Of a stretch of DNA of 64,000 nt, positions 1-64,000 are shown piece by piece. Both the position numbers and the translations under genes were made by a program. Location of the stretch: NCBI RefSeq assembly GCF_009649685.1, contig NZ_WJPK01000003.1, positions 141,824 to 205,823 of the forward strand, in the 5' to 3' direction. Origin of the DNA: Flavobacteriaceae bacterium EG-1 (lineage in GTDB: Bacteria; Bacteroidota; Bacteroidia; Flavobacteriales; Flavobacteriaceae). Below the pieces are notes generated by a model. The model did no database searches. It was not told where the DNA came from and saw nothing but the letters and a program-made list of their open reading frames with translations. Every line of letters starts with the position of its first letter. Within the stretch, counting starts at the first letter, position 1.

Positions 1-432
1 TTTTCTGACCGATTTGATATTGTTATTAAACAAGTAATCATTCACAAATTAGTTGATGGCGTATTTTACTCTAGCATTATTTGTGAGCGAGAAAAAATTG
101 AAGAAATTATTGATGCGCGTACCAGTGATGCAATAGCTTTGGCATTACGCTTCGATGCCCCTATTTTCACTTACAAAACCATTTTAGATAAAGCCGGAAT
201 TTATCTTAAATTCTCATCTAAGGATAAAGAAACTGAAGACGATGATGATAGTATTGTTGTAGATGAAATTTTACAAGAAAGTGAAACAGTAGAAATTGAT
301 ACAGCTGCTGCAACAAGTGGGTATTCAGAATTAACTATTGATGATTTAAACAAGGAATTAGACAAGGCCGTAGCCAACGAAGATTATGAAAAAGCTGCAA
401 AATTGCGAGACGAAATCTCAAAAAGAAACTAA
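1..432 (+). CDS. Bifunctional nuclease family protein (5' end outside window)
   Basis: The reading frame is open from the first base, so the true start lies upstream and only the last 143 residues are visible. The visible part contains the bifunctional nuclease (BFN/DUF151) signature: a segment around DGVFYSSIICERE followed by ARTSDAIALALR, and then a C-terminal UvrB/UvrC-like motif (ELDKAVANEDYEKAAKLRDEI) after an acidic linker. Members of this family in Bacteroidota combine these two parts; an RNase/DNase activity is known for plant homologues, while the bacterial role is poorly defined. An internal ATG at 139 would cut the conserved domain and is not the start. The next gene begins 18 bases downstream, suggesting co-transcription. 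Confidence 0.85.
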   Translation, partial: FSDRFDIVIKQVIIHKLVDGVFYSSIICEREKIEEIIDARTSDAIALALRFDAPIFTYKTILDKAGIYLKFSSKDKETEDDDDSIVVDEILQESETVEIDTAAATSGYSELTIDDLNKELDKAVANEDYEKAAKLRDEISKRN

Positions 433-450
433 CGGTCACAAAAGCATTTT

Positions 451-1905
451 ATGAAACCGAGCTACTGGTTTTTTCTTATTGCTCTTTTTTTTACATTTCC
501 TGTAATATCTCAGGAAATTTCAAATACAGAAAATATTAATACTGTAATTGAATCTTCTACAACGATAAATGACATAAGCAGTATACCTCTTATACCAAAT
601 GAAGGATTCACTATTCATAGTCTTTGGCGTGGTATGCTCGGTATGGCTGTACTAATTCTAATTTCTTTTCTTTTTAGTGCAAATAAAAAAGCGATTAATT
701 GGAAAACTGTTGGCATAGGTTTAGCCATTCAATTACTTATTGCTATAGGAGTTTTAAAGGTTCCACTTGTAAAAATTATATTTGAACAAATAGGACAAGT
801 TTTTGTTAGTATTTTAGATTTCACAAGAGCTGGTAGTCAATTTTTATTTGAAGGTTTGGTAGCTGATATGAATACCTTTGGCTACATATTTGCATTTCAA
901 GTTTTGCCAACTATTATATTTTTTTCAGCGCTAACCTCGGTTCTTTTTTATTTAGGTATAATTCAAAAAGTTGTAAAGGCACTTGCTTGGTTGTTATCTA
1001 AGGCACTTGGAATATCTGGGGCAGAAAGTTTAAGTATTGCTGGAAATATTTTTTTAGGTCAAACCGAAGCACCATTACTAATAAAGCCCTACTTAGAAAA
1101 AATGAACAAGTCAGAAATGTTACTTGTCATGGTTGGTGGAATGGCAACTGTTGCCGGTGCTGTATTAGCTGCATATATCGGATTTTTAGGAGGAGACGAC
1201 CCCATACTTCGTTTGCAATTTGCAAAACATTTATTAGCTGCTTCTGTAATGGCAGCACCAGGTGCGATTGTAGTTTCAAAAATATTATACCCACAAACTG
1301 AAGTAGTTAATACCGACGTACAAGTATCCTCTGAAAAAATTGGCACTAACTTTCTAGACGCCATAGCAAATGGCACTACAGAAGGTCTAAAATTAGCCGT
1401 AAATGTAGGTGCCATGCTGCTAGTTTTCGTGGCTTTTATCGCAATGTTCAATGGTATTTTTGGATGGATAGGTGAATGGACATCAATAAATACGTGGATT
1501 GCTGAAAATAGCATGTATGATAAACTATCGTTGGAAGCGATTTTAGGAACTGTTTTTGCTCCTTTAATGTGGCTAATTGGTGTTGCGAATGAAGACATTA
1601 TGTTAATGGGGCAGCTTCTAGGAATTAAATTAGCTGCTAGTGAATTTATTGGCTACATTCAATTATCCGAATTGAAAAATGTAGCGAGTGCTACGCATTT
1701 TACGTATAATAAGTCGGTAATTATGGCTACCTATATGCTCTGTGGATTTGCAAATTTTGCATCTATTGGAATCCAAATTGGAGGAATTGGGTCATTAGCA
1801 CCGGGCCAACGAAAAACACTATCAGAGTTTGGTATGCGAGCGGTTTTAGGAGGTTCTATTGCTTCATTGCTTTCTGCTACTATCGCTGGGATGATATTAG
1901 GCTAA
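451..1905 (+). CDS. NupC-type concentrative nucleoside transporter
   Basis: This 484-residue inner-membrane protein should take up nucleosides with Na+ or H+. After a signal-like N-terminus (cleavage near VISQ) and a short polar stretch come many hydrophobic segments. Hallmarks of the CNT family are visible: the GQTEAPLLIKPYL loop near residue 200, the NEDIMLMGQLLG segment near residue 380 and the CGFANFASIGIQIGG segment near residue 435. The length is larger than the usual 400-420 residues because of the N-terminal extension, which is common in Bacteroidota homologues. It follows the nuclease gene by 18 bases, and thyA lies downstream, so a nucleotide-salvage context is plausible. Confidence 0.92.
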   Translation: MKPSYWFFLIALFFTFPVISQEISNTENINTVIESSTTINDISSIPLIPNEGFTIHSLWRGMLGMAVLILISFLFSANKKAINWKTVGIGLAIQLLIAIGVLKVPLVKIIFEQIGQVFVSILDFTRAGSQFLFEGLVADMNTFGYIFAFQVLPTIIFFSALTSVLFYLGIIQKVVKALAWLLSKALGISGAESLSIAGNIFLGQTEAPLLIKPYLEKMNKSEMLLVMVGGMATVAGAVLAAYIGFLGGDDPILRLQFAKHLLAASVMAAPGAIVVSKILYPQTEVVNTDVQVSSEKIGTNFLDAIANGTTEGLKLAVNVGAMLLVFVAFIAMFNGIFGWIGEWTSINTWIAENSMYDKLSLEAILGTVFAPLMWLIGVANEDIMLMGQLLGIKLAASEFIGYIQLSELKNVASATHFTYNKSVIMATYMLCGFANFASIGIQIGGIGSLAPGQRKTLSEFGMRAVLGGSIASLLSATIAGMILG

Positions 1906-1978
1906 ATACTTACCAAAAGCCATAAGTGAAGTCTTCTTATTCTTAGTTAATAATTATTGATAACTGAGAAATATTTCA

Positions 1979-2010
1979 TTGGATTAAAAAATCTTCTTTG
2001 ATTATTTTTG
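1979..2010 (+). promoter_or_regulatory. Putative Bacteroidota-type promoter of thyA
   Basis: A TATTTTTG box at 2003-2010 fits the Bacteroidota -7 consensus TAnnTTTG. A TTG at 1979-1981 lies 21 bases upstream as a possible -33 element. The leader to the thyA start at 2068 would be about 50 bases. This is a motif match only. Confidence 0.4.
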
Positions 2011-2067
2011 TTCAAATAAAATCGCCCAAAATAGAATTCCCTTTATGGGAGTTATGGGCTTCCACTT

Positions 2068-2892
2068 ATGAAGCAATATCACGATTTATTAAAGCACGTA
2101 CTAGAAACTGGCAACCAAAAAGGTGACCGCACCGGCACTGGAACAAAAAGTGTTTTCGGCTATCAAATGCGATTTAACCTTAGTGAAGGGTTTCCTATGG
2201 TAACCACCAAAAAATTACATTTAAAATCCATTGTTTATGAACTACTTTGGTTTTTAAAAGGTGATACAAATATAAATTATCTTCAAGAAAATGGGGTACG
2301 CATCTGGAATGAGTGGGCGGATGAAAATGGTGATTTAGGTCCTGTTTATGGTCATCAATGGCGTAATTGGAACGATGATGAAATTGACCAGATTAAAGAA
2401 GTAATTAAGTCTTTAAAAACCAATCCTAACAGCAGAAGAATGTTAGTTTCGGCATGGAACCCTAGTGTTTTACCTGACACTTCTAAATCTTTTTCAGAAA
2501 ATGTAGCAAATGGTAAAGCAGCACTACCACCTTGTCATGCATTTTTTCAATTTTATGTTGCAGATGGAAAATTATCTTGTCAGTTGTATCAAAGAAGTGC
2601 AGATATTTTTTTAGGCGTTCCTTTTAATATAGCTTCTTATGCGTTATTTACTATGATGATGGCTCAAGTTTGTGGTTATGAAGCCGGAGATTTTATTCAC
2701 ACTTTTGGTGACGCGCATATTTATGACAATCATAGAGATCAGGTAGAATTACAATTAAGTAGAGATTGTAGACCCCTTCCTAAAATGATACTTAACCCAG
2801 ATGTAAAAGACATCTTCGATTTTAATTTTGAAGATTTTACGTTGGTAGATTATAATCCGCACCCGCATATCAAAGGTGCTGTAGCCATTTAA
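2068..2892 (+). CDS. thyA: Thymidylate synthase
   Basis: ThyA converts dUMP to dTMP with methylene-tetrahydrofolate in the cytoplasm. The 274-residue protein has the full set of motifs: [11 protein letters not shown] near the N-terminus (phosphate-binding Arg), the catalytic cysteine C156 in [11 protein letters not shown], the [17 protein letters not shown] stretch, and the [12 protein letters not shown] motif. It is about ten residues longer than the E. coli enzyme owing to a short insertion before the catalytic loop (around [12 protein letters not shown]). The dihydrofolate reductase that regenerates its folate cofactor is encoded nearby at 5826. A TonB-domain protein follows after 10 bases. 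Confidence 0.97.
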
Positions 2893-2902
2893 AAAGGTTA
2901 TT

Positions 2903-3760
2903 ATGAGAACTGTACTCTTACATGTAGTCATTGTACTTTCATTAAATATTATTTCTGCGCAAGACATTACAGTTTACAATTCAAATGAAGTTGATGAATA
3001 TCCAAGATTTATAGAGAGAAAGTGCATTCAATATACTAGTTCTAAGGAATGCTTTAGACAGCAGCTTAATAAACATATTTCCGCACATTTTAATTATCCA
3101 ATTGATGCATTAAAAAAGAAAATTACCGGTAATGTTTATTTACAATTTATCATAAACGAAGATGGTTCAATAAATAATATTAAAGCTAGATCTAAACATA
3201 AGTTTTTTGAAACCGAAGGAATAAGAATTATAGAACTATTACCAATATTAGCCCCGGCCAAAATAAAAGGGACCAATATAGCAATGTACTACAACTTACC
3301 GATTTCATTTAATATGATAACGGATAAAAACGGAAAAGTAAAAACAAAAACTGTCTTTATCGATATAGATAATAGCAAGGACTCAAATTCCATTCTATCA
3401 TATAATAAGGTCGCCAAACCACCACTAATTATTGGTTGTCAAAGCACAAATAAAGCTTCTGATTGTTTTAAGGAAAAATTAACAGATGAAATATTTAATT
3501 TTATGCTTGAAAATTATCCTAAAAAACCTGAATTCTCATCTAAAATATACTTTGAAATTGCACTTGATAATTCGATTAAAAATGTCATTGTACTAAGTCC
3601 TATTCAAAAAACAAAAGAAAGCATAGAACAATTTTTAAATGCATACCAAAATGTTTTGGAACCTGCGAAAGATAGTACTGGAAAATTTACTGAATGTTTT
3701 TTCACAACAGATATGAAATTAGTAAGTGGAGATAATAATTACATACGAATAAAAAACTAG
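2903..3760 (+). CDS. Secreted protein with TonB C-terminal-like domain
   Basis: This 285-residue protein begins with a signal peptide (hydrophobic residues 4-18, cleavage near ISAQ). Residues about 45-130 resemble the TonB C-terminal fold: a cysteine-flanked segment, then YPIDALKKKITGNVYLQFIINEDGSI, the pattern typical of TonB family energy-transducer domains in Bacteroidota. A second, more degenerate copy may occupy residues 170-270. There is no N-terminal membrane anchor with a proline-rich linker, so it is not a complete TonB; it is probably a periplasmic protein of unknown role. It starts 10 bases after thyA and ends at a strong terminator. Confidence 0.7.
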   Translation: MRTVLLHVVIVLSLNIISAQDITVYNSNEVDEYPRFIERKCIQYTSSKECFRQQLNKHISAHFNYPIDALKKKITGNVYLQFIINEDGSINNIKARSKHKFFETEGIRIIELLPILAPAKIKGTNIAMYYNLPISFNMITDKNGKVKTKTVFIDIDNSKDSNSILSYNKVAKPPLIIGCQSTNKASDCFKEKLTDEIFNFMLENYPKKPEFSSKIYFEIALDNSIKNVIVLSPIQKTKESIEQFLNAYQNVLEPAKDSTGKFTECFFTTDMKLVSGDNNYIRIKN

Positions 3761-3778
3761 TAATCCTTTATAACAAAA

Positions 3779-3819
3779 AAAGCCGAATTGCTTAATACAA
3801 TTCGGCTTTCAATTTTTTC
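3779..3819. terminator. Bidirectional intrinsic terminator
   Basis: A perfect 12-bp stem (AAAGCCGAATTG at 3779-3790 with CAATTCGGCTTT at 3798-3809) closes a 7-base loop and is followed by a T-rich run; A-runs on the other side make it work for the opposing gene too. It sits between the convergent genes ending at 3760 and 3831. Confidence 0.9.
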
Positions 3820-3830
3820 TCTATAATGCC

Positions 3831-4130
3831 TTATACTACTAAAACAGCATTTTCACTACCTGCAAAATCGTTCCATTGATAACGATCAGCTTCACTTTCG
3901 TTTACGTAGTTCCCGTCAATGATATACTTAAATTCATAAGTACTCTCTTTTGGCAATTCAAAGGTTCCTTTAAAACTACCATTTTTTAACTTCTTCAAAG
4001 TACTAGCTTTGTTCGCTTTCCAATTGTTGAAATCACCAACAACTGCAACTTTTTTAGCTTCTTCAGCTGGCACTGTAAAAGTTACCTTGCACACGTCTTT
4101 TGTTTTTAAATATTTTTTTGCAATAGACAT
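3831..4130 (-). CDS. Isoamylase early-set / CBM48-like glycogen-binding domain protein
   Basis: The start is placed at the ATG at 4130, giving a 99-residue protein beginning MSIAKKYLKTKDVCKV; an upstream ATG at 4157 would add nine residues rich in basic and hydrophobic amino acids without homologous character. The sequence VAVVGDFNNWKANKASTLKKL followed by GTFELPKESTYEFKYIIDG is the classic early-set domain (CBM48/AMPK glycogen-binding type) with the GDFNNW core. Such single-domain proteins are common in Flavobacteriia; the partner is unknown and may be a glucan or a protein. It is transcribed alone toward the shared terminator at 3779-3819. Confidence 0.82.
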   Translation of the reverse strand: MSIAKKYLKTKDVCKVTFTVPAEEAKKVAVVGDFNNWKANKASTLKKLKNGSFKGTFELPKESTYEFKYIIDGNYVNESEADRYQWNDFAGSENAVLVV

Positions 4131-4279
4131 AATTACTAATTTTAAAATTCGCCGCAAAACTACTACACAATAATATTCAAATGCAATCTCATATTAATTT
4201 TTATCATTTTAATAATATATGACTAACAAATAAACAATAATTGCATTTTTAACACTCAATTAATATCAGAATTAAAAAG

Positions 4280-5365
4280 TTAAATCTCTGTATTTAAGAT
4301 TTTTACAATTTTATCTACATCCTTTTTAGTATTATAAATATGAAAGCTTATTCGAATTCCGCTACCTCGTTGAGAACATATTATATTATTATCTACAAAT
4401 TTTTTAAAAAGTTCATCACCACCAGTAACATTAAAAATAGTACTGTGTTTTTTTCTTTTTACGACGGCAACACTTAAAACATTTAATGCTGTTAACTTTT
4501 CTTTTGCATAATTAGATAATTCAAACAGCCTATTTTCAATAGTATCCTTTCCTATTCTTTCAAAAAATTCTAACGACATTTTTAAACTCCCAAAATTAAG
4601 TGTATCTAAATGACCAGGTTCAAAATATTTTGTAAAATGAAGTGTATCTTTTTTTAAAGGTTCAGCATTCGCAGAATTGAAACCAATAGTTTTTAAAGCT
4701 AAACGCTTTTCTACTTCATCCTTAAACAGCATAAACCCATTTCCATAACCGCTCAGTAACCATTTATAACTACTAGCACCTATCACATCTATTCCAGAAT
4801 TTTCAAAATCGAATATATCGGTACCGCAATACTGAGTGCCATCTGCAATAATTAATAATTTAGGGAATTCTTCCTTCAATCTTTTCAAAAAATTAAGTTC
4901 TACTTTAGTTCCATCTAACCATTGAACAATACTTATTGCCAAAACTGTAATATTTTCACTTGCAACTTTTTGTCTTATATTTTGTTCAAGATTTTCATTG
5001 AGCTTTGCAAAAGAAAGAGAAAACCCTCTACGTTCAAATGGCCATGTAACTGAAGGGTAATCGCCTTCAAGCAACAATACTTTTTCATTTTTATCTAATC
5101 CTTCTAACAAAATATTGATGCCAATGGAAAAATTTTGAATAAGCGCTACGTTTTCCTTTTTACAATTAAAATAACGAGCAATAGTTTCTCGAGTTTCATT
5201 TAAAATTTTACGAGCACCATCTCGCATTATACTCCCGCCATGCAATAAACTTTGATCGTGCCTACTCCGCCATTTTAATAGTTCATTATACAATAGTCCT
5301 GATGAGGCAGTATTTGCATATATATATTTTTCAAAAACCGGAAATTCGCTTCGTAGTTCCTCCAT
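4280..5365 (-). CDS. Aminotransferase class V-fold PLP enzyme
   Basis: Starting at the ATG at 5365 (MEELRSEFPVFEKYIYANTA) gives 361 residues, normal for the family; the open frame extends upstream to 5506 but that extension overlaps the divergent gene's promoter. The PLP-binding lysine is K201 in GASSYKWLLSGYGNG, and D175 in IIADGTQY should bind the pyridine nitrogen. The fold is that of cysteine desulfurases, isopenicillin N epimerases and kynureninases. The substrate cannot be told from sequence; a cysteine-lyase or racemase-type role is possible. It is divergent from the 2TM-folA pair. Confidence 0.8.
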   Translation of the reverse strand: MEELRSEFPVFEKYIYANTASSGLLYNELLKWRSRHDQSLLHGGSIMRDGARKILNETRETIARYFNCKKENVALIQNFSIGINILLEGLDKNEKVLLLEGDYPSVTWPFERRGFSLSFAKLNENLEQNIRQKVASENITVLAISIVQWLDGTKVELNFLKRLKEEFPKLLIIADGTQYCGTDIFDFENSGIDVIGASSYKWLLSGYGNGFMLFKDEVEKRLALKTIGFNSANAEPLKKDTLHFTKYFEPGHLDTLNFGSLKMSLEFFERIGKDTIENRLFELSNYAKEKLTALNVLSVAVVKRKKHSTIFNVTGGDELFKKFVDNNIICSQRGSGIRISFHIYNTKKDVDKIVKILNTEI

Positions 5366-5409
5366 TACAATAATTTTATTAGACCTTTCTCGATAGCCGT
5401 AACTAAATC

Positions 5410-5430
5410 TTATCTTTGATATAAAGATAA
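5410..5430 (+). promoter_or_regulatory. Perfect inverted repeat overlapping a -7 box
   Basis: TTATCTTT (5410-5417) and AAAGATAA (5423-5430) form a perfect 8-bp inverted repeat with a 5-base spacer. The left half contains TATCTTTG (5411-5418), a match to the TAnnTTTG -7 consensus, 21 bases before the ATG at 5440. It may be an operator for the 2TM-folA operon or for both divergent genes. Confidence 0.45.
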
Positions 5431-5439
5431 CCTTTTGGT

Positions 5440-5829
5440 ATGTTCTCAAAGAGTAATAGAAAGACAGAATTAGACTTAGAACAACATGAATTGTTAGAAT
5501 CGGCACAATTGCGAATCAAACAAAAAAAGAGATTATATACTCATTTTGTAATTTTTCTAATTGGCAGTGTTTTTCTTATCTTATTAAATAAGATTTTAAA
5601 GTATGGAGCTGAGTATGATTGGTTTATCTGGGCTATTACTTTTTGGGCTTTTTTATTTGTAATTCACACTTTTAATGTATTTGTCACTCATCAATTTATG
5701 GGTAAAGATTGGGAAAGAAAACAACGTGAAAAATTAGTTGCAAAACAAAAAGCAAAAATTGCAGAATTACAAAAGGAGATTGAAACAGATTTTCCTCTTT
5801 CACAAATAAATAAAAAAAAAGAGCTATGA
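5440..5829 (+). CDS. 2TM domain-containing protein
   Basis: This 129-residue protein has a charged N-terminus, two hydrophobic segments (about residues 35-52 and 62-82) and a lysine-rich coiled-coil-like tail. The layout, with HFVIFLIGSVFLILLN and a WAITFWAFLFVIHTF segment, is typical of the 2TM domain found in Bacteroidota, sometimes fused to histidine kinases. Its function is unknown. The stop overlaps the folA start by four bases (ATGA), so the two are translationally coupled. The open frame of the divergent aminotransferase overlaps this gene only if its unlikely upstream start were used. Confidence 0.82.
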   Translation: MFSKSNRKTELDLEQHELLESAQLRIKQKKRLYTHFVIFLIGSVFLILLNKILKYGAEYDWFIWAITFWAFLFVIHTFNVFVTHQFMGKDWERKQREKLVAKQKAKIAELQKEIETDFPLSQINKKKEL

Positions 5830-6329
5830 GTACGGTTTGTATGATAGCTGCGGCAGCTGAAAATAATGCACTTGGTAAAGACAACGATTTACTTTGGCAT
5901 TTACCTGACGATTTTAAACGTTTTAAAAAACTAACTACAGGTTATTCCATTATAATGGGGCGAAAAACGTATGAAAGTTTTCCAAAACCGTTACCTAATA
6001 GAAGACATATTATAATCACAAGAGATACCAAATACAAAGTTGACCATGAACATTGTATTGTTGTTCATTCTTTACTAGAGGCATTAGAATTATGCAAAAA
6101 TGAGGTGTTAAGTTATATTATTGGTGGTGGAGAAATTTATGCACAGGCAGAGCAGTTCTCAAATAAAATAGAATTAACTCGCGTACATAGTACCTTTGAA
6201 AATGCCGATACTTTTTTTCCTTCCATAGACTTTAATAAATGGGAATTAGTATATGAAGAATACCACCCGATTGATGAACGACATAAATATGCATTTACCT
6301 ATCTTACCTACATTAGAAAAAAGGTGTAA
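5826..6329 (+). CDS. folA: Dihydrofolate reductase
   Basis: FolA reduces dihydrofolate to tetrahydrofolate with NADPH, regenerating the cofactor consumed by ThyA. The 167-residue length is standard. Visible signatures include IAAAAENNALGKDNDLLWHLPDD with the substrate-binding acidic residue, the IMGRKTYESFPKPLPNR motif and the IIGGGEIY NADPH-binding segment. Its ATG overlaps the last codons of the 2TM gene. It is convergent with murI, whose stop is 10 bases away. Confidence 0.95.
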   Translation: MSTVCMIAAAAENNALGKDNDLLWHLPDDFKRFKKLTTGYSIIMGRKTYESFPKPLPNRRHIIITRDTKYKVDHEHCIVVHSLLEALELCKNEVLSYIIGGGEIYAQAEQFSNKIELTRVHSTFENADTFFPSIDFNKWELVYEEYHPIDERHKYAFTYLTYIRKKV

Positions 6330-6339
6330 CCAAGTTTTA

Positions 6340-7122
6340 CTAAAATTCTAATGAGGAAATTTTTGCATTTTCATCATCAATAAAACTTCGTAAGACTGAA
6401 AGATTTGAATTGCTATAAAATTGTAAGTCAGGATTATATTTAGATAAATTAAGCAATTTATTATTTTCTAAAATAGCTTTTGTTTGTAGCGCTACTGCTT
6501 CGCCCGAATCAATTATTTTCACATGCTCTGGCAACATTTCTTTTAAAACCGGTATCAAATAAGGGTAATGAGTACATCCTAATACCAAATAATCAATACC
6601 TGCCGATATCATAGGTTCTAAATATTCTTCTAAAAGCGTTTTGGTTTCAATACTACGTACTTTACCAGATTCTATTAATCGAACGAGACCTGTACCAACA
6701 CGCTCAATAATTTTAATTCCACTTGCATGATTTTCTGCCGTACTATGAAAAAGACTACTAGACAAGGTCCCTTTAGTCGCTAAAATTCCTACAGTTTTAG
6801 ATGTAGACCTTAAGGCAGCAGGTTTAATTGCGGGTTCAATACCTATAAAAGGAACATCATAATTAGCTCGTAAATAATTAATTGCATTAGTCGTAGCAGT
6901 ATTACAAGCAACAACAATAATTTTGCAATTTCTATCTAATAGAATTTCCGTGTTTTTTACACTTAATTTAAGAATATCATTTTTAGATTTTATACCATAA
7001 GGTGCATTCTTACTATCTGCTAAATATATCGTATTCTCATTTGGTAAAAGTTCATGTATTTCCTTCCAAATAGAGGTACCCCCTACTCCAGAATCAAACA
7101 TACCAATGGGTTGCTTACTCAT
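6340..7122 (-). CDS. murI: Glutamate racemase
   Basis: MurI makes D-glutamate for peptidoglycan. The 260-residue protein shows the two-cysteine active site: C73 in VVACNTATTNA and C183 in LGCTHYPYL, with the N-terminal GMFDSGVGGTSI motif holding the catalytic aspartate (D10). It follows the PafA-type phosphatase gene by only 9 bases on the same strand, so both are probably co-transcribed from upstream of 8814. Confidence 0.95.
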   Translation of the reverse strand: MSKQPIGMFDSGVGGTSIWKEIHELLPNENTIYLADSKNAPYGIKSKNDILKLSVKNTEILLDRNCKIIVVACNTATTNAINYLRANYDVPFIGIEPAIKPAALRSTSKTVGILATKGTLSSSLFHSTAENHASGIKIIERVGTGLVRLIESGKVRSIETKTLLEEYLEPMISAGIDYLVLGCTHYPYLIPVLKEMLPEHVKIIDSGEAVALQTKAILENNKLLNLSKYNPDLQFYSNSNLSVLRSFIDDENAKISSLEF

Positions 7123-7131
7123 AAATGCATT

Positions 7132-8814
7132 TTATTCCAACACCTCAACAATTGGCTTTCCAGTTGTACCACTCGGAAAAGAAACCCCCAATAAAGCCGC
7201 CATTGTAGGAGCAATATCTGGTATTTCAGTTCGTGCAACTGTACTACCTCTTTTAATCCCTTTTCCAAAGAATAAAAGCGGTGCATGCGTGTCGTAGATT
7301 TGTGGTGATCCATGTGTAGATCCAGTTTTTGAATAACTTATAACATCTGGTCTTAAAACAAATAATACATCTCCAGAACGCTTTTGATTAAATCCGTTTT
7401 GCAATATATAGGGTATACCATGGGTATAGTTACTCTGCCACATTTGATGACCAGTGAAAACACGATCAATATCTTTATAATTTAGTATTTCAATTGCTAA
7501 ACTTTCTTCTACCTCTTTAAGACTCATGTCCAAATTTTTAATAACCTTATGATCTAAAAAGATTTGATAATTAGAGATATCTTTAATTAAATCTGTTGTG
7601 CCGTATGTAAATTTCACAAACTCATTTAATTTTTCTTTCATTTCATTACTATCAAAATAAGCCGCTGGTATCTTTTTATCTTTCAAGTATGCAGGTACAG
7701 GAACAGCAGCATGATCCGCAGATAAAAACACGGTATATTCACCAGCACCCACTTTTTTATCTAACTCGCTAAAAAGTCTTGACAAATCTTTATCCAATTG
7801 TATATAAGTATCTTGTACTTCTTTGGAGTCTACACCAAATTTATGACCTACATAATCGGTACTTGAGAAGCTAATAGCTAAGAAATCGGGAATATTATCA
7901 GCTCCTAAATTCTCACCTTCAATAGCAGCTATTGCAAAATCGGCTGTCAGGCTATTTCCATAAGGTGAACTTTTTAATATACTGTAATTTCCATTTTCTT
8001 CCCACAATTTAGGTAAATCATGCGGAAAAGTTGGAGTTGTTTCCCCCTTAAATAAACCTTCATATGGGTTATTATCTATAACACTTTCTAAATAAGTGTT
8101 TATTGGTTTAGCTGTATCCCATGGTTTTTTATATTTAGCTACTGACTTAGCACTATTAAAATCGGCTACCCATTTTGGCAATTCCTTCATATAATAACTA
8201 CTTGTAATCCAATTAGCAGCCTTATTACCATCAAACCAATACGCAGCATTTGCAGTATGACCTCCAGGCAACACAGCACCCCTATCTTTTAAAGCTATTG
8301 CTATTGTTTTACCCCGCATTTGCGTATGTAATCTCAATTCATCCGTTATGGTAGTAGTAATCATTCGATGTGGTGACATTTTTCCAGCTTTAGAAGTAGT
8401 TCCAACTGAGGCATAACCATCATCACCAGCACAATAAACTGATTTCCCCAATTCCTTATCAAACCAATCATTACCAATAATACCATGAGTAGCTGGTGAA
8501 GTTCCTGTATAAACAGAAGCATGACCTGGACCAGTGCTAGTTGGTGCATAATTAAAATGATTGTTTTTACAATTAAAACCTTCGTTTACCATACGTTTAA
8601 ATCCTCCATCTTCATAATGATTCCAAAAACGTGTTAAATAATCATACCGCATTTGATCAACAACGATTCCAACAACTAATTTAGGGGAGGTTTTAATAGT
8701 AACATCACTTACAACTGTATTATTCTTTTTTGATTTGCGTTGTGCTTTTACATCGTTTGTTCCAATTACGAAGGCAGAAATTAGAATGAAATACTTTAAT
8801 ACGTTAAAATGCAT
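7132..8814 (-). CDS. pafA: PafA-type alkaline phosphatase
   Basis: The ATG at 8814 is preferred because it begins directly with a signal peptide (MHFNVLKYFILISAF, cleavage near VKAQ); the ATG at 8865 would add 17 unrelated residues. The mature protein is a nucleotide pyrophosphatase/alkaline-phosphatase superfamily enzyme with metal ligands in VVDQMRYDYL, SFSSTDYVGHKFG and LSADHAAVP, and a nucleophilic threonine in the PTSTGPGHASVYTG stretch. This is the layout of the phosphate-insensitive PafA phosphomonoesterase of Flavobacteriia, which liberates phosphate in the periplasm. The length of 560 residues is typical. murI follows 9 bases downstream. Confidence 0.88.
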   Translation of the reverse strand: MHFNVLKYFILISAFVIGTNDVKAQRKSKKNNTVVSDVTIKTSPKLVVGIVVDQMRYDYLTRFWNHYEDGGFKRMVNEGFNCKNNHFNYAPTSTGPGHASVYTGTSPATHGIIGNDWFDKELGKSVYCAGDDGYASVGTTSKAGKMSPHRMITTTITDELRLHTQMRGKTIAIALKDRGAVLPGGHTANAAYWFDGNKAANWITSSYYMKELPKWVADFNSAKSVAKYKKPWDTAKPINTYLESVIDNNPYEGLFKGETTPTFPHDLPKLWEENGNYSILKSSPYGNSLTADFAIAAIEGENLGADNIPDFLAISFSSTDYVGHKFGVDSKEVQDTYIQLDKDLSRLFSELDKKVGAGEYTVFLSADHAAVPVPAYLKDKKIPAAYFDSNEMKEKLNEFVKFTYGTTDLIKDISNYQIFLDHKVIKNLDMSLKEVEESLAIEILNYKDIDRVFTGHQMWQSNYTHGIPYILQNGFNQKRSGDVLFVLRPDVISYSKTGSTHGSPQIYDTHAPLLFFGKGIKRGSTVARTEIPDIAPTMAALLGVSFPSGTTGKPIVEVLE

Positions 8815-9141
8815 AGTTATGATATTTAATTCAGTAAAAGTAAAGAATTCCTTGCGCAAAATCATGTAGTAATCTTGCTTAATGTTATGGAAAATTTACT
8901 TCATATAAAGTATCGCATTTACACTAATATAATTTAAGTTCAGATGCTGAAGCATTAAATTTCATGAATCAAAAAAAACAAGAAAAATTAATGTAAAGAA
9001 TATCTATTTTTAAGATTTAAACTAATTACATAAGTGTGTTTATTGGTATATCAATGTAATATGTAAGAAATTTTAAGATGATTCAAAGCCTATAGATACA
9101 TTATATTCTTATTTTTACAAGCTGAAGTCTATAAGCAATCC
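8815..9141. other. Divergent intergenic region
   Basis: This 327-bp gap separates the pafA start (minus) from the MlaE-type permease (plus). One-mismatch relatives of the TAnnTTTG box occur at 9110-9117 (plus, TATTTTTA) and 8857-8864 (minus, TGATTTTG), either of which could belong to a promoter. I see no open frame with coding character, no RNA gene and no strong hairpin. Confidence 0.4.
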
Positions 9142-9879
9142 ATGAACTATTTTGAATCAATTGGCAGCTATGCCATTATGATACGGGAGGTTTTTAAAAA
9201 GCCTACCAAATGGAAAATTATGAAAACATTGATTTTGAAAGAAATTGATGAGCTCATGTTTGGTTCATTAGGTATCATCATTTTCATTTCTTTCTTTATA
9301 GGAGGAGTTGTGGCTATCCAAACTGCATTAAACCTTACTAACCCTTTACTCCCCGGTTATTTAATAGGATTTGCAACAAGACAATCAATAATTTTAGAAT
9401 TTGCTCCTACTTTTTGCTCTATTATTATGGCCGGAAAAGTTGGATCTTACATAACTTCAAGCATTGGAACCATGCGCGTAACAGAGCAAATAGATGCGCT
9501 AGAAGTAATGGGTGTAAATGCCTTAAACTACTTAGTTTTTCCTAAAATCATCGCCTTACTACTGTATCCATTTGTAATTGCCATAGCCATGTATGTTGGT
9601 ATTTTTGGAGGATGGCTCGCTGGGGTATCTGGAGGACACAGTACTAGTGCAGATTTCATTGAGGGCATACAATTAGATTTTATTCCTTTTCATGTAACTT
9701 ATGCTTTTATTAAAACTTTAGTTTTTGCGTTTATATTAGCAACAATACCATCATATCACGGATTTTATATGAAGGGTGGTGCTTTAGAAGTTGGAAAGGC
9801 AAGTACAACTTCTTTTGTTTGGACAAGTGTAGCCATTATCTTTTTAAATTTAATATTAACGCAATTGTTTCTCGGATAA
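9142..9879 (+). CDS. MlaE-type ABC transporter permease
   Basis: This 245-residue integral membrane protein belongs to the MlaE/YrbE (DUF140) permease family, which moves phospholipids between inner and outer membranes. Typical features are the GGVVAIQTALNL segment near residue 55, LEFAPTFCSIIMAGKVGSYITSSIGTM with the AGKVG motif near residue 100, and the TEQIDALEVMGVNALNYLVFPK segment. The ATPase gene overlaps its stop codon (TAATG). No MCE-domain (MlaD) gene follows in this window, so the periplasmic partner must lie elsewhere. Confidence 0.9.
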   Translation: MNYFESIGSYAIMIREVFKKPTKWKIMKTLILKEIDELMFGSLGIIIFISFFIGGVVAIQTALNLTNPLLPGYLIGFATRQSIILEFAPTFCSIIMAGKVGSYITSSIGTMRVTEQIDALEVMGVNALNYLVFPKIIALLLYPFVIAIAMYVGIFGGWLAGVSGGHSTSADFIEGIQLDFIPFHVTYAFIKTLVFAFILATIPSYHGFYMKGGALEVGKASTTSFVWTSVAIIFLNLILTQLFLG

Positions 9880-10646
9880 TGATACATGTAAATAACATAC
9901 ACAAGTCTTTCGGTGACGCTAAAGTTTTAAAAGGAGTAACTGCCACTTTTGAAACAGGTAAAACAAATTTAGTTATCGGACAAAGTGGTTCTGGTAAAAC
10001 CGTTTTTCTGAAATGTTTATTAGGTTTATTTACACCGGAGGAAGGACACATAAGTTACGATGGAAAAATATATGATGACCTTTCTATAGGTGAAAAACGT
10101 AATCTGCGTCAAGATATGGGAATGGTTTTTCAAGGTAGTGCGCTTTTCGACTCTATGACAGTTGAAGGAAATGTGAAATTTCCATTAGAAATGTTTACCA
10201 AACAATCACCTTCTGAAATGCAAGACCGGGCAGATTTTGTTCTTAAGCGTGTAAATCTTATTGATGCTCATCATAAGTTTCCGTCTGAAATTTCGGGTGG
10301 AATGCAGAAAAGGGTTGCAATTGCTAGAGCAATTGTTATGAATCCAAAATATTTATTCTGTGATGAACCCAATTCTGGTTTAGACCCTAAAACAGCCATA
10401 ATTATAGACAATCTTATTAAAGAGATTACAGAAGAATATGATATCACCACTGTAATAAATACACATGACATGAATTCGGTAATGGAAATTGGTGAAAAAA
10501 TTCTATTTCTTAAAAATGGGTTAAAAGAGTGGGAAGGAACTAACAAAGAGATTTTTAAAACCGATAATGAAGCAGTGACCGACTTTGTATACTCTTCTGA
10601 ACTTTTTAAGAAAGTTAGACAAATGTATATCGAGGAAAGAAACTAA
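9879..10646 (+). CDS. MlaF-type ABC transporter ATP-binding protein
   Basis: The ATG at 9879 overlaps the permease stop and gives a 255-residue ATPase beginning MIHVNNIHKSFGDAKVL. Walker A is GQSGSGKT, the signature is ISGGMQKRVAIARA, and Walker B is YLFCDEPNSGLDP. The SGGMQKR form of the signature is characteristic of the MlaF/MetN-like lipid importers rather than of general ABC ATPases. With the upstream permease it should power phospholipid or lipid trafficking that maintains outer-membrane asymmetry. Confidence 0.92.
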   Translation: MIHVNNIHKSFGDAKVLKGVTATFETGKTNLVIGQSGSGKTVFLKCLLGLFTPEEGHISYDGKIYDDLSIGEKRNLRQDMGMVFQGSALFDSMTVEGNVKFPLEMFTKQSPSEMQDRADFVLKRVNLIDAHHKFPSEISGGMQKRVAIARAIVMNPKYLFCDEPNSGLDPKTAIIIDNLIKEITEEYDITTVINTHDMNSVMEIGEKILFLKNGLKEWEGTNKEIFKTDNEAVTDFVYSSELFKKVRQMYIEERN

Positions 10647-10711
10647 TTATTAGCATCGAATCTTATTTCCAACAATAGTAAAACTTTCTTTTTCTATGGA
10701 ACAGACGATAC

Positions 10712-12217
10712 TTATTCCGTTATTTCCTTCAATAGAATTTTATCGTTTTTTAATCGCAATTTCAACCAATCTGTAAGTTTTTTAGCATCTTTTTCTGCAA
10801 CATCCTTCTTAAGATCTTTTTTCCATTTAACTTCAAAAACAGGAATAGTATCGGTTTTAGAAAAATCAGTAACTATAGTGGGTGCATAACTTAATGTAAC
10901 CAAATTGTCGTAATTGGCGCGAGCTTCAGAGCTAATATCTGTAAAAGGAATTTGCATACTTGAAGCTTTTTTCAAACGAATTACCTCAGATTCCAATAAT
11001 TGAATTTTATCATCCCTACTTGACAATTGATCCTTTTGAGACTCATATAATTCGTTTACGTACTTTAGCTGATTTGCTTCATCACCTTGAGAACCCTGTA
11101 TTACTTTTAATTCAACATTTTCTAAATGACTATATGAGTTCATTTTTGCCTCCCATGTAGCCAAAACGCTTTCAGGCACACCTTCATTACCCATAAAAAT
11201 AAGTTCTATGGTAGAAGGAATATTTCTTTTAAACAATAAATCAGTGCCAGATAAATCTTCACTATTATATTGTAAAACAGATAAGTCATTTAAAAACCGA
11301 CCATCCTTAGTAAATTTATAAGGTAAAACGTTTTCAATTATGAACTGATTTGCCTCACTTCTAAATTCAAATTCTTTATACACTCCCCAAAAAATGAGTC
11401 CTGCAGGAATCATAACAGCCAAAGCAGTAAGTGAAACCAACCGCGCAATTAAACGTCTTCTTTTTGAATTAGCATACCTAACCATAGGAAAACGCAAAAG
11501 TTTCAATACCAAAAATGTAGCCAGAGCAATAAATATGGTATTAATACCAAAAAGCAAAAGAGCTCCACCAGCATAACTTAAATTACCTATGGCCAATCCA
11601 AAACCTACAGTACACAAGGGAGGCATTAAAGCTGTTGCAATTGCTACACCAAAAATTACACTAGCTACTGTGCCTTTTTTCGCCCTCGCAATTACCAAAG
11701 CCAAACCACCAAAAAAGGCTATTAAAACATCTCGAATATCAGGCTTTGTTCTTGCTAAAAGTTCTGAAGATTCGGCTTGTAGCGGAAAAAATAGAAAAAA
11801 CAAATATGCGGTAAGTACACTTAAGCCTACCATTACCGCCAAGTTCTTTAATGATCTACGTAACGTATCAATATCATTAATTGCCAACGACATTCCCATA
11901 CCTAATATCGGCCCCATAAGTGGCGAAATTAACATGGCACCTATAACAACTGCGGTAGAATTAGCATTCAATCCTATTGACGCTATAAAAATTGAACAAA
12001 CAAGAATCCATGAGGTATGACCCTTAAAAGGAATATCGGCAATTATTGCTTGTTTTGTAGCTTCTTGATCTGTATTCGTTCGAATATCTAAAAGCTCCGA
12101 AAGAAACTTTTTTATACTACCTAAGAGACCTTCAAAATCCTTTTTGACATCCTCTTTACTTTTAATCGGTTCTTCTTCTACAACAACCTTTTCTTCTTGA
12201 TTCAGATCTTCGCTCAT
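10712..12217 (-). CDS. DUF389 domain-containing membrane protein
   Basis: This 501-residue protein has an acidic N-terminal tail, a block of hydrophobic segments between about residues 65 and 285, and a soluble C-terminal region of about 215 residues with a coiled-coil stretch. The membrane block contains the DUF389 hallmark NANSTAVVIGAMLISPLMGP followed by LGMGMSLAINDID, and ATALMPPLCTVGFGLA. The function of DUF389 proteins is not established; transport has been suggested. It is 13 bases downstream of the mannose-1-phosphate guanylyltransferase gene and probably co-transcribed. Confidence 0.85.
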   Translation of the reverse strand: MSEDLNQEEKVVVEEEPIKSKEDVKKDFEGLLGSIKKFLSELLDIRTNTDQEATKQAIIADIPFKGHTSWILVCSIFIASIGLNANSTAVVIGAMLISPLMGPILGMGMSLAINDIDTLRRSLKNLAVMVGLSVLTAYLFFLFFPLQAESSELLARTKPDIRDVLIAFFGGLALVIARAKKGTVASVIFGVAIATALMPPLCTVGFGLAIGNLSYAGGALLLFGINTIFIALATFLVLKLLRFPMVRYANSKRRRLIARLVSLTALAVMIPAGLIFWGVYKEFEFRSEANQFIIENVLPYKFTKDGRFLNDLSVLQYNSEDLSGTDLLFKRNIPSTIELIFMGNEGVPESVLATWEAKMNSYSHLENVELKVIQGSQGDEANQLKYVNELYESQKDQLSSRDDKIQLLESEVIRLKKASSMQIPFTDISSEARANYDNLVTLSYAPTIVTDFSKTDTIPVFEVKWKKDLKKDVAEKDAKKLTDWLKLRLKNDKILLKEITE

Positions 12218-12230
12218 ACTAATTCTCTAA

Positions 12231-13310
12231 TTACGCGTATTCATCTCCGAATTTCTCTTTGACTTTTGCCACTACTTGTTTGATATCTTGTTCTTTTGAC
12301 TTCGGATAAATCATTAATACATCTTCCTTATCAATAATAATAAAATTTTCGAGTCCATCAACAACAACAATTTTGTCTTTTGGTGAACGAATCATATTTC
12401 CACGTGCATCTGCCGCAATTACTTTACTATTAACGATCGCATTTTCATTTTCGTCTTTATCCAACTTATCATAAAGAGAACCCCATGTACCTAAATCATT
12501 CCAGTCAAAAGTAGCAGGCAACACATAAATTGATTTTGAATTTTCTAAGATCGCATAATCAATTGATATATTTTCTGCCTTAGGATAATTTTCTTTTATA
12601 AAATCGCTTTCCATATTTGTATTATATATGGACAAACCGGATGCAAATAATTCGTATTGTTCTGGTTGAAAATTTTTAAATGCATTAACAATGGTTTTAA
12701 CACTCCACATAAAAATACCTGCATTCCATAAAAAATTACCCTGTGCTAAAAAGTCTTTAGCGGTTTCATAATCTGGTTTTTCTCTAAACTGACTTACTTT
12801 TTTTACAGCCGTGGTACTTTCTTTATCAAATTCTATATAACCAAATCCTGTATTAGGAAATGAAGGTTTAATACCTAAAGTACACAACACATCTTGATCT
12901 TCACATTTTTCAAAACAAGCAGTAACATCTTCTGCAAATGCAACTTCATCTTCAATCCAGTGATCACTTGGAGCTACAATCATTATTCCATCCGGATTCA
13001 TTTTCTGAATCTTTAAAGCAGCATACAATATACATGGTGCAGTATTACGCATAGCTGGTTCTAATACTACTTGATCTTGAGTAACTTTCGGTAGTTGTTG
13101 TAATACAAGATCATTATACCGCTCATTTGTTAAGATTAAGATATTCTCCGTTGGTACAAATTTATTCAGACGTTTAAACGTTTTTTGAATCAACGAATCA
13201 CCAGTACCAAGCATATCGTGAAACTGTTTCGGGTTTTCTGTTGTGCTCATTGGCCAAAAGCGTGACCCTACTCCACCTGCCATTAATACTGCGTAATAAT
13301 TCTTATTCAT
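12231..13310 (-). CDS. Mannose-1-phosphate guanylyltransferase
   Basis: This enzyme makes GDP-mannose from mannose-1-phosphate and GTP for polysaccharide and glycoprotein synthesis. The N-terminal nucleotide-binding motif reads LMAGGVGSRFWPMSTTENPKQ, followed by VLEPAMRNTAPCILYAAL and the FREKPDYETAKDFL motif with its catalytic lysine region. At 359 residues it holds only the transferase part and lacks the C-terminal phosphomannose isomerase domain of longer ManC/AlgA proteins. The SprT-like gene starts 48 bases upstream on the same strand, and the DUF389 gene follows. Confidence 0.92.
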   Translation of the reverse strand: MNKNYYAVLMAGGVGSRFWPMSTTENPKQFHDMLGTGDSLIQKTFKRLNKFVPTENILILTNERYNDLVLQQLPKVTQDQVVLEPAMRNTAPCILYAALKIQKMNPDGIMIVAPSDHWIEDEVAFAEDVTACFEKCEDQDVLCTLGIKPSFPNTGFGYIEFDKESTTAVKKVSQFREKPDYETAKDFLAQGNFLWNAGIFMWSVKTIVNAFKNFQPEQYELFASGLSIYNTNMESDFIKENYPKAENISIDYAILENSKSIYVLPATFDWNDLGTWGSLYDKLDKDENENAIVNSKVIAADARGNMIRSPKDKIVVVDGLENFIIIDKEDVLMIYPKSKEQDIKQVVAKVKEKFGDEYA

Positions 13311-13357
13311 GTTGTTTGTTTTATAATAAGATTCTAATTTTTCACTTAGCTCCTATT

Positions 13358-13960
13358 TTACGTTTTTATCAATTCTACTTCTGCATTAGGTTGAAATAAA
13401 TACATATTTCCTGTTGCTATCTCAATACATTCATAACGTTTTACACGTTTATTCCCCTTTTTGAAAATTTTACCATTGTATAAACGGAAAACGCTTCCAA
13501 TCGGTAATTCAAAAACGTAGGAATTTTCTGATTGTTGCGTGTCGAATTGTTTTAATGCTATAGATAGTCTGGCATCGGTACTACTACTAGCCTTTGGGTT
13601 TCGAAAATGTCGAGCTAAAAGTGGTAATAATTGAGGCGGAAAAACCTCCGGTCGAATAAACGGCAGCATTAAATGTTGAAAAGTACGTTTCCACTCTAAT
13701 CCGTGTGGTTTAATATTCCTTCCAAATTTTTCAAATGCTATTAAATGAGCAATCTCATGAATTAAAGTAATCAAAAAACGGTATTTATTTAGCGAAGCAT
13801 TAACTGTGATTTTATGCTTGCCATTGGGTAGTTTTTGATAATCACCATGTCTGGTTACCCTATCATTTACGATTTTTAAGTGCACACCAGAATATTGAAT
13901 CAATTCGAGACAAGGTGACACAGCACTTTCTGGCAAATATTTATTTAGGATATCATCCAT
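13358..13960 (-). CDS. SprT-like zinc metallopeptidase domain protein
   Basis: The 200-residue protein contains the zinc protease motif H68-E69-I-A-H72 in ITLIHEIAHLIAFE, with a third candidate ligand at H86 in IKPHGLEWKRTF. This matches the SprT/Spartan fold, which in eukaryotes cleaves DNA-protein crosslinks; the bacterial role is not settled. It has no signal peptide and should be cytoplasmic. It is the first gene of a minus-strand run with the guanylyltransferase and DUF389 genes, and is divergent from the OstA-like gene. Confidence 0.82.
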   Translation of the reverse strand: MDDILNKYLPESAVSPCLELIQYSGVHLKIVNDRVTRHGDYQKLPNGKHKITVNASLNKYRFLITLIHEIAHLIAFEKFGRNIKPHGLEWKRTFQHLMLPFIRPEVFPPQLLPLLARHFRNPKASSSTDARLSIALKQFDTQQSENSYVFELPIGSVFRLYNGKIFKKGNKRVKRYECIEIATGNMYLFQPNAEVELIKT

Positions 13961-14075
13961 TACAACAAAAATACATATTTGAATTAGTAGATATACAACT
14001 TAAATAAAATGTAACAACAAAATATTACAATCCTAAATCTATCCTAATCTACAAGTACCTCCTTAAAAAAAAGCC

Positions 14076-14083
14076 TATTTTTG
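14076..14083 (+). promoter_or_regulatory. Putative -7 box of the OstA-like gene
   Basis: TATTTTTG matches TAnnTTTG exactly and lies 16 bases before the TTG at 14099. It overlaps the upstream in-frame TTG at 14081, which argues against that codon as the start. No good -33 box is visible. Confidence 0.35.
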
Positions 14084-14098
14084 GGCAAAATTTTAGCA

Positions 14099-15847
14099 TT
14101 GAAAAAAGCTATTTCATTTCTACTATTACTCAGTATAACAGTACAAATATTTGCTCAAGAAACTGAAAAAAAGCCTGCGCAAATTAATATTGTACATGGG
14201 GCAAACTTTACCAAAGATGAGGCAAAGTTTCCTGATGCCGCTATTTTTCAAAAAGACAATTTACAAGTACAATTCGAGCACGAAGGAGCAGATATGTGGT
14301 GCGATATCGCTATATACTACATTAAAGAAAATAAAATAAAAGCCATCGGCAATGTACGTGTTCAGCAAGGTGACTCGGTATTAATGACAAGTGGAAAGGT
14401 AGATTACGATGGCAATCTAAAATTGGCAAAAGCATGGGACAATGTGCTTTTAAAAAGTGAAACCAATGCGAATGGCAACATGACATTACAAACGGATACA
14501 CTCTATTTTGATCGTGAAAAACAAGAATCGTATTACGATAGTTTTGGCACCGTTATAGATTCTGCTAATACGCTCACTAGTGAAATTGGCAAATACTATT
14601 TAGAGACAAAAAAATATCAATTTTTAGACAGTGTTCATATAGATAATGCGAAATACATTTTAGATTCTGAACAGTTAGATTACTATACTACCTCTAAAAA
14701 TGCGTACATGTACGGACCTTCTACAATAACTGGTGCCGATTATAAAATGTATTGCGAAAGAGGTTTCTATGATACTAAAATTGAAAATGGTTATGGCATA
14801 AAAAACACGACCATACATTACAATAACAGAATTATGGAAGGTGATAGTGTATACTTTGATCGAGCATCAGAATTTGCTTCCGCAACCAACAACATTACTG
14901 TTTTAGATACAATTAACAAAGGACTGATAAAAGCCCATTATGCCGAAGTATTTAAGGCAAAAGACTCCGTTTTTGCAACCAAACGCGCCGTTTCAATAGG
15001 GTTAATGGAAAACGATTCCATTTTTATACATGGCGATACCCTAATGGCTACAGGCAAACCCAATAAGCGGATATTACGTGCCTTTAGAAATGCTAAAATT
15101 TTTAAAACGGATATGAGTGGCAAATGCGATTCTATTCATTCTGAACAATATAATGGCTTAACACAATTAATTAAAAATCCGGTAGTATGGAATGGTGAAA
15201 ACCAAATGACAGGAGATAGTATTCATATTATATCTGATTTAAAAACGGAAAAGTTAGATTCTTTAAAAGTAATAAATAACGCATTTCTAGTATCTCAAGA
15301 CAGTATAGGAAAAGTTGGATTTAATCAAGCTAAGGGTGTAAATCTATATGGTAAGTTTATTGACAATGAAATGAAGATTATTGATTTGGTTAAGAATACA
15401 GAAGTGATTTACTACATGTATAATGACGACAATGAGCTTATCGGCATTGATAAAACAATATGCAGCAAAATTCATATTACACTAGCCAATAACGATGTAG
15501 AAGATTTAACCTTTATTACGGATCCTAATGGCGATATATTTCCTGAAAAAGATTTACCTGAAAACAGTCGTTTATTAAAAGGATTTATCTGGAGAGGAGA
15601 AGAACGACTTTTAACCAAAGATGAGATTTTTGATGAAGATGATAATAATATAATTCTACCTATTATTGAAGGTATCGATAATCCTATTGATATAGATGCT
15701 GAGGAAGAAGCCCGTTCAAAAAATGCAGGAGACCCAGTTAACAACATACCTATTACACCTCCAAATTCAAACCCTTCGAAAGAATCACAGAAGAGCGATA
15801 CTTCAAAAAATAATGAATTATCTGAGGAAAAATCGGACCCACAATAA
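14099..15847 (+). CDS. OstA/LptA-like periplasmic protein
   Basis: The most likely start is the TTG at 14099, which gives a clean signal peptide (MKKAISFLLLLSITVQIFAQ); a TTG at 14081 in the same frame lies inside a promoter-like box. The protein of about 582 residues contains repeated OstA-type beta segments such as AIGNVRVQQGDSVLMTSGK and LDYYTTSKNAYMYGPSTI. Long OstA-like proteins of this kind are the Bacteroidota counterpart of the LptA bridge that carries lipopolysaccharide across the periplasm. The C-terminal 60 residues are polar and low in complexity (Pro, Asn, Ser, Glu). A class III aminotransferase gene follows after 62 bases. Confidence 0.8.
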   Translation: MKKAISFLLLLSITVQIFAQETEKKPAQINIVHGANFTKDEAKFPDAAIFQKDNLQVQFEHEGADMWCDIAIYYIKENKIKAIGNVRVQQGDSVLMTSGKVDYDGNLKLAKAWDNVLLKSETNANGNMTLQTDTLYFDREKQESYYDSFGTVIDSANTLTSEIGKYYLETKKYQFLDSVHIDNAKYILDSEQLDYYTTSKNAYMYGPSTITGADYKMYCERGFYDTKIENGYGIKNTTIHYNNRIMEGDSVYFDRASEFASATNNITVLDTINKGLIKAHYAEVFKAKDSVFATKRAVSIGLMENDSIFIHGDTLMATGKPNKRILRAFRNAKIFKTDMSGKCDSIHSEQYNGLTQLIKNPVVWNGENQMTGDSIHIISDLKTEKLDSLKVINNAFLVSQDSIGKVGFNQAKGVNLYGKFIDNEMKIIDLVKNTEVIYYMYNDDNELIGIDKTICSKIHITLANNDVEDLTFITDPNGDIFPEKDLPENSRLLKGFIWRGEERLLTKDEIFDEDDNNIILPIIEGIDNPIDIDAEEEARSKNAGDPVNNIPITPPNSNPSKESQKSDTSKNNELSEEKSDPQ

Positions 15848-15909
15848 TTGAGAATATCTCATTAATACGGTTAACATAAAGGGCAATTAAATCCTATAAG
15901 GTTAATAAT

Positions 15910-17085
15910 ATGAAAGAAGATTTTCTAACATATCAAACGCAAACAAGTCCGCATCCATTAGCGATAGAAATTTCACGTGCCCTAGGAAGTTATATTTATG
16001 ATACTTCTAATAAGTCTTATTTGGATTTTATTGCTGGGGTATCTGCCTGCACTTTAGGACATTGTCATCCTAAAATCATAAATGCTGTTCAAAAACAGAC
16101 AAAACAATATATGCATGTAATGGTATATGGTGAATTTGTACTAGAACCGGCAGTATTATTATGCAAGTTACTAGCAGAAGTATTACCTAGCAATCTTAAT
16201 ACCACTTATTTGGTAAATTCAGGTACTGAAGCTATTGAAGGCGCCATAAAACTAGCAAGGCGTTTTACTGGTAAAAGCGAACTTATTTCGGCGAAAAATG
16301 GTTATCATGGCAATACCATGGGAAGTTTAAGTTTATTAGGATATGAAGAGCGTAAAAGTCCATTTCGTCCATTAATACCCAATGTTAAATTTATTGAATT
16401 TAATAATGAAGCAGATTTATTAAAAATAACGAATAAAACTGCAGCTGTAGTTTTAGAAACCATTCAAGGTGGCGCAGGTTTTATTCTACCATCAAAAGAT
16501 TATTTAACCAAAGTAAGAGCAAGATGTAACGAAACAGGAAGTATTTTAATTCTCGACGAAATTCAACCTGGTTTTGGGAGAACTGGTAAACTATTTGCAT
16601 TTGAGCATTACAATTGTATCCCCGATATTTTAGTAATGGGTAAAGGTATGGCATCTGGCTTACCTGTTGGTGCCTTTACAGCTTCACAAGAAATGATGGC
16701 TACTTTACAAGAAAAACCAAAATTAGGACACATTACCACCTTTGGTGGGAATCCTGTAATAGCCGCGGCTAGTGTAGCCACGCTACGAGAGTTATTACAA
16801 AGTAAATTAATGCAGGAAACCCTTTTAAAAGAAGCATTATTTCGAAAATTATTGCAACATCAAAAAATAAAAGAAATAAGAGGCAAAGGCTTAATGTTAG
16901 CTATTATTTTAGAAAACGTAGAAATTACCAATAAATTAATCTTAAAATGTAAGGAGGAAGGACTCCTTTTATTTTGGCTTTTATTTGAACCTTGCGCTGT
17001 GCGCATAACGCCGCCATTAACTATAAATATTAAAGAAATTGAACAAGGTTGTAATATTATTTTATCCATGTTAGATAAAATATAA
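15910..17085 (+). CDS. Class III (ArgD-like) aminotransferase
   Basis: This 391-residue PLP enzyme belongs to the ornithine/acetylornithine aminotransferase group. It contains VNSGTEAIEGAIKLARRFTG near residue 105, the ILDEIQPGFGRTGKLFAFEH motif with the cofactor-binding aspartate, and the Schiff-base lysine in LVMGKGMASGLPVGAF. The acceptor is not clear: no arginine genes are adjacent, so it may act in arginine, lysine or another amine pathway. It stands between the OstA-like and TPR genes on the same strand. Confidence 0.88.
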   Translation: MKEDFLTYQTQTSPHPLAIEISRALGSYIYDTSNKSYLDFIAGVSACTLGHCHPKIINAVQKQTKQYMHVMVYGEFVLEPAVLLCKLLAEVLPSNLNTTYLVNSGTEAIEGAIKLARRFTGKSELISAKNGYHGNTMGSLSLLGYEERKSPFRPLIPNVKFIEFNNEADLLKITNKTAAVVLETIQGGAGFILPSKDYLTKVRARCNETGSILILDEIQPGFGRTGKLFAFEHYNCIPDILVMGKGMASGLPVGAFTASQEMMATLQEKPKLGHITTFGGNPVIAAASVATLRELLQSKLMQETLLKEALFRKLLQHQKIKEIRGKGLMLAIILENVEITNKLILKCKEEGLLLFWLLFEPCAVRITPPLTINIKEIEQGCNIILSMLDKI

Positions 17086-17182
17086 AAACGATGTTAACTA
17101 ATTTGTTGATAATATCGTTCAACTTTGAGCAAAAAACACGCACAAACAATTACTTTTAAAACCAAAGTTCAACCCAAAATAT

Positions 17183-18586
17183 ATGATGACTCCAGAGTCA
17201 AATGAACGACCTGACGAACCGGTAATAAAGTTCGAATCAATGTTAAAAACAGATGATATCTATTTCTTCGATGCAGAAGATTTTGAGGATATTATACACC
17301 ATTATTTAAACAATGGGAAAATCTCTTTGGCTAAAAAAGCTATAAAAATAGGTTTGCAGCAACACCCTGGCTGTATTGAACTTAAACTGCTTGATGTAGA
17401 AGTTTTAGTATTTGAAAACAATCTTGATCTTGCCGAAAAAATATTAGACGAATTACAATTATTAGATTCTCAAAACGAAGAAATTTATATTCAACGCGCC
17501 AATATTTATTCAAAACAAGACAACCACGAAGGTGCTGTAATTTTACTTCAAAAAGCATTAACCTTAGCAACCAACGGATTTGAAATTCAATCCATGATGG
17601 GTATGGAATACCTTTTTATGGACGATTTTAAAAAAGCAAAAGAATGTTTTATAAAATGTCTTGATTTTGATGATCAAGATTATACTGCCTTGTACAATGT
17701 AATTTATTGCTTCGAGTTCCTAGAAGATTTTGATGGAGCAATTTATTATTTGAATGATTATTTAGACAAGAATCCATATTGCAGTGTAGCATGGCATCAA
17801 TTAGGAAAACAATACGCTACTAAAAAATTGTATTCTGAAGCACTTACGGCATATGAATTTGCTATTATTTCTGATGACACCTTTATGGGTGCCTATTTTG
17901 AAAAAGGTAGAATGCTCGAAAAATTAGGTCGTTTTAAAGATGCCATTGAAAATTATGAGACAACCATTAAAATGGAAGACCCCACCTCGCATGCATATTT
18001 AAGAATAGGCAAATGTTACGAACGACTACGAAATGATGAAATGGCAAAATACTATTTCTATCATACTGTACACGAAGACCCTTTGCTAGATAAAGGTTGG
18101 CTAGCAATCACTGATTTTTATTTTAAGAAAAGAAATTATAAAAAAGCCTTCTATTACATTAATAAAGCGATAAATATTGATGGTGAAAATGCTGACTATT
18201 GGAAAAAGTGTGCTCAAATAAACAATGCTCTTAGAAATTATCATGAAGCAGACTTTGCTTATAAACAAACTGTAGATTTAGGCAATAAAGAACTTGAAAC
18301 ATGGCTAAAATGGTCAAATGTTTTATCTCATAATAATGATTATGAAAGTGCCATTCAGGTAATAAAACAAGGGCAAGAATATTATCCAGACAATCCCAAA
18401 TTAGCTTATAAGAAAGCAGGGTTTTACCTATTAAATAATGATAAAATTAATGCTCGCATAAGTCTTGTTGATGCTTTAAAAAACAACTTTGATTCTTTCA
18501 CAATATTTGAAAAAGAATTTCCCCAATTTAGCAACGCAGAGTGGGTTCATCAAGTAATTAAAAGTGTTCGAAAAGCATCCAAATAA
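17183..18586 (+). CDS. Tetratricopeptide repeat protein
   Basis: This 467-residue protein has no signal peptide and consists of about ten helical TPR-like units, for example YTALYNVIYCFEFLEDFDGA and FMGAYFEKGRMLEKLGRFKD. Such proteins are scaffolds for protein-protein contacts; the partner is unknown. It is 45 bases upstream of two DUF368 genes on the same strand, so joint transcription with envelope-related genes is possible. Confidence 0.85.
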   Translation: MMTPESNERPDEPVIKFESMLKTDDIYFFDAEDFEDIIHHYLNNGKISLAKKAIKIGLQQHPGCIELKLLDVEVLVFENNLDLAEKILDELQLLDSQNEEIYIQRANIYSKQDNHEGAVILLQKALTLATNGFEIQSMMGMEYLFMDDFKKAKECFIKCLDFDDQDYTALYNVIYCFEFLEDFDGAIYYLNDYLDKNPYCSVAWHQLGKQYATKKLYSEALTAYEFAIISDDTFMGAYFEKGRMLEKLGRFKDAIENYETTIKMEDPTSHAYLRIGKCYERLRNDEMAKYYFYHTVHEDPLLDKGWLAITDFYFKKRNYKKAFYYINKAINIDGENADYWKKCAQINNALRNYHEADFAYKQTVDLGNKELETWLKWSNVLSHNNDYESAIQVIKQGQEYYPDNPKLAYKKAGFYLLNNDKINARISLVDALKNNFDSFTIFEKEFPQFSNAEWVHQVIKSVRKASK

Positions 18587-18630
18587 AAACCTATTTTTTC
18601 CGTTCATTATAAGTCACTAATACGTTTTTA

Positions 18631-19548
18631 ATGGAACCCAGAAACATTTTCCAATACATTATAATTGCACTTAAAGGAATGGGTATGGGTATTGCAGAGC
18701 TTGTACCAGGTGTCTCGGGTGGCACTATTGCATTTGTGGCAGGCATCTATGAAGAGTTTATTTCTTCTTTAAATAATATAAATTTAAAAACCTTGAATTT
18801 ATGGCGTAGCCATGGATTTAAAAGCTTTTGGATAGCTTTAAATGGAAATTTTCTAGCTGCACTTTTTGTAGGTATGTTAATTAGTATTTTTTCATTTTCG
18901 AAGCTTATCAGTTGGTTACTAGAAAACCAGCCTATTCCACTTTGGTCTTTCTTTTTTGGTCTTGTTTTAGCGAGTGTATTTTTTGTTGCTAAGGCTATTA
19001 AAAACTGGAATTTAGCTAAAGTTGTATTGCTTATTTTAGGTGCAGTAGTTGCTTTTTACATTACAAAACTGCCTCCATCTGAGAATTCTAACAGTCTACT
19101 TTTTTTGTTTTTTTCAGGAGCACTTGCCATTTGTGCTATGATTTTACCGGGTATCTCAGGATCTTTTATTCTAGTGCTATTGGGCTCGTATAAAACTGTT
19201 TTAGATGCTGTAGATGATCGTGATTTTAAGATTCTTATCGCTGTTGGACTTGGTGTAGTTTTCGGGCTTTTGAGTTTTGCTAAGGTTTTAAAATGGATGT
19301 TTAACAACTACAAAAATATTACGTTAGCCGTTTTATCGGGGTTTATTCTGGGTTCATTAAATAAGATATGGCCATGGAAAAAAATTTTAGAAACCAGAAT
19401 GTATGGTGATAAAGAAAAAATAATTGCTGAACAAAGTATCTCTCCTTTTGCTTTTGATGGCGAATCGCAATTAATATATGCTATTATTGCTGCTATCATC
19501 GGTTTTTCCCTTATTTTTATTTTGGAAAAAACCGCCTCAAAAAAGTGA
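18631..19548 (+). CDS. DUF368 (PopT-like) membrane protein, copy 1
   Basis: The 305-residue polytopic membrane protein carries the DUF368 signature MGIAELVPGVSGGTIAFVAG and a second motif MILPGISGSFILVLLGSY. DUF368 proteins (PopT in Vibrio) have been shown to return undecaprenyl phosphate, the lipid carrier for wall and surface glycans, across the inner membrane; applying that to this protein is by family only. A second, related copy begins eight bases after its stop. Confidence 0.88.
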   Translation: MEPRNIFQYIIIALKGMGMGIAELVPGVSGGTIAFVAGIYEEFISSLNNINLKTLNLWRSHGFKSFWIALNGNFLAALFVGMLISIFSFSKLISWLLENQPIPLWSFFFGLVLASVFFVAKAIKNWNLAKVVLLILGAVVAFYITKLPPSENSNSLLFLFFSGALAICAMILPGISGSFILVLLGSYKTVLDAVDDRDFKILIAVGLGVVFGLLSFAKVLKWMFNNYKNITLAVLSGFILGSLNKIWPWKKILETRMYGDKEKIIAEQSISPFAFDGESQLIYAIIAAIIGFSLIFILEKTASKK

Positions 19549-19555
19549 AATTTAC

Positions 19556-20587
19556 ATGTATGAACCGCGTACTTTTATAGATCGAATTTTTCTGGTCATT
19601 AAAGGGCTATGCATGGGCGCTGCTAACAAAGTACCTGGTGTATCTGGCGGTATTGTTGCCTATGTTGGCGGATTCTACGAAGAATTTATTTATTCATTAC
19701 AAAAAGTAAATGGCAAAGCATTTAAACTATTTTTTAGTGGCCGATTAAGAAGTTTTTATCGTTATGTAAACGGTCAATTTCTTACACTTTTAATTTTTGG
19801 AATGCTTGTAAGTTATTTTAGTGTTTCAAAACTACTCGATTATTTTTTAGAAACTAAAGAACTCTATGTTTGGGCGGCATTCTTTGGTATGATTTTAGGT
19901 TCTATCTATTATATATCTAAAGATTTTGAACATTGGAACAAGCATACAATTCCTGCTGGAATACTAGGCCTCATAGTAGGTATCTCTATAAGTTTTTTAA
20001 ACCCTGCAAAAGAAAATGACAACCTAATATTTATTTTTTTCTGTGGAATGATAAGTGTTTCAGGAATGACATTACCTGGACTATCAGGCTCGTTTATCCT
20101 AATTTTGTTGGGCAATTATGTCTTGCTATTGGTTGATTCGGTAAACGCGTTATATGATACGTTTGCCGATATAATTAGAGGTGATTTCAGTTTTATTAAT
20201 AACCAAAAACGCATTGCTACATTAAGAATTTTAGTTGTATTTACATTAGGATCCGCAACCGGATTAGTAACATTATCTCATATTTTAGGATATGTACTTA
20301 AACACTACAAACATATTACGAATGCAGTTATTATTGGTTTTATTACCGGTTCATTAGGTGTAGTTTGGCCCTGGAAAAGAACAATTTTAGTATTAGATCA
20401 AACCGGCCAAGCCTTACTCGATTCTAATGGAAAAGAAATTATTGCTAATTATCAACGTTACTTTCCTGATTTTAATATTTCAGAAACATGGTGGGCACTT
20501 TTTTATATTCTTATCGGAATTTCCATTTTATTGGCATTGGGCTGGTACGGCAAAAACGGTGGCAAACAAAAAGTCATAAAAACATAA
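19556..20587 (+). CDS. DUF368 (PopT-like) membrane protein, copy 2
   Basis: The ATG at 19556 (MYEPRTFIDRIFLVIKGLCM) is chosen because the open frame upstream overlaps copy 1 and begins with unrelated hydrophobic residues. The 343-residue protein repeats the family motifs (ANKVPGVSGGIVAYVGGFYE and MTLPGLSGSFILILLGNY) and shares the pattern MEPRNIFQYI/MYEPRTFIDRI at its N-terminus with copy 1. The two are clearly tandem paralogues, possibly acting together or with different lipid carriers. aroE follows after about 100 bases. Confidence 0.87.
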   Translation: MYEPRTFIDRIFLVIKGLCMGAANKVPGVSGGIVAYVGGFYEEFIYSLQKVNGKAFKLFFSGRLRSFYRYVNGQFLTLLIFGMLVSYFSVSKLLDYFLETKELYVWAAFFGMILGSIYYISKDFEHWNKHTIPAGILGLIVGISISFLNPAKENDNLIFIFFCGMISVSGMTLPGLSGSFILILLGNYVLLLVDSVNALYDTFADIIRGDFSFINNQKRIATLRILVVFTLGSATGLVTLSHILGYVLKHYKHITNAVIIGFITGSLGVVWPWKRTILVLDQTGQALLDSNGKEIIANYQRYFPDFNISETWWALFYILIGISILLALGWYGKNGGKQKVIKT

Positions 20588-20691
20588 GCATTTAAGCAAG
20601 CCATTAAAATGATTCGTTTTATTTCATAAATACGCCGAAAAAAAACACTACATCTACCTAAAAATTGATACGCAGAAAAAAAATAAAATAA

Positions 20692-21429
20692 ATGAAAAAA
20701 AATAGATTCGGACTAATTGGAAAAAACATATCGTATTCTTTTTCACGTGGATATTTTGCTGAAAAGTTTGAAAATTTAAATCTAGAAGATTATTCTTATG
20801 AGAATTTCGATTTACAATCTATTGATGAATTTGAAAAATTAATAAAAGAAAATAAAGCTGTAAAAGGATTTAATGTAACCATTCCATACAAGCAAGCTAT
20901 ACTACCATATTTAAACAAAATTGACGAAATAGCATTACAAATTGGAGCTGTTAACACAATTAAGGTAGAAAAAAATAATTTAATTGGATATAACACAGAT
21001 GTAATAGGTTTTAAAAAATCTATTTATCCGCATTTAAAAGAGCATCATAAAAGTGCTTTAATTCTTGGAACAGGTGGTGCTTCAAAAGCTGTAGCATATG
21101 TTTTTAAATCTTTAGCTATCGATTATAAATTTGTTTCTCGGCGACCGAAAAAAAATCAACTAAGCTATGACGATTTAGATAAAGATAAGATGCTAGCCCA
21201 TACAGTAATCGTTAATTGTACACCACTCGGAACATATCCTGAAACGAAAAAAAGACCTAACATTTTATACGATTTTATTTCTGATAAACATCTATTGTAT
21301 GATCTCATATACAACCCTGCTAAAACATCTTTTTTAAAAGCTGGAGAAGCCAACGGGGCTACAATTGTAAACGGCTTAAGAATGTTAGAATTACAAGCTG
21401 AAGCATCTTGGGACATTTGGAATGCATAA
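20692..21429 (+). CDS. aroE: Shikimate dehydrogenase
   Basis: AroE reduces 3-dehydroshikimate with NADPH in the pathway to aromatic amino acids. The 245-residue protein has the shikimate-binding SYSFSRGYFAEKF motif, the catalytic lysine in FNVTIPYKQAILPYL, the NTDVIGF motif and the LGTGGASKAVAYVF nucleotide-binding loop. It is slightly shorter than the E. coli enzyme, as is usual in Bacteroidota. The DUF349 gene follows on the same strand. Confidence 0.95.
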   Translation: MKKNRFGLIGKNISYSFSRGYFAEKFENLNLEDYSYENFDLQSIDEFEKLIKENKAVKGFNVTIPYKQAILPYLNKIDEIALQIGAVNTIKVEKNNLIGYNTDVIGFKKSIYPHLKEHHKSALILGTGGASKAVAYVFKSLAIDYKFVSRRPKKNQLSYDDLDKDKMLAHTVIVNCTPLGTYPETKKRPNILYDFISDKHLLYDLIYNPAKTSFLKAGEANGATIVNGLRMLELQAEASWDIWNA

Positions 21430-21576
21430 GCCAAATCATTTATAAAAACAGAAAATAGATAATAAAGAAACTTTTTACTAAAAGTCCTTTTTAAAAAGAG
21501 CAAGCATAATTTTTGTTCTTACCTATTGAGTTAGTATATTACATAAACGTTATAGTGTAATATAGATATTGGGGAA

Positions 21577-23640
21577 ATGCTTGAAGCAAATAAAGAGAAT
21601 AAAGAAGATAAAACTACGGATACTTCTGCTACAGAAGCTGAAGTAACGCAAAATGATACTGTTGATGGTAATAGCTCTACTTCTTCCAATACAGAAACAG
21701 AAATAAATTCAACAGAAGAAACTGTTCACGAGTCAGTTACAGATACCACTGAAGAGAAAAACGCAGGCATCAAAGAAAAAGAATCTTCTGAAGAAGACGC
21801 CAATAAGGTTCTAGAAGAAATAGATGAATCTGTAGCTGAAGATGCAGAAGACACCGACAACCAACAACGACATGAAATTCCCGAGTTAGATTACCATGCC
21901 ATGTCTATGGAAAATTTAGTAGGTGAATTACAAAGATTGGTTCGTAATGAAAAGGTACAAGCCATTAAAAAACATGTAGATGGGATTAAACATGAATTCG
22001 ATTTAAAGTTTCAAGAATTTTTAGAACATAAAAAAGAAGAATTTATTAGTAATGGTGGTCATGAAATAGATTTTAGATACAATTCAGTAACCAAACGTCA
22101 ATTTAATGAAGTCTATCAAGATTATAGAGAAAAACGTAATGGTTATTACAAGAGCTTAGAAAAGAACTTAAAAGAAAACCTAGCCAATCGACTATTAATA
22201 ATCGAAAAAATAAAAGGTTTAATAAACGTTGAGGAAGATATAAATACTACGTATAAAAATTTTAGAGAATTACAACAAGATTGGAGTAATGCTGGCCCAA
22301 TACCTCGAACTCACTATAACGATGTTTGGCGTACATATCATCACCATATTGAAATTTTTTACGATTTTCTACACCTAAACAGAGAACTAAGAGATCTTGA
22401 TTTTAAACATAATCTTGAAGAAAAACAGAAGCTCGTAGCTCGTGCAGAAGCATTAGTAGATATTAAAGATTTAGGGCAAGCATTTCGAGAGTTGCAAGTA
22501 TTACACAAGCTTTGGAAAGAAGAGATTGGCCCAGTTGCCAAAGAACATCGCGAAGAAATTTGGGAACGTTTTAGCAATGCTACTAAAGCAATGCATCAAA
22601 GGCGTCAAGACCATTACAAAGAATTAGATGCTGAATACGAAGAAAATTTAGTAAAGAAACAAGCTATAATTTCAGACATTCTTAAAGTTGCGTCTAATGT
22701 CGCGAACAACCATAAAGTACTACAACAACAGATTAAACAAATAGATACACTACGAGACGCCTTTTTTAAAGCAGGTAAAGTACCGCAGAAGGTAAATGAA
22801 AAAACATGGGCAGAATTTAAAGAAGCCGTTCGTGGTTTTAATAAATATAAGAACTCTTTTTATAAAAATTTAAAAAAGGAACAGCAAGAAAATTTAAATA
22901 AAAAACGTGAACTATTAAATATAGCCGTTGCTTTAAAAGATAGTGAAGAGTGGGAAACTACCACACAAGAAATGAAACGAATTCAAGGCCAATGGAAAAA
23001 AATTGGCCATGTTCCTCGAAGGTATTCTGATAAATTATGGACAGATTTTAAAGCAGCTTGTAATCATTATTTCGACCGTTTACACGCATCTAAAAATACA
23101 GAGCGCAAAGAAGAAACTGTAAACCTAGATAAAAAAATTGCTTGTTTAGAAAAATTAAAAGCATTCAAACTAACGGGTGATAGAGATACGGACTTAACAC
23201 AAATAAAAGCATTTATTGAAGAATGGAAATCTTATGGTCGCGTTCCTTTTAAGCGCAAAAATATTAACCAAAAATTCAATACCATATTAGATGCGTTATT
23301 TAAAAAGCTGGATGTTAGCCGACAAGAATCTGAACTTTTAAAATATGGCAACAAAATAAAACAGTTAGCAAATACAGAAAACGACGCAGCAATTTCAAAC
23401 GAGCGCACTTTTATTAGACGAAAAATATCTGAAAGTAAGTCCGAATTACGGCAGCTTGAAAACAATATGCAATTCTTTTCAAATGCTTCTGAAGATAGTC
23501 CTATCGTGCAAAATGTAATTAAAAATATTGAAAAACATAAAGATGCGATTGAGACTTGGAAAGCCAAGTTAAAAAAACTGAATATTATGGAAAATCAATT
23601 AATTCGTGATGCCGAGGAAGCCATTGATGACGAAGAATAG
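21577..23640 (+). CDS. DUF349 domain-containing protein
   Basis: This 687-residue cytoplasmic protein begins with an acidic, Ser/Thr/Glu-rich disordered region (about residues 1-105), then has several helical DUF349 repeats with the pattern WKxxGPVxxxxxxxxWxxF, for example around LHKLWKEEIGPVAKEHREEI and RIQGQWKKIGHVPRRYSDKL. The C-terminus is a coiled coil. DUF349 proteins are widespread in Bacteroidota and their role is not well established. It lies 147 bases downstream of aroE. Confidence 0.85.
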   Translation: MLEANKENKEDKTTDTSATEAEVTQNDTVDGNSSTSSNTETEINSTEETVHESVTDTTEEKNAGIKEKESSEEDANKVLEEIDESVAEDAEDTDNQQRHEIPELDYHAMSMENLVGELQRLVRNEKVQAIKKHVDGIKHEFDLKFQEFLEHKKEEFISNGGHEIDFRYNSVTKRQFNEVYQDYREKRNGYYKSLEKNLKENLANRLLIIEKIKGLINVEEDINTTYKNFRELQQDWSNAGPIPRTHYNDVWRTYHHHIEIFYDFLHLNRELRDLDFKHNLEEKQKLVARAEALVDIKDLGQAFRELQVLHKLWKEEIGPVAKEHREEIWERFSNATKAMHQRRQDHYKELDAEYEENLVKKQAIISDILKVASNVANNHKVLQQQIKQIDTLRDAFFKAGKVPQKVNEKTWAEFKEAVRGFNKYKNSFYKNLKKEQQENLNKKRELLNIAVALKDSEEWETTTQEMKRIQGQWKKIGHVPRRYSDKLWTDFKAACNHYFDRLHASKNTERKEETVNLDKKIACLEKLKAFKLTGDRDTDLTQIKAFIEEWKSYGRVPFKRKNINQKFNTILDALFKKLDVSRQESELLKYGNKIKQLANTENDAAISNERTFIRRKISESKSELRQLENNMQFFSNASEDSPIVQNVIKNIEKHKDAIETWKAKLKKLNIMENQLIRDAEEAIDDEE

Positions 23641-23709
23641 CGATGAGCTTAACTATAAGTATCACTTAATATACGATTACTATAAATTAACAAATCATTG
23701 TTTTTAAAA

Positions 23710-24801
23710 ATGAAAAATACCATAATCTTATTCCTGACTATCTTAACCATATTTGCATGTAAGCCAAAAGTGGAAAAAGCGAAAGAAGATAATACCACTA
23801 CAGTTTCTTTGGATAAAAATAGTATCAAGAAAGTAGATGTTCATACACATTACGAATTTAATCGCGATTATTTACCAAAATTCTTTGAAGATTGGAATAT
23901 GAAAGGGGTTCTTGTTGATGTTGCCCATCATACACCTGAAGGTGTTGGTAGAAGTTGGAGTGAGTATGTTGCATTGCAAAAAAAACATCCAGATTTATTT
24001 TGGTTATGTTCATCACTTATTGGGGCCGGTATTGATAATCCCGATTTTGTTGACAAAGAAATAGCACGTTTAAAAAAAGAGATTGAGCAAGGTGCTAAAA
24101 TGGTAAAAGTCTGGAAGAATTTTGGAATGATAACCAAAGACAAAAGTGGTAAATTTATTCAAATAGACGATGAGCGTTTACAACCTATTTTTGATTTCTT
24201 AGCTGCTGAAGGCATAGCGGTAATGGCACATATTGCCGAACCTATTCAGGCTTGGCGTCCGCTTGACGACCCAAAAAACCCGCATTATGGGTATTATAAT
24301 GAACATCCCGAATACCACGCTTATAAACACCCCGAAATTCCGACCTACGAAACAATAATTGCAGCACGAGATAATTGGATTTCTAAAAATCCTGATTTAA
24401 AAATACTTTGTGCGCACATGGGTAGCATGTCGCATGATGTTAATATGATAGCAGAACACCTAGACAAATACGACAACTTGTACGTAGAGCCAGCCGCTCG
24501 ATTTGGTGATTTAGTAGGGCAAGATGAAGAAAAGGTAAGAGCATTTTTTGGAAAATACCAAGATCGCATAATGTTCGGCACCGATTTTGGCAATCATATT
24601 CAACAAGATTCATTGAGCGCAACCGAACTTGCAGCAGAGCGTGCTTACTTAGAAGAAGAATACACATTACGTTGGCAATATTTGAGCAGCAAAGATTCGG
24701 TTGAAATTCGTAGTCAAAAATCAGAAGGTTTAGGATTATCTGAAGAAATTTTGCAGAAAGTGTATTACCAAAATTTTGCAGATTTTTTTGAAGTTGAATA
24801 A
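23710..24801 (+). CDS. Amidohydrolase-family lipoprotein
   Basis: The ATG at 23710 gives a lipoprotein signal (MKNTIILFLTILTIFACKPK, with C17 as the lipid-bearing cysteine); a TTG at 23698 is less likely. The body is a metal-dependent TIM-barrel hydrolase of the amidohydrolase-2 group: VDVHTHYEF at the N-terminus supplies metal-binding histidines, then VMAHIAEP, LCAHMGSM and the C-terminal IMFGTDFGNH. The substrate is unknown. It is probably anchored in the periplasm or outer membrane. Confidence 0.82.
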   Translation: MKNTIILFLTILTIFACKPKVEKAKEDNTTTVSLDKNSIKKVDVHTHYEFNRDYLPKFFEDWNMKGVLVDVAHHTPEGVGRSWSEYVALQKKHPDLFWLCSSLIGAGIDNPDFVDKEIARLKKEIEQGAKMVKVWKNFGMITKDKSGKFIQIDDERLQPIFDFLAAEGIAVMAHIAEPIQAWRPLDDPKNPHYGYYNEHPEYHAYKHPEIPTYETIIAARDNWISKNPDLKILCAHMGSMSHDVNMIAEHLDKYDNLYVEPAARFGDLVGQDEEKVRAFFGKYQDRIMFGTDFGNHIQQDSLSATELAAERAYLEEEYTLRWQYLSSKDSVEIRSQKSEGLGLSEEILQKVYYQNFADFFEVE

Positions 24802-25245
24802 AGAACAAGATTTCAAAAGGCCAGTGTTTTTAGCTGCAATAGTCCTTTTCGAATATATTAGAATATACACCTGTGCTAATCTGCTTTTTTTTGACGATGT
24901 ACATATTAAAACCATTAAACTATAGAATTTCCAAAAACTTGTAATTATTAACATTTGTTTAGGATACTCAAAATATACACTTAAGAAATACTTGTTAAAT
25001 CTTACAAGAACTTTCTCAATAACTACAAGTAATTAAATGAACAAATTTCTGTATTTAAATATGGATTGGGATTATTATTTATAAATATGGCAAACAATAA
25101 TTAATAACTTGACAGATTTGTTTGGTTTTAATTAATTGAGGTATAAATCCAATTACTTATGGATATTCAAGTACAAATAAATTGTATAAAATAGGGCAAT
25201 TAATAAATGAACAAATTAAATTGTTCAGATTTGTAAATCAGTAAT
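24802..25245. other. 444-bp intergenic region with a palindrome
   Basis: This AT-rich gap has no open frame with coding character. Near the downstream gene is an inverted repeat, GAACAA (25209-25214) and TTGTTC (25221-25226) around a 6-base centre; a related half-site GAACAAATT occurs near 25038. These could be regulator sites for the DUF1905 gene. An AAAAGG/CCTTTT pair at 24825-24849 could be a weak terminator of the amidohydrolase gene. Confidence 0.35.
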
Positions 25246-25545
25246 ATGAACGGCAAAATTAAATATCGTTTTACATCTAAAATGTGGCAACACGATTCGC
25301 CTGGTGGTTGGTATTTTGTTTCATTGCCAATTATTATATCGAAAGAAATAAGAGAAAACCTCGGTTGGCAAGAAGAAGGATGGGGTAGAATGAAGTCGTT
25401 TGCAGCAATAGAAGAAGTACAATGGGACACTGCTATTTGGTTCGATTCAAAATCAGACACGTATGTGCTTCCCATAAAATCTGAAATTAGAAAAAAAGCA
25501 GGTATAGAACTCAATACGGAAATAGAAATCAGAATTTGGATTTAA
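25246..25545 (+). CDS. DUF1905 domain-containing protein
   Basis: The 99-residue protein fits the DUF1905 family: PGGWYFVSLPIIISKEIREN, then WGRMKSFAAIEEVQWDTAIW and a C-terminal VLPIKSEIRKKAGI segment. These small beta-barrel-like proteins have no agreed function. It stands alone and is convergent with the AraC-type gene, whose stop is nine bases away. Confidence 0.8.
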   Translation: MNGKIKYRFTSKMWQHDSPGGWYFVSLPIIISKEIRENLGWQEEGWGRMKSFAAIEEVQWDTAIWFDSKSDTYVLPIKSEIRKKAGIELNTEIEIRIWI

Positions 25546-25554
25546 GCTTCACTT

Positions 25555-26322
25555 TCACGCTAAACTATCATTCTTAAATTTGGAGGGAGAACTTCCTACA
25601 TATTTTTTAAAAAATCTAGAAAAACTACTGAGTGAATCAAATCCCAATTCAAAAGCTAATTCCTTTGTAGATATTTCACTTCGTATAAGCCTTCGTTTTG
25701 CTTCTGTAATTTGACGCTGTTGTATTATTTGTTTTGCAGTTAAACTCAGTTTTTCCTTTAGTATTTGATTTAATCGCTTACTACTAATCCCTATTTCTTT
25801 GGCATAATATATCGTGTTGGTTTCATTCAAAAAATGTGTTTCCATAAGTTCTAAAAACTCAAACACCCTTTTTTGATTTAAATCTTGTTCTAAAAATCCA
25901 TCGTTTTGATACCGAATTAAATGTAGGAGTAGAACTTTCAATATTGTTTTCAACATTACGTATGAAACGCTTTCATTTTTAAATTCAATTTCAAGCAACT
26001 GAATTAATTTCTTGAGCTGTGCTACCTCAGCTTTTTCACTTAAAACAAAAAGTGGATATTTATTGAATAGTGACATAACATCTAATACATATTCAATGTC
26101 GTCTTCATCAATTAAATCTCGTTCAAAATTTAGTAAAGTTCCTTTATGCTCATTAAAAACCTCATTTTTAAAAACTTCATTTAAAGGCTTAAAATGAATA
26201 ATTATGTTATTCTCAGGTTTAAATTCAAAATAAATACCCATAGAATTATTTGAAAGTAATACACTATTGCTTTCAAATTTATTAGTAATTAGAATTTTGT
26301 TTTTCCAATGTTCGTTGGGCAT
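25555..26322 (-). CDS. AraC-family transcriptional regulator
   Basis: This 255-residue regulator has a divergent N-terminal sensor region and a C-terminal AraC/XylS DNA-binding domain with two helix-turn-helix units: YAKEIGISSKRLNQILKEKL and ELAFELGFDSLSSFSRFFKK, ending in the family motif GSSPSKF. It is 46 bases downstream of the MFS transporter gene on the same strand, so it probably controls that transporter or itself. The ligand is unknown. Confidence 0.87.
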   Translation of the reverse strand: MPNEHWKNKILITNKFESNSVLLSNNSMGIYFEFKPENNIIIHFKPLNEVFKNEVFNEHKGTLLNFERDLIDEDDIEYVLDVMSLFNKYPLFVLSEKAEVAQLKKLIQLLEIEFKNESVSYVMLKTILKVLLLHLIRYQNDGFLEQDLNQKRVFEFLELMETHFLNETNTIYYAKEIGISSKRLNQILKEKLSLTAKQIIQQRQITEAKRRLIRSEISTKELAFELGFDSLSSFSRFFKKYVGSSPSKFKNDSLA

Positions 26323-26368
26323 GTACTTTTATGGTATTCCACAAAAGTAAATTATTTTATCAAAATTC

Positions 26369-27508
26369 TTATTTAGCGCTTTTTTGAAACAAGTAGTAAA
26401 AAACACTACCAATTACCAATGCCAAAACGGAAGAGACCGCATAGATGGCCATATAATTACTAGAAATGTATTCAATAAATGTAGATAAAAACTGCCCTCC
26501 AAAAACACCCATAGAAAACAGTCCCAAATTCTTTCCCTGGTTTTTCGCCGTGCTGGCTTCAAGCATCATATGATTTAATAAGGGTATCGTAAAACCAAAA
26601 CCTATTCCGATAAATAATACTGTGAACACTAAAAAAGGTAAACTAAGAGACATTGCTAATACCAAATAGCCCATCATAAAAAAGAGAAAGCCCAAGACCA
26701 CAGTATTTCCTTCACCAAAAATTTTAACCATCTTTGGCATTTGACTTGCAGTCGCAATAGCAATTATCGAAATAAAAGCCATTAGATAGCCCGTTTGAGA
26801 CTCACTAAAATCATAAGATAAAGGTAAATATAATGGCAATGTTACAAAGCCAACGAAAAATAACATCATTGCCAGTAATGAGGCGCTAAAAATCAATTTA
26901 ACTTTGTATTTACTGTGATTTAAGCTCTCAGAGCTAATAGCATTTTCTACTGACTTCGGTTTCAATTTAGGCAATGTTTTTATTACTAAAAACAAACACA
27001 CCAAAGCAACCAAATAAATATAAAAAGGATATTGCCAATTTAATTCTCCCAAAACACCGCCAATAGCTAAGAAAACTACGCCACCTAATTCTATAGCCAT
27101 TCCTTGCCAGGCTATCATTTTCATTCGGGCCTCTCCAGTAAACATATCAGCTATATACCCCGTTACCGAGACTTGAATAGCCACAGTTGCAGCGCCAAGG
27201 AAAATTCGATCTAGAATTAATAAATAATCGTTGGTAATGAATGCTCCTATTAAACCTAAAATGGCATAAGGCACAAGGCCCATGTACAATAAGTTAATTG
27301 TTCCAAACTTAGGCAATAATCGACCTACTATGGGAGCAAAAAGAACAACTCCCAAAGAAGGTAAAGTTAGCAACCAACTGGGTGAAAAAAATAAGTTTTT
27401 ATGAGCTACAATTCCTGAAAGGGAAGGTGCGATTACTGTACCTACCATTATAGTTAAACTACTTACAAACAGTAAAGTGAAGATTCCAAAATTTGATATA
27501 TTATTCAT
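26369..27508 (-). CDS. MFS transporter
   Basis: This 379-residue protein has about twelve hydrophobic segments and the layout of the major facilitator superfamily, including LLPKFGTINLLYMGLVPYAI after the second segment and DRIFLGAATVAIQVSVTGYI in the fourth. It resembles drug-proton antiporters, but the substrate cannot be predicted. AraC-type regulators lie on both sides: one downstream on the same strand and one divergent at 27734, which together suggest inducible export. Confidence 0.85.
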   Translation of the reverse strand: MNNISNFGIFTLLFVSSLTIMVGTVIAPSLSGIVAHKNLFFSPSWLLTLPSLGVVLFAPIVGRLLPKFGTINLLYMGLVPYAILGLIGAFITNDYLLILDRIFLGAATVAIQVSVTGYIADMFTGEARMKMIAWQGMAIELGGVVFLAIGGVLGELNWQYPFYIYLVALVCLFLVIKTLPKLKPKSVENAISSESLNHSKYKVKLIFSASLLAMMLFFVGFVTLPLYLPLSYDFSESQTGYLMAFISIIAIATASQMPKMVKIFGEGNTVVLGFLFFMMGYLVLAMSLSLPFLVFTVLFIGIGFGFTIPLLNHMMLEASTAKNQGKNLGLFSMGVFGGQFLSTFIEYISSNYMAIYAVSSVLALVIGSVFYYLFQKSAK

Positions 27509-27733
27509 ACTGCAAAATTCAATTAAATCTTGCGTCTTAAGTTTACCAGATTTCTAATAAAATGTGCAAAAATGGACATATAGCAACAATAGTTTTATAG
27601 TACATTATGTGAGTAATAGTGCGAAGTCTTCAATCGTGACTATTGATTTATGTATCTTTATAAAGCTAAAATTTCGAAAATAGCAGTTGATTAATTTATT
27701 CGAATATAGCGTGCAAACAATTTGGAAAAATAA

Positions 27734-28597
27734 TTGAATAACATTCCCAACATATCTTTTGATAGTTCTGATAATACCAAAGATTTTGAACTTTTAAATT
27801 TAACCGAATTATTCGCTCGAATACCTAGCATAATAGACCATAATCCTACCTTACCGCATAGAATATCGTTTTTCGCATTATTAATTGTAACCGAAGGCAC
27901 TGGAAGTCATCAAATAGATTTAAAAGATTATCCCTTAAAAGAAGGTACCGTACTTAAAATTTCAAAAGGGCAAATTCATGCTTTTCAAAAAAAACAGAAT
28001 TACAAAGGGTTCCTTATACTATTTACTGAAAAATTTCTAGTTAATTATTTCTCTAAATCTTCAATAAAAATTATTAGCCATTTATATAACTATCACCTCT
28101 CTACTCCCATTTTTAATGATAAAATAGGTAACGACCTTTTTTTGAATCAACTGATTTTAGAAACTCAATCTAAAAATACCTATGCGCAAAAAAATATAAT
28201 TGCTTCGCTCTTAAATTTGTATTTATTACGATTAGAACGCAAATCAAATACTGATAAAACACAAAGAAGCAATTCTAAATATTATCCATTATTCCTAGCA
28301 TTTAAAGATTTGGTAGAAGAGAAATACACAGCAACAAGAAATGTAAAAGATTATGCGAATATGCTTTTTATATCTACCAAACACCTAAACCAAGTTGTAA
28401 AAGAATTTACTTTAAATACAGCAAAAATTTTCATTGATGATTTTGTTATCCTCGAAATAAAAAGAGCCATGGCAAGCTCTAATAAAAGTTTAAAAGAAAT
28501 AGGATTTGCTATCGGATTTGACGAAGTGACAAACTTTACCAAATTTTTTAAAAAACATACTGGAACAACACCAAAGCAGTTCAAATCAGAATTGTAA
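27734..28597 (+). CDS. AraC-family transcriptional regulator
   Basis: The frame opens with a TTG at 27734 directly after an in-frame stop, and no ATG occurs before the conserved sensor domain, so TTG is taken as the start (287 residues). The N-terminal cupin-like part reads RISFFALLIVTEGTGSHQID; the C-terminal DNA-binding part has YANMLFISTKHLNQVVKEFT and EIGFAIGFDEVTNFTKFFKK, ending in GTTPKQFKSEL. It is divergent from the MFS gene and may regulate it. Confidence 0.85.
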   Translation: MNNIPNISFDSSDNTKDFELLNLTELFARIPSIIDHNPTLPHRISFFALLIVTEGTGSHQIDLKDYPLKEGTVLKISKGQIHAFQKKQNYKGFLILFTEKFLVNYFSKSSIKIISHLYNYHLSTPIFNDKIGNDLFLNQLILETQSKNTYAQKNIIASLLNLYLLRLERKSNTDKTQRSNSKYYPLFLAFKDLVEEKYTATRNVKDYANMLFISTKHLNQVVKEFTLNTAKIFIDDFVILEIKRAMASSNKSLKEIGFAIGFDEVTNFTKFFKKHTGTTPKQFKSEL

Positions 28598-28788
28598 ACT
28601 ACATTCTCACATTTACCATTATTATTCTAATATTCACCTATTTAAGTTGGACGGATTGATTCAATTTTGCACCAAACTTTAAAGGCAATATAATTATTCT
28701 TAAAAACAGTTCGTCGAATTCCCAAATATCTTATGCATCCTACTTATGGTAGAACAGCAGTATTAATACACGTAAAAAAAAGAAAATA

Positions 28789-28986
28789 ATGAGTGATATA
28801 GCTAGTTGCCCAACATGTGGTAGCAAATCAAAAATTTCAGAAAAAGAAGGCAACACTATTTACAAAGCTGTACAAGATGAAGAGGCCTTTAAAAAAATTG
28901 GACAACTTAAAAAGGCGATGCAAAAATTTAAAGCAAAGGCTGAAGCTTTAGAAATTGAATTAGAAGCCTTGAAAATAAAAAACTAA
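28789..28986 (+). CDS. Small CxxC/coiled-coil protein
   Basis: The 65-residue protein starts MSDIASCPTCGSKSKISEK, with a single CxxC knuckle, and ends in a predicted coiled coil rich in Lys, Ala, Glu and Leu. One CxxC pair could bind zinc only as a dimer. It does not match a family I recognise. It begins a plus-strand run (28789-32101) in which gaps are only 0 to 15 bases, so it is likely part of the operon with the egtB and egtD genes. Confidence 0.7.
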   Translation: MSDIASCPTCGSKSKISEKEGNTIYKAVQDEEAFKKIGQLKKAMQKFKAKAEALEIELEALKIKN

Positions 28987-28990
28987 GTGT

Positions 28991-29371
28991 ATGGACACAG
29001 ATACGAATAAAAAAAATGCAATAGCTTTTTATAAAATGGCCTATGAAGGAAATCCAACAAAAGCAGTTGAGCTTTATGTGGGCGATGAATATATTCAACA
29101 CAATCCTCTAGTAGCGGATGGACCACAAGCTTTTATAGATTACTTTACTCGGATGCAAAAAGAATTTCCCGAAAAATCCATAACGTTTGTACGAGCTATA
29201 GCAGAAGGGGATTTGGTGGCATTACATACACACCAGGTTTGGCCAGACAATGATGAATATATTACTATGGATTTCTTTAGATTCACCGAGAATGGTAAAA
29301 TCGTTGAACACTGGGATAGCATTCAGCAAATACCTAAAACAGCATTAAATACGAACACCATGTACAAATAG
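28991..29371 (+). CDS. NTF2-like (SnoaL-type) protein
   Basis: The 126-residue protein fits the SnoaL-like polyketide-cyclase/NTF2 fold: AIAFYKMAYEGNPTKAVELY, then EYIQHNPLVADGPQAFIDYF and the HTHQVWPDNDEYITMDFFRF strand, ending with HWDSIQQIP. Many such proteins are small-molecule binders or isomerases; no substrate is predictable. It lies four bases after the small CxxC gene and three bases before the membrane protein gene, so it is probably co-transcribed with the ergothioneine genes. Confidence 0.8.
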   Translation: MDTDTNKKNAIAFYKMAYEGNPTKAVELYVGDEYIQHNPLVADGPQAFIDYFTRMQKEFPEKSITFVRAIAEGDLVALHTHQVWPDNDEYITMDFFRFTENGKIVEHWDSIQQIPKTALNTNTMYK

Positions 29372-29374
29372 TAC

Positions 29375-29989
29375 GTGAACTTTCTGAAAAACAATTACGG
29401 TTGGATTTTAGTAGCCATATTGGCTTCACTACCACTATTGGTTATATTTAACATACTTCAATTTGATTTTTCCAACGGCATCTCAATAACGTTTATTGAA
29501 GGTGCTGGTAGCGAAGGTAAAACCACACTAGAAATGCTATATCATGTATCTGGTGAGTTTGCAATACGATGGATGACAGCCGTTCTAACCCTTACTCCGC
29601 TATTTATTATTTTTGGTGTTAGCAACTTTTTTGTAAGGCAAGCTATGGGTATAGCGACTGCTATATGGAGCATACTTCACTTTATAATTTTTATAGGTGC
29701 AGAAGGGTTTTTAAAAACTTTTACTCAGCTAAATTATGTTGCTGGCTTTTTTGCAATTATAATAATAATACCATTGCTTTTTACATCAAACCGAAAATCA
29801 ATGAAATTTTTAAAAGCAAAATGGAAAAAGTTACAAAGCTTAGCCTATGTCGCCATTTTATTGAGCTTAATTCATGTGGCCATCTTAGATAAAACCTGGA
29901 TAATTTATGCCGTTATCGTAGGTCTAGGCTTTATTATACGCGTACCATTAGTAAAAGACAAGATTTTAGAAATCCGTAAAATTAGATAA
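29375..29989 (+). CDS. Ferric reductase-like (MsrQ-type) heme membrane protein
   Basis: The GTG at 29375 follows the previous stop by three bases. The 204-residue protein has about six hydrophobic segments and conserved histidines placed as in ferric reductase-like transmembrane domains: MLYHVSGEFAIRW, IWSILHFIIF and SLIHVAIL. These should bind heme b. The closest characterised type is MsrQ, which passes electrons to the periplasmic methionine sulfoxide reductase MsrP, but no msrP gene is present here. Its place directly before egtB suggests a redox-stress context. Confidence 0.72.
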   Translation: MNFLKNNYGWILVAILASLPLLVIFNILQFDFSNGISITFIEGAGSEGKTTLEMLYHVSGEFAIRWMTAVLTLTPLFIIFGVSNFFVRQAMGIATAIWSILHFIIFIGAEGFLKTFTQLNYVAGFFAIIIIIPLLFTSNRKSMKFLKAKWKKLQSLAYVAILLSLIHVAILDKTWIIYAVIVGLGFIIRVPLVKDKILEIRKIR

Positions 29990-30004
29990 GCTACAAACTA
30001 TAAT

Positions 30005-31153
30005 ATGAAAATAAGCGAAAAATATAATCAAGTACGGCAAGCTACTATAGACTTTTGTAGTCATTTAGAAATTGAAGATTATTCAATACAAGTGGTACAG
30101 TTTGCTAGTCCAGCTAAATGGCATTTAGCCCATACAACTTGGTTTTTTGAAACATTCATTTTAAAAAATTATGTAAAGGAATATACGGAGTATAATTCCA
30201 ATTTTAATTTCCTATTTAATAGTTATTACAACAATGCTGGAGATAGAATTCTGCAAGCTAACCGTGGTAATATGTCGCGACCAAGTATTGATAAAATTTT
30301 TGAATACCGTGCTTATGTAGATGCTAATATGCAAGAATTATTAAATGGTGATTCTGTTAAGAAAATAATCGATTTAGTAACCTTAGGCTTAAATCACGAG
30401 CAACAACATCAGGAGTTATTAATTACAGATGTAAAATATATGCTTGGGCATAATCCAATTTTTCCTGAATTCAATTCAGGTTTTAATTTAGTAAAAGACA
30501 ATAATTCGAGTAACGAGATTGTAAAAATTAAAGGCGGCACGTACAAAATTGGATACCAAGGAAAAGATTTTTGCTATGATAATGAATTGGGAGTACACCA
30601 AGTTTATGCAGCTGATTTTGAAATTAACAATCACTTGGTAACCAATGGTGAATATATAGATTTTATAGAATCTGAGGCTTATACAGATTTTAACTTGTGG
30701 TTAGACGAAGGTTGGTCTTGGGTAAAAGCAAACAATATTAATTCGCCCATGTATTGGCACAAAATAAAAGGTAAATGGCACTACTATACGCTTTCTGGAT
30801 TATTAAAAGTGGACGAAAATGCTATATTGAGTCACATCAATTATTTCGAAGCTAATGCCTATGCCGAATGGAAAGGCATGCGATTACCAACTGAATTTGA
30901 GTGGGAAATAGCAGCCCAAAAATTAGATTGGGGCAAGCGATGGGAATGGACAAATAGTGCCTACCTACCCTACCCCAACTTTACAAAAGAAAATGGAGCT
31001 CTTGGGGAATACAATGGTAAATTTATGAGTAGCAAAATGGTATTGAGAGGAGCCTCTGTAGCTACTTCTAAAAACCATAGCCGACCGACATATCGAAACT
31101 TTTTTAACCCGGTCGAAAGATGGCAATATACCGGAATAAGATTAGCTAAATAG
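30005..31153 (+). CDS. egtB: EgtB-type sulfoxide synthase
   Basis: EgtB is a non-heme iron enzyme that joins a thiol donor to trimethylhistidine (hercynine) with O2 on the way to ergothioneine. The N-terminal DinB-like part holds the iron histidines: H43 in HLAHTTWFFETF, and H131 and H135 in GLNHEQQHQELL. The C-terminal part is the FGE-sulfatase domain, with WEWTNSAYLPYP and VLRGASVATSKNHSRPTYR. The 382 residues end exactly before egtD. Unlike OvoA there is no fused methyltransferase. Confidence 0.9.
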   Translation: MKISEKYNQVRQATIDFCSHLEIEDYSIQVVQFASPAKWHLAHTTWFFETFILKNYVKEYTEYNSNFNFLFNSYYNNAGDRILQANRGNMSRPSIDKIFEYRAYVDANMQELLNGDSVKKIIDLVTLGLNHEQQHQELLITDVKYMLGHNPIFPEFNSGFNLVKDNNSSNEIVKIKGGTYKIGYQGKDFCYDNELGVHQVYAADFEINNHLVTNGEYIDFIESEAYTDFNLWLDEGWSWVKANNINSPMYWHKIKGKWHYYTLSGLLKVDENAILSHINYFEANAYAEWKGMRLPTEFEWEIAAQKLDWGKRWEWTNSAYLPYPNFTKENGALGEYNGKFMSSKMVLRGASVATSKNHSRPTYRNFFNPVERWQYTGIRLAK

Positions 31154-32101
31154 ATGATAAACACATTTAAAAGTGACGTGCAAGAAGGTCTTGATGCAAG
31201 TCCGAAAACACTTCCTTCAAAATACTTTTACGATAAAAAAGGAGATGCACTTTTTGTTGAAATAATGAATTTACCAGAGTATTACCTTACTCGCAGTGAA
31301 TTAGATATTTTTAAAAATAAAACTCAAGATTTAATTGACGGGGTTGACATAAAATTAAATTCATATTTCGAATTAATTGAACTTGGTGCTGGCGATGGTT
31401 TAAAAACTAAAGAATTACTAAAAGAACTTGACGCACAAAATTTCAAATTCGATTATTTTCCAATAGACATTTCTTCGAATGCACTCGAGTTACTTCAAAA
31501 AGACTTGAACACCGAATTACCCAATGTATCTGTAAGACCTCAACAAGGAGATTATTTTAAAGTGCTAGATTCCCTAAAAAGAAGTAACAAACCAAAAGTA
31601 ATTTTATTCCTAGGTTCTAATATTGGTAATATGACCGATGAAATCGCGTCTCAATTTATCTATAATTTAGGATCGAATCTAAATGCCGGAGACAAATTAC
31701 TATTAGGAGTAGATTTAATTAAAGCTAAAGAAATAGTACTACCAGCTTACAATGATAGCCGCGGGGTAACCGCAGCTTTTAACCTCAACTTAATGACCCG
31801 CATTAATAATGAGCTAGGGGCCAATTTCAATATAAATAATTTTAAGCATCAACCAGAATACAATGAAAAAGATGGGGTGGCAAAAAGTTTTATTGTTAGT
31901 ACAGTTAATCAAACTGTTGAAATAAAAAGTATAGGAAAATCATATCAATTTTTAGCTGGCGAAAAAATACGTACTGAAATTTCAAGAAAATATAACGATG
32001 TGCTAATTGAGAAAATTATTGACAATACAGACTTTACCTTGGAAACTAAAATTATGGATAGTAAAGAATATTTTGCAGATTACATTCTTACAAGACATTA
32101 A
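31154..32101 (+). CDS. egtD: L-histidine N-alpha-methyltransferase
   Basis: EgtD trimethylates histidine with S-adenosylmethionine to give hercynine, the substrate of EgtB. The ATG follows the egtB stop with no gap. The 315-residue protein contains the family's MNLPEYYLTRSELDIF motif, the SAM loop ELGAGDGLKTKELL, the PIDISSNALELL segment and LFLGSNIGNM. Adjacent egtB and egtD, without egtA, egtC or egtE nearby, suggest a shortened pathway that may use cysteine as sulfur donor, as in fungi and some bacteria; the lyase step would be encoded elsewhere. Confidence 0.92.
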   Translation: MINTFKSDVQEGLDASPKTLPSKYFYDKKGDALFVEIMNLPEYYLTRSELDIFKNKTQDLIDGVDIKLNSYFELIELGAGDGLKTKELLKELDAQNFKFDYFPIDISSNALELLQKDLNTELPNVSVRPQQGDYFKVLDSLKRSNKPKVILFLGSNIGNMTDEIASQFIYNLGSNLNAGDKLLLGVDLIKAKEIVLPAYNDSRGVTAAFNLNLMTRINNELGANFNINNFKHQPEYNEKDGVAKSFIVSTVNQTVEIKSIGKSYQFLAGEKIRTEISRKYNDVLIEKIIDNTDFTLETKIMDSKEYFADYILTRH

Positions 32102-32230
32102 AAAAAGGTCATCAAAATTTTCACTTGATTCTCACATCACATATTTACCATTTTTAACCCAAGATATATCTAAATTATACAAAGTATTAACCGCAACTTT
32201 GAATGATAAAAAGATTATTAAAACTATGTC

Positions 32231-33070
32231 ATGAAAATAGCAGTAACATCAGCAAGCGGAAAATTAGGTGCTTCAATCGTTAGCCATTTAATTAAAGAAA
32301 TTGGTAAAGAAAATGTTATAGGGATTGCCCGAACACCGGAAAGAGCAGAGCATTTAGGTATAGAAATTAGAAGAGGAGATTATAATAATGTTCAGGATTT
32401 TGATTTAGCTTTAAACGGTATCGATGCGGTACTTCTGGTTTCTGGTATGGACGACCCACAAAAAAGAATTCAACAACACCGAAATGTAATTAATGCTGCA
32501 AAAAAAAATGGCGTTACGAAAATAGTATACACAAGTATCGTTGGTGATGAAAACAAGAATGCCTTCAGTCCAATCGTACAAAGTAATCGCCAAACCGAAG
32601 AAGATATTAAAAGTTCTGGCCTAGCTTGGGTTATAGGTAGAAATGGAATTTATATTGAACCCGATTTAGAATATTTAGAAACTTATTTAAAAGAAGGTGA
32701 AATTAGAAATTGTGCTGGCAAAGGAAAATGTACCTATACAAGCCGAGAAGAATTAGGTTTTGCTTATACCAAAATGCTTGTAGAAGAGAAACATAATGGT
32801 AAAACATACAATCTCGTAGGTGAACCCATTACACAAAGTCAACTTGCTGATTACATAAACCAAGTTTTCAAAACAAATCTTGTGTATAACTCGGTAACTT
32901 TTGACGCATATTTAGAAGAAAGAACATCGGAATTGGGAGAATTTATGGGGACAGTAATTGCAGGAATCTACGAAGGGATTAAAAATGGAGCTAATGATGT
33001 TCCTTCAGATTTTGAAAAAGCAACAGGAAGACTACATAAATCTGCATTAGAACTGGTAAGAGAATTCTAA
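32231..33070 (+). CDS. NmrA-like NAD(P)-dependent oxidoreductase (QOR2 type)
   Basis: This 279-residue Rossmann-fold protein starts MKIAVTSASGKLGASIVSHL, an atypical short-chain dehydrogenase glycine motif, followed by ARTPERAEHLGIEIRRGDYN and VYTSIVGDENKNAFSP. The pattern matches the NmrA/QOR2 group of NAD(P)H:quinone oxidoreductases or redox sensors. It ends before a strong terminator at 33097. It is 129 bases from egtD, so it may be a separate unit. Confidence 0.82.
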   Translation: MKIAVTSASGKLGASIVSHLIKEIGKENVIGIARTPERAEHLGIEIRRGDYNNVQDFDLALNGIDAVLLVSGMDDPQKRIQQHRNVINAAKKNGVTKIVYTSIVGDENKNAFSPIVQSNRQTEEDIKSSGLAWVIGRNGIYIEPDLEYLETYLKEGEIRNCAGKGKCTYTSREELGFAYTKMLVEEKHNGKTYNLVGEPITQSQLADYINQVFKTNLVYNSVTFDAYLEERTSELGEFMGTVIAGIYEGIKNGANDVPSDFEKATGRLHKSALELVREF

Positions 33071-33096
33071 GTTACGAGCAGTCTAGGAATATTTTC

Positions 33097-33124
33097 AAAT
33101 AGCACCTTAAACGGTGCTATTTTT
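33097..33124 (+). terminator. Intrinsic terminator
   Basis: AAATAGCACC (33097-33106) pairs perfectly with GGTGCTATTT (33113-33122) around a six-base loop, followed by TT and a G. It lies 27 bases after the oxidoreductase stop. Confidence 0.85.
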
Positions 33125-33301
33125 GTCTGGCACCAATTAGCATCAAGTAAATCAATTTAACATAAACCAAACACCTCCTTGGTTTTCAAAAAACAACTCA
33201 TATGACAAAAATCAGATTTTATCTAAAAATGCTACCGTACTTTTAAGAATAATGAACTAAAAATAATACGTCTATAGCATTTTTAATTAAAAAGATATGC
33301 A

Positions 33302-33706
33302 ATGAATTATCAAATAAGAGCTACTTCAATTGCTAATGAAGACGCTAAAATTAATGTAAAGGAAACAAATATCGCTTTTGGAACTACCGCTAAAACTGCA
33401 AATACTTTACCAAACCCCGCTGAACTATTTTTAAGTTCATTCGCTGCTTGCATACTAAAAAATGTAGAGCGTTTTTCAGGCATGATGAAATTCACCTATA
33501 CCAAGGCGAGTCTTGAGGTAAATGCAACGAGACTTGAGCATCCACCAAGAATGGATCACATAATTTATAAATTGACAATTTTTAGTACTGACAAAAAAAT
33601 AAATACGTCACTGTTACAAAAGAATATTGAAAAGTTTGGAACCATTTATAATACAGCAAAATTGTCTTGTACCATTTCTGGGACAATTGAAATATATGCC
33701 TATTAA
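33302..33706 (+). CDS. OsmC-family protein
   Basis: This 134-residue protein fits the OsmC/Ohr fold: NPAELFLSSFAACILKNVER carries the helix in which Ohr enzymes have their first reactive cysteine (here C50 in FAACIL), and the C-terminal TAKLSCTISGTIEIYAY carries the second. Both cysteines are therefore present, consistent with organic hydroperoxide reduction. It stands alone between the terminator at 33097 and an acetyltransferase gene, in a region rich in redox-related genes. Confidence 0.82.
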   Translation: MNYQIRATSIANEDAKINVKETNIAFGTTAKTANTLPNPAELFLSSFAACILKNVERFSGMMKFTYTKASLEVNATRLEHPPRMDHIIYKLTIFSTDKKINTSLLQKNIEKFGTIYNTAKLSCTISGTIEIYAY

Positions 33707-33788
33707 GTAAACTATTATTCAAATACGCTATAATTTAAATGTTCTTCCGTTATTATTTAAATTCGCTCAAGTAATAGCAAAGTCATTA

Positions 33789-34316
33789 ATGAAACAAGTA
33801 CGACTTCAGAAAACATCAGACCATTATTTCAAAAGGGCTTGGGAACTTTACCAAGAAGCTTTTCCTATTGAAGAACAAAGATCTTTCGATGGACAAGCCA
33901 AAGTTTTAAAAGAAATTAATTATCATTTTGATATTTTAATTGAAGGGGAAGAATTAATTGGATTTATTTTGTGGTGGGATTTTGAAAATTATAAATACAT
34001 CGATCATTTTGCTACAGCGAAAGCACATCGGAATAAGGGTTTCGGAAAATTAATTCTCAATAAATTAATGGAAAGCACTGACAAGCCTATTTTATTAGAA
34101 GTAGAATTGCCTACATCGAGCATAAATAAAAGAAGAATAAAATTTTACGAAAGAGTAGACTTCCAACTCAATCAACATTACTACGAAACACCGCCTTTAA
34201 AAATAGGTTTACCACCCTTGCAATTATTAGTAATGTCTTATCCAAATCCTATTTCTAAAAAAGACCTAGCTATTTTCGTTAAAAAAAATCATCCAATTAT
34301 TTTTAAAGATGAATAA
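33789..34316 (+). CDS. GNAT-family N-acetyltransferase
   Basis: This 175-residue protein has the GNAT core: LIGFILWWDFENYKYIDHFA, then the acetyl-CoA-binding AKAHRNKGFGKLILNKLM loop and a FYERVDFQLNQHYYETPPL tail. The substrate is not predictable. A second, unrelated GNAT gene follows after about 57 bases. Confidence 0.85.
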   Translation: MKQVRLQKTSDHYFKRAWELYQEAFPIEEQRSFDGQAKVLKEINYHFDILIEGEELIGFILWWDFENYKYIDHFATAKAHRNKGFGKLILNKLMESTDKPILLEVELPTSSINKRRIKFYERVDFQLNQHYYETPPLKIGLPPLQLLVMSYPNPISKKDLAIFVKKNHPIIFKDE

Positions 34317-34372
34317 TATAGCTTTGTGCAATTAAATTAATTTATTGTTTGGTTCTCTAAAAAAATCCGACA

Positions 34373-34864
34373 ATGAATAGAAAAGGTTTAAAAAATTTAG
34401 AATTGGAAATAATAGAGCGTCATAAAGGTGAATTCACAATTTCTACAGATCTCAATAAATTAGATATTGTAAACATTCATAAATTCCTCGCAAACAATAC
34501 AGATTGGAGTGCAAATATTCCACTAGATACGTTTAAAATATCCATCGAAAATTCCCTTAATTTTGGTCTTTATCTTGAAAATAAACAAATAGGTTTTGCC
34601 AGAATAATTTCAGATTATGCCACAATCGCATATTTAGGAGATGTTTTTATATTAGAAGAATATAGAGGAAAAGGTTTAAGCAAATGGCTTATGAGCGAAA
34701 TCATAGCGCATCCAAACCTTCAGGGCTTAAGACGCTGGATTTTATTAACAGATACTGCCGAATGGCTCTATAAAAAATTCGGATTTACAGCCTTGCCCAA
34801 ACCCGAAGTTTATATGGAAAAACATAACCCTAATGTATACAACCATTTAGGAGAATCAATTTGA
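34373..34864 (+). CDS. GNAT-family N-acetyltransferase
   Basis: The 163-residue protein contains the GNAT signature EEYRGKGLSKWLMSEIIAHP after the strand ATIAYLGDVFIL, and the C-terminal WLYKKFGFTALPKPEVYMEK. It resembles the YitI/arylamine-like acetyltransferases often annotated only as GNAT. Its stop codon overlaps the TTG start of the following MFS gene (TTGA), so they are translationally coupled. Confidence 0.85.
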   Translation: MNRKGLKNLELEIIERHKGEFTISTDLNKLDIVNIHKFLANNTDWSANIPLDTFKISIENSLNFGLYLENKQIGFARIISDYATIAYLGDVFILEEYRGKGLSKWLMSEIIAHPNLQGLRRWILLTDTAEWLYKKFGFTALPKPEVYMEKHNPNVYNHLGESI

Positions 34865-36048
34865 AACATTCCAAACTAATACTTCCAATAATTGTATTCT
34901 CTCAATTCTGTTGCACCTCACTTTGGTTTGCGGGTAATGGGGTGATAAACGACCTCATAATTAGTTTTAATCTTGAAGCTAGTGCCCTTGGTCATTTAAC
35001 TTCTGCGGTACAATTTGGATTTATAATGGGTACGCTGATTTTTGCAATTTTAACCATTGCCGATCGTTTTTCACCATCAAAAGTATTTTTAGCAAGTGCC
35101 ATTTTTGGAGCACTGTTTAATTTAGGAATTATATGGGAATCGCATACTCTATTTAGTTTACTCATCCTTCGGTTTTTTACTGGCTTTTTTCTTGCCGGCA
35201 TATACCCTGTAGGCATGAAAATAGCTGCCGATTATTACAAAGAAGGACTTGGAAAATCTCTTGGCTTTTTAGTTGGAGCACTTGTAATAGGCACTGCCTT
35301 TCCTCATTTACTAAAAGATTTAACGGTTAACATTTCATGGAAATCAGTTTTAATAACCACTTCAATTCTAGCAATTATGGGTGGATTGTTAATGTCTTTT
35401 CTCGTTCCGGATGGTCCTTATCGAAAACGAAGTCAGCATACCAATCTCAACGCTTTTTTTAGTGTATTTAAGAAGCAAAGATTTCGTGCCGCAGCCTTTG
35501 GTTATTTTGGTCATATGTGGGAGCTATATACCTTTTGGGTATTCGTACCTATTCTTCTAAAATCTTATACTATTCTAAACCCTCAAGTGGTATTTAATAT
35601 ACCTTTATTATCATTTCTTATCATTGGATTAGGCGGAATAGCATGTATTATTAGCGGGTATATTGCTCAAAAAATAGGTGCAAAACAAACGGCAACAGGG
35701 GCACTATTTTTATCTTGTTTATGTTGTCTTATTTCTCCATTTGTAATTGCAACCGAATTTGAATTTTTAGTACTAGGATTTCTAATTTTATGGGGAATGG
35801 TTGTTGTTGCAGACTCGCCCCTATTATCAACCCTAGTAGCCAAAAATGCTCCTTCAGAAATTAAAGGAACAGCCCTTACTATAGTTAATTGCATTGGGTT
35901 TGCAATATCAATAATTAGTATTCAATTTATAAGTTTCTTAAAATCAATTACTGATACTAATTTTATATATCCCCTATTAGCACTTGGTCCAATATTAGGA
36001 TTAATTGCATTACTAAATAGGTCACAAAAAACAGAGAATAACTTTTAA
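34861..36048 (+). CDS. MFS transporter
   Basis: The TTG at 34861 overlaps the preceding stop and is taken as the start (395 residues). About twelve hydrophobic segments are visible, with LRFFTGFFLAGIYPVGMKIA in the fourth and the loop FLVPDGPYRKRSQHTNL after the sixth. It resembles nitrate/nitrite- and sugar-type MFS carriers only in general form. An AT-rich 9-bp inverted repeat (TTTTAATTG 36043-36051 and CAATTAAAA 36067-36075) covers the stop codon and might be a weak terminator. Confidence 0.82.
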   Translation: MKHSKLILPIIVFSQFCCTSLWFAGNGVINDLIISFNLEASALGHLTSAVQFGFIMGTLIFAILTIADRFSPSKVFLASAIFGALFNLGIIWESHTLFSLLILRFFTGFFLAGIYPVGMKIAADYYKEGLGKSLGFLVGALVIGTAFPHLLKDLTVNISWKSVLITTSILAIMGGLLMSFLVPDGPYRKRSQHTNLNAFFSVFKKQRFRAAAFGYFGHMWELYTFWVFVPILLKSYTILNPQVVFNIPLLSFLIIGLGGIACIISGYIAQKIGAKQTATGALFLSCLCCLISPFVIATEFEFLVLGFLILWGMVVVADSPLLSTLVAKNAPSEIKGTALTIVNCIGFAISIISIQFISFLKSITDTNFIYPLLALGPILGLIALLNRSQKTENNF

Positions 36049-36208
36049 TTGAGTAGTGTTAAATTACAATTAAAAATATTCTAATAAATAGATTTACAAC
36101 TGTTCTACATTTCAATATATAATTGCTAAATTGTTGTCAATTACATGACACTAACCACCAATAAATTTGATAATTTTTTAAAAGATTATTACAAACCAAT
36201 TTGAGTTC

Positions 36209-37864
36209 ATGATAAAGCATTCTTTACTAATCACCTGTTTCTTTTCCTTTTTATTTATTGCCTACGGACAAATTGAAAATCCACCTGAAAAAGTGGTTAT
36301 CGCCTTAAAAAAGAAAAAGACTGAAGTATTTGAAAATGAAAGAGGTGTATTACATGTAAATATCTCACGAAAAGATTTGAAGAGATTTAAAAAAAATGGA
36401 GTTGTACACTACAGTGATTTTCATGCCATAGGCGATGGCAAAACTGATGATATAAATGCTATAGCAGCAACCCATGCTTTCGCCAATGAAAATAATTTAA
36501 ATGTAAAAGCAGACGAAGGTTTTACTTATTATATTGGGGGAAAAAACCGTTCTGCTGTAATTAAAACAGATACCGATTTTGGTAATGCTTCTTTTATTAT
36601 TGACGACACGAAAGTTCAAAATAGAAACACCTCTATTTTTTTAGTCCGTTCTAGCAACGAATCATTTAAGCTTGAAGGCTTAACTTCACTAAAAAAGAAT
36701 CAAAAAAAAATTGACGTCTCTTTAGCACAATCTAGTTTAATTACGGTAACCAATTCGAATACCAAACACTACATCCGTTATGGGTTAAACCAAGATAACG
36801 GAGCAGACCAGACCGATATATTCGTGGTTGATAAAAACGGAAATGTAGATTTGGATGCCCCTATAATTTGGGATTTTGATCAAATTACTGAAGCAACCGC
36901 TTTACCAATAGATAAAACCACATTAAAAATTACCGGTGGTCAATTTACAACTATCGCTAATAAGGCTCCTTCTAAGTATACCTATTACAGTAGAAATTTA
37001 GTAATTAGTCGTTCTAATGTTATCGTCGACGGACTAGTTCATCGAATAAAAGGGGAAGGAGAAAATGGTGCTCCTTATCGAGGTTTTGTGAGTACACGCG
37101 ACTGCGCGTATATAACCATAAAGAACACAATACTTACGGGTCACAAAACATACCGTACCATTGGCTCTGCTGGGAAACCTGTTTCTATGGGCTCTTATGA
37201 TCTTTCCCTTACGAGGTCTTTAAATGTAACAATAGAAAATTGTAGTCAGACTAACGATATTAACGATGGTGCATATTGGGGACTTCAAAGTTCTAATTAT
37301 TCAAAAAATCTAGTTTATGACAATTGTACGTTTTCTAGATTCGATGCACATAAAGGTGTAGCTAATGCCACTATTCGCAATTCAACATTAGGACATATGG
37401 GCATCAATGCCATCGGTTGCGGAACATTAATTGTAGAAAACAGTACAATCAACGGTAGAAATTTAATTAATCTCCGTTCAGATTACGGTAGTACATGGCA
37501 AGGAGAAGTCTTTATAAAGAACTGTGTTTTTGTGCCTTCAGGAGGAAGAAAACCTGCTAGCTCTAGTTTATTTGGAGGAACGTATACAGGCAAACACAAT
37601 TTTGGATACACCTGCTATATGCCTGAAAAAATCACAATCGAAAACCTTCAAATAAAAGACGTAAACCATCCCGATGATTATCAAGGTCCTGCTATATTTA
37701 AAGATTTCAATAAAGAAATGACAGATAATTCGTATAAAGAAGAATATCCTTATATAAAAACCAAAGAGGTTGTTCTTAAAAATATAACTATTGCCAGTGG
37801 TAAAGAATTGATCGTGAGTAGTAACCCTTATATGTTTAAAGACGTAAAAATAATAACTAAATAA
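36209..37864 (+). CDS. Secreted right-handed beta-helix protein (pectate-lyase-like)
   Basis: This 551-residue protein begins with a signal peptide (MIKHSLLITCFFSFLFIAYG). Near residue 75 it has HAIGDGKTDDINAIAATHAF, the start motif of pectate-lyase-like superfamily proteins, and then many short beta-coil repeats such as VTIENCSQTNDINDGAYWGL and TIRNSTLGHMGINAIGCGTL. It should fold as a parallel beta-helix and may bind or cleave a polysaccharide, but no catalytic set can be assigned with confidence. A TAAATTTG box at 36172-36179 could be its -7 promoter element. Confidence 0.72.
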   Translation: MIKHSLLITCFFSFLFIAYGQIENPPEKVVIALKKKKTEVFENERGVLHVNISRKDLKRFKKNGVVHYSDFHAIGDGKTDDINAIAATHAFANENNLNVKADEGFTYYIGGKNRSAVIKTDTDFGNASFIIDDTKVQNRNTSIFLVRSSNESFKLEGLTSLKKNQKKIDVSLAQSSLITVTNSNTKHYIRYGLNQDNGADQTDIFVVDKNGNVDLDAPIIWDFDQITEATALPIDKTTLKITGGQFTTIANKAPSKYTYYSRNLVISRSNVIVDGLVHRIKGEGENGAPYRGFVSTRDCAYITIKNTILTGHKTYRTIGSAGKPVSMGSYDLSLTRSLNVTIENCSQTNDINDGAYWGLQSSNYSKNLVYDNCTFSRFDAHKGVANATIRNSTLGHMGINAIGCGTLIVENSTINGRNLINLRSDYGSTWQGEVFIKNCVFVPSGGRKPASSSLFGGTYTGKHNFGYTCYMPEKITIENLQIKDVNHPDDYQGPAIFKDFNKEMTDNSYKEEYPYIKTKEVVLKNITIASGKELIVSSNPYMFKDVKIITK

Positions 37865-37891
37865 GGTCTATATTTTTCAACATTAATAGGA

Positions 37892-38467
37892 ATGACCAAC
37901 ATTTTAGCTGAGCAATTAAATAGCATAACAAAATTATCGGAAGAAGAGGTTTTATCTATAGAAGAAAGCTTTCCGATAAAAACATTTAAAAAGGGTGCCA
38001 TTTTATTGCAACCTGGCAAGGTTGCTAGAGATTCTTATTTAGTAATTAAAGGTTGTATTCGAAAATATACGCTTGAGGATGGTGATGAAAACACCTTAGA
38101 TTTTTTTATAGAAGGAGATTCTGCTGCAGATTTTAATAGTCTTTCAAGTAACAAACCTTCAATTTTCTATTTTGTTTGTAGTGAAGAAACTAATGTTGCA
38201 GTTTTAAATGCGGAAAAGGAAGCAATGTTATATAAAAAATATCCGCGTTTCGAAACGATTTGTCGCGTTGAATTTGAAAAAATGATGGGCGAAAAAATTG
38301 CTGGTATAGAACGGTTTAATGCGCTTAGTCCTGAAAAGAAATACCTCGACTTATTAAAAAATAAACCTAAATTAATTAAGAGAGTTCCGCAATATCAATT
38401 AGCAAGTTATCTTGGCATTAAACCAGAAACACTAAGTAGAATACGTAAAAGAATTACCCAAAAATAG
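37892..38467 (+). CDS. Crp/Fnr-family transcriptional regulator
   Basis: This 191-residue regulator has a cyclic-nucleotide-binding-like N-terminal domain (GAILLQPGKVARDSYLVIKG) and a C-terminal winged helix (QYQLASYLGIKPETLSRIRK). It lacks the cysteines of FNR. Bacteroidota carry many such proteins with unknown ligands. It is 27 bases after the beta-helix gene, so it might regulate it, and its stop is inside a terminator hairpin shared with the convergent methyltransferase gene. Confidence 0.87.
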   Translation: MTNILAEQLNSITKLSEEEVLSIEESFPIKTFKKGAILLQPGKVARDSYLVIKGCIRKYTLEDGDENTLDFFIEGDSAADFNSLSSNKPSIFYFVCSEETNVAVLNAEKEAMLYKKYPRFETICRVEFEKMMGEKIAGIERFNALSPEKKYLDLLKNKPKLIKRVPQYQLASYLGIKPETLSRIRKRITQK

Positions 38468-38484
38468 TTTCAACTATTTTTTTT
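38460..38484. terminator. Bidirectional terminator containing both stop codons
   Basis: AAAAATAGTT and AACTATTTTT form a 10-bp palindromic stem with almost no loop and T- and A-runs on both sides. The TAG stops of the Crp gene (38465-38467) and of the minus-strand methyltransferase gene (38474-38476) both lie in the stem. Confidence 0.6.
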
Positions 38485-39100
38485 GAGCTACAATATAATA
38501 TTCGGTTGCGGGTTTATCAATTAAAATATCGGCTTCTAATATTTCGAATTCCGCTGTGGTAATTTCTTTTTTAAGTTCTTTAATAGTAACGAACTTTAAA
38601 AAAGGTAAAATGTTTATTTTTTTTAGCAAGTAAATCACACATCCAGAAAAAATTCCAATAAATGTTCGCTTTTCTTTTAAGCATGCTGTGGCCGTAATAA
38701 TACGACCTTTAGGTTTCAAAAGTTTATGCATTTTATTTAATATAGGACTCATGTCTTCAAAATAAAGAAGAATATTAAATGCAAAAATTATATCAAAACC
38801 ACCAGTAACGAATTTTTCATCAAAAAGTGTTGTTTGAGAAAAAGAAATATTTTCAATTCCATTAGCTTTTTTCTTAGCCAAAGCTATCATTTCAGAAGAT
38901 GTATCAAAAGCTTGAATAGCTTTAACATCTTCTGCAAATGCAATTGCATATAATCCGGTAGCACATGCAAAATCAATAACTTCAGCATCTTCGCACAAAT
39001 ATTTACGTGTTCTATTTAATATTTGTTCATACGCTTTGTCTTTAGCCTTTTTATCGTAGTTCTTAGATAGCTTGTTCCAAAATTTTTCAGAATTCTCCAT
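38474..39100 (-). CDS. Class I SAM-dependent methyltransferase
   Basis: The 208-residue protein has the SAM loop VIDFACATGLYAIAFAEDVK, the acidic AFDTSSEMIALAKKKA and the GGFDIIFAFNILLYFEDM segment typical of small-molecule methyltransferases (Methyltransf_11/25). A hydrophobic stretch around CVIYLLKKINILPFLKF near residue 160 may contact membranes or a lipid substrate. The substrate is unknown. It is convergent with the Crp/Fnr-type gene. Confidence 0.82.
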   Translation of the reverse strand: MENSEKFWNKLSKNYDKKAKDKAYEQILNRTRKYLCEDAEVIDFACATGLYAIAFAEDVKAIQAFDTSSEMIALAKKKANGIENISFSQTTLFDEKFVTGGFDIIFAFNILLYFEDMSPILNKMHKLLKPKGRIITATACLKEKRTFIGIFSGCVIYLLKKINILPFLKFVTIKELKKEITTAEFEILEADILIDKPATEYYIVAQKK

Positions 39101-39382
39101 ATTTCAATATTCAGTTACAATATGGAAACAAAGATCTAGAAGCACTTGGAACTTTTCATTGACTTCAATCAAGAAATGATAGTTTTACCTCAAACACCGT
39201 TGGCAAAATAACGAACAATAGTGCAGTACTGCCCAAGTTAGAATACTAAAATCAAAGTAAAATTTAGCTGTTAATGGTCCAGCACTTTTTTGTATTTTTA
39301 AATTGTATTAATCAATACAGCACACTCCCCCGCTCAAGTTTTAACTAAGATTACTTCTTGTAATTTAATTACACTATTAATT

Positions 39383-40996
39383 ATGAAAAATTACATTGCA
39401 TTTTTACTTTTCATTGTATTCATTAGTTGTACTACAGAAACAAAAAAATCCGAAATAGCTGAAGTTAATCAAACAACGTTAGCCAAACATATTGAGCGGC
39501 TTGCTTCTGATGAGTTTCTAGGGCGGAAACCATTTACTGAAGGTGAAGTAAAAACAGTAAATTATTTAGAGAATGAGTTTAAAAAATTAGAGCTTTCTCC
39601 AGGAAATGGGTCCAGCTTTTTTCAAGAGGTACCGATGGTAGAAATTACTGGAACTCCTACTGAAAAAATGATTATTTCAGGTAAAGATGACAGCTTTAAT
39701 TTAGACCTTTTAAAAGATTTTGTTGCAACTACCAATAAACAAGTATCTGAAGTAAGTCTTGATAATTCTGAACTTGTGTTTGCTGGTTATGGAGTTGTTG
39801 CTCCGGAATATGAATGGAATGATTATGAGGGTGTCGACTGGAAAGGTAAGACTGCTGTAGTTTTAATTAATGACCCTGGTTTTAATTCTGGTGATTCAAC
39901 TTTATTTAAAGGTAATGAAATGACGTACTATGGTCGTTGGACGTATAAATTCGAAGAAGCTGCAAGACAAGGTGCTGATGGCCTAATTATTATTCATGAT
40001 ACTGAACCAGCATCGTATGGCTGGAATGTAATTGAATCGGGTTGGACTGGTTCTCGATTAGTTATTACCAGTGATTTACCTCTACTTAATGTTGAATCAT
40101 GGATAAGTGGTGAAAGTGCTAAAAAAATATTTAATGCCTCCAGTATAAAAGTTCAAGATTATAAAGCACTGGCAAGAAATAAAAACTTTAAACCTATTCC
40201 GTTAGAATTAAACACCTCTGTTGCTATTAAAAACAATATAAAAAAAGACGTTTCTAAAAACGTCATTGCCGTCGTGCCAGGTACCGATAGAAAAGATGAG
40301 TATATAATTTACTCTGCGCACTGGGATCATTTTGGAATTGGTAAGGCGATTAATGGAGACTCAATATACAATGGAGCTATAGATAATGCTTCTGGCACTG
40401 CGGGTCTGTTGGCAATTGCTGAAGCCTTTAAAAAAAGTAATAACACAAAACGTTCTGTTGTATTTATGGCGCTTACAGGGGAAGAACAAGGGTTATTAGG
40501 TTCGGCATATTATGCAGAAAACCCATTATTTAATCCTAAAAAAACAGTGGCAAATATTAATATAGATGCTTTGGCCAGTCCAGGAGAAATGAAAGATTTG
40601 ACGATTACCGGTTATGGTCAATCTGAAATGGATGAATATGCTAAAGAAGCGGCGCTGAAACAGAACCGATATATAATCCCGGATCCGGATCCTGAAAAAG
40701 GGTACTTCTTCAGATCAGATCACTTCAATTTTGCTAAAATTGGCATTCCTGCTTTATACGCTAGTGGTTCTTACGAAGGTTTTGAGCATAGTATTGATGA
40801 AATAAAAGAGCTTAAGAACAATTATCTTATTAATAAGTACCATCAACCTTCTGATGAGTACAATTCTGAAACGACCGAGTTAAGTGGTGTGCGATTAGAT
40901 TTACAATTACTTTTTAATGTAGGTTTAAAATTAGCCAATGAAGATTATTTTCCAAAATGGAACGAGGGTAGTGAGTTTAAGGCCGCAAGAGAATAA
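39383..40996 (+). CDS. M28-family metallopeptidase lipoprotein
   Basis: The 537-residue protein starts with a lipoprotein signal (MKNYIAFLLFIVFISCTTE). A protease-associated insert occupies about residues 130-260, and the co-catalytic zinc peptidase domain follows: SAHWDHFGIG, DNASGTAGLLAIAEAF, LTGEEQGLLGSAYYAE and FRSDHFNFAKIGIPALYASG carry the expected His, Asp, Glu, Asp and His ligands. It is likely an aminopeptidase exposed outside the cytoplasmic membrane. Another M28 gene lies convergent just downstream. Confidence 0.9.
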   Translation: MKNYIAFLLFIVFISCTTETKKSEIAEVNQTTLAKHIERLASDEFLGRKPFTEGEVKTVNYLENEFKKLELSPGNGSSFFQEVPMVEITGTPTEKMIISGKDDSFNLDLLKDFVATTNKQVSEVSLDNSELVFAGYGVVAPEYEWNDYEGVDWKGKTAVVLINDPGFNSGDSTLFKGNEMTYYGRWTYKFEEAARQGADGLIIIHDTEPASYGWNVIESGWTGSRLVITSDLPLLNVESWISGESAKKIFNASSIKVQDYKALARNKNFKPIPLELNTSVAIKNNIKKDVSKNVIAVVPGTDRKDEYIIYSAHWDHFGIGKAINGDSIYNGAIDNASGTAGLLAIAEAFKKSNNTKRSVVFMALTGEEQGLLGSAYYAENPLFNPKKTVANINIDALASPGEMKDLTITGYGQSEMDEYAKEAALKQNRYIIPDPDPEKGYFFRSDHFNFAKIGIPALYASGSYEGFEHSIDEIKELKNNYLINKYHQPSDEYNSETTELSGVRLDLQLLFNVGLKLANEDYFPKWNEGSEFKAARE

Positions 40997-41040
40997 TTTT
41001 TGTTTACCGCAATTATTTTTAATGAATATTAATCATACAA

Positions 41041-42594
41041 CTACTCCTCTCTTGGTAAACGCGAATCTTTCTGGGCTATTTGATACACAAGTGCGGCTAT
41101 TACGGTCGCATTAATTTTCATATCGCGTTCCGGAACATATTCTAAAGCATCTAAATTTGTATGATGTGTTACTGTGCTATAGTTTAATTTATCTTGAATA
41201 ATCTGAAACCCAGGAATCTTATAATAATCGAAAACATCGTGATCAGTAAAATTTGTATTCTGAATTGTTAGGTTATTTACATCTAAATGCGAATAAGGTG
41301 CTAACATTTCTTCAAAAATTGGTTTTACCGCTTCATTGCCTTGTAAATAAATACCCCGCATTTGTCCCGCACCATTATCCATATTTAAATACGCAGAAAT
41401 TTTCTCAACTTCTTTTTTACGTTTAGTCTCATTTATTTTTCCATAGTGTTCTTGAGCATATGCCATAGAACCAACGTATCCTTGTTCTTCACCTCCCCAT
41501 AAGGCAATTCTAATCGTACGTTTTGGCTTTAATCCTGTTGCTTTAATAATTCGCATCACCTCCATCATTACAGCAGAACCTGCACCATTATCTGTTGCAC
41601 CAGAAGCCGGGTGCCAGGAATCGAAATGGGCACCAATCATAACAACTTCATCTTTTAATTTTGCATCAGTCCCAGTAATTTCTCCTATTATATTTACGTT
41701 GTTTTCTGGTTTCAAATAAAGTTCAGAATCTAAATGAAATTTAATCTTTGGACTAATTCCTCTGGCAATTAAACGCGATAATTTTCCAAAATTTTCTGGT
41801 GAAAGTGCAAAATATGGTAATGGTTTTACATGACTTTCTCTAAAATTATAAGTGCCACTGGGGTGAAGAATACCTGGATAAAAAGGTGTAGTTCCTAAAA
41901 TACTCAAGGCACCTTCTTCTTTTAAGAATTCAAAAAAACCATCATTCTTTCTCATAATGCTATTAAAAATAGCGTCTATATTTTTTATTAATTCAACATT
42001 ACCAATAGATGGCCCTAAAGGATTAGTAGGTGCAGGTACGATTGATTTCTCAGCTTCTTCAATTTCTGCTTCTGTATAACGTGTTGATAGCGCATCAAAC
42101 AACATATTCTGTTTTGGAGCCGCGCCAATTAGTATGGTCTTTCCTTTTAGTTTTCCACTCCATTCATTTTTTACTTTTTCTAAATCGGTATGATTTTCAA
42201 TCCATATTAAATCACCAATTTGCTCACCGTTGGAACTTTCTGTCCATGCATACGGATAGGCTTGTATTTTCATATATGCTGGTTCCGTCATTTCCATATT
42301 AAATGAGTTTACCTCCCAACCCATACAATCGTCACAATAATTTTCGAAATACACTTTGTCTACACCCCAACTTTCCATCGTTTTCTTCGCCCATTGAGCA
42401 GCTGTTAAATATTGATCAGTACCTGTTAACCTTGGCCCATAAACATCAGATAGATCGGTTATTAATGGCATTACCTGCGATTTTTGAAAACCTTCGGTAT
42501 TAATTTTGGAGAGGGCTTGCGATTTTGTTTGACTGTACATTGTAGCTGCTACAATCAAAAATACTAACGTACATATTTTGGAAATTCTTTTCAT
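41041..42594 (-). CDS. Secreted M28-family peptidase
   Basis: This 517-residue protein has a signal peptide (MKRISKICTLVFLIVAATMY, cleavage near YSQ). The peptidase motifs are MIGAHFDSWHPASGATDNGA, ALWGGEEQGYVGSMAYAQEH, YLNMDNGAGQ and NFTDHDVFDYYKIPGFQIIQ, which supply the two zinc sites. It differs from its neighbour at 39383 in architecture and lacks the lipobox. Probably a carboxypeptidase- or aminopeptidase-like enzyme (similar to the carboxypeptidase Q group). Confidence 0.9.
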   Translation of the reverse strand: MKRISKICTLVFLIVAATMYSQTKSQALSKINTEGFQKSQVMPLITDLSDVYGPRLTGTDQYLTAAQWAKKTMESWGVDKVYFENYCDDCMGWEVNSFNMEMTEPAYMKIQAYPYAWTESSNGEQIGDLIWIENHTDLEKVKNEWSGKLKGKTILIGAAPKQNMLFDALSTRYTEAEIEEAEKSIVPAPTNPLGPSIGNVELIKNIDAIFNSIMRKNDGFFEFLKEEGALSILGTTPFYPGILHPSGTYNFRESHVKPLPYFALSPENFGKLSRLIARGISPKIKFHLDSELYLKPENNVNIIGEITGTDAKLKDEVVMIGAHFDSWHPASGATDNGAGSAVMMEVMRIIKATGLKPKRTIRIALWGGEEQGYVGSMAYAQEHYGKINETKRKKEVEKISAYLNMDNGAGQMRGIYLQGNEAVKPIFEEMLAPYSHLDVNNLTIQNTNFTDHDVFDYYKIPGFQIIQDKLNYSTVTHHTNLDALEYVPERDMKINATVIAALVYQIAQKDSRLPREE

Positions 42595-42809
42595 AATGTA
42601 ACTGAAGATTTAATTGGTTTGGATACTATGAATGTAATAAAGAAATATGAAAGTCGGGGTACGAACATAACATTTATTAATTCATCTGTTTTAACTACAA
42701 TTAGTGATTTCTATTTCGGTTTGTATTCGTTAAATTGGGGTTACAAAACAAAAGTTACGACCAACACTTTTTTAATTAATCCAGACCAAACCAAAAACAT
42801 TTTAGACTC

Positions 42810-44858
42810 ATGTTAAAAATCTCGAAATTACTTTTACTATTTCCATTTTTATTCGGAATAGCTATACAAACCTCAGCCCAAGAAAGTTGGGAAAAAATAA
42901 CAACTATAGAAGATCTTTACGATAGCTATCCGGCGATAGTAACAAACATGCTCACCCAATTTAATTTGGATTACCCAGGACTTGAAAAAGCAAAAAAAGC
43001 CCATGAGAACGAAAATTTTATTGAAGCGTCTAAACAATTACTCGCTTATTATAGCAACGGGAATATGGCAAGTGACTTGCGAAAAAACAAACCACAAGAG
43101 ACAAATAAAACAAATGCAACAGCCGATACCACTTTAACCGATGTTTACATCATACAAAATGTGAGAGGAAAAGTTCCTGTGGGTGCCGATGGTCATCGCG
43201 ATTGGTATTACAAAGGACCAAATAATGATAAAGAATGGGCATGGCTATCAAATCGCCACACGCAACTCTTCGAAGTATATACAACTTATTTAAAAACTGG
43301 AAATCCGAAATACGCCAAATTCATGGACTTGTTTCTACGCGATTTCATTATCAAAAGCATGCCCTACCCTGCTGTAAAAAGTGGTACTTCAATATGGCGC
43401 GGATTAGAAGTAGCGGCACGCGCAAAAAGGTGGACTAAAATTTTCTATGGTATGATTAATAATGATTATATCACCCCAGCAACCAAACTATTAATTTTAT
43501 CAAGTTTACCCGACCATGCGCATTACAATAGAAATTTTCATTCTAGTAATAACTGGCTCACTATGGAAATTTCGGCACTAGCTACAGTTGCTGCATATTT
43601 TCCTGAGCTTAAAAAATCAGACGATTGGTTAAACTACACCATTAAAACCATGTCTGACAGTATGAAAGACCAAGTTTATGCAGATGGCGTTCAAACAGAG
43701 CTCACCTCGCACTACCACAATGTATCGATGTTACAATTTCAGTTATTTAAGAGTATCTGTGATAATGTAAATAAAGAGCTTCCAAATTTTTTCAATAACA
43801 CTATTGAGGCTATGTATCAGTATATATCACATATGGTTCGCCCTAATGGGTTAAGAGCTTTAAATAATGATGGCGACAAAGGCAGTGATGTAAACTACAT
43901 TTTAAATGGAGCAAAAAACTTTAATCACCCCGATTGGGAATATATTGCTACCAATGGCAAATCGGGTGTAAAACCTACTGATGGTCCTTCCTATTTTTAT
44001 CCATGGGCAGGGCATTTAATTTCACGCAGCGGTTTTGACAAAGATGCACATTGGTCCTTTTTTGATATCGGACCATGGGGCAGTGGTCACCAGCATAACG
44101 ATAAATTACACCTCTCAATACATGCGTATGGAAGAGATCTTTTAGTAGATGCTGGGCGATTCGCTTATACAGGGGAAGTTGCCGAAAAATTCCGTCCTTA
44201 CGCAAAAGGGAGTGCAGGACACAACCTTATTTTAATTGATGGCAAAGGTCAAAAACCGGGACCCAAACTTGCTAAAAAACCTTTAGATAATTCTTATTTT
44301 AAACTAGAGAATGATTTTGATTATGCCTCCAATTCTTTTGATCAATATATAGCTGTTGAAGGTGAAGCAAAACATACCCGTTCTGTTTTCTATGTACGTG
44401 GCGAATTTTGGGTGGTTGTAGATCGCATTACAACGAACAAACCGCGAACCATTGATGCTTTATGGCATTGGCATCCAGAAAACAAGGTTGTACAACACAA
44501 ACAAATAGTTACTACAAATAATGAGCATGGTAATCTTGCTGTAATACCAGTAGGGAATCAAGAATTTGATATTAAATTTATTAAAGGTCAAGAAGATCCT
44601 GAAATTCAAGGTTGGTACAGTCCAGAGTATAATCTTTTTGAACCTAATATTACAAGTAGTTATACCACGCAAATAAACTCAGACACTACCTTTGTGTGGT
44701 TACTTGTGCCTTCAGAGGGAGTGACACCGAAGTTAAAAGCCAAAATAATTAAAGATGATTCGGACCAAATTGAGCTTGCAGTAAAATCAAAAACAAAGGC
44801 ATGGCAAATAACCATTCCGTTTGAAAATAGTGCGAAGGCAAAATTAAAAGTAAATTAA
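42810..44858 (+). CDS. Heparinase II/III-like polysaccharide lyase
   Basis: The 682-residue secreted protein has a signal peptide (MLKISKLLLLFPFLFGIAIQ, cleavage near TSAQ), an alpha/alpha-barrel from about residue 60 to 370 (HYNRNFHSSNNWLTMEISAL, QTELTSHYHNVSMLQ) and a C-terminal heparinase II/III-type beta-sandwich (FDIGPWGSGHQHNDKLHLSI, VDAGRFAYTGE). The N, H, Y and H residues seen in these motifs are those used by this lyase fold. It should cleave a uronic-acid polysaccharide such as alginate, heparin or an algal glycan; the exact substrate is unknown and no SusC/SusD pair is adjacent. Confidence 0.85.
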   Translation: MLKISKLLLLFPFLFGIAIQTSAQESWEKITTIEDLYDSYPAIVTNMLTQFNLDYPGLEKAKKAHENENFIEASKQLLAYYSNGNMASDLRKNKPQETNKTNATADTTLTDVYIIQNVRGKVPVGADGHRDWYYKGPNNDKEWAWLSNRHTQLFEVYTTYLKTGNPKYAKFMDLFLRDFIIKSMPYPAVKSGTSIWRGLEVAARAKRWTKIFYGMINNDYITPATKLLILSSLPDHAHYNRNFHSSNNWLTMEISALATVAAYFPELKKSDDWLNYTIKTMSDSMKDQVYADGVQTELTSHYHNVSMLQFQLFKSICDNVNKELPNFFNNTIEAMYQYISHMVRPNGLRALNNDGDKGSDVNYILNGAKNFNHPDWEYIATNGKSGVKPTDGPSYFYPWAGHLISRSGFDKDAHWSFFDIGPWGSGHQHNDKLHLSIHAYGRDLLVDAGRFAYTGEVAEKFRPYAKGSAGHNLILIDGKGQKPGPKLAKKPLDNSYFKLENDFDYASNSFDQYIAVEGEAKHTRSVFYVRGEFWVVVDRITTNKPRTIDALWHWHPENKVVQHKQIVTTNNEHGNLAVIPVGNQEFDIKFIKGQEDPEIQGWYSPEYNLFEPNITSSYTTQINSDTTFVWLLVPSEGVTPKLKAKIIKDDSDQIELAVKSKTKAWQITIPFENSAKAKLKVN

Positions 44859-44929
44859 GTAAAAAGTATATTCATCACCTTAAATTTGCTTCTTTTTCAG
44901 TAGGTAATTTTAATAGGGATTCAGAACTA

Positions 44930-46252
44930 ATGACGCAACACAGGAAGAGAAATAAAAGCTTAGGTTTAGCCGAATTAATTGCTATTGCATTGGGTGGTAT
45001 GGTTGGTGGTGGTATATTCACTATACTCGGAATTTCAGTTTCTCTGATAGGTACTTTAACTCCTTTTGCTATAATAATTGGTGGCTTAATAGCATCTTTA
45101 GCCGCATATTCTTACGTAAAATTAGGTTTACATTATAAGGACGAAGGAGCCACGTATTCCTTTTTTAAAAGAACATATCCAGAATCAAATTTTTCCGCGT
45201 CCGTAATCGGATGGTTTATCATCTTTGGTTATATTAGTACGTTAGCACTTTATGCGTATACTTTTTCTTCTTATGCCATAAGCAGTACAGATTTTGCAGA
45301 TAATATTTGGATTCGTAAAAGTGTTGCAGTTGGTGTTATTGGTGTTTTCACTTTAATAAATATTTGGAGTGTAAATGGAATGGGTAAAATTGAAGACCTC
45401 ATGGTATATACAAAACTGGTTATTTTATCCATTATTTCGGTTGTACTTATGTATCATGGAACTACGGACTTTGGTTCTTTTATTGAGAACATGGCCTTAG
45501 ATTTAGAAAATTCTAACTTTTTTTCAATTCTAATTGTAGCTTCGCTAACTTTTGTTGCTTTTGAAGGATTTCAACTAGTAATAAATGCGGTGAATGAAAT
45601 GTCGAATCCAGAAAAAAATATTCCAAGAGCAATTTATAGTGCAATTACATTAGCAATATTAATTTATGTAGTTATTTCTTTGGGTGCATTATTTGCAATA
45701 CCAACTGAAGAAATTATAAAAAATAAAGAGTTTGCACTTGCTGCTGGCGCTGGAAATGTACTAGGTAAGTTAGGAACCAATTTAGTTATTTTCGGTGCAA
45801 TTTTGGCAACAAGTAGCGCTATAAGTGGTACGATATTTGGGTCGTCTAGACAAATGTCAGTCATTGCTAAGGATGGATATTTTCCTAAGGTATTATCAAT
45901 TAGAAAAAATAATAGTCCACAAAATGCCATTATCGCCATGGCACTAATTTCTAGTTTCTTAATCTTAATTGGTGGATTAGAATTAATTCTAGAATTCGGT
46001 AGTGTTACTTTTTTATTGGTTTCATTATTAATGGCAATAGCTAATTTTAAAATTAGAAAAAGAACCAATTCATCTACTTTGTTAACCATGCTTTCAATCG
46101 CAGGCTTAAGTATTGGTGGAATTTTAATTTTGTATTATGAACTAACTAATAATTGGGAACAAATGTTAGCAATAGTTTTACTTTACATGTTGCTTGCATT
46201 AGGAGCTTGGTGGTTTTCAAAAACAAAAAAAGAAATGCAACATAATAACTAG
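44930..46252 (+). CDS. APC-family amino acid permease
   Basis: This 440-residue protein has twelve hydrophobic segments and the APC signature in the first: LIAIALGGMVGGGIFTILGI. The segment AFEGFQLVINAVNEMSNPEK is the family's conserved sixth-helix and loop region. It should take up an amino acid or polyamine; specificity cannot be read. The rlmF gene follows after 59 bases. Confidence 0.88.
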   Translation: MTQHRKRNKSLGLAELIAIALGGMVGGGIFTILGISVSLIGTLTPFAIIIGGLIASLAAYSYVKLGLHYKDEGATYSFFKRTYPESNFSASVIGWFIIFGYISTLALYAYTFSSYAISSTDFADNIWIRKSVAVGVIGVFTLINIWSVNGMGKIEDLMVYTKLVILSIISVVLMYHGTTDFGSFIENMALDLENSNFFSILIVASLTFVAFEGFQLVINAVNEMSNPEKNIPRAIYSAITLAILIYVVISLGALFAIPTEEIIKNKEFALAAGAGNVLGKLGTNLVIFGAILATSSAISGTIFGSSRQMSVIAKDGYFPKVLSIRKNNSPQNAIIAMALISSFLILIGGLELILEFGSVTFLLVSLLMAIANFKIRKRTNSSTLLTMLSIAGLSIGGILILYYELTNNWEQMLAIVLLYMLLALGAWWFSKTKKEMQHNN

Positions 46253-46311
46253 CTACAAATTTGATACCCTCAAAAGTAAGATTAAATTCTGACGAGACTA
46301 ACAACAAAAAA

Positions 46312-47271
46312 ATGTCTTTAGAAAAAAATAAACCTGTTAAGGCGCGGCTGCACCCGCGTAACAAAAACAGAGAACCGTATAATTTAGATGCCTTAGTACA
46401 TTCTACTCCGGAATTAAAACCTTTTATAAAACCCAATAAAAAAGGAGTTGCTTCTGTAGAATTTGCAAATCCGATTGCGGTTAAACTTTTAAACAAGGCT
46501 TTATTGAACCATTATTACGGAATAAAGCACTGGGAGTTTCCTGACGAAAATTTATGCCCTCCAATACCTGGCAGAGCAGATTATATACATTATATGGCCG
46601 ACCTATTACGAGAAAATAATATGGGAAGGTTGCCAAAAGGCGAAAAAATTTCGTGTTTGGATGTTGGTGTAGGAGCAAATTGTATTTATCCAATTATTGG
46701 GGTAACAGAATATGGGTGGAATTTTATTGGAACCGATATTGACTCAAAATCTATTGCTGTTGCTGATCAAATTGTAGCTACAAACCTATCGCTAAAAAAT
46801 AAAATTGACCTTCGGCTACAAACAAATCCTCGGGCAATTTTTAAAGAAATTATTAATAAACAAGAAAAGATAGACATCAGCATTTGCAACCCTCCGTTTC
46901 ATTCATCTATAGAAGATGCACAAAAAGGCACGCGACGAAAAATAAAAAATCTGACTGGAAAAAAAGTTAAGAATCCAAAGCAAAATTTTGCAGGAATTAG
47001 TAATGAACTTATATGTGAAGGAGGCGAACAGCAATTTATTCGGAATATGATTTATGAGAGTAAACACTTTGCAAAAAATATCTTGTGGTTTTCTTCTTTA
47101 GTGTCAAAAGAAACTAATCTTAACCGTATTTATAAAACTTTAGAAAAAGTAAAAGCCTATCAGGTAAAAACAATTACTATGGGTACTAGCAATAAATCGA
47201 GTCGCATTGTAGTATGGACGTTTCTAAGCAATGAAGAACAAAAAGAATGGCGGGCAATACGATGGAAATAG
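46312..47271 (+). CDS. rlmF: 23S rRNA (adenine(1618)-N6)-methyltransferase
   Basis: RlmF methylates A1618 of 23S rRNA. The ATG at 46312 gives a normal 319-residue length; an in-frame TTG at 46261 adds 17 unlike residues. Hallmarks are LHPRNKNREPYNLDALVHST, the SAM loop CLDVGVGANCIYPIIG and the catalytic ICNPPFHSSIEDA motif for N6-adenine methylation. Confidence 0.93.
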   Translation: MSLEKNKPVKARLHPRNKNREPYNLDALVHSTPELKPFIKPNKKGVASVEFANPIAVKLLNKALLNHYYGIKHWEFPDENLCPPIPGRADYIHYMADLLRENNMGRLPKGEKISCLDVGVGANCIYPIIGVTEYGWNFIGTDIDSKSIAVADQIVATNLSLKNKIDLRLQTNPRAIFKEIINKQEKIDISICNPPFHSSIEDAQKGTRRKIKNLTGKKVKNPKQNFAGISNELICEGGEQQFIRNMIYESKHFAKNILWFSSLVSKETNLNRIYKTLEKVKAYQVKTITMGTSNKSSRIVVWTFLSNEEQKEWRAIRWK

Positions 47272-47334
47272 ACAAAACGAGTTAACATTGTAACAAATAG
47301 GTTTTTCATTTGTCTTTAAACAAAACGACCCTAA

Positions 47335-48372
47335 ATGAAAAACACCAAGGTACTTCTAATACTATTATTAGGAATAATTTCTTGTAGAGAATCAAAAAAC
47401 AACACTTATAACGTCGGTCAGCAATCCATAACGTATATTGATGAAACTCGTAATCGCCCTTTACCCACAGAAATATGGTATCCCACTTTAGATAGGCTAC
47501 CAAATACTTCACCAAATACAGAAAATAAACCACTTTTTAAAACAATTCCGACCATACCGAATGCCCGTATGGAGCATGGAAAATTTCCGCTCTTAATAAT
47601 CTCTCACGGTACTGGAGGCAGTAGATTTTCATTAACATGGTTTATAGAAAAAATGGTTAAAGAAGGTTATGTAGTTGTTTCGCTCGATCATTATGGCAAT
47701 TCTACATTTAATAAAATACCTCGCGAATTTGTTAAGTGGTGGGAACGTTCCATCGATGTTCAATATGTACTTACTCAAGTTTTGGAAGATCCCAGAATTG
47801 GAACACAAATAGACACAAGTAAAATAGGTGGCGTTGGTTTTTCTTTAGGCGGGTATACTAATATTGCATTAGCTGGGGGTTATGTAGATAGAAGCATGCC
47901 CGAAAATGGTAATGATGAAGGCCGTGCTTTACCGGCAGAATTTCCGAAAACCGATGAAGTTATAGACTTTGAAAATGACAGTCTTATTGTTGCTTCTTAT
48001 CAACAATATAAAGATTTGGTTAAGGACGAACGCCTAAAAGCATTTTTTGTAATGGCACCGGCAGTAGGTTTCGGATTCCATTCTAAAGCGCAAACAGCAA
48101 AAATAACGGCACCTGTATACATTGTAGCTGGTAAAGGTGATACCGTAGTACCAGTAAAAAGTAATGCTGAAAAATTTGATCGTTTAATTGACACAAGCAC
48201 TTTGCATTTATATAATGCCCAAGTTGGTCATTATGTATTTTTAAACGAAGCAACCGAATTTGGAAAGGAAATGATGCCAGCTATAGCCGTTGACCATGTA
48301 GCTGTGAATCGAAAAAACATTCATGAAGAAACATTGCAGCTAGCCATCAATTTTTTTAAAAATACATTGTAA
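47335..48372 (+). CDS. Alpha/beta-hydrolase lipoprotein
   Basis: The 345-residue protein has a lipoprotein signal (MKNTKVLLILLLGIISCRES, with C17) and an alpha/beta-hydrolase domain: LLIISHGTGGSRFSLTWFIE forms the oxyanion region, GVGFSLGGYTNIALAGG the nucleophile elbow with its serine, and AGKGDTVVPVKSN and QVGHYVFLNE supply the acid and histidine. It resembles platelet-activating-factor acetylhydrolase-like and dienelactone-hydrolase-like enzymes. The substrate is unknown. Confidence 0.83.
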   Translation: MKNTKVLLILLLGIISCRESKNNTYNVGQQSITYIDETRNRPLPTEIWYPTLDRLPNTSPNTENKPLFKTIPTIPNARMEHGKFPLLIISHGTGGSRFSLTWFIEKMVKEGYVVVSLDHYGNSTFNKIPREFVKWWERSIDVQYVLTQVLEDPRIGTQIDTSKIGGVGFSLGGYTNIALAGGYVDRSMPENGNDEGRALPAEFPKTDEVIDFENDSLIVASYQQYKDLVKDERLKAFFVMAPAVGFGFHSKAQTAKITAPVYIVAGKGDTVVPVKSNAEKFDRLIDTSTLHLYNAQVGHYVFLNEATEFGKEMMPAIAVDHVAVNRKNIHEETLQLAINFFKNTL

Positions 48373-48537
48373 GGCAGAATGTAATAGCTTTGTATGGAAA
48401 GCTAAAGTGAGACCTACCTACTGCCCTCTTTTATGCTGTAAGACTACTATGAAACTTGCATAACAAAATGTCGATATCCGAGGAAATGATTAAATGGAAG
48501 CTACATGTTACAATTGAAAAAGATTAAATATAAACAC

Positions 48538-49326
48538 ATGAAACCAAGCTACATGCTATTTATTGTTTTATTAATCACATTCTCTAGCACTTCGCAAATA
48601 CTAAAAAAACCATTACCAGAAAAATTAGTAGTACTCACTTTTGATGATGCCCCAGCTAGTCAGTATTCCGTAGTTGCACCATTATTAAAAGAATTCGGGT
48701 TTGGTGCTACATTTTTTGTTTGTGAATTTCCTCCAAATTACAAAGACAGTACTCTTTATATGAATTGGAGACAAATAAAGGCTTTGGACCATATGGGATT
48801 CGAGATTGCCAATCATACCCAAACACATGCCAATGTTGCGAAATTATCCCCGAAAGAATTCCATAAAGAATTGGCATATATTGAAAATAAATGTGACTCA
48901 TTAGGCTTATCGCAACCTACAAATTTTGCCTATCCGGGGTATGGTTTAAATGCTGAAGTATTGCCGTTACTTCAGGCTAGAGGTTATCAATTTGCCCGAG
49001 CTGGTGGCAGTCGGATTTATAATCCTCTGGAAGATCACCCTTTTTTAATTCCAAGTTGGGCAACAAATGCAACTAATAAAGCCGAGATTATGTTGGCACT
49101 TAACAAAGCCAAAGCGGGTAGTATTGTGGTGTTAACCTTACATGGCGTACCAGATATTGAACATCCTTGGGTAGATACACCACCTGAATTGTTTAAGGAG
49201 TATTTACAGTATCTAGCTAGGAACAACTTTACAGTTATTTCGTTGCGAGAATTAAGTGCTTATATAAATATTGAAAAGGCAAAAGAATTAATTCAGCCAG
49301 ATTTAAATAAAGCACTCAGCAACTAA
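48538..49326 (+). CDS. Secreted polysaccharide deacetylase
   Basis: The ATG at 48538 starts a signal peptide (MKPSYMLFIVLLITFSSTSQ); the ATG at 48505 would precede it with 11 basic residues. The NodB-type deacetylase domain shows VVLTFDDAPASQYSVVAPLL with the catalytic Asp pair, NHTQTHANVAKLSPKEF with the two metal histidines, and FAYPGYG. The second half VVLTLHGVPDIEHPW carries the last histidine. It probably removes acetyl groups from a sugar polymer in the periplasm. The gene is convergent with phoD. Confidence 0.88.
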   Translation: MKPSYMLFIVLLITFSSTSQILKKPLPEKLVVLTFDDAPASQYSVVAPLLKEFGFGATFFVCEFPPNYKDSTLYMNWRQIKALDHMGFEIANHTQTHANVAKLSPKEFHKELAYIENKCDSLGLSQPTNFAYPGYGLNAEVLPLLQARGYQFARAGGSRIYNPLEDHPFLIPSWATNATNKAEIMLALNKAKAGSIVVLTLHGVPDIEHPWVDTPPELFKEYLQYLARNNFTVISLRELSAYINIEKAKELIQPDLNKALSN

Positions 49327-49358
49327 TAAATATTAAGTCTTTATTTCATACTAAAATT

Positions 49359-50834
49359 TTACCGTGTAAAAACCTCTTGATGCATTACATTTCCATCAAC
49401 ATCTTTATGCTCAAATTTCAGTTTAATTTTATCAGCTTCTTGGTAAACTTCACCAGACAAATAGCCCCCTTTAACTCTAAGAAAACGGTGTAGTGGTTTT
49501 ACATTCTCTTGATCCCAACCCCCAGCATGGCTATCAGATCCAGCACCAGAACAAAATTCCCACAAATTTGAATCTTTAACATGGCTCACATACTGCCAGT
49601 GGCGATCACCATTACACATGTAAATGTTATCGTGTTTATTTATGAATTCTCTTATACTATTTCCTTCATGTTCAAAAGCTTTATTGGAGTGGTTATCATT
49701 CTTACCTTTCGGTCTATCGGGTCCAATAATCGGAGAGGCAGAAATTATCACCTTAAAAGTAGCATCAGAGGCATCAATAGTTTTAAACAGCCATTCTTTT
49801 TGTTCTTTTCCTAGAATAACTTTATGAGGTCCGTCTGGATCTGTATTCTTACTTCGGTAGTTTCTACCTTCCAAAACCCATATCTGTAAATCTTTTCCCC
49901 ATCGAATTGTCTTATAGGTTTTTTCATTGGTAGGAAACTGTTCTTTATCAAAAATCTCTAGTCCACGTTCAAAAGTAACATTGCCATAGGTCGTACCCGG
50001 AAAAGCATCATCTTTTAAAGTATCATGATCATCTTTCATGAAATACGAAGTGGTATTGCTATAAAAATTTCGTTGCAAGGGAAGTGCAAAAATACGATCC
50101 CATTTAAAGCGCATAAGCTTTTCTGTAAAGGCAAAGGGGTTCTTTTTATCATAATATTCTATATCTCCTGTATGTATAAAAAAATCTGGATTATCTTTTG
50201 CTAGGGCATTGTAAATTTTATGTCCCTTTTCAGTATCTCTTCTATTGTAATCGTGACAACTTACAATACCAAAAGAAATCTTTTGCTGCACTTCGTTATT
50301 GGGTGGTGTACTACAAGTGCCGGTTATTGAATTGACACTACTATGTTTTGCCGATTTTCTAGCCTTAATAGCAATTACGTATTTTGTATTCGATTTTAAA
50401 CCCGTTAATCGCCATTGTTTGGTAAAGTTTTTAGCGGCGTCAACTGCCATCCAATCTAGCGTAATTTTTGAAGCTTCATTTTCTTTAGGAAAATAGCTCA
50501 ATTGTACTTCTCCTGTAGTACCTGGGCAAGCACCATCCATATCATTTAAAGCTAAATTTTTAGGAATCTGTACACTTTCTAAAAAAACCTCATCTTTTAA
50601 TTGCGCATATTTTTTGTGGTCTTCTTTTGATATTTCGGTAAATAAGGTTCCATTAGCATTCAGTTCGGGATTTTCAGTTAAGCGTGTCCAAATAACAATT
50701 GAATTTTGATCTGCCCAACCATTATGAATTCCATTTCCAAAAAAAGGAGCCGATTCGGTATTTACTAAACTTGGTAAAATAATGGCAGCTGTTGATGCTG
50801 CCGTAGTATTCTTAATAAATTCTCTTCTTTTCAT
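49359..50834 (-). CDS. phoD: PhoD-family alkaline phosphatase
   Basis: The ATG at 50834 starts a twin-arginine signal, MKRREFIKNTTAASTAAII, which fits the Tat export of PhoD; the ATG at 50873 would add 13 residues upstream. The 491-residue protein shows the metallophosphatase motifs FGIVSCHDYNRRDTEKG, FFIHTGDIEYYDKKNPF, YFMKDDHDTLKDD and MCNGDRHWQYV. PhoD enzymes cleave phosphate mono- and diesters with Ca and Fe. With PafA at 7132 it gives this organism two unrelated periplasmic phosphatases. Confidence 0.88.
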   Translation of the reverse strand: MKRREFIKNTTAASTAAIILPSLVNTESAPFFGNGIHNGWADQNSIVIWTRLTENPELNANGTLFTEISKEDHKKYAQLKDEVFLESVQIPKNLALNDMDGACPGTTGEVQLSYFPKENEASKITLDWMAVDAAKNFTKQWRLTGLKSNTKYVIAIKARKSAKHSSVNSITGTCSTPPNNEVQQKISFGIVSCHDYNRRDTEKGHKIYNALAKDNPDFFIHTGDIEYYDKKNPFAFTEKLMRFKWDRIFALPLQRNFYSNTTSYFMKDDHDTLKDDAFPGTTYGNVTFERGLEIFDKEQFPTNEKTYKTIRWGKDLQIWVLEGRNYRSKNTDPDGPHKVILGKEQKEWLFKTIDASDATFKVIISASPIIGPDRPKGKNDNHSNKAFEHEGNSIREFINKHDNIYMCNGDRHWQYVSHVKDSNLWEFCSGAGSDSHAGGWDQENVKPLHRFLRVKGGYLSGEVYQEADKIKLKFEHKDVDGNVMHQEVFTR

Positions 50835-51032
50835 ACGATAAACGACACTTAATTTTGGTTGATTAATTGGCACATCAATTTACTAAATATAAAAACAACA
50901 AGTATTTCTACTAACCATAATTATTTGAATAATTAATAATTCACAAATCATATAATTTCTAACAAAAAAGTACCATTTAAAATGACAATAAGACCAAAAC
51001 ATATTGAAGGGAAAAGTTTAAATTTAGCATCT

Positions 51033-51040
51033 TACTTTTG
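51033..51040 (+). promoter_or_regulatory. Putative -7 box of the AraC-type gene
   Basis: TACTTTTG matches TAnnTTTG exactly and gives a leader of about 67 bases to the ATG at 51107. The nearest TTG upstream (51004-51006) is 26 bases away, longer than usual. Confidence 0.3.
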
Positions 51041-51106
51041 TTAGGATGGATTTAAGCATACGTATGCTTATTACAATTCCATTTGCGCATCTACAAGATT
51101 TTATTG

Positions 51107-51928
51107 ATGAACGAAGATTTTAATAATGACATTCCGGTATACAATAAAATAGCTACCTATAATGATATAAAGGTTGAACCATTTGATGTAAACAAAAGAT
51201 ACACTAAACCCCATAAGCATCATAAATATTTAGAGTTAGCATATTTTACTAAGGGCAGTGGTTTTCATTATGTAGATGAAGAAGCATTAGAAGTTGCACC
51301 ACCTGTACTTTTTTTAATCCATAAAAACCAAGTACATCATTGGCATATTACTAGCTTACCAGAAGGCTATGTAATAATTATTAAAGCCTCTTTTTTAGAT
51401 AACGTTTTAGATAAATCAATTCACATGCAATTGATGGAATTAAAAGCGGTTCAAAAAGTAATACTAGCTGATAACGATACAATTGTGAATCTCTTATTTG
51501 AAGCTTTATGTTTGGAAATGAAAGCCACCAAAATTAACCAAGAGGTTGTTGAAAGTTGTTTAAAAGCTTTGTTATCAAAAATTATAGCGATATCAAATAT
51601 TACCAAAGATCAAAACAGTACTTTAGAACGTAATTTTATGGAGTTACTATCTGAAGATCTTAACAACAGTGTAGATTATTACGCCAATAAATTAAACACA
51701 TCTGCCCAAAACCTCAATGCGGTGTGCCAAAAAGTGTTTGATAAAACGGCATCAAATGTTATTACCGAACATGTAATAAAAGAGATAAAACGTCAATTAT
51801 TATATACCTCTAAAAATGTAAGTAATATTGCGTACGACTTACATTTTAAAGACAACTCTAACTTCACAAAATTCTTTAAACGGCATACCCAATTAACACC
51901 CTTACAATTTAGAAAAAAAGCAAAATAA
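51107..51928 (+). CDS. AraC-family transcriptional regulator
   Basis: The ATG at 51107 (MNEDFNNDIPVYNKIATYND) is preferred over an upstream TTG at 51083. The protein of about 273 residues has a cupin sensor (RYTKPHKHHKYLELAYFTKG, YVDEEALEVAPPVLFLIHKN) and a C-terminal AraC domain (YANKLNTSAQNLNAVCQKVF, NIAYDLHFKDNSNFTKFFKR, LTPLQFRKKAK). It lies 89 bases upstream of the TonB-dependent receptor gene on the same strand and may control it. Confidence 0.88.
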   Translation: MNEDFNNDIPVYNKIATYNDIKVEPFDVNKRYTKPHKHHKYLELAYFTKGSGFHYVDEEALEVAPPVLFLIHKNQVHHWHITSLPEGYVIIIKASFLDNVLDKSIHMQLMELKAVQKVILADNDTIVNLLFEALCLEMKATKINQEVVESCLKALLSKIIAISNITKDQNSTLERNFMELLSEDLNNSVDYYANKLNTSAQNLNAVCQKVFDKTASNVITEHVIKEIKRQLLYTSKNVSNIAYDLHFKDNSNFTKFFKRHTQLTPLQFRKKAK

Positions 51929-52017
51929 CCAGAAGTACCATTTAATTGTAGAATAGACCAAAACATGGAGTTTACTAATTGTAACTTGCGCTGTAGAACC
52001 AACAACCAAAGCGTAAT

Positions 52018-54489
52018 ATGGCAAAATACCTACAGTTACAACTTATTATTTTTTTTACATTTTCAACAGTTACCACTTACGCACAACTAAAAGGTAAAAT
52101 TATTGACGAGCAAGGATTACCCCTTGAGTACGCAACAGCGGCATTATTTAACGAAACAGATAGTTTATTAGTTACCGGAGTAGTAACCGATTTAAATGGC
52201 GCGTTTATACTTGAAAATTTAAAAAGCGGCACGTATTATTTAGAAGCCTCTTTTATAGGGTATGATATAAAGACTATATACAACATTAGTTATATAGCAA
52301 AAGCAGTCAAAAATTTAGAACCCATACAATTAACCTTAGGCAATCAATTAAACGAAGTAATTGTAAAAGGCGAACGAGCTACAGTAATTAACAAAATTGA
52401 TCGACAGGTATTTGATGCTCAAAAATTTAAGAGTGCCCTAGGGGGATCGGGTATTGATGTCATCCGAAATTTACCTTCTGTAAGTATAGATGCACAGGGA
52501 GAAATTAGTGTTCGTGGTAGTTCTGGTTTTATGGTGTTACTAAATGGTAAACCAACTCAGGGCAATGCGAGCTCACTCATGGCACAATTACCTGCCAATG
52601 CCATTAAACGTGTAGAAGTAATTACTGCACCCTCTGCAAAGTACGACCCCGAAGGAAAGGCGGGTATTATAAATATCATCACTACAAAGGGAGCAACCGA
52701 TGGTACTTACGGACAGATAAATATAAAAGGAGGCTTACCCTCTTTGGAAACTTATGATAACGATAAATACCACCAGCGTTATGGTATAGATGCTACGTAT
52801 AATATTAGAAATGAAAAATGGAATATGTCATTAGGTGCAAACTACCAAAGAAACGATTTAGGCGGAAGAAGAGAAGGCGATGTTTACACGATAATTAATG
52901 ATACGCTAACACAGTTTCCATCTACCGGAGAACGCAGTTTTGATGAAGTTAACTACAACGGCAGACTCACCGTAGATTTCACACCCGATACCACCAACAC
53001 CTTCTCGTTAGGTTTTTTTGCAGGTAAACGCAGTAAAGATCGGTTGGCAGACATTGTTTATTACAATAATACAGCAAGAACACCGGCCGATAACGAAAAT
53101 AGTTATCGCACTTTTCAATATTACAATCACAATTTAAGAATTCGAAAAAGTGATTTTGCTTTGGGAAGTTTAGACTACGAGCACATTTTTAAAAACAAAG
53201 CCCGTATCTCTACCTCTTTCTTATATGAATATACGCTTTTAGGTGGCCCTACGGTAAATCAGAATTTGGGAGAGCCAGACCGTTCAATTTTATATCAAGA
53301 TGAATACAATACTAATGACAATCCGTTAAACGGAGTTCGCTTGCAAGCAGATTATCTTTTTAAACCATTTAGGTTAGGAACATTAGAACTAGGCTATCAA
53401 TTTCGCAATTTAAATCATACTGGCGATTTTGTTTATGAGCGAAGAACAGCTTATAATGATGCGTTTGAACTAGTTCCTGAATTTTCGAGTGAGATAGATT
53501 TAAATAGAACCATACATTCGGTTTATACTCAATTTTCTGGAGAAAGCAAACAATTTAATTACGCACTAGGAGCTCGACTAGAACGTATGAACAGAACATT
53601 AGACTTACGCGACAAAGCCAATACTGTAGACACCACATACACTTATAATTTTACTAAAATATATCCATCGGCATCTTTGCAGTATGCTATAAGTGAGAAG
53701 ACGAATTTAAAAGCAGCCTACAGCAAACGAGTTGAACGTACACCTACCTTTAAAATGAATCCGTTTCCAGAGCGTGAACATTCCGAAACCCTAGAGCAAG
53801 GTGATCCTACCTTAAAACCTGAATTTATAGATTTAATTGAGTTAGGTATTACACAAAAGTTAAAAGGTGGTAATTCTATTTATGCAACAACATATTTTAG
53901 AAAAGTAGCAAACGTAGTAAACCGAGTAAATACCATTTATAATGATACCATATTAAACAGAATATATTCAAATGTAGGTTCGGCAAAAGCATTAGGGTTA
54001 GAAATTGGAGCACAACTAAAACCCACTCAAAATTGGTCTAATTTTATTGGCGCCAATGTTTACAATTATAAAATTGAAGGTTCATTCGACAAGCAACCTA
54101 TTGCCACAGATGCAACAGTATATTCGATAAATTTAAATTCAACTTACAATTTTTGGGAAAATGCATCGCTACAGTTTACTTATAATTACTTATCTGAGCG
54201 AATAACTGCGCAAGGTGAAGATTCTCGGTTTTATGCTCCGAATTTAACCTTTCAAAAATCGTTTTTAAACGATAGGCTTACCGCCACATTACAATGGCAA
54301 AATATTGATATGGGACTATTAGCTACAAACGAACAGCGCATTACTACCTATCGTCCTAATGAATTTTATACTACTACCAATTATGTTTATGAGGTAGATA
54401 TGGTATTATTAAATGTAGCGTATACCTTTAAAAATGGAAAAAACAAAGCGAAGTTTATTGACAGTGAATTTGGTAAGCGCGAGTTTTAA
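52018..54489 (+). CDS. TonB-dependent outer-membrane receptor
   Basis: This 823-residue protein has a signal peptide (cleavage near TYAQ), an N-terminal carboxypeptidase-regulatory-like domain (LKGKIIDEQGLPLEYATAAL), a plug (residues about 115-235, with GGSGIDVIRNLPSVSIDAQG and VEVITAPSAKYDPEGKAGII) and an outer-membrane beta-barrel of the family-3 type common in Bacteroidota. The substrate is not known; no SusD-like gene follows. It is convergent with the integrase gene, 38 bases away. Confidence 0.9.
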   Translation: MAKYLQLQLIIFFTFSTVTTYAQLKGKIIDEQGLPLEYATAALFNETDSLLVTGVVTDLNGAFILENLKSGTYYLEASFIGYDIKTIYNISYIAKAVKNLEPIQLTLGNQLNEVIVKGERATVINKIDRQVFDAQKFKSALGGSGIDVIRNLPSVSIDAQGEISVRGSSGFMVLLNGKPTQGNASSLMAQLPANAIKRVEVITAPSAKYDPEGKAGIINIITTKGATDGTYGQINIKGGLPSLETYDNDKYHQRYGIDATYNIRNEKWNMSLGANYQRNDLGGRREGDVYTIINDTLTQFPSTGERSFDEVNYNGRLTVDFTPDTTNTFSLGFFAGKRSKDRLADIVYYNNTARTPADNENSYRTFQYYNHNLRIRKSDFALGSLDYEHIFKNKARISTSFLYEYTLLGGPTVNQNLGEPDRSILYQDEYNTNDNPLNGVRLQADYLFKPFRLGTLELGYQFRNLNHTGDFVYERRTAYNDAFELVPEFSSEIDLNRTIHSVYTQFSGESKQFNYALGARLERMNRTLDLRDKANTVDTTYTYNFTKIYPSASLQYAISEKTNLKAAYSKRVERTPTFKMNPFPEREHSETLEQGDPTLKPEFIDLIELGITQKLKGGNSIYATTYFRKVANVVNRVNTIYNDTILNRIYSNVGSAKALGLEIGAQLKPTQNWSNFIGANVYNYKIEGSFDKQPIATDATVYSINLNSTYNFWENASLQFTYNYLSERITAQGEDSRFYAPNLTFQKSFLNDRLTATLQWQNIDMGLLATNEQRITTYRPNEFYTTTNYVYEVDMVLLNVAYTFKNGKNKAKFIDSEFGKREF

Positions 54490-54527
54490 AGTAAAAGCCT
54501 TTGGATTTTAGTTTCGCTTTTAAAAAA

Positions 54528-55595
54528 TTACAAATTATCGAGCGGACTAACAATTTTAGCCAAACTGCGCGGTGTAACCTTGGTATAAATCTGCGTGGTT
54601 TTAATAGAATTATGCCCCAGTAGTTCTTGTATAAAACGCATATCGGCCCCAGCTTCTAACAGGTGAGTCGCATAACTATGTCTAAGCCCGTGTACTCCTA
54701 TTTTCTTATATATTCTTGCCTTTCGCATTGCCCTTTTAAAAACCTGCTGTACAGACCCTTTAGAATATGCGCCCCCGTACTGCCCTTCTAACAAGTATTC
54801 TTTTGGGTGGTACGCCCTAAAATATTCGCGAAGTTCTGTAAGTAAACTACTAGGTAATGGCACATAACGGTCTTTCTTACCTTTTGCGGCCACTACCCGA
54901 ACTACCATTCTACTACTATCTATATCTTCAATCTTTAATTTTACCACTTCAGAAACACGAAGCCCCATGCCATAACACAGTTTTAGTGCCAAAAGGTGCT
55001 TGGGGTTTGTAACTTGTTTTAAAAGTCTTTTTACTTCTGCCTTACTCAGCATTTTAGGTAAGGTTATCGGTTTTTTAGGGCGCGGAATATTGAAAAACAT
55101 ACGTTCGCTATGCAACACCTTTTCAAAATAGAATTTGATACCGTTAATTTTTCCATTTATTTTTCGTTCGCTCATCTGTTCTTCATTTACACAATAGAGA
55201 AAATAGTCCTTCAGTTTTTTAGGCGTTAAATCTTCAACAGGATAATCTTTTATCATTTTAAGTAGGTGAGCGAATTCGGCTAAATAAATACGTTTTGTAT
55301 TTTCGCTATAAGCCTTTAGTTGAAGTTGTTCATTCATGGCGAGGTACGCTTGCCTATTTATTGGGTGCAGCTCTAGCAATGCCTTAGTCGTAAATTTGTT
55401 CTTTTTTAATCCAATCTTTTCTCTTATTACCGGCAAATCGGGCAGGTACCAAGCCTTTTTAGTTTGACTCCATTTAACAGATGGAAATCGCGCTCGTAGC
55501 GCATCTTTTAAACTCAAATTATAAGGAAAATAAATTAAGATTACATTTTCATTTCGGTGTACTGCTGTTGTGAAGGTATATTGGGTAAAATCCAT
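54528..55595 (-). CDS. Tyrosine recombinase, likely integrase of an integron-like element
   Basis: The ATG at 55595 gives 355 residues (MDFTQYTFTTAVHRNENVIL). All tyrosine-recombinase residues are present: R213 in GMGLRVSEVVKL, K238 in the beta-hairpin, H302 and R305 in VHGLRHSYATHLLEAG, H328 in LLGHNSIKTT and nucleophile Y337. Residues 81-170 form the SAM-like core-binding domain. Residues about 10-56 are an extra N-terminal domain with FPYNLSLKDALRARFPSVKW and KKAWYLP, resembling the HARP pattern (inference). Only about 55 residues separate the hairpin from the HxxR box, so the insertion that marks IntI appears absent. The end reads SPLDNL, as in many IntI and Xer proteins. It is divergent from the cassette array, in the position of intI. 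Confidence 0.92.
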   Translation of the reverse strand: MDFTQYTFTTAVHRNENVILIYFPYNLSLKDALRARFPSVKWSQTKKAWYLPDLPVIREKIGLKKNKFTTKALLELHPINRQAYLAMNEQLQLKAYSENTKRIYLAEFAHLLKMIKDYPVEDLTPKKLKDYFLYCVNEEQMSERKINGKINGIKFYFEKVLHSERMFFNIPRPKKPITLPKMLSKAEVKRLLKQVTNPKHLLALKLCYGMGLRVSEVVKLKIEDIDSSRMVVRVVAAKGKKDRYVPLPSSLLTELREYFRAYHPKEYLLEGQYGGAYSKGSVQQVFKRAMRKARIYKKIGVHGLRHSYATHLLEAGADMRFIQELLGHNSIKTTQIYTKVTPRSLAKIVSPLDNL

Positions 55596-55605
55596 ATGAT
55601 CATTC

Positions 55606-55642
55606 TGTATATCAATTTTTAAATATACGATTTTGATATACA
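55606..55642 (-). promoter_or_regulatory. Inverted repeat upstream of the integrase gene
   Basis: TGTATATCAA (55606-55615) and TTGATATACA (55633-55642) form a perfect 10-bp inverted repeat with a 17-base spacer, starting 11 bases upstream of the integrase ATG. On the minus strand a TATATTTA near-match to the -7 box lies in the spacer. It could be a repressor operator controlling integrase expression. Confidence 0.45.
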
Positions 55643-55727
55643 AAATGAACAATACCCTTAAAATTACTTAGGGTCTATTTATATTGGGGTACTATAAATA
55701 AATTGTATTTTAGTGTTGAATACAAAA

Positions 55728-55753
55728 CGTGCACATATTTATGTGTTACCCAC
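55728..55753 (+). other. attI-like insertion site at the head of the array
   Basis: The first cassette begins at G55745^TTACCCAC, identified because GTTACCCAC (55745-55753) is the exact reverse complement of the core GTGGGTAAC at the end of that cassette (57204-57212). Immediately before it, CACAT (55732-55736) and ATGTG (55741-55745) form an inverted pair with a four-base spacer, as recombinase half-sites might. Unlike the inner junctions (ACCG^TT) this one reads ATGTG^TT, as expected if the left part belongs to a fixed platform site. Confidence 0.6.
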
Positions 55754-55863
55754 AAGCTAAAATCCAACCACACATTTTAGCACTTTCGGTTTTTTCCGAC
55801 ACACAAATTCAACGCTATAAAAACCAAAAGAGCTAAAATTTTCCCAACGCTTGAAATTTATGT

Positions 55864-55903
55864 ATTTAAGTATTTGCTTAAATAAGAAATAAACGTAACT
55901 TTG
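55864..55903 (+). promoter_or_regulatory. Promoter and ArsR-type operator of the metal cassette
   Basis: TAACTTTG at 55896-55903 matches the -7 consensus, with TTTG (55873-55876) as -33 element at a spacing of 19 bases. The -33 box lies in the spacer of an inverted repeat ATTTAAG (55864-55870) and CTTAAAT (55877-55883), placed where an ArsR-family repressor would block transcription. The ATG of the ArsR gene follows at 55908. Confidence 0.65.
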
Positions 55904-55907
55904 TTTT

Positions 55908-56282
55908 ATGGAAAATAATTCTTGCATAAGACAACAAGCCGATATTGAACAAATAAACCGTTGCAAAGACACAGTTTCGGAATTAAACGAATCGTTCGAC
56001 TATTTGGCAAATGGACTTTCATTAGTCGGAAATAGCGTTCGACTGAAAATACTTTACCTACTCTTTGAGGAAAAAAGACTTTGTGTTTGTGATTTGAGCG
56101 ACATTCTCGGAATGAATATTTCCGCCATTTCTCAACATTTAAGGAAAATGAAAGACCGAAATCTTTTAGAAACAGAAAGAGATGCTCAAACGATTTTTTA
56201 TTCACTTACGGCTGAATACAAAAAATTACTAAACCCATTTTTTGAGATACTTGATAAAAACAAAATTTTAGAAACGATATGA
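55908..56282 (+). CDS. ArsR/SmtB-family metalloregulator
   Basis: This 124-residue winged-helix repressor should bind DNA until a metal or metalloid releases it. The metal-site motif RLCVCDLSDIL gives C59 and C61 in helix 3, as in ArsR and related mercury sensors; further cysteines C6 and C19 may take part. DNA contact is through MNISAISQHLRKMKDRNLLE. It is the first gene of the first cassette, has its own promoter and palindromic operator, and overlaps the MerTP gene by four bases. Regulation by mercury is inferred from the neighbour. Confidence 0.9.
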   Translation: MENNSCIRQQADIEQINRCKDTVSELNESFDYLANGLSLVGNSVRLKILYLLFEEKRLCVCDLSDILGMNISAISQHLRKMKDRNLLETERDAQTIFYSLTAEYKKLLNPFFEILDKNKILETI

Positions 56283-56878
56283 AAAGTGAAAACAAATTAA
56301 TTGGCGCAGGTTTGTTAACTGCAATTACAGCTTCATTATGCTGTATTACACCTGTTTTGGCTTTAATCGCAGGAACAAGCGGAATTGCTTCTGCATTTTC
56401 TTGGATTGAACCTTTTAGACCCTATTTAATCGGACTGACAATTTTAGTTCTTGGTTTTGCTTGGTATCAAAAACTTAAACCTCAAAAAGAAATAGACTGT
56501 GATTGTGAGACTGACGAAAAACCAAAATTTATTCAATCAAAAAAGTTTTTAGCAATTGTAACCGTATTTGCAATTGTAATGTTGGCTTTTCCATACTATT
56601 CAGGAATATTTTACCCAAATACAGAAAAGCAAATAATCGTAGTTGACAAATCGGACATTAAAACGACTGAATTTAAAATAAGCGGAATGACTTGTGCGAG
56701 TTGCGAAGAACACGTAAATCACGAAGTAAATAAGCTCAACGGAATTGTGAACTCAAAAGCGTCTTACGAAAATGGAAATGCAATCGTTGAATTTGACAAA
56801 ACCAAAACCAACGAAACAGAAATCGAGAATGCAATAAACTCAACAGGTTATAAAGTAACCGATAAAAAAGAAAACTAA
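56279..56878 (+). CDS. merTP: Mercuric transport protein MerTP
   Basis: This 199-residue membrane protein fuses a MerT-like transporter and a MerP-like heavy-metal domain. The MerT part has the C21-C22 pair in the first membrane segment (ITASLCCITPVLALIAG) and C74/C76 in the cytoplasmic loop; a third segment spans about residues 90-110. The C-terminal HMA domain carries C139 and C142 in ISGMTCASCEEHV. It should bring Hg(II) into the cell. No mercuric reductase gene is in this cassette, so the reduction step must be supplied elsewhere or the metal differs. Its stop overlaps the next start. Confidence 0.88.
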   Translation: MKSENKLIGAGLLTAITASLCCITPVLALIAGTSGIASAFSWIEPFRPYLIGLTILVLGFAWYQKLKPQKEIDCDCETDEKPKFIQSKKFLAIVTVFAIVMLAFPYYSGIFYPNTEKQIIVVDKSDIKTTEFKISGMTCASCEEHVNHEVNKLNGIVNSKASYENGNAIVEFDKTKTNETEIENAINSTGYKVTDKKEN

Positions 56879-57084
56879 TGGAAGTCAAATTAAAATCAGA
56901 AATCACTTGTCCTAATTGCGGACATAAAAAAGTAGAAGATATGCCAACAAACGCTTGTCAATTTTTCTACGAATGCGAGAATTGTAAAACGGTTTTGAAA
57001 CCAAAAGAAGGAGATTGCTGTGTTTATTGCTCATACGGAACAGTTGCTTGTCCACCTATTCAAGAAAATAAAAGTTGTTGTTAA
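56878..57084 (+). CDS. GDCCVxC domain-containing protein
   Basis: This 68-residue cysteine-rich protein has two CxxC knuckles (CPNC at residue 11 and CENC at residue 33), the name-giving GDCCVYC motif at residues 45-51 and a terminal CC. Ten cysteines in 68 residues suggest binding of a soft metal. Such proteins often follow MerTP genes in Bacteroidota; their role (metal chaperone or scavenger) is not established. Its start overlaps the MerTP stop by one base, so the three genes form one operon. Confidence 0.88.
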   Translation: MEVKLKSEITCPNCGHKKVEDMPTNACQFFYECENCKTVLKPKEGDCCVYCSYGTVACPPIQENKSCC

Positions 57085-57087
57085 AAA

Positions 57088-57174
57088 GCCAACGCAAAAA
57101 GCCATACACATTTGCAATTCGCACCAGCCAACACACAAACCCAAAATTGCAAAAGAGTATGTCTTTGCCAACGC
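57088..57174. repeat. Hairpin element flanked by GCCAACGC direct repeats
   Basis: CATACACATTTGCAATT (57103-57119) and AATTGCAAAAGAGTATG (57145-57161) pair in 15 of 17 positions around a 25-base loop, extended by GCAAA/TTTGC outside. Identical GCCAACGC copies lie at 57088-57095 and 57167-57174. It may be a terminator, or the remnant of a different attC-like site inside the first cassette. Confidence 0.5.
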
Positions 57175-57203
57175 TGAAAACCAAGCTGAACGGAATAAAG
57201 CCA

Positions 57204-57339
57204 GTGGGTAACAACGTATATAAAAAATAGCGGTTTAAGTGCTTAATTTAAAGTGATTTTTATAAATTTAACGTCAGTACCAAACCGAAAAGTTAGTGTG
57301 TAAAATCCGCTACTTTTCATATACAAGACCGTTAGGGGC
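57204..57339 (+). repeat. attC-like site 1
   Basis: Core GTGGGTAAC (57204-57212), spacer AAC, left arm GTATATAAAAAATAGCGG (57216-57233), a 73-base centre, right arm CCGCTACTTTTCATATAC (57307-57324), spacer AAGACC and junction G57331^TTAGGGGC. The arms pair in 16 of 18 positions; the two mismatches (positions 7 and 12) are A opposite C on the top strand. The centre shares a segment of about 20 bases (CAGTAC/ACAAACCGAAAAGT type) with site 3. Confidence 0.82.
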
Positions 57340-57361
57340 AAGCTAAAACAACATCCCGTAA

Positions 57362-59068
57362 ATGAAAGCATCTTTTTTAGGACACGGACTTGATACGGGA
57401 GACAAAAATAATGTCGGAAAGCAACTCGTAGCGTCCTTAGAAAGCAAAAAATATAAAATCTTCAATGGCTTCGTTGCTTTTGCATCGATATCAGGAGTTA
57501 AGATGCTTGAACCTTACCTTAAGAAAGTTAAATCACATTACGACCATATTAGATTTTTCATTGGAGTTGATAACAGAGGGACATCAAAAGAAGCTTTAGA
57601 ATCCTTACTTAACCAAGGTATTGAAACTTACATTTATTTTGATGAAAGGAATTATGTTACCTATCACCCCAAATTATTCTTATTTGAAGGCCCAACTTTT
57701 AGCAGAGTAATAATTGGCTCTTCTAACCTTACCAGCTCAGGTATTAAGACAAATTTAGAAGCATCTGTTCAGTTAGATTTTCGTTCAAAAACAGGAAAAC
57801 AAGGCATAAAATTTATCAATGAAATCAAAGAATATTATTCTGAATTATTAGACTTATCATCTGCAAAACTTAGATTACTCACAAAAGAATTGTTACAAGA
57901 ACTGATAAAGAAGAATTTACTTTTCAATCAATTTGGAGAGCAAGGAAAGGTTAAAGAACCAAAAAATAATGATGGGGAAAATCAGCAGGCTGGACAAACC
58001 AATATTGAAGTCACGGATTATGATATAGAAACTGGGTTTGAGCAAGATGACACATCTTCTAGTGATAGAGACACTAAAAAAACATTTGGTAAAAATGATT
58101 ATGATAAGTTTGAAACACTAATTGAAAGATATGTTCAATATAAAAAGAATGTACGTCCTTCCGGAATGGTAAGCAAACATACTGAAGATAGAGAATTGTT
58201 TTATTGGTATCTAAAAATGCATGCTATATATAGACATGGAGCAGATTCATTTCCACATGATATCTTCCAAAAATTATTAGAGGTAGACTTCCCTTTTGAC
58301 GGAATTGGCCGAAAACGTAAGCGATTAATAAAATGGAATAAAGACTTTCAAAAAGTTGTAGAATATAAGAAAAAGGTTGACCCCAAAAGTGATTACACCT
58401 ATGTCCCGCAATTTAAAGACAAAAACAATAAATATTACGAAGTAGGTAGATGGTGTGCTCACCAAAAGCAAAGAAGAAAAGGAAATAAAAACTATGGTGC
58501 TGATTGGACACAATTCGAAGAAGAAAGAATGGAGTCAATCAATTTTTTATGGGACTCTTCGGGCATAAATAGTAGACCGAAAGATGATAGTTGGACAGAT
58601 AGTTTGGTGCTTTTAGAAGAATATTATAGTAAGAAGAAGAATTATAAGAGTGTACCTCCGCAATCAACTTATATTGGACATTGGTTAAATGACCAAATGA
58701 CTTTAAAATTGAGACAAGACAGAGAGAATATAACTAATTTAATAAGTGAAATTAGAGAAGAAATGCTAGGAACCTTACTAGCCAAAAATGGAGTAGAATG
58801 GGAATGGGAGAAACAGAAACATCGCGAAAGCATAGAGGATAAAATCAGTAGTTGGCGTTTTGTAGAAGAATTAAAAAACACCAACAAGATTAAAGAATTC
58901 AGAGAAAAGAGTCCAAAAATTTTGAAGAAACATAGAGATAATGTTGCTCAATTAAGAAGTCAAAGTAAAAAATGGCATAATGAAAAAAATAGGTGGAAAC
59001 TTAGATTGTTGGACAAAGCTGAGTTTCCTTATGAAAAACAAAAAAAGCCAGCCCCTAACAATGCCTAA
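57362..59068 (+). CDS. PLD-family nuclease with helicase-associated-like repeats
   Basis: This 568-residue protein is alone in the second cassette. Residues 1-165 form a phospholipase D-like nuclease domain with H102-x-K104 in YHPKLFLFEG and N122 in IIGSSNLTSSGI; a single HxK set implies a dimer, as in BfiI- and NgoFVII-type restriction enzymes. After a polar linker (about 195-245), residues about 250-480 hold repeated segments with the look of helicase-associated (HA) domains, such as YYEVGRWCAHQKQRRKGNK and STYIGHWLNDQMTLKLRQDR. The last residues are encoded inside attC-like site 2. A role in phage or plasmid defence is plausible by inference. Its start is only 30 bases from the cassette edge. 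Confidence 0.8.
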   Translation: MKASFLGHGLDTGDKNNVGKQLVASLESKKYKIFNGFVAFASISGVKMLEPYLKKVKSHYDHIRFFIGVDNRGTSKEALESLLNQGIETYIYFDERNYVTYHPKLFLFEGPTFSRVIIGSSNLTSSGIKTNLEASVQLDFRSKTGKQGIKFINEIKEYYSELLDLSSAKLRLLTKELLQELIKKNLLFNQFGEQGKVKEPKNNDGENQQAGQTNIEVTDYDIETGFEQDDTSSSDRDTKKTFGKNDYDKFETLIERYVQYKKNVRPSGMVSKHTEDRELFYWYLKMHAIYRHGADSFPHDIFQKLLEVDFPFDGIGRKRKRLIKWNKDFQKVVEYKKKVDPKSDYTYVPQFKDKNNKYYEVGRWCAHQKQRRKGNKNYGADWTQFEEERMESINFLWDSSGINSRPKDDSWTDSLVLLEEYYSKKKNYKSVPPQSTYIGHWLNDQMTLKLRQDRENITNLISEIREEMLGTLLAKNGVEWEWEKQKHRESIEDKISSWRFVEELKNTNKIKEFREKSPKILKKHRDNVAQLRSQSKKWHNEKNRWKLRLLDKAEFPYEKQKKPAPNNA

Positions 59069-59249
59069 ACGTAATGCGGGCTTTAGGGCTGAATCGAAAG
59101 GTCTGTGTATATTTATGTAGTCGCTAAATCTTATGGATTTAGCTTTGGACGAGAAAAATAAAAACTAAACCAAAAGCTTTAGCTTCGTGCGTAGACGGAA
59201 ACGAAAAGTTTCCTTGCCCCGCACTACGCTTAGCCGAACCGTTGTAAAC
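59051..59249 (+). repeat. attC-like site 2 (divergent sequence, same architecture)
   Basis: Core GCCCCTAAC (59051-59059), spacer AAT, left arm GCCTAAACGTAATGCGGG (59063-59080), right arm CCCGCACTACGCTTAGCC (59218-59235), spacer GAACC and junction G59241^TTGTAAAC. The arms pair in 15 of 18 positions with mismatches at 2, 7 and 12. The 137-base centre holds two perfect small hairpins: GCTAAATC/GATTTAGC (59123-59143) and GGAAAC/GTTTCC (59197-59213). The core overlaps the last codons of the PLD gene. Confidence 0.82.
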
Positions 59250-59253
59250 AATT

Positions 59254-59691
59254 ATGAAGAAACTTTTTGCAATCATTTTAACATTTTTATTTTTTTCGTG
59301 TTCCGAGAATAAAACAGATTGTGAAGAATACTCTTCCGCATATTGGACAACAACAATGTTTGGAAAACCTCATAACACGAGAATTGAGGGAGAAAATATC
59401 ACTATCCGAAAAGCTTTTGCAGAAATTAGAGAATCAGAAACTCAAATTGAACCAAGAAACGGATTTATAACATTACGTCTGAATATAGACAAGTATGGAA
59501 ATTACTGCAACCAAGAAAATTTTCAAATAAATACAAAATACCAACCTATCCAATTTAATAATGGCGAGCTAATTAAACAACTTGAAAACGTTTCAAAAAA
59601 TTTAAGCGGTTGGAAAAATGATACGGAAACGAAAACGTATTACTTAATTAGGCTGACAATTAAAAACGGACGAATTGAAGAAATTTTTTAA
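59254..59691 (+). CDS. Hypothetical lipoprotein
   Basis: The 145-residue protein has a lipoprotein signal (MKKLFAIILTFLFFSCSENK, C16). The rest, with TEPRNG-like turns and a segment LRLNIDKYGNYCNQENFQIN, resembles the TonB C-terminal-like or energy-transducer-like domains of short Bacteroidota lipoproteins, but I cannot assign it firmly. The ATG lies only 12 bases after the cassette junction, so its promoter must be outside the cassette or within the preceding repeat. The TPR gene overlaps its 3' end by 17 bases. Confidence 0.75.
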   Translation: MKKLFAIILTFLFFSCSENKTDCEEYSSAYWTTTMFGKPHNTRIEGENITIRKAFAEIRESETQIEPRNGFITLRLNIDKYGNYCNQENFQINTKYQPIQFNNGELIKQLENVSKNLSGWKNDTETKTYYLIRLTIKNGRIEEIF

Positions 59692-60445
59692 AATAGTTGG
59701 AATCATAATTGGAATAATTTTGATTTTTATAATCGGAATTGCGATTTATGGTCATTTCAAGGGTAAAGAGATGATTGAGAATGCTAAAGAAAGTTCTCGA
59801 AGAATTATAAACTTTGAATCCAAAAATAGTGACGAATATATGGAGTATTCGGTTGTGAAATTTAACAAAGCTGGAGACTTTCATACAGGGTTTATCTATC
59901 TTAATAAAGCAGTAGAATTAAATCCAAGTTCACATTTAGGTTATAGAGGTTGGATTAGATTAAGAAAAATACGTGATTACAATAACGCCTTAATGGATTT
60001 TGACCGACTTGATAGCTTGACACCTAATTTTGTTGATGCACCTTGGGGAGAAGATATTGACTTTTTACGTGGAGAATGTTATTTCGGAAAAAAGAACTAC
60101 CAAAAAGCAATTGAATTATTTAATCGAAATATTAAAAACCAAAAAGAGGATTGGGCAGATATACATTCTTTTGTATATCTCGGACTTTGTGAATACGAAC
60201 TTGGAAATTACGAAAAATCAATTGCTGAATTTCAACGTGCATTAAAACAGTCAGAAAATATACCTGAATCCTACTTTGGAATGGCAAAAGCCTACCAAAA
60301 ACTTGGGGAAATAGAAAAAGCGAAAGACAATATTGTAAAAGCAGAACAAACTATTCAATACAAAAGAGATGATATTTACAATGAATTTTTGAATGAAATA
60401 TATCTTTCAGAAATTTTGGAATTTAAACATACTCTGAATAAATAA
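59675..60445 (+). CDS. Membrane-anchored TPR protein
   Basis: The TTG at 59675 gives 256 residues with one N-terminal membrane segment (IVGIIIGIILIFIIGIAIYG) followed by TPR repeats, for example SHLGYRGWIRLRKIRDYNNA and ESYFGMAKAYQKLGEIEKAK. The bulk should face the periplasm. It overlaps the lipoprotein gene by 17 bases in a different frame, so both are likely translated together as a two-gene cassette. Its function is unknown; the pair might form an envelope complex. Confidence 0.8.
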   Translation: MKKFFKIVGIIIGIILIFIIGIAIYGHFKGKEMIENAKESSRRIINFESKNSDEYMEYSVVKFNKAGDFHTGFIYLNKAVELNPSSHLGYRGWIRLRKIRDYNNALMDFDRLDSLTPNFVDAPWGEDIDFLRGECYFGKKNYQKAIELFNRNIKNQKEDWADIHSFVYLGLCEYELGNYEKSIAEFQRALKQSENIPESYFGMAKAYQKLGEIEKAKDNIVKAEQTIQYKRDDIYNEFLNEIYLSEILEFKHTLNK

Positions 60446-60446
60446 C

Positions 60447-60579
60447 TGTTTACAACATTGTATAAAAATAATAGCGGTTTATTCGCTAAAACGAAATGAA
60501 TTACACAAAGCTAACATCAGTAACAAACCGAAAAGTAAGTGGGTGAACACCGCTACTATTCTTATACGTTACCGTTGGC
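60447..60579 (+). repeat. attC-like site 3
   Basis: Core TGTTTACAAC (60447-60456), spacer ATT, left arm GTATAAAAATAATAGCGG (60460-60477), right arm CCGCTACTATTCTTATAC (60550-60567), spacer GTTACC and junction G60574^TTGGC. The arms pair in 16 of 18 positions with mismatches at 7 and 12, again A opposite C. It starts two bases after the TPR stop. Confidence 0.82.
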
Positions 60580-60620
60580 ATTCATTAACCTAGATAAGAA
60601 AATTTCAAAACACAATAAAA

Positions 60621-61892
60621 ATGAAATATTATAGAAACCTCTTGCTAATACTATTGACAGTTATTTTTATTACCTCCTGTGAGGATGCTAAAAAGGATAT
60701 CGAATACGGAAAAGCGACAAAAGAATTAAAAGCACTATTAGATAGTGATGCCAATCTAAAATCTTTACTTGAGTCTTCACTCCAAAAAGCTAAAGAAATT
60801 AATCCAGACAGAAATACAAATCCTGCTCAAACCCTAGATGAGTATTATGAGTTTATAACTTGGACCGAAACAACTATGCCTTGGGCAATAGTTAAAAAGG
60901 AAGAATATCCGGAAATATTCGATAATATTTTCCAAGGACTTTGTGCGTTCTATTTCTTAATTGATCAGCCACTTTCGGAGCTGGAAGGAAAAGGATTAGT
61001 TAATAACTCCCTCCAGTATTATGAACCATTTGCCAAATGGCTGGTCACTTTTAGCAATTCATGGGGTGCTTATCTAGACACTGAAGATTCTTGGAATGAA
61101 GAAAATTATCATATGGCATTAAACGATCCAAATTTCGGTCTACAAAATGATTGGTATGAAGATCCATCAAATTGGAAGACTTTTAACCAATTCTTTGCCC
61201 GTTATTTAAAATCTCCAGACATGCGTCCTATTGCAAGTCCTGATGATGAGTCTAAAGTATCTTCATTTGCCGACTCACAACCAATGGGTGTTTGGGAAAT
61301 AGACGATAATTCAAATCTCATTGGAAAAGACGGCGTTCCTGTAAAGTCTGCTACGCTAAAATCCATATCTAAACTTATTGGCGATGAAAGTGAATACAAT
61401 GATGCATTTGCAAACGGTACATTTACTCATTCCTTTTTAAACGTTAACGACTATCACAGATATCACTTTCCATTAGGTGGTACTATAAAAGAAGCCAGAA
61501 TAATTCAGGGTATCAATCCAACAGGTGGTCAACTGTGGTGGGACAAGGAAAACAACAGGTATGCATTTAATCCAAGTGCTAAAACGGGATGGCAATCTGT
61601 TGAGACAAGGGGATGCGTTATTCTGGAAACTGCAGAATATGGATTGGTCGCTTTAATGCCTATAGGTATGGCTGTTGTCGGTTCAGTAAATTTTGAAGAA
61701 AATGTTACTCCCGGTACAACTGTGAAAAAAGGTGACATGCTTGGCCATTTTGCATTCGGTGGATCTGATTTTATAATGATTTTTCAAAATAGTGTTTCAT
61801 TCACATTGGACGCTCCAATGCAAGAAGATGGGAACTCTTACAAGCATATGTTAATGGGTGAGCAATTAGGAATATTATCTAAACAGAAATAA
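60621..61892 (+). CDS. Phosphatidylserine decarboxylase-like lipoprotein
   Basis: This 423-residue protein has a lipoprotein signal (MKYYRNLLLILLTVIFITSC, C20). The middle part FNQFFARYLKSPDMRPIASP and DYHRYHFPLGGTIKEARIIQ, and the C-terminal GHFAFGGSDFIMIFQ, match the phosphatidylserine decarboxylase family; the LGST self-cleavage motif is FGGS here, with S382 as the residue that would form the pyruvoyl group. Classical PSD is an inner-membrane enzyme, so a lipid-anchored exported form is unusual. An N-terminal helical region of about 150 residues may add a substrate domain (phophatidylserine decarboxylase-associated type). It is the only gene of its cassette. Confidence 0.75.
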   Translation: MKYYRNLLLILLTVIFITSCEDAKKDIEYGKATKELKALLDSDANLKSLLESSLQKAKEINPDRNTNPAQTLDEYYEFITWTETTMPWAIVKKEEYPEIFDNIFQGLCAFYFLIDQPLSELEGKGLVNNSLQYYEPFAKWLVTFSNSWGAYLDTEDSWNEENYHMALNDPNFGLQNDWYEDPSNWKTFNQFFARYLKSPDMRPIASPDDESKVSSFADSQPMGVWEIDDNSNLIGKDGVPVKSATLKSISKLIGDESEYNDAFANGTFTHSFLNVNDYHRYHFPLGGTIKEARIIQGINPTGGQLWWDKENNRYAFNPSAKTGWQSVETRGCVILETAEYGLVALMPIGMAVVGSVNFEENVTPGTTVKKGDMLGHFAFGGSDFIMIFQNSVSFTLDAPMQEDGNSYKHMLMGEQLGILSKQK

Positions 61893-61898
61893 CGAAAC

Positions 61899-62031
61899 GC
61901 CAACAATGTATATAAAAAATAGGCGGGATAGTAGTAAAATCAAGCGTTGTAGTTCCTAAAAGCTTTTGTCGTATCTTGAAAGTGAATTGCTACGAAATCG
62001 CCTACTTTTTATATACTAACCGTTGTAACAC
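61899..62031 (+). repeat. attC-like site 4
   Basis: Core GCCAAC (61899-61904), spacer AAT, left arm GTATATAAAAAATAGGCG (61908-61925), right arm CGCCTACTTTTTATATAC (61999-62016), spacer TAACC and junction G62022^TTGTAACAC. The arms pair in 17 of 18 positions; the one mismatch is at position 12, A opposite C. The core begins six bases after the preceding stop codon. Confidence 0.82.
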
Positions 62032-62051
62032 ATTAAAACGAAACTTAAAGA

Positions 62052-62534
62052 ATGAGATATTTATTAATACTTACAATGATTACATTTATTTCATGTAATA
62101 GGAATGCAAAAAATACGAATTCACAGAGCAGTACAATTAACATAGAAAAGGAAAACATTAGAAAAGCTATAATTAATAATTACGATTTCTTTGACAAAAA
62201 TGACCTTTCTGATAGCCTTACATTTAATCGTTACAAAACTCTTTTTTCAGACTCTTTTGTACTTGTACCAAGTGAAGGAAAACCTTTGTCAGACAAAGAA
62301 ACAATTCTAGAAGAATGGCGGGTATTATTTAAAGAAAACAAAGCAGTTTTTGACCTTACAATTAATCGAATAGAAGTATCTGGAAACCTTGCATATGCAC
62401 TTTATCATTATGATGAAAAATTGACGAATATTAAAACTAATGAGCTTTATTTTGAAGTCACTCAATCTGCAATTGCCATTTTAAGAAAAGATGAATTAGG
62501 AGAATGGAAATTTGAAGCTTTGAGATATAATTAA
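62052..62534 (+). CDS. NTF2-like (DUF4440-type) lipoprotein
   Basis: The 160-residue protein has a lipoprotein signal (MRYLLILTMITFISCNRNAK, C15). The body fits the SnoaL/DUF4440 NTF2-like fold: RKAIINNYDFFDKNDLSDSL, TILEEWRVLFKENKAVFDLT and a final GEWKFEALRYN strand. It may bind a small molecule or act as a helper for the hydrolase gene that follows after 62 bases. The ATG is 29 bases from the cassette edge. Confidence 0.78.
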   Translation: MRYLLILTMITFISCNRNAKNTNSQSSTINIEKENIRKAIINNYDFFDKNDLSDSLTFNRYKTLFSDSFVLVPSEGKPLSDKETILEEWRVLFKENKAVFDLTINRIEVSGNLAYALYHYDEKLTNIKTNELYFEVTQSAIAILRKDELGEWKFEALRYN

Positions 62535-62596
62535 AAATAAATTTTGAACTTAATCAAATTTAATAACTATACAATATTAGAAAACCACTAAAAATT

Positions 62597-63619
62597 ATGA
62601 ATATAACATTTATGGAGAAAATTTTAGTGATTGTTTTTTTTCTAAATCTATCGGCTTGTAGTAATAATAAACCAAATAAAACCTCTATAACTAAAACGCC
62701 AGAAATTGAGATGTATAGAAATATAGAATTCAAATCGCAAGGTGCCACACTCAGAGGAAGATTGTATTTACCCGAAAATAAATCAAAAAAAAGACCTGTT
62801 GTTATAATGGCTCACGGATTTACAACTACAATCAATGGAATGACTGCCGATAAATATGCTGAAAAATTTAGAGAGGCAGGGTTTGCTGCATTATTATATG
62901 ACCACAGAAATTTTGGTATTAGTGATGGCGAGCCACGACAAGAAATTAATTTTTGGGTTCAATCCAGAGGTTATATTGATGGTATTGATTTTGTAATCAC
63001 TCAACCAGAAATTGACATTTCAAAAATTGCAATTTGGGGAGCGAGTTTAAGCGCACGAGAGGCGTTTCTCGTTGGTTCAGTCGATGAAAGAGTAAAGGCA
63101 ATAATAAATCAAATTCCTGCTTATGGAGACAATTTCCCTATCGAAGACAAAGATGGTCTGTTATATTCGTTTGCTAAAAAGACTGTACTAACCGACAAAA
63201 TATTAGATTTACCACATACGGTTACAGGACAGATGCCAATCGTTTCATCAGACCAAATAGGTACGCCTTCTGCACTTTCAGAAATAACCGCTTATCGTTG
63301 GTTCATTGAATATGGTGGGCGTTATGATACAAATTGGAAGAATATAGTTTCATTTTCTAATACAAAAATTCCAGAACAATTTCACATCGGTCAATGTGCA
63401 GAACATTTAAAAGCACCTATTCTTATGGTTGTAGCAACTAACGATGAAATGGAAGGTGCAAATAATGAAGTTACAAACAGAATATTTGAGATGATTAAAA
63501 AACCAAAAGAATTAGTTGAAGTAGATGGTGGACATTTCGGACTATTGCATTATCCTAGTTCAATATTTAATAAATCAAGTAAAGTACAAGTTGATTATCT
63601 AAATAGGTATTTTAAGTAA
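62597..63619 (+). CDS. Alpha/beta-hydrolase (lipoprotein)
   Basis: The 340-residue protein has a lipobox near residue 22 (FLNLSACSNN). It shows the alpha/beta-hydrolase pattern: VVIMAHGFTTTINGMTADKY, LLYDHRNFGISDGEPRQEIN, then the nucleophile elbow AIWGASLSAREAFLVG, with the serine in GASLS, and GGHFGLLHYP with the histidine. It resembles dienelactone-hydrolase-like or DltD-like enzymes of the YcjY group. The ATG at 62612 is an alternative start. It ends a cassette whose attC-like site is truncated. Confidence 0.82.
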   Translation: MNITFMEKILVIVFFLNLSACSNNKPNKTSITKTPEIEMYRNIEFKSQGATLRGRLYLPENKSKKRPVVIMAHGFTTTINGMTADKYAEKFREAGFAALLYDHRNFGISDGEPRQEINFWVQSRGYIDGIDFVITQPEIDISKIAIWGASLSAREAFLVGSVDERVKAIINQIPAYGDNFPIEDKDGLLYSFAKKTVLTDKILDLPHTVTGQMPIVSSDQIGTPSALSEITAYRWFIEYGGRYDTNWKNIVSFSNTKIPEQFHIGQCAEHLKAPILMVVATNDEMEGANNEVTNRIFEMIKKPKELVEVDGGHFGLLHYPSSIFNKSSKVQVDYLNRYFK

Positions 63620-63629
63620 GGACAATAAC

Positions 63630-63672
63630 GTGTTACAACAATGTATAAAAATAATAGCGGTTTAATCGCTAA
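63630..63672 (+). repeat. Truncated attC-like site 5
   Basis: Core GTGTTACAAC (63630-63639), spacer AAT and the left arm GTATAAAAATAATAGCGG (63643-63660, identical to that of site 3) are present, followed by TTTAATCGCTAA, which matches the start of the centre of site 3. The right arm and ACCG^TT junction are missing; the sequence changes near 63672 into a degraded gene. Confidence 0.75.
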
Positions 63673-63683
63673 TTGGTACGGGT

Positions 63684-64000
63684 TTAAAACCTTTTTGCAA
63701 ATGTGATAAACATGACTCTCTTCAGTCGGAATTTGAGCAATCCGATTTGGTAATGATTGGCGATGTATTAGGGAAATCTGTGATATCAAAAAACGTGAGA
63801 GACGAAAATGGTAAAAAGCAAAATTTACTTCTAACACAGTACCAAATAAAAGTATATAAGTCATACAAAGGCATTAAAGGGACAAAATCATTTTTCTGTT
63901 AACAATGACGGATATGGCCTCATGCGGGTTAAAACTTGAAACTAATCACCGCTATACCATTTTCGGAAACAAGGGGACCTTTCTTTCATCGGACTTGGAA
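63684..64000 (+). pseudogene. TIMP/NTR-like protein fragment, frameshifted
   Basis: Reading from 63696 gives CKCDKHDSLQSEFEQSDLVM, then VYKSYKGIKGTKSFF and a stop at about 63899; in a frame shifted by two the sequence continues TMTDMASCGLKLETNHRYTI to the window end. This matches the cysteine-rich NTR/TIMP-like proteins of Bacteroidota, whose mature part starts at the CxC. No signal peptide or start codon precedes it: the sequence joins directly to the truncated attC-like site. It therefore looks like a broken gene, although its 3' end is outside the window. Confidence 0.65.

Follow-up and report, generated by a model that had tools for sequence, protein, structure and literature searches.

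In known integrons, the integrase enzymes grip the attC hairpins through the IntI insertion (I2), and clusters of sites without an integrase are named CALINs. The two ends of a known cassette are described as complementary over 9-11 nt and the known sites as 57-142 nt long (PMC2727003). The integron-like subgroup of Smyshlyaev et al. 2021 (PMC8138268) is made up of simple tyrosine recombinases, IntI included, and the insertion is called essential for integron function in that work. In PMC7790495, PMC4792948 and PMC8138268, the insertion is regarded as essential and as having co-evolved with the extrahelical attC bases, and PMC4792948 puts the relation between I2 and attC as a 'chicken-egg' question. 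The integron search tools, as described in PMC9668308, look for the IntI insertion. In the IntegronFinder 2.0 account (PMC9024848), one complete Bacteroidetes integron is reported, in Salinibacter, in addition to the site-less integrases of its earlier study.

In the present study, a window of 64,000 nucleotides (the whole stretch of DNA that was analysed) from Flavobacteriaceae bacterium EG-1 was found to hold the beginning of a cassette array of ~29 kb, which starts at 55746, passes the window edge and ends at contig position G000:C4:227021 with at least 18 sites. The integron-like row next to a tyrosine recombinase, reported by a first-pass annotation of the window, is real and larger than first described. 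The features in the window are as follows.

54528..55595, minus strand: tyrosine recombinase, 355 aa from ATG
55597..55651, no strand: inverted repeat between the recombinase start and the attI-like site; cores TGTATATCAA (55606-55615) and TTGATATACA (55633-55642)
55731..55747, plus strand: attI-like site adjoining the recombinase, 150 bp from its ATG
55746..57331, plus strand: cassette 1, with ArsR regulator (55908-56282), MerTP (56279-56878), GDCCVxC protein (56878-57084) and site 1
57210..57333, plus strand: attC-like site 1, complete
57332..59241, plus strand: cassette 2, with PLD-like / helicase-associated protein (57362-59068) and site 2
59057..59243, plus strand: attC-like site 2, complete, long type, 187 bp
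59242..60574, plus strand: cassette 3, with lipoprotein-like ORF (59254-59691), TPR protein (59675-60445) and site 3
60454..60576, plus strand: attC-like site 3, complete
60575..62022, plus strand: cassette 4, with phosphatidylserine decarboxylase-family protein (60621-61892) and site 4
61902..62024, plus strand: attC-like site 4, complete
62023..63672, plus strand: cassette 5, with DUF4440 protein (62052-62534), alpha/beta hydrolase (62597-63619) and a half site
63637..63672, plus strand: attC-like site 5, truncated, 5' half alone

The AAC-to-GTT coordinates confirmed the four complete palindromic sites and the truncated one, and the cassette genes were all found on one strand, the plus strand, with the recombinase on the minus strand. 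The cargo was also unrelated among the cassettes as first noted (mer/ArsR, PLDc/helicase-associated, lipoprotein-like/TPR, PS decarboxylase and DUF4440/hydrolase). The site length of 133-199 bp given earlier holds only with flanks added, and the AAC-to-GTT span is 123-187 bp. The count of five cassettes was an artefact of the window end; the array goes on beyond it, and the site after truncated site 5 lies ~0.7 kb further, outside the window (L037:1169-1292). The site model gave 17 matches between 199033 and 227021 of G000:C4, with the site at 59057 coming in addition from a separate profile search, which at E 0.01 gave 21 sites in all. A Rfam scan of positions 54000-64000 returned no match.

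The listed recombinase ORF reaches 55652 and starts at an upstream TTG. The protein is composed of an N-terminal piece of ~60 aa without known match, a SAM-like core-binding domain and a catalytic domain, and it has SPLDNL at the C-terminus. The catalytic residues R213, K238, H302, R305, H328 and Y337 were found in invariant columns of 40 aligned sequences. The IntI insertion is absent, as the first-pass annotation had stated; 63 residues lie between the anchors in 11/11 aligned orthologs in comparison to 105 in 24/24 IntI, which makes the spacing 42 residues shorter, and the broader-clade recombinases (31 rows) have 57-64 residues between the same anchors. IntI profile matches on the recombinase were broken at 178/241, and its scores stayed below the cut-offs for TIGR02249 (202.8 bits, cut-off 265) and for NF040815, XerA (207.8 bits, cut-off 220). 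In the fold comparison, XerA and XerH were the next closest folds. Many further tyrosine recombinases were present among the matches listed by Foldseek/VIA. For the N-terminal domain, Pfam gave no match, and comparison of its predicted fold with the PDB gave none at E 0.001 or better; the idea of a HARP-like domain gets no support from these two comparisons. The recombinase was also considered as the host XerC or XerD and this identity was rejected, since separate XerC- and XerD-like genes are present elsewhere in the host, on G000:C1, and these form a different branch from the array recombinase in a tree that contained no archaeal XerA and left out 7/99 protein rows (a duplicate locus, a duplicate record, three rows that were short or truncated and two phage-type integrases).

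The crossover at the attI-like site is placed, by inference, between G55745 and T55746. This G^TT (55745/55746) is the start of cassette 1, set by a 9-nt complement of the cassette 1 end, and it was overlooked in the earlier description. In 10/12 orthologs a G^TT was found at a distance of 147-155 bp from the ATG of the recombinase, and in G011, one of the 12, the attI-like stretch has no GTT after it; the attI consensus is derived from the very sequences it describes. In the broader clade, 12 attI sites were perfect or near-perfect dyads of 22-27 bp. The attI sites vary by subclade, and cassettes are nonetheless common to subclades. The genome contains a second array, which has the same attI-like site with a different cassette and no recombinase; two attI-like copies within one genome thus carry different first cassettes. 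An inverted repeat comparable to that at 55597-55651, with at least 9 pairs, was found at the same place in 11/12 ortholog genomes. The search for a cassette promoter (Pc) motif beside attI performed no better than shuffles.

The attC-like sites have AAC...CCG^TT-type ends and a hairpin stem and span 120-190 bp overall. The bottom strand pairs better than the top in 251/279 sites and the top strand folds better in 26/279. An uninterrupted stem of at least 14 pairs (Watson-Crick plus G.T) was found on the bottom strand in 177/281 sites and on the top strand in 0/281, counts which exclude duplicate loci and in which the model-building sites are included; the totals of 229, 295 and 297 in other counts include L145, L150, L158 and L161 (duplicates of G085, G006, G132 and G075), and L148 likewise duplicates G011. 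The stem was broken before 14 pairs in 104/281 sites, and among 110 broken stems (duplicates included) 82 were without a second run. Since the listed examples of broken stems include an asymmetric internal loop, extrahelical bases may still be possible in the interrupted stems. Comparison of the sites revealed that the stems are maintained by paired changes and that near-fixed A.C mismatches of the top strand correspond to G.T pairs in the bottom strand.

An integron-type platform is the explanation that we favour, with a rough probability of 0.8; in it the recombinase, which has no IntI insertion, likely takes up and releases cassettes by cutting the attC-like sites, for which folding into single-stranded hairpins is predicted. 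The best reading of the sequences is a separate class of integron, whose recombinase likely recombines folded bottom-strand hairpins without an I2-type insertion; this supports the earlier suggestion of a separate system or a distant class. We infer that the neighbouring recombinase, and not another one, moves the cassettes. The enzyme would act on the folded bottom strand and cut between G and TT, and the junction would then be resolved by replication, because the enzyme has no counterpart of the IntI segment that docks extrahelical bases. As the recombinase is without the hairpin-gripping insertion, the cassettes are likely moved without that part. The bottom-strand stem is mostly an uninterrupted duplex, and hence the hairpin may be handled by the enzyme like normal double-stranded DNA, as PMC4792948 states for XerCD acting on the folded site of the CTX phage. 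The strand choice may come from the positions that are A.C on the top and G.T on the bottom strand, replacing or supplementing extrahelical bases.

Alternatively, the same recombinase could act on double-stranded sites by an ordinary two-step Xer-type reaction, with the hairpin being incidental, and this appears unlikely to us. The enzyme is without the insertion by which IntI, as described in PMC7790495, stops the second strand exchange, XerA and XerH are among its next closest folds and the 12 broader-clade attI dyads resemble double-stranded binding sites, all of which would suit such a reaction. However, the bottom-strand bias, both in overall pairing and in long stems, is unneeded for double-stranded sites, and the paired changes that keep the stems, together with the length of the sites, also argue against it.

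The association proposed for checking in the first-pass annotation, i.e. recombinase homologues adjoining such sites, was found to hold among the relatives. Sites were present beside the recombinase in 11/12 ortholog genomes, own included (weak in G050), the exception being G011 with the gene 1.7 kb from the contig end. In the wider clade 33/33 recombinase loci had sites in comparison to 2/33 control regions, and 210 sites were counted by recombinases vs 18 in an equal control length. In a second profile search, control L122 also showed a single long site in truncated form and control L139 weak partial matches, which lie outside the 2/33 count. Such sites are carried by 223/249 family genomes (species of one family), and one (G062) among 20 of the 26 site-less genomes has a recombinase match. 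The sites are not fully tied to the recombinase, as clusters without it were also seen: G184, of the same genus, has 26 sites and no clade recombinase in the stretch examined, and the own C1 site cluster has none within the 20 kb examined. Two Chryseobacterium loci (54% identity) had 1 and 0 sites, and no site was found at the Marinimicrobia locus L171. One plasmid copy in Chryseobacterium suggests that the system can also be mobile.

The window array itself could be a CALIN, in which the sites are remnants of canonical attC or are served in trans by an IntI elsewhere and the recombinase is a bystander; the recombinase-free clusters would fit this, and canonical IntI does occur in the phylum (86/296 genomes at E 1e-45). 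This account is very improbable. A CALIN is a cluster without integrase, and the window array has a recombinase, with an attI-like site adjoining it. No canonical IntI above cut-off was found in 13 genomes (12 orthologs and G184), and 85/86 IntI genomes fall outside the class, the number of class members among the 296 not being given. The site model found no site at 8 IntI loci at E 0.01, and in the 6/24 IntI genomes where it gave matches, these and the listed IntI genes were on different contigs or, for G473, ~2 Mb apart. A quick unvalidated scan for canonical attC at the 8 IntI loci gave none and carries no conclusion.

The two ends of one cassette were found to be complementary over ~10 nt. 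Complementarity at at least 7/8 positions was observed in 119/192 consecutive site pairs from loci of the orthologs and the broader clade, a count without any named or control locus, vs 0.93% after re-pairing. The mer cassette (55746-57331) is 97% identical in G044, another genus, and just outside it the identity is only 49%. In a comparison with one genome per species, two entire cassettes were common to different genera with breaks at the cassette ends. Ordinary dispersed palindromic repeats or terminators in a chance gene row would account for sites that are numerous and present in most family genomes, but this reading, for which we see hardly any chance, is already contradicted by the pairing between the right flank of a site and the left flank of the following one, and the whole cassette common to two genera with breaks at the predicted base and the excess of sites by recombinases also oppose it.

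The catalytic residues, the adjacent attI-like site, the head-to-tail cassettes, the complementary ends, the hairpin sites with their mostly much stronger bottom-strand pairing and the shared cassette can thus be read directly from the sequence, and a cassette system with most other integron marks appears to be built on a recombinase without the insertion. It is somewhat better than an even chance that these recombinases constitute a Bacteroidia-wide integron class, which never had or has lost I2 and still recombines folded single-stranded attC. Such a class could be a surviving intermediate in the joint evolution of hairpin sites and I2, or an independent solution to it. If the mechanism is true, a large mobile gene pool has so far gone unnoticed, and an enzyme naturally devoid of I2 would allow the 'chicken-egg' question to be tested. 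Integron searches may miss the gene store that sites of this kind mark in most of the related genomes searched. No description of such arrays in Flavobacteriaceae or Bacteroidia was found in the open-licence PMC papers searched.

In comparison to a sedentary chromosomal integron, e.g. that of Vibrio cholerae, the present system has the same recombinase gene with adjacent attI and G^TT insertion point, head-to-tail cassettes on one strand, hairpin sites with the bottom strand favoured, complementary cassette ends and clusters without integrase. It differs in the absence of the IntI insertion (42 residues shorter), in the extra N-terminal domain and in the mostly uninterrupted bottom-strand stems, and its sites are of 120-190 bp whereas those described in PMC2727003 are of 57-142 nt. 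In the broader clade, the recombinase gene also lies upstream of the array in the same direction, unlike in the sedentary chromosomal integron. The 'atypical' integrons of Treponema (PMC3607928) share this codirectional arrangement of integrase and cassettes; however, they are described there as integrons with intI genes, whereas the recombinase here is without the IntI insertion. The subgroup account in PMC8138268 makes, in the parts dealing with it, no mention of arrays beside members without the insertion. The SPLD tail of the array recombinase is missing from the three Xer rows listed in the alignment, which distinguishes it from these enzymes as well.

The recombinase gene (54528-55595, minus strand) was found to point away from a row of genes lying all on one strand, and the palindromic sites between these genes carry AAC at one end and CCGTT at the other with paired arms, which confirms the divergent layout described in the first-pass annotation. 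Within the window, which covers G000:C4:141824-205823, the array is present as had been noted, but it does not end there and runs on to at least G000:C4:227021 on the host contig C4. Seventeen matches to the site model were obtained on this contig, the site at 59057 was found in a separate model search, and the host genome holds 21 sites in total (E 0.01, in the search that includes the 59057 site). The 9-10 bases with which a cassette starts, GTT first, are the reverse complement of the end of the same cassette, AAC last, the pairs in the window being GTTACCCAC / GTGGGTAAC, GTTAGGGGC / GCCCCTAAC, GTTGTAAACA / TGTTTACAAC and GTTGTAACAC / GTGTTACAAC; six complementary bases are kept in cassette 4. 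By this complementarity the first cassette begins at 55746. At the window end and on into L037 (63637-64345), site 5 has lost its 3' half, and cassette 5 may have become joined to a decayed neighbour cassette. Further cargo was seen in L037.

Further array cargo, L037:1332-16782, from a scan of ten ORFs
cyclophilin-type protein
Imm11
DUF6090, two
beta-lactamase-family (PF00144) protein
short-chain dehydrogenase
alpha/beta hydrolase
DUF418
CAAX-protease-like protein; hexapeptide-repeat protein

Eleven full-length orthologs of the recombinase (59-69% identity) were found in 249 family genomes, one per species; below them identity drops at once to 48%, save for a 59% fragment in genome G043. The named ortholog-bearing contigs belong to Hyunsoonleella, Winogradskyella, Maribacter, Pseudozobellia and others, and the closest protein (94%) is from 'Aurantibacter sp.', which makes this the probable genus of the host. 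At class level, 143 of 295 genomes are recombinase-positive (E 1e-45) and, counted separately, 97 of 295 bear sites (E 1e-6); in the family 223 of 249 genomes bear sites, at most 14 being scored per genome. The N-terminal domain has the strongly conserved motif W-S-x(3)-(K/R)-x-W-Y-L-P-D, and Pfam and PDB searches with it gave no match at the limits used.

55416-55595, minus strand, N-terminal domain (recombinase residues 1-60), beta-beta-alpha-beta-beta-alpha

It had been proposed to look for such sites beside related flavobacterial recombinases, and they are found there. Sites at ortholog genes were first detected by a model-free scan for paired arms, and a covariance model was trained on 25 of them (window and nine other genomes), so its matches at ortholog loci are partly by construction. 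Sites adjoin the gene in 11 of 12 ortholog genomes, the host included; G050 has a weak covariance-model match and 167 bits with the long-site profile, and G011 has no sites beside the gene, which lies 1.7 kb from the contig end. For remoter relatives (the wider clade), 33 listed matches, orthologs set aside, were taken from 24 single-contig genomes (G150 having two contigs), each as a 20-kb stretch with a control 1 Mb distant. Sites (E 0.01 or better) were present in 33/33 stretches against 2/33 controls, with 210 matches against 18; the positive controls are two stretches, one with 13 sites in a row and the other with 5. Here the gene is followed downstream by 167 of 173 profile-called sites, oriented as the gene is; the remaining six are all in L089, whose gene sits beside the window's clade in the tree (89/80, on a long branch). 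At the named ortholog loci, four of which are contigs already among the orthologs, 44/44 sites are on the divergent side.

Sites also occur apart from a recombinase: no clade recombinase was found in the stretches fetched at a six-site cluster on host contig C1 and at 26 sites of G184 (same genus). The same holds for the stretch fetched at L193-L195 (G184:C1:2980000-3031408), which has a cluster of 13 sites.

In 10 of 12 ortholog genomes the distance from the ATG of the recombinase to a G^TT is 147-155 bp (171 bp in G075; G011 is without GTT there), and a short palindrome-like stretch precedes this G^TT. An attI-like consensus, derived from these same sequences, scores at least 13 of 17 in 10/12 genomes versus 3% of shuffles. 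A second host copy (L197:6528-6695; G000:C1, about 384528-384695; 91% over 168 bases) follows the same course up to ...TTTATGTG^TT, where the two diverge into different cassettes, and leads into a six-site array. No recombinase gene was found in the 20 kb fetched around this orphan site, which the window's recombinase may serve in trans. In the wider clade, end pairing predicts the first cassette start 26-111 bp past the stop codon in 21 of 32 loci tried; 12 of these have, just past the recombinase stop (L080-L100), a perfect or near-perfect dyad, 22-27 bp long and with 10-13 bp in each arm, whose end is 4-7 bases ahead of G^TT (arms of at least 8 arise in 1.9% of shuffles). The dyad sequences vary between genomes (two alike, both in G236), pairing being kept and letters not. 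An inverted repeat, possibly an operator or an extra recombinase site, separates the recombinase start from attI in 11/12 ortholog genomes (at least nine pairs, spacers 12-36).

Inverted repeat, window copy at 55597-55651: core TGTATATCA...TGATATACA, with this or a similar core in the ortholog genomes

The comparisons suggest that cassettes move as units. Cassette 1 matches genome G044 with 97.2% identity across 1586/1586 bases; 100-base bins give 0.49 just before 55746, 0.90 to 1.0 from 55746 to 57333, and 0.42, then 0.27, beyond, and the two recombinases are 62% identical. Among ortholog and broader-clade loci, 119 of 192 consecutive site pairs have cassette ends complementary at seven or more of eight positions, a level reached by 0.93% of re-paired ends; the eighth is a top-strand A.C in 140 of 158 pairs having at least six matches, so that seven is the usual maximum. 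A host cassette (L037:2947-3863) is 88% identical to G168 over 915/917 bases and, since G168 possesses broader-clade recombinases, a single cassette pool seems to supply the two kinds of platform. A plasmid-borne version of the platform is present in Chryseobacterium sp. SNU WT5 (L208, NZ_CP041688.1), where the recombinase is 41% identical, the sites number four and the cassette ends are linked. The plasmid cassettes include a group II intron reverse transcriptase and an IS110 transposase.

Judged from sequence, the anatomy is that expected of integron-like working. The IntI insertion was tested for in the window recombinase and is absent, which places the system outside the IntI-defined integrons; the earlier idea of a separate system or a distant class is supported. 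It is filed as an integron class of a new sort with a recombinase of its own.

In the 25 training sites, 10 of 14 consensus pairs have pair-keeping changes on both sides in at least one site, and two stem positions are top-strand A.C in 24/25 sites each, hence G.T on the bottom strand. In 251 of 279 sites the bottom strand is more stable than the top (top 26, ties 2; duplicate loci left out), and unbroken Watson-Crick plus G.T runs of at least 14 occur in 177/281 bottom and 0/281 top strands, without duplicates. Among 110 shorter stems (duplicates included) a second run is absent in 82, and printed examples include an uneven internal loop, which could hold an extrahelical base. As stated in PMC7790495, I2, the IntI insertion, docks extrahelical bases and halts the second strand exchange; I2 and these bases are regarded as co-evolved, and PMC4792948 describes the CTX phage site, recombined by XerCD, as having a stem that mimics double-stranded DNA without extrahelical bases. 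An insertion-free recombinase with mostly duplex-like hairpins, and with strand choice set by nearly fixed G.T pairs, would make a third arrangement, and the window system appears to fit it.
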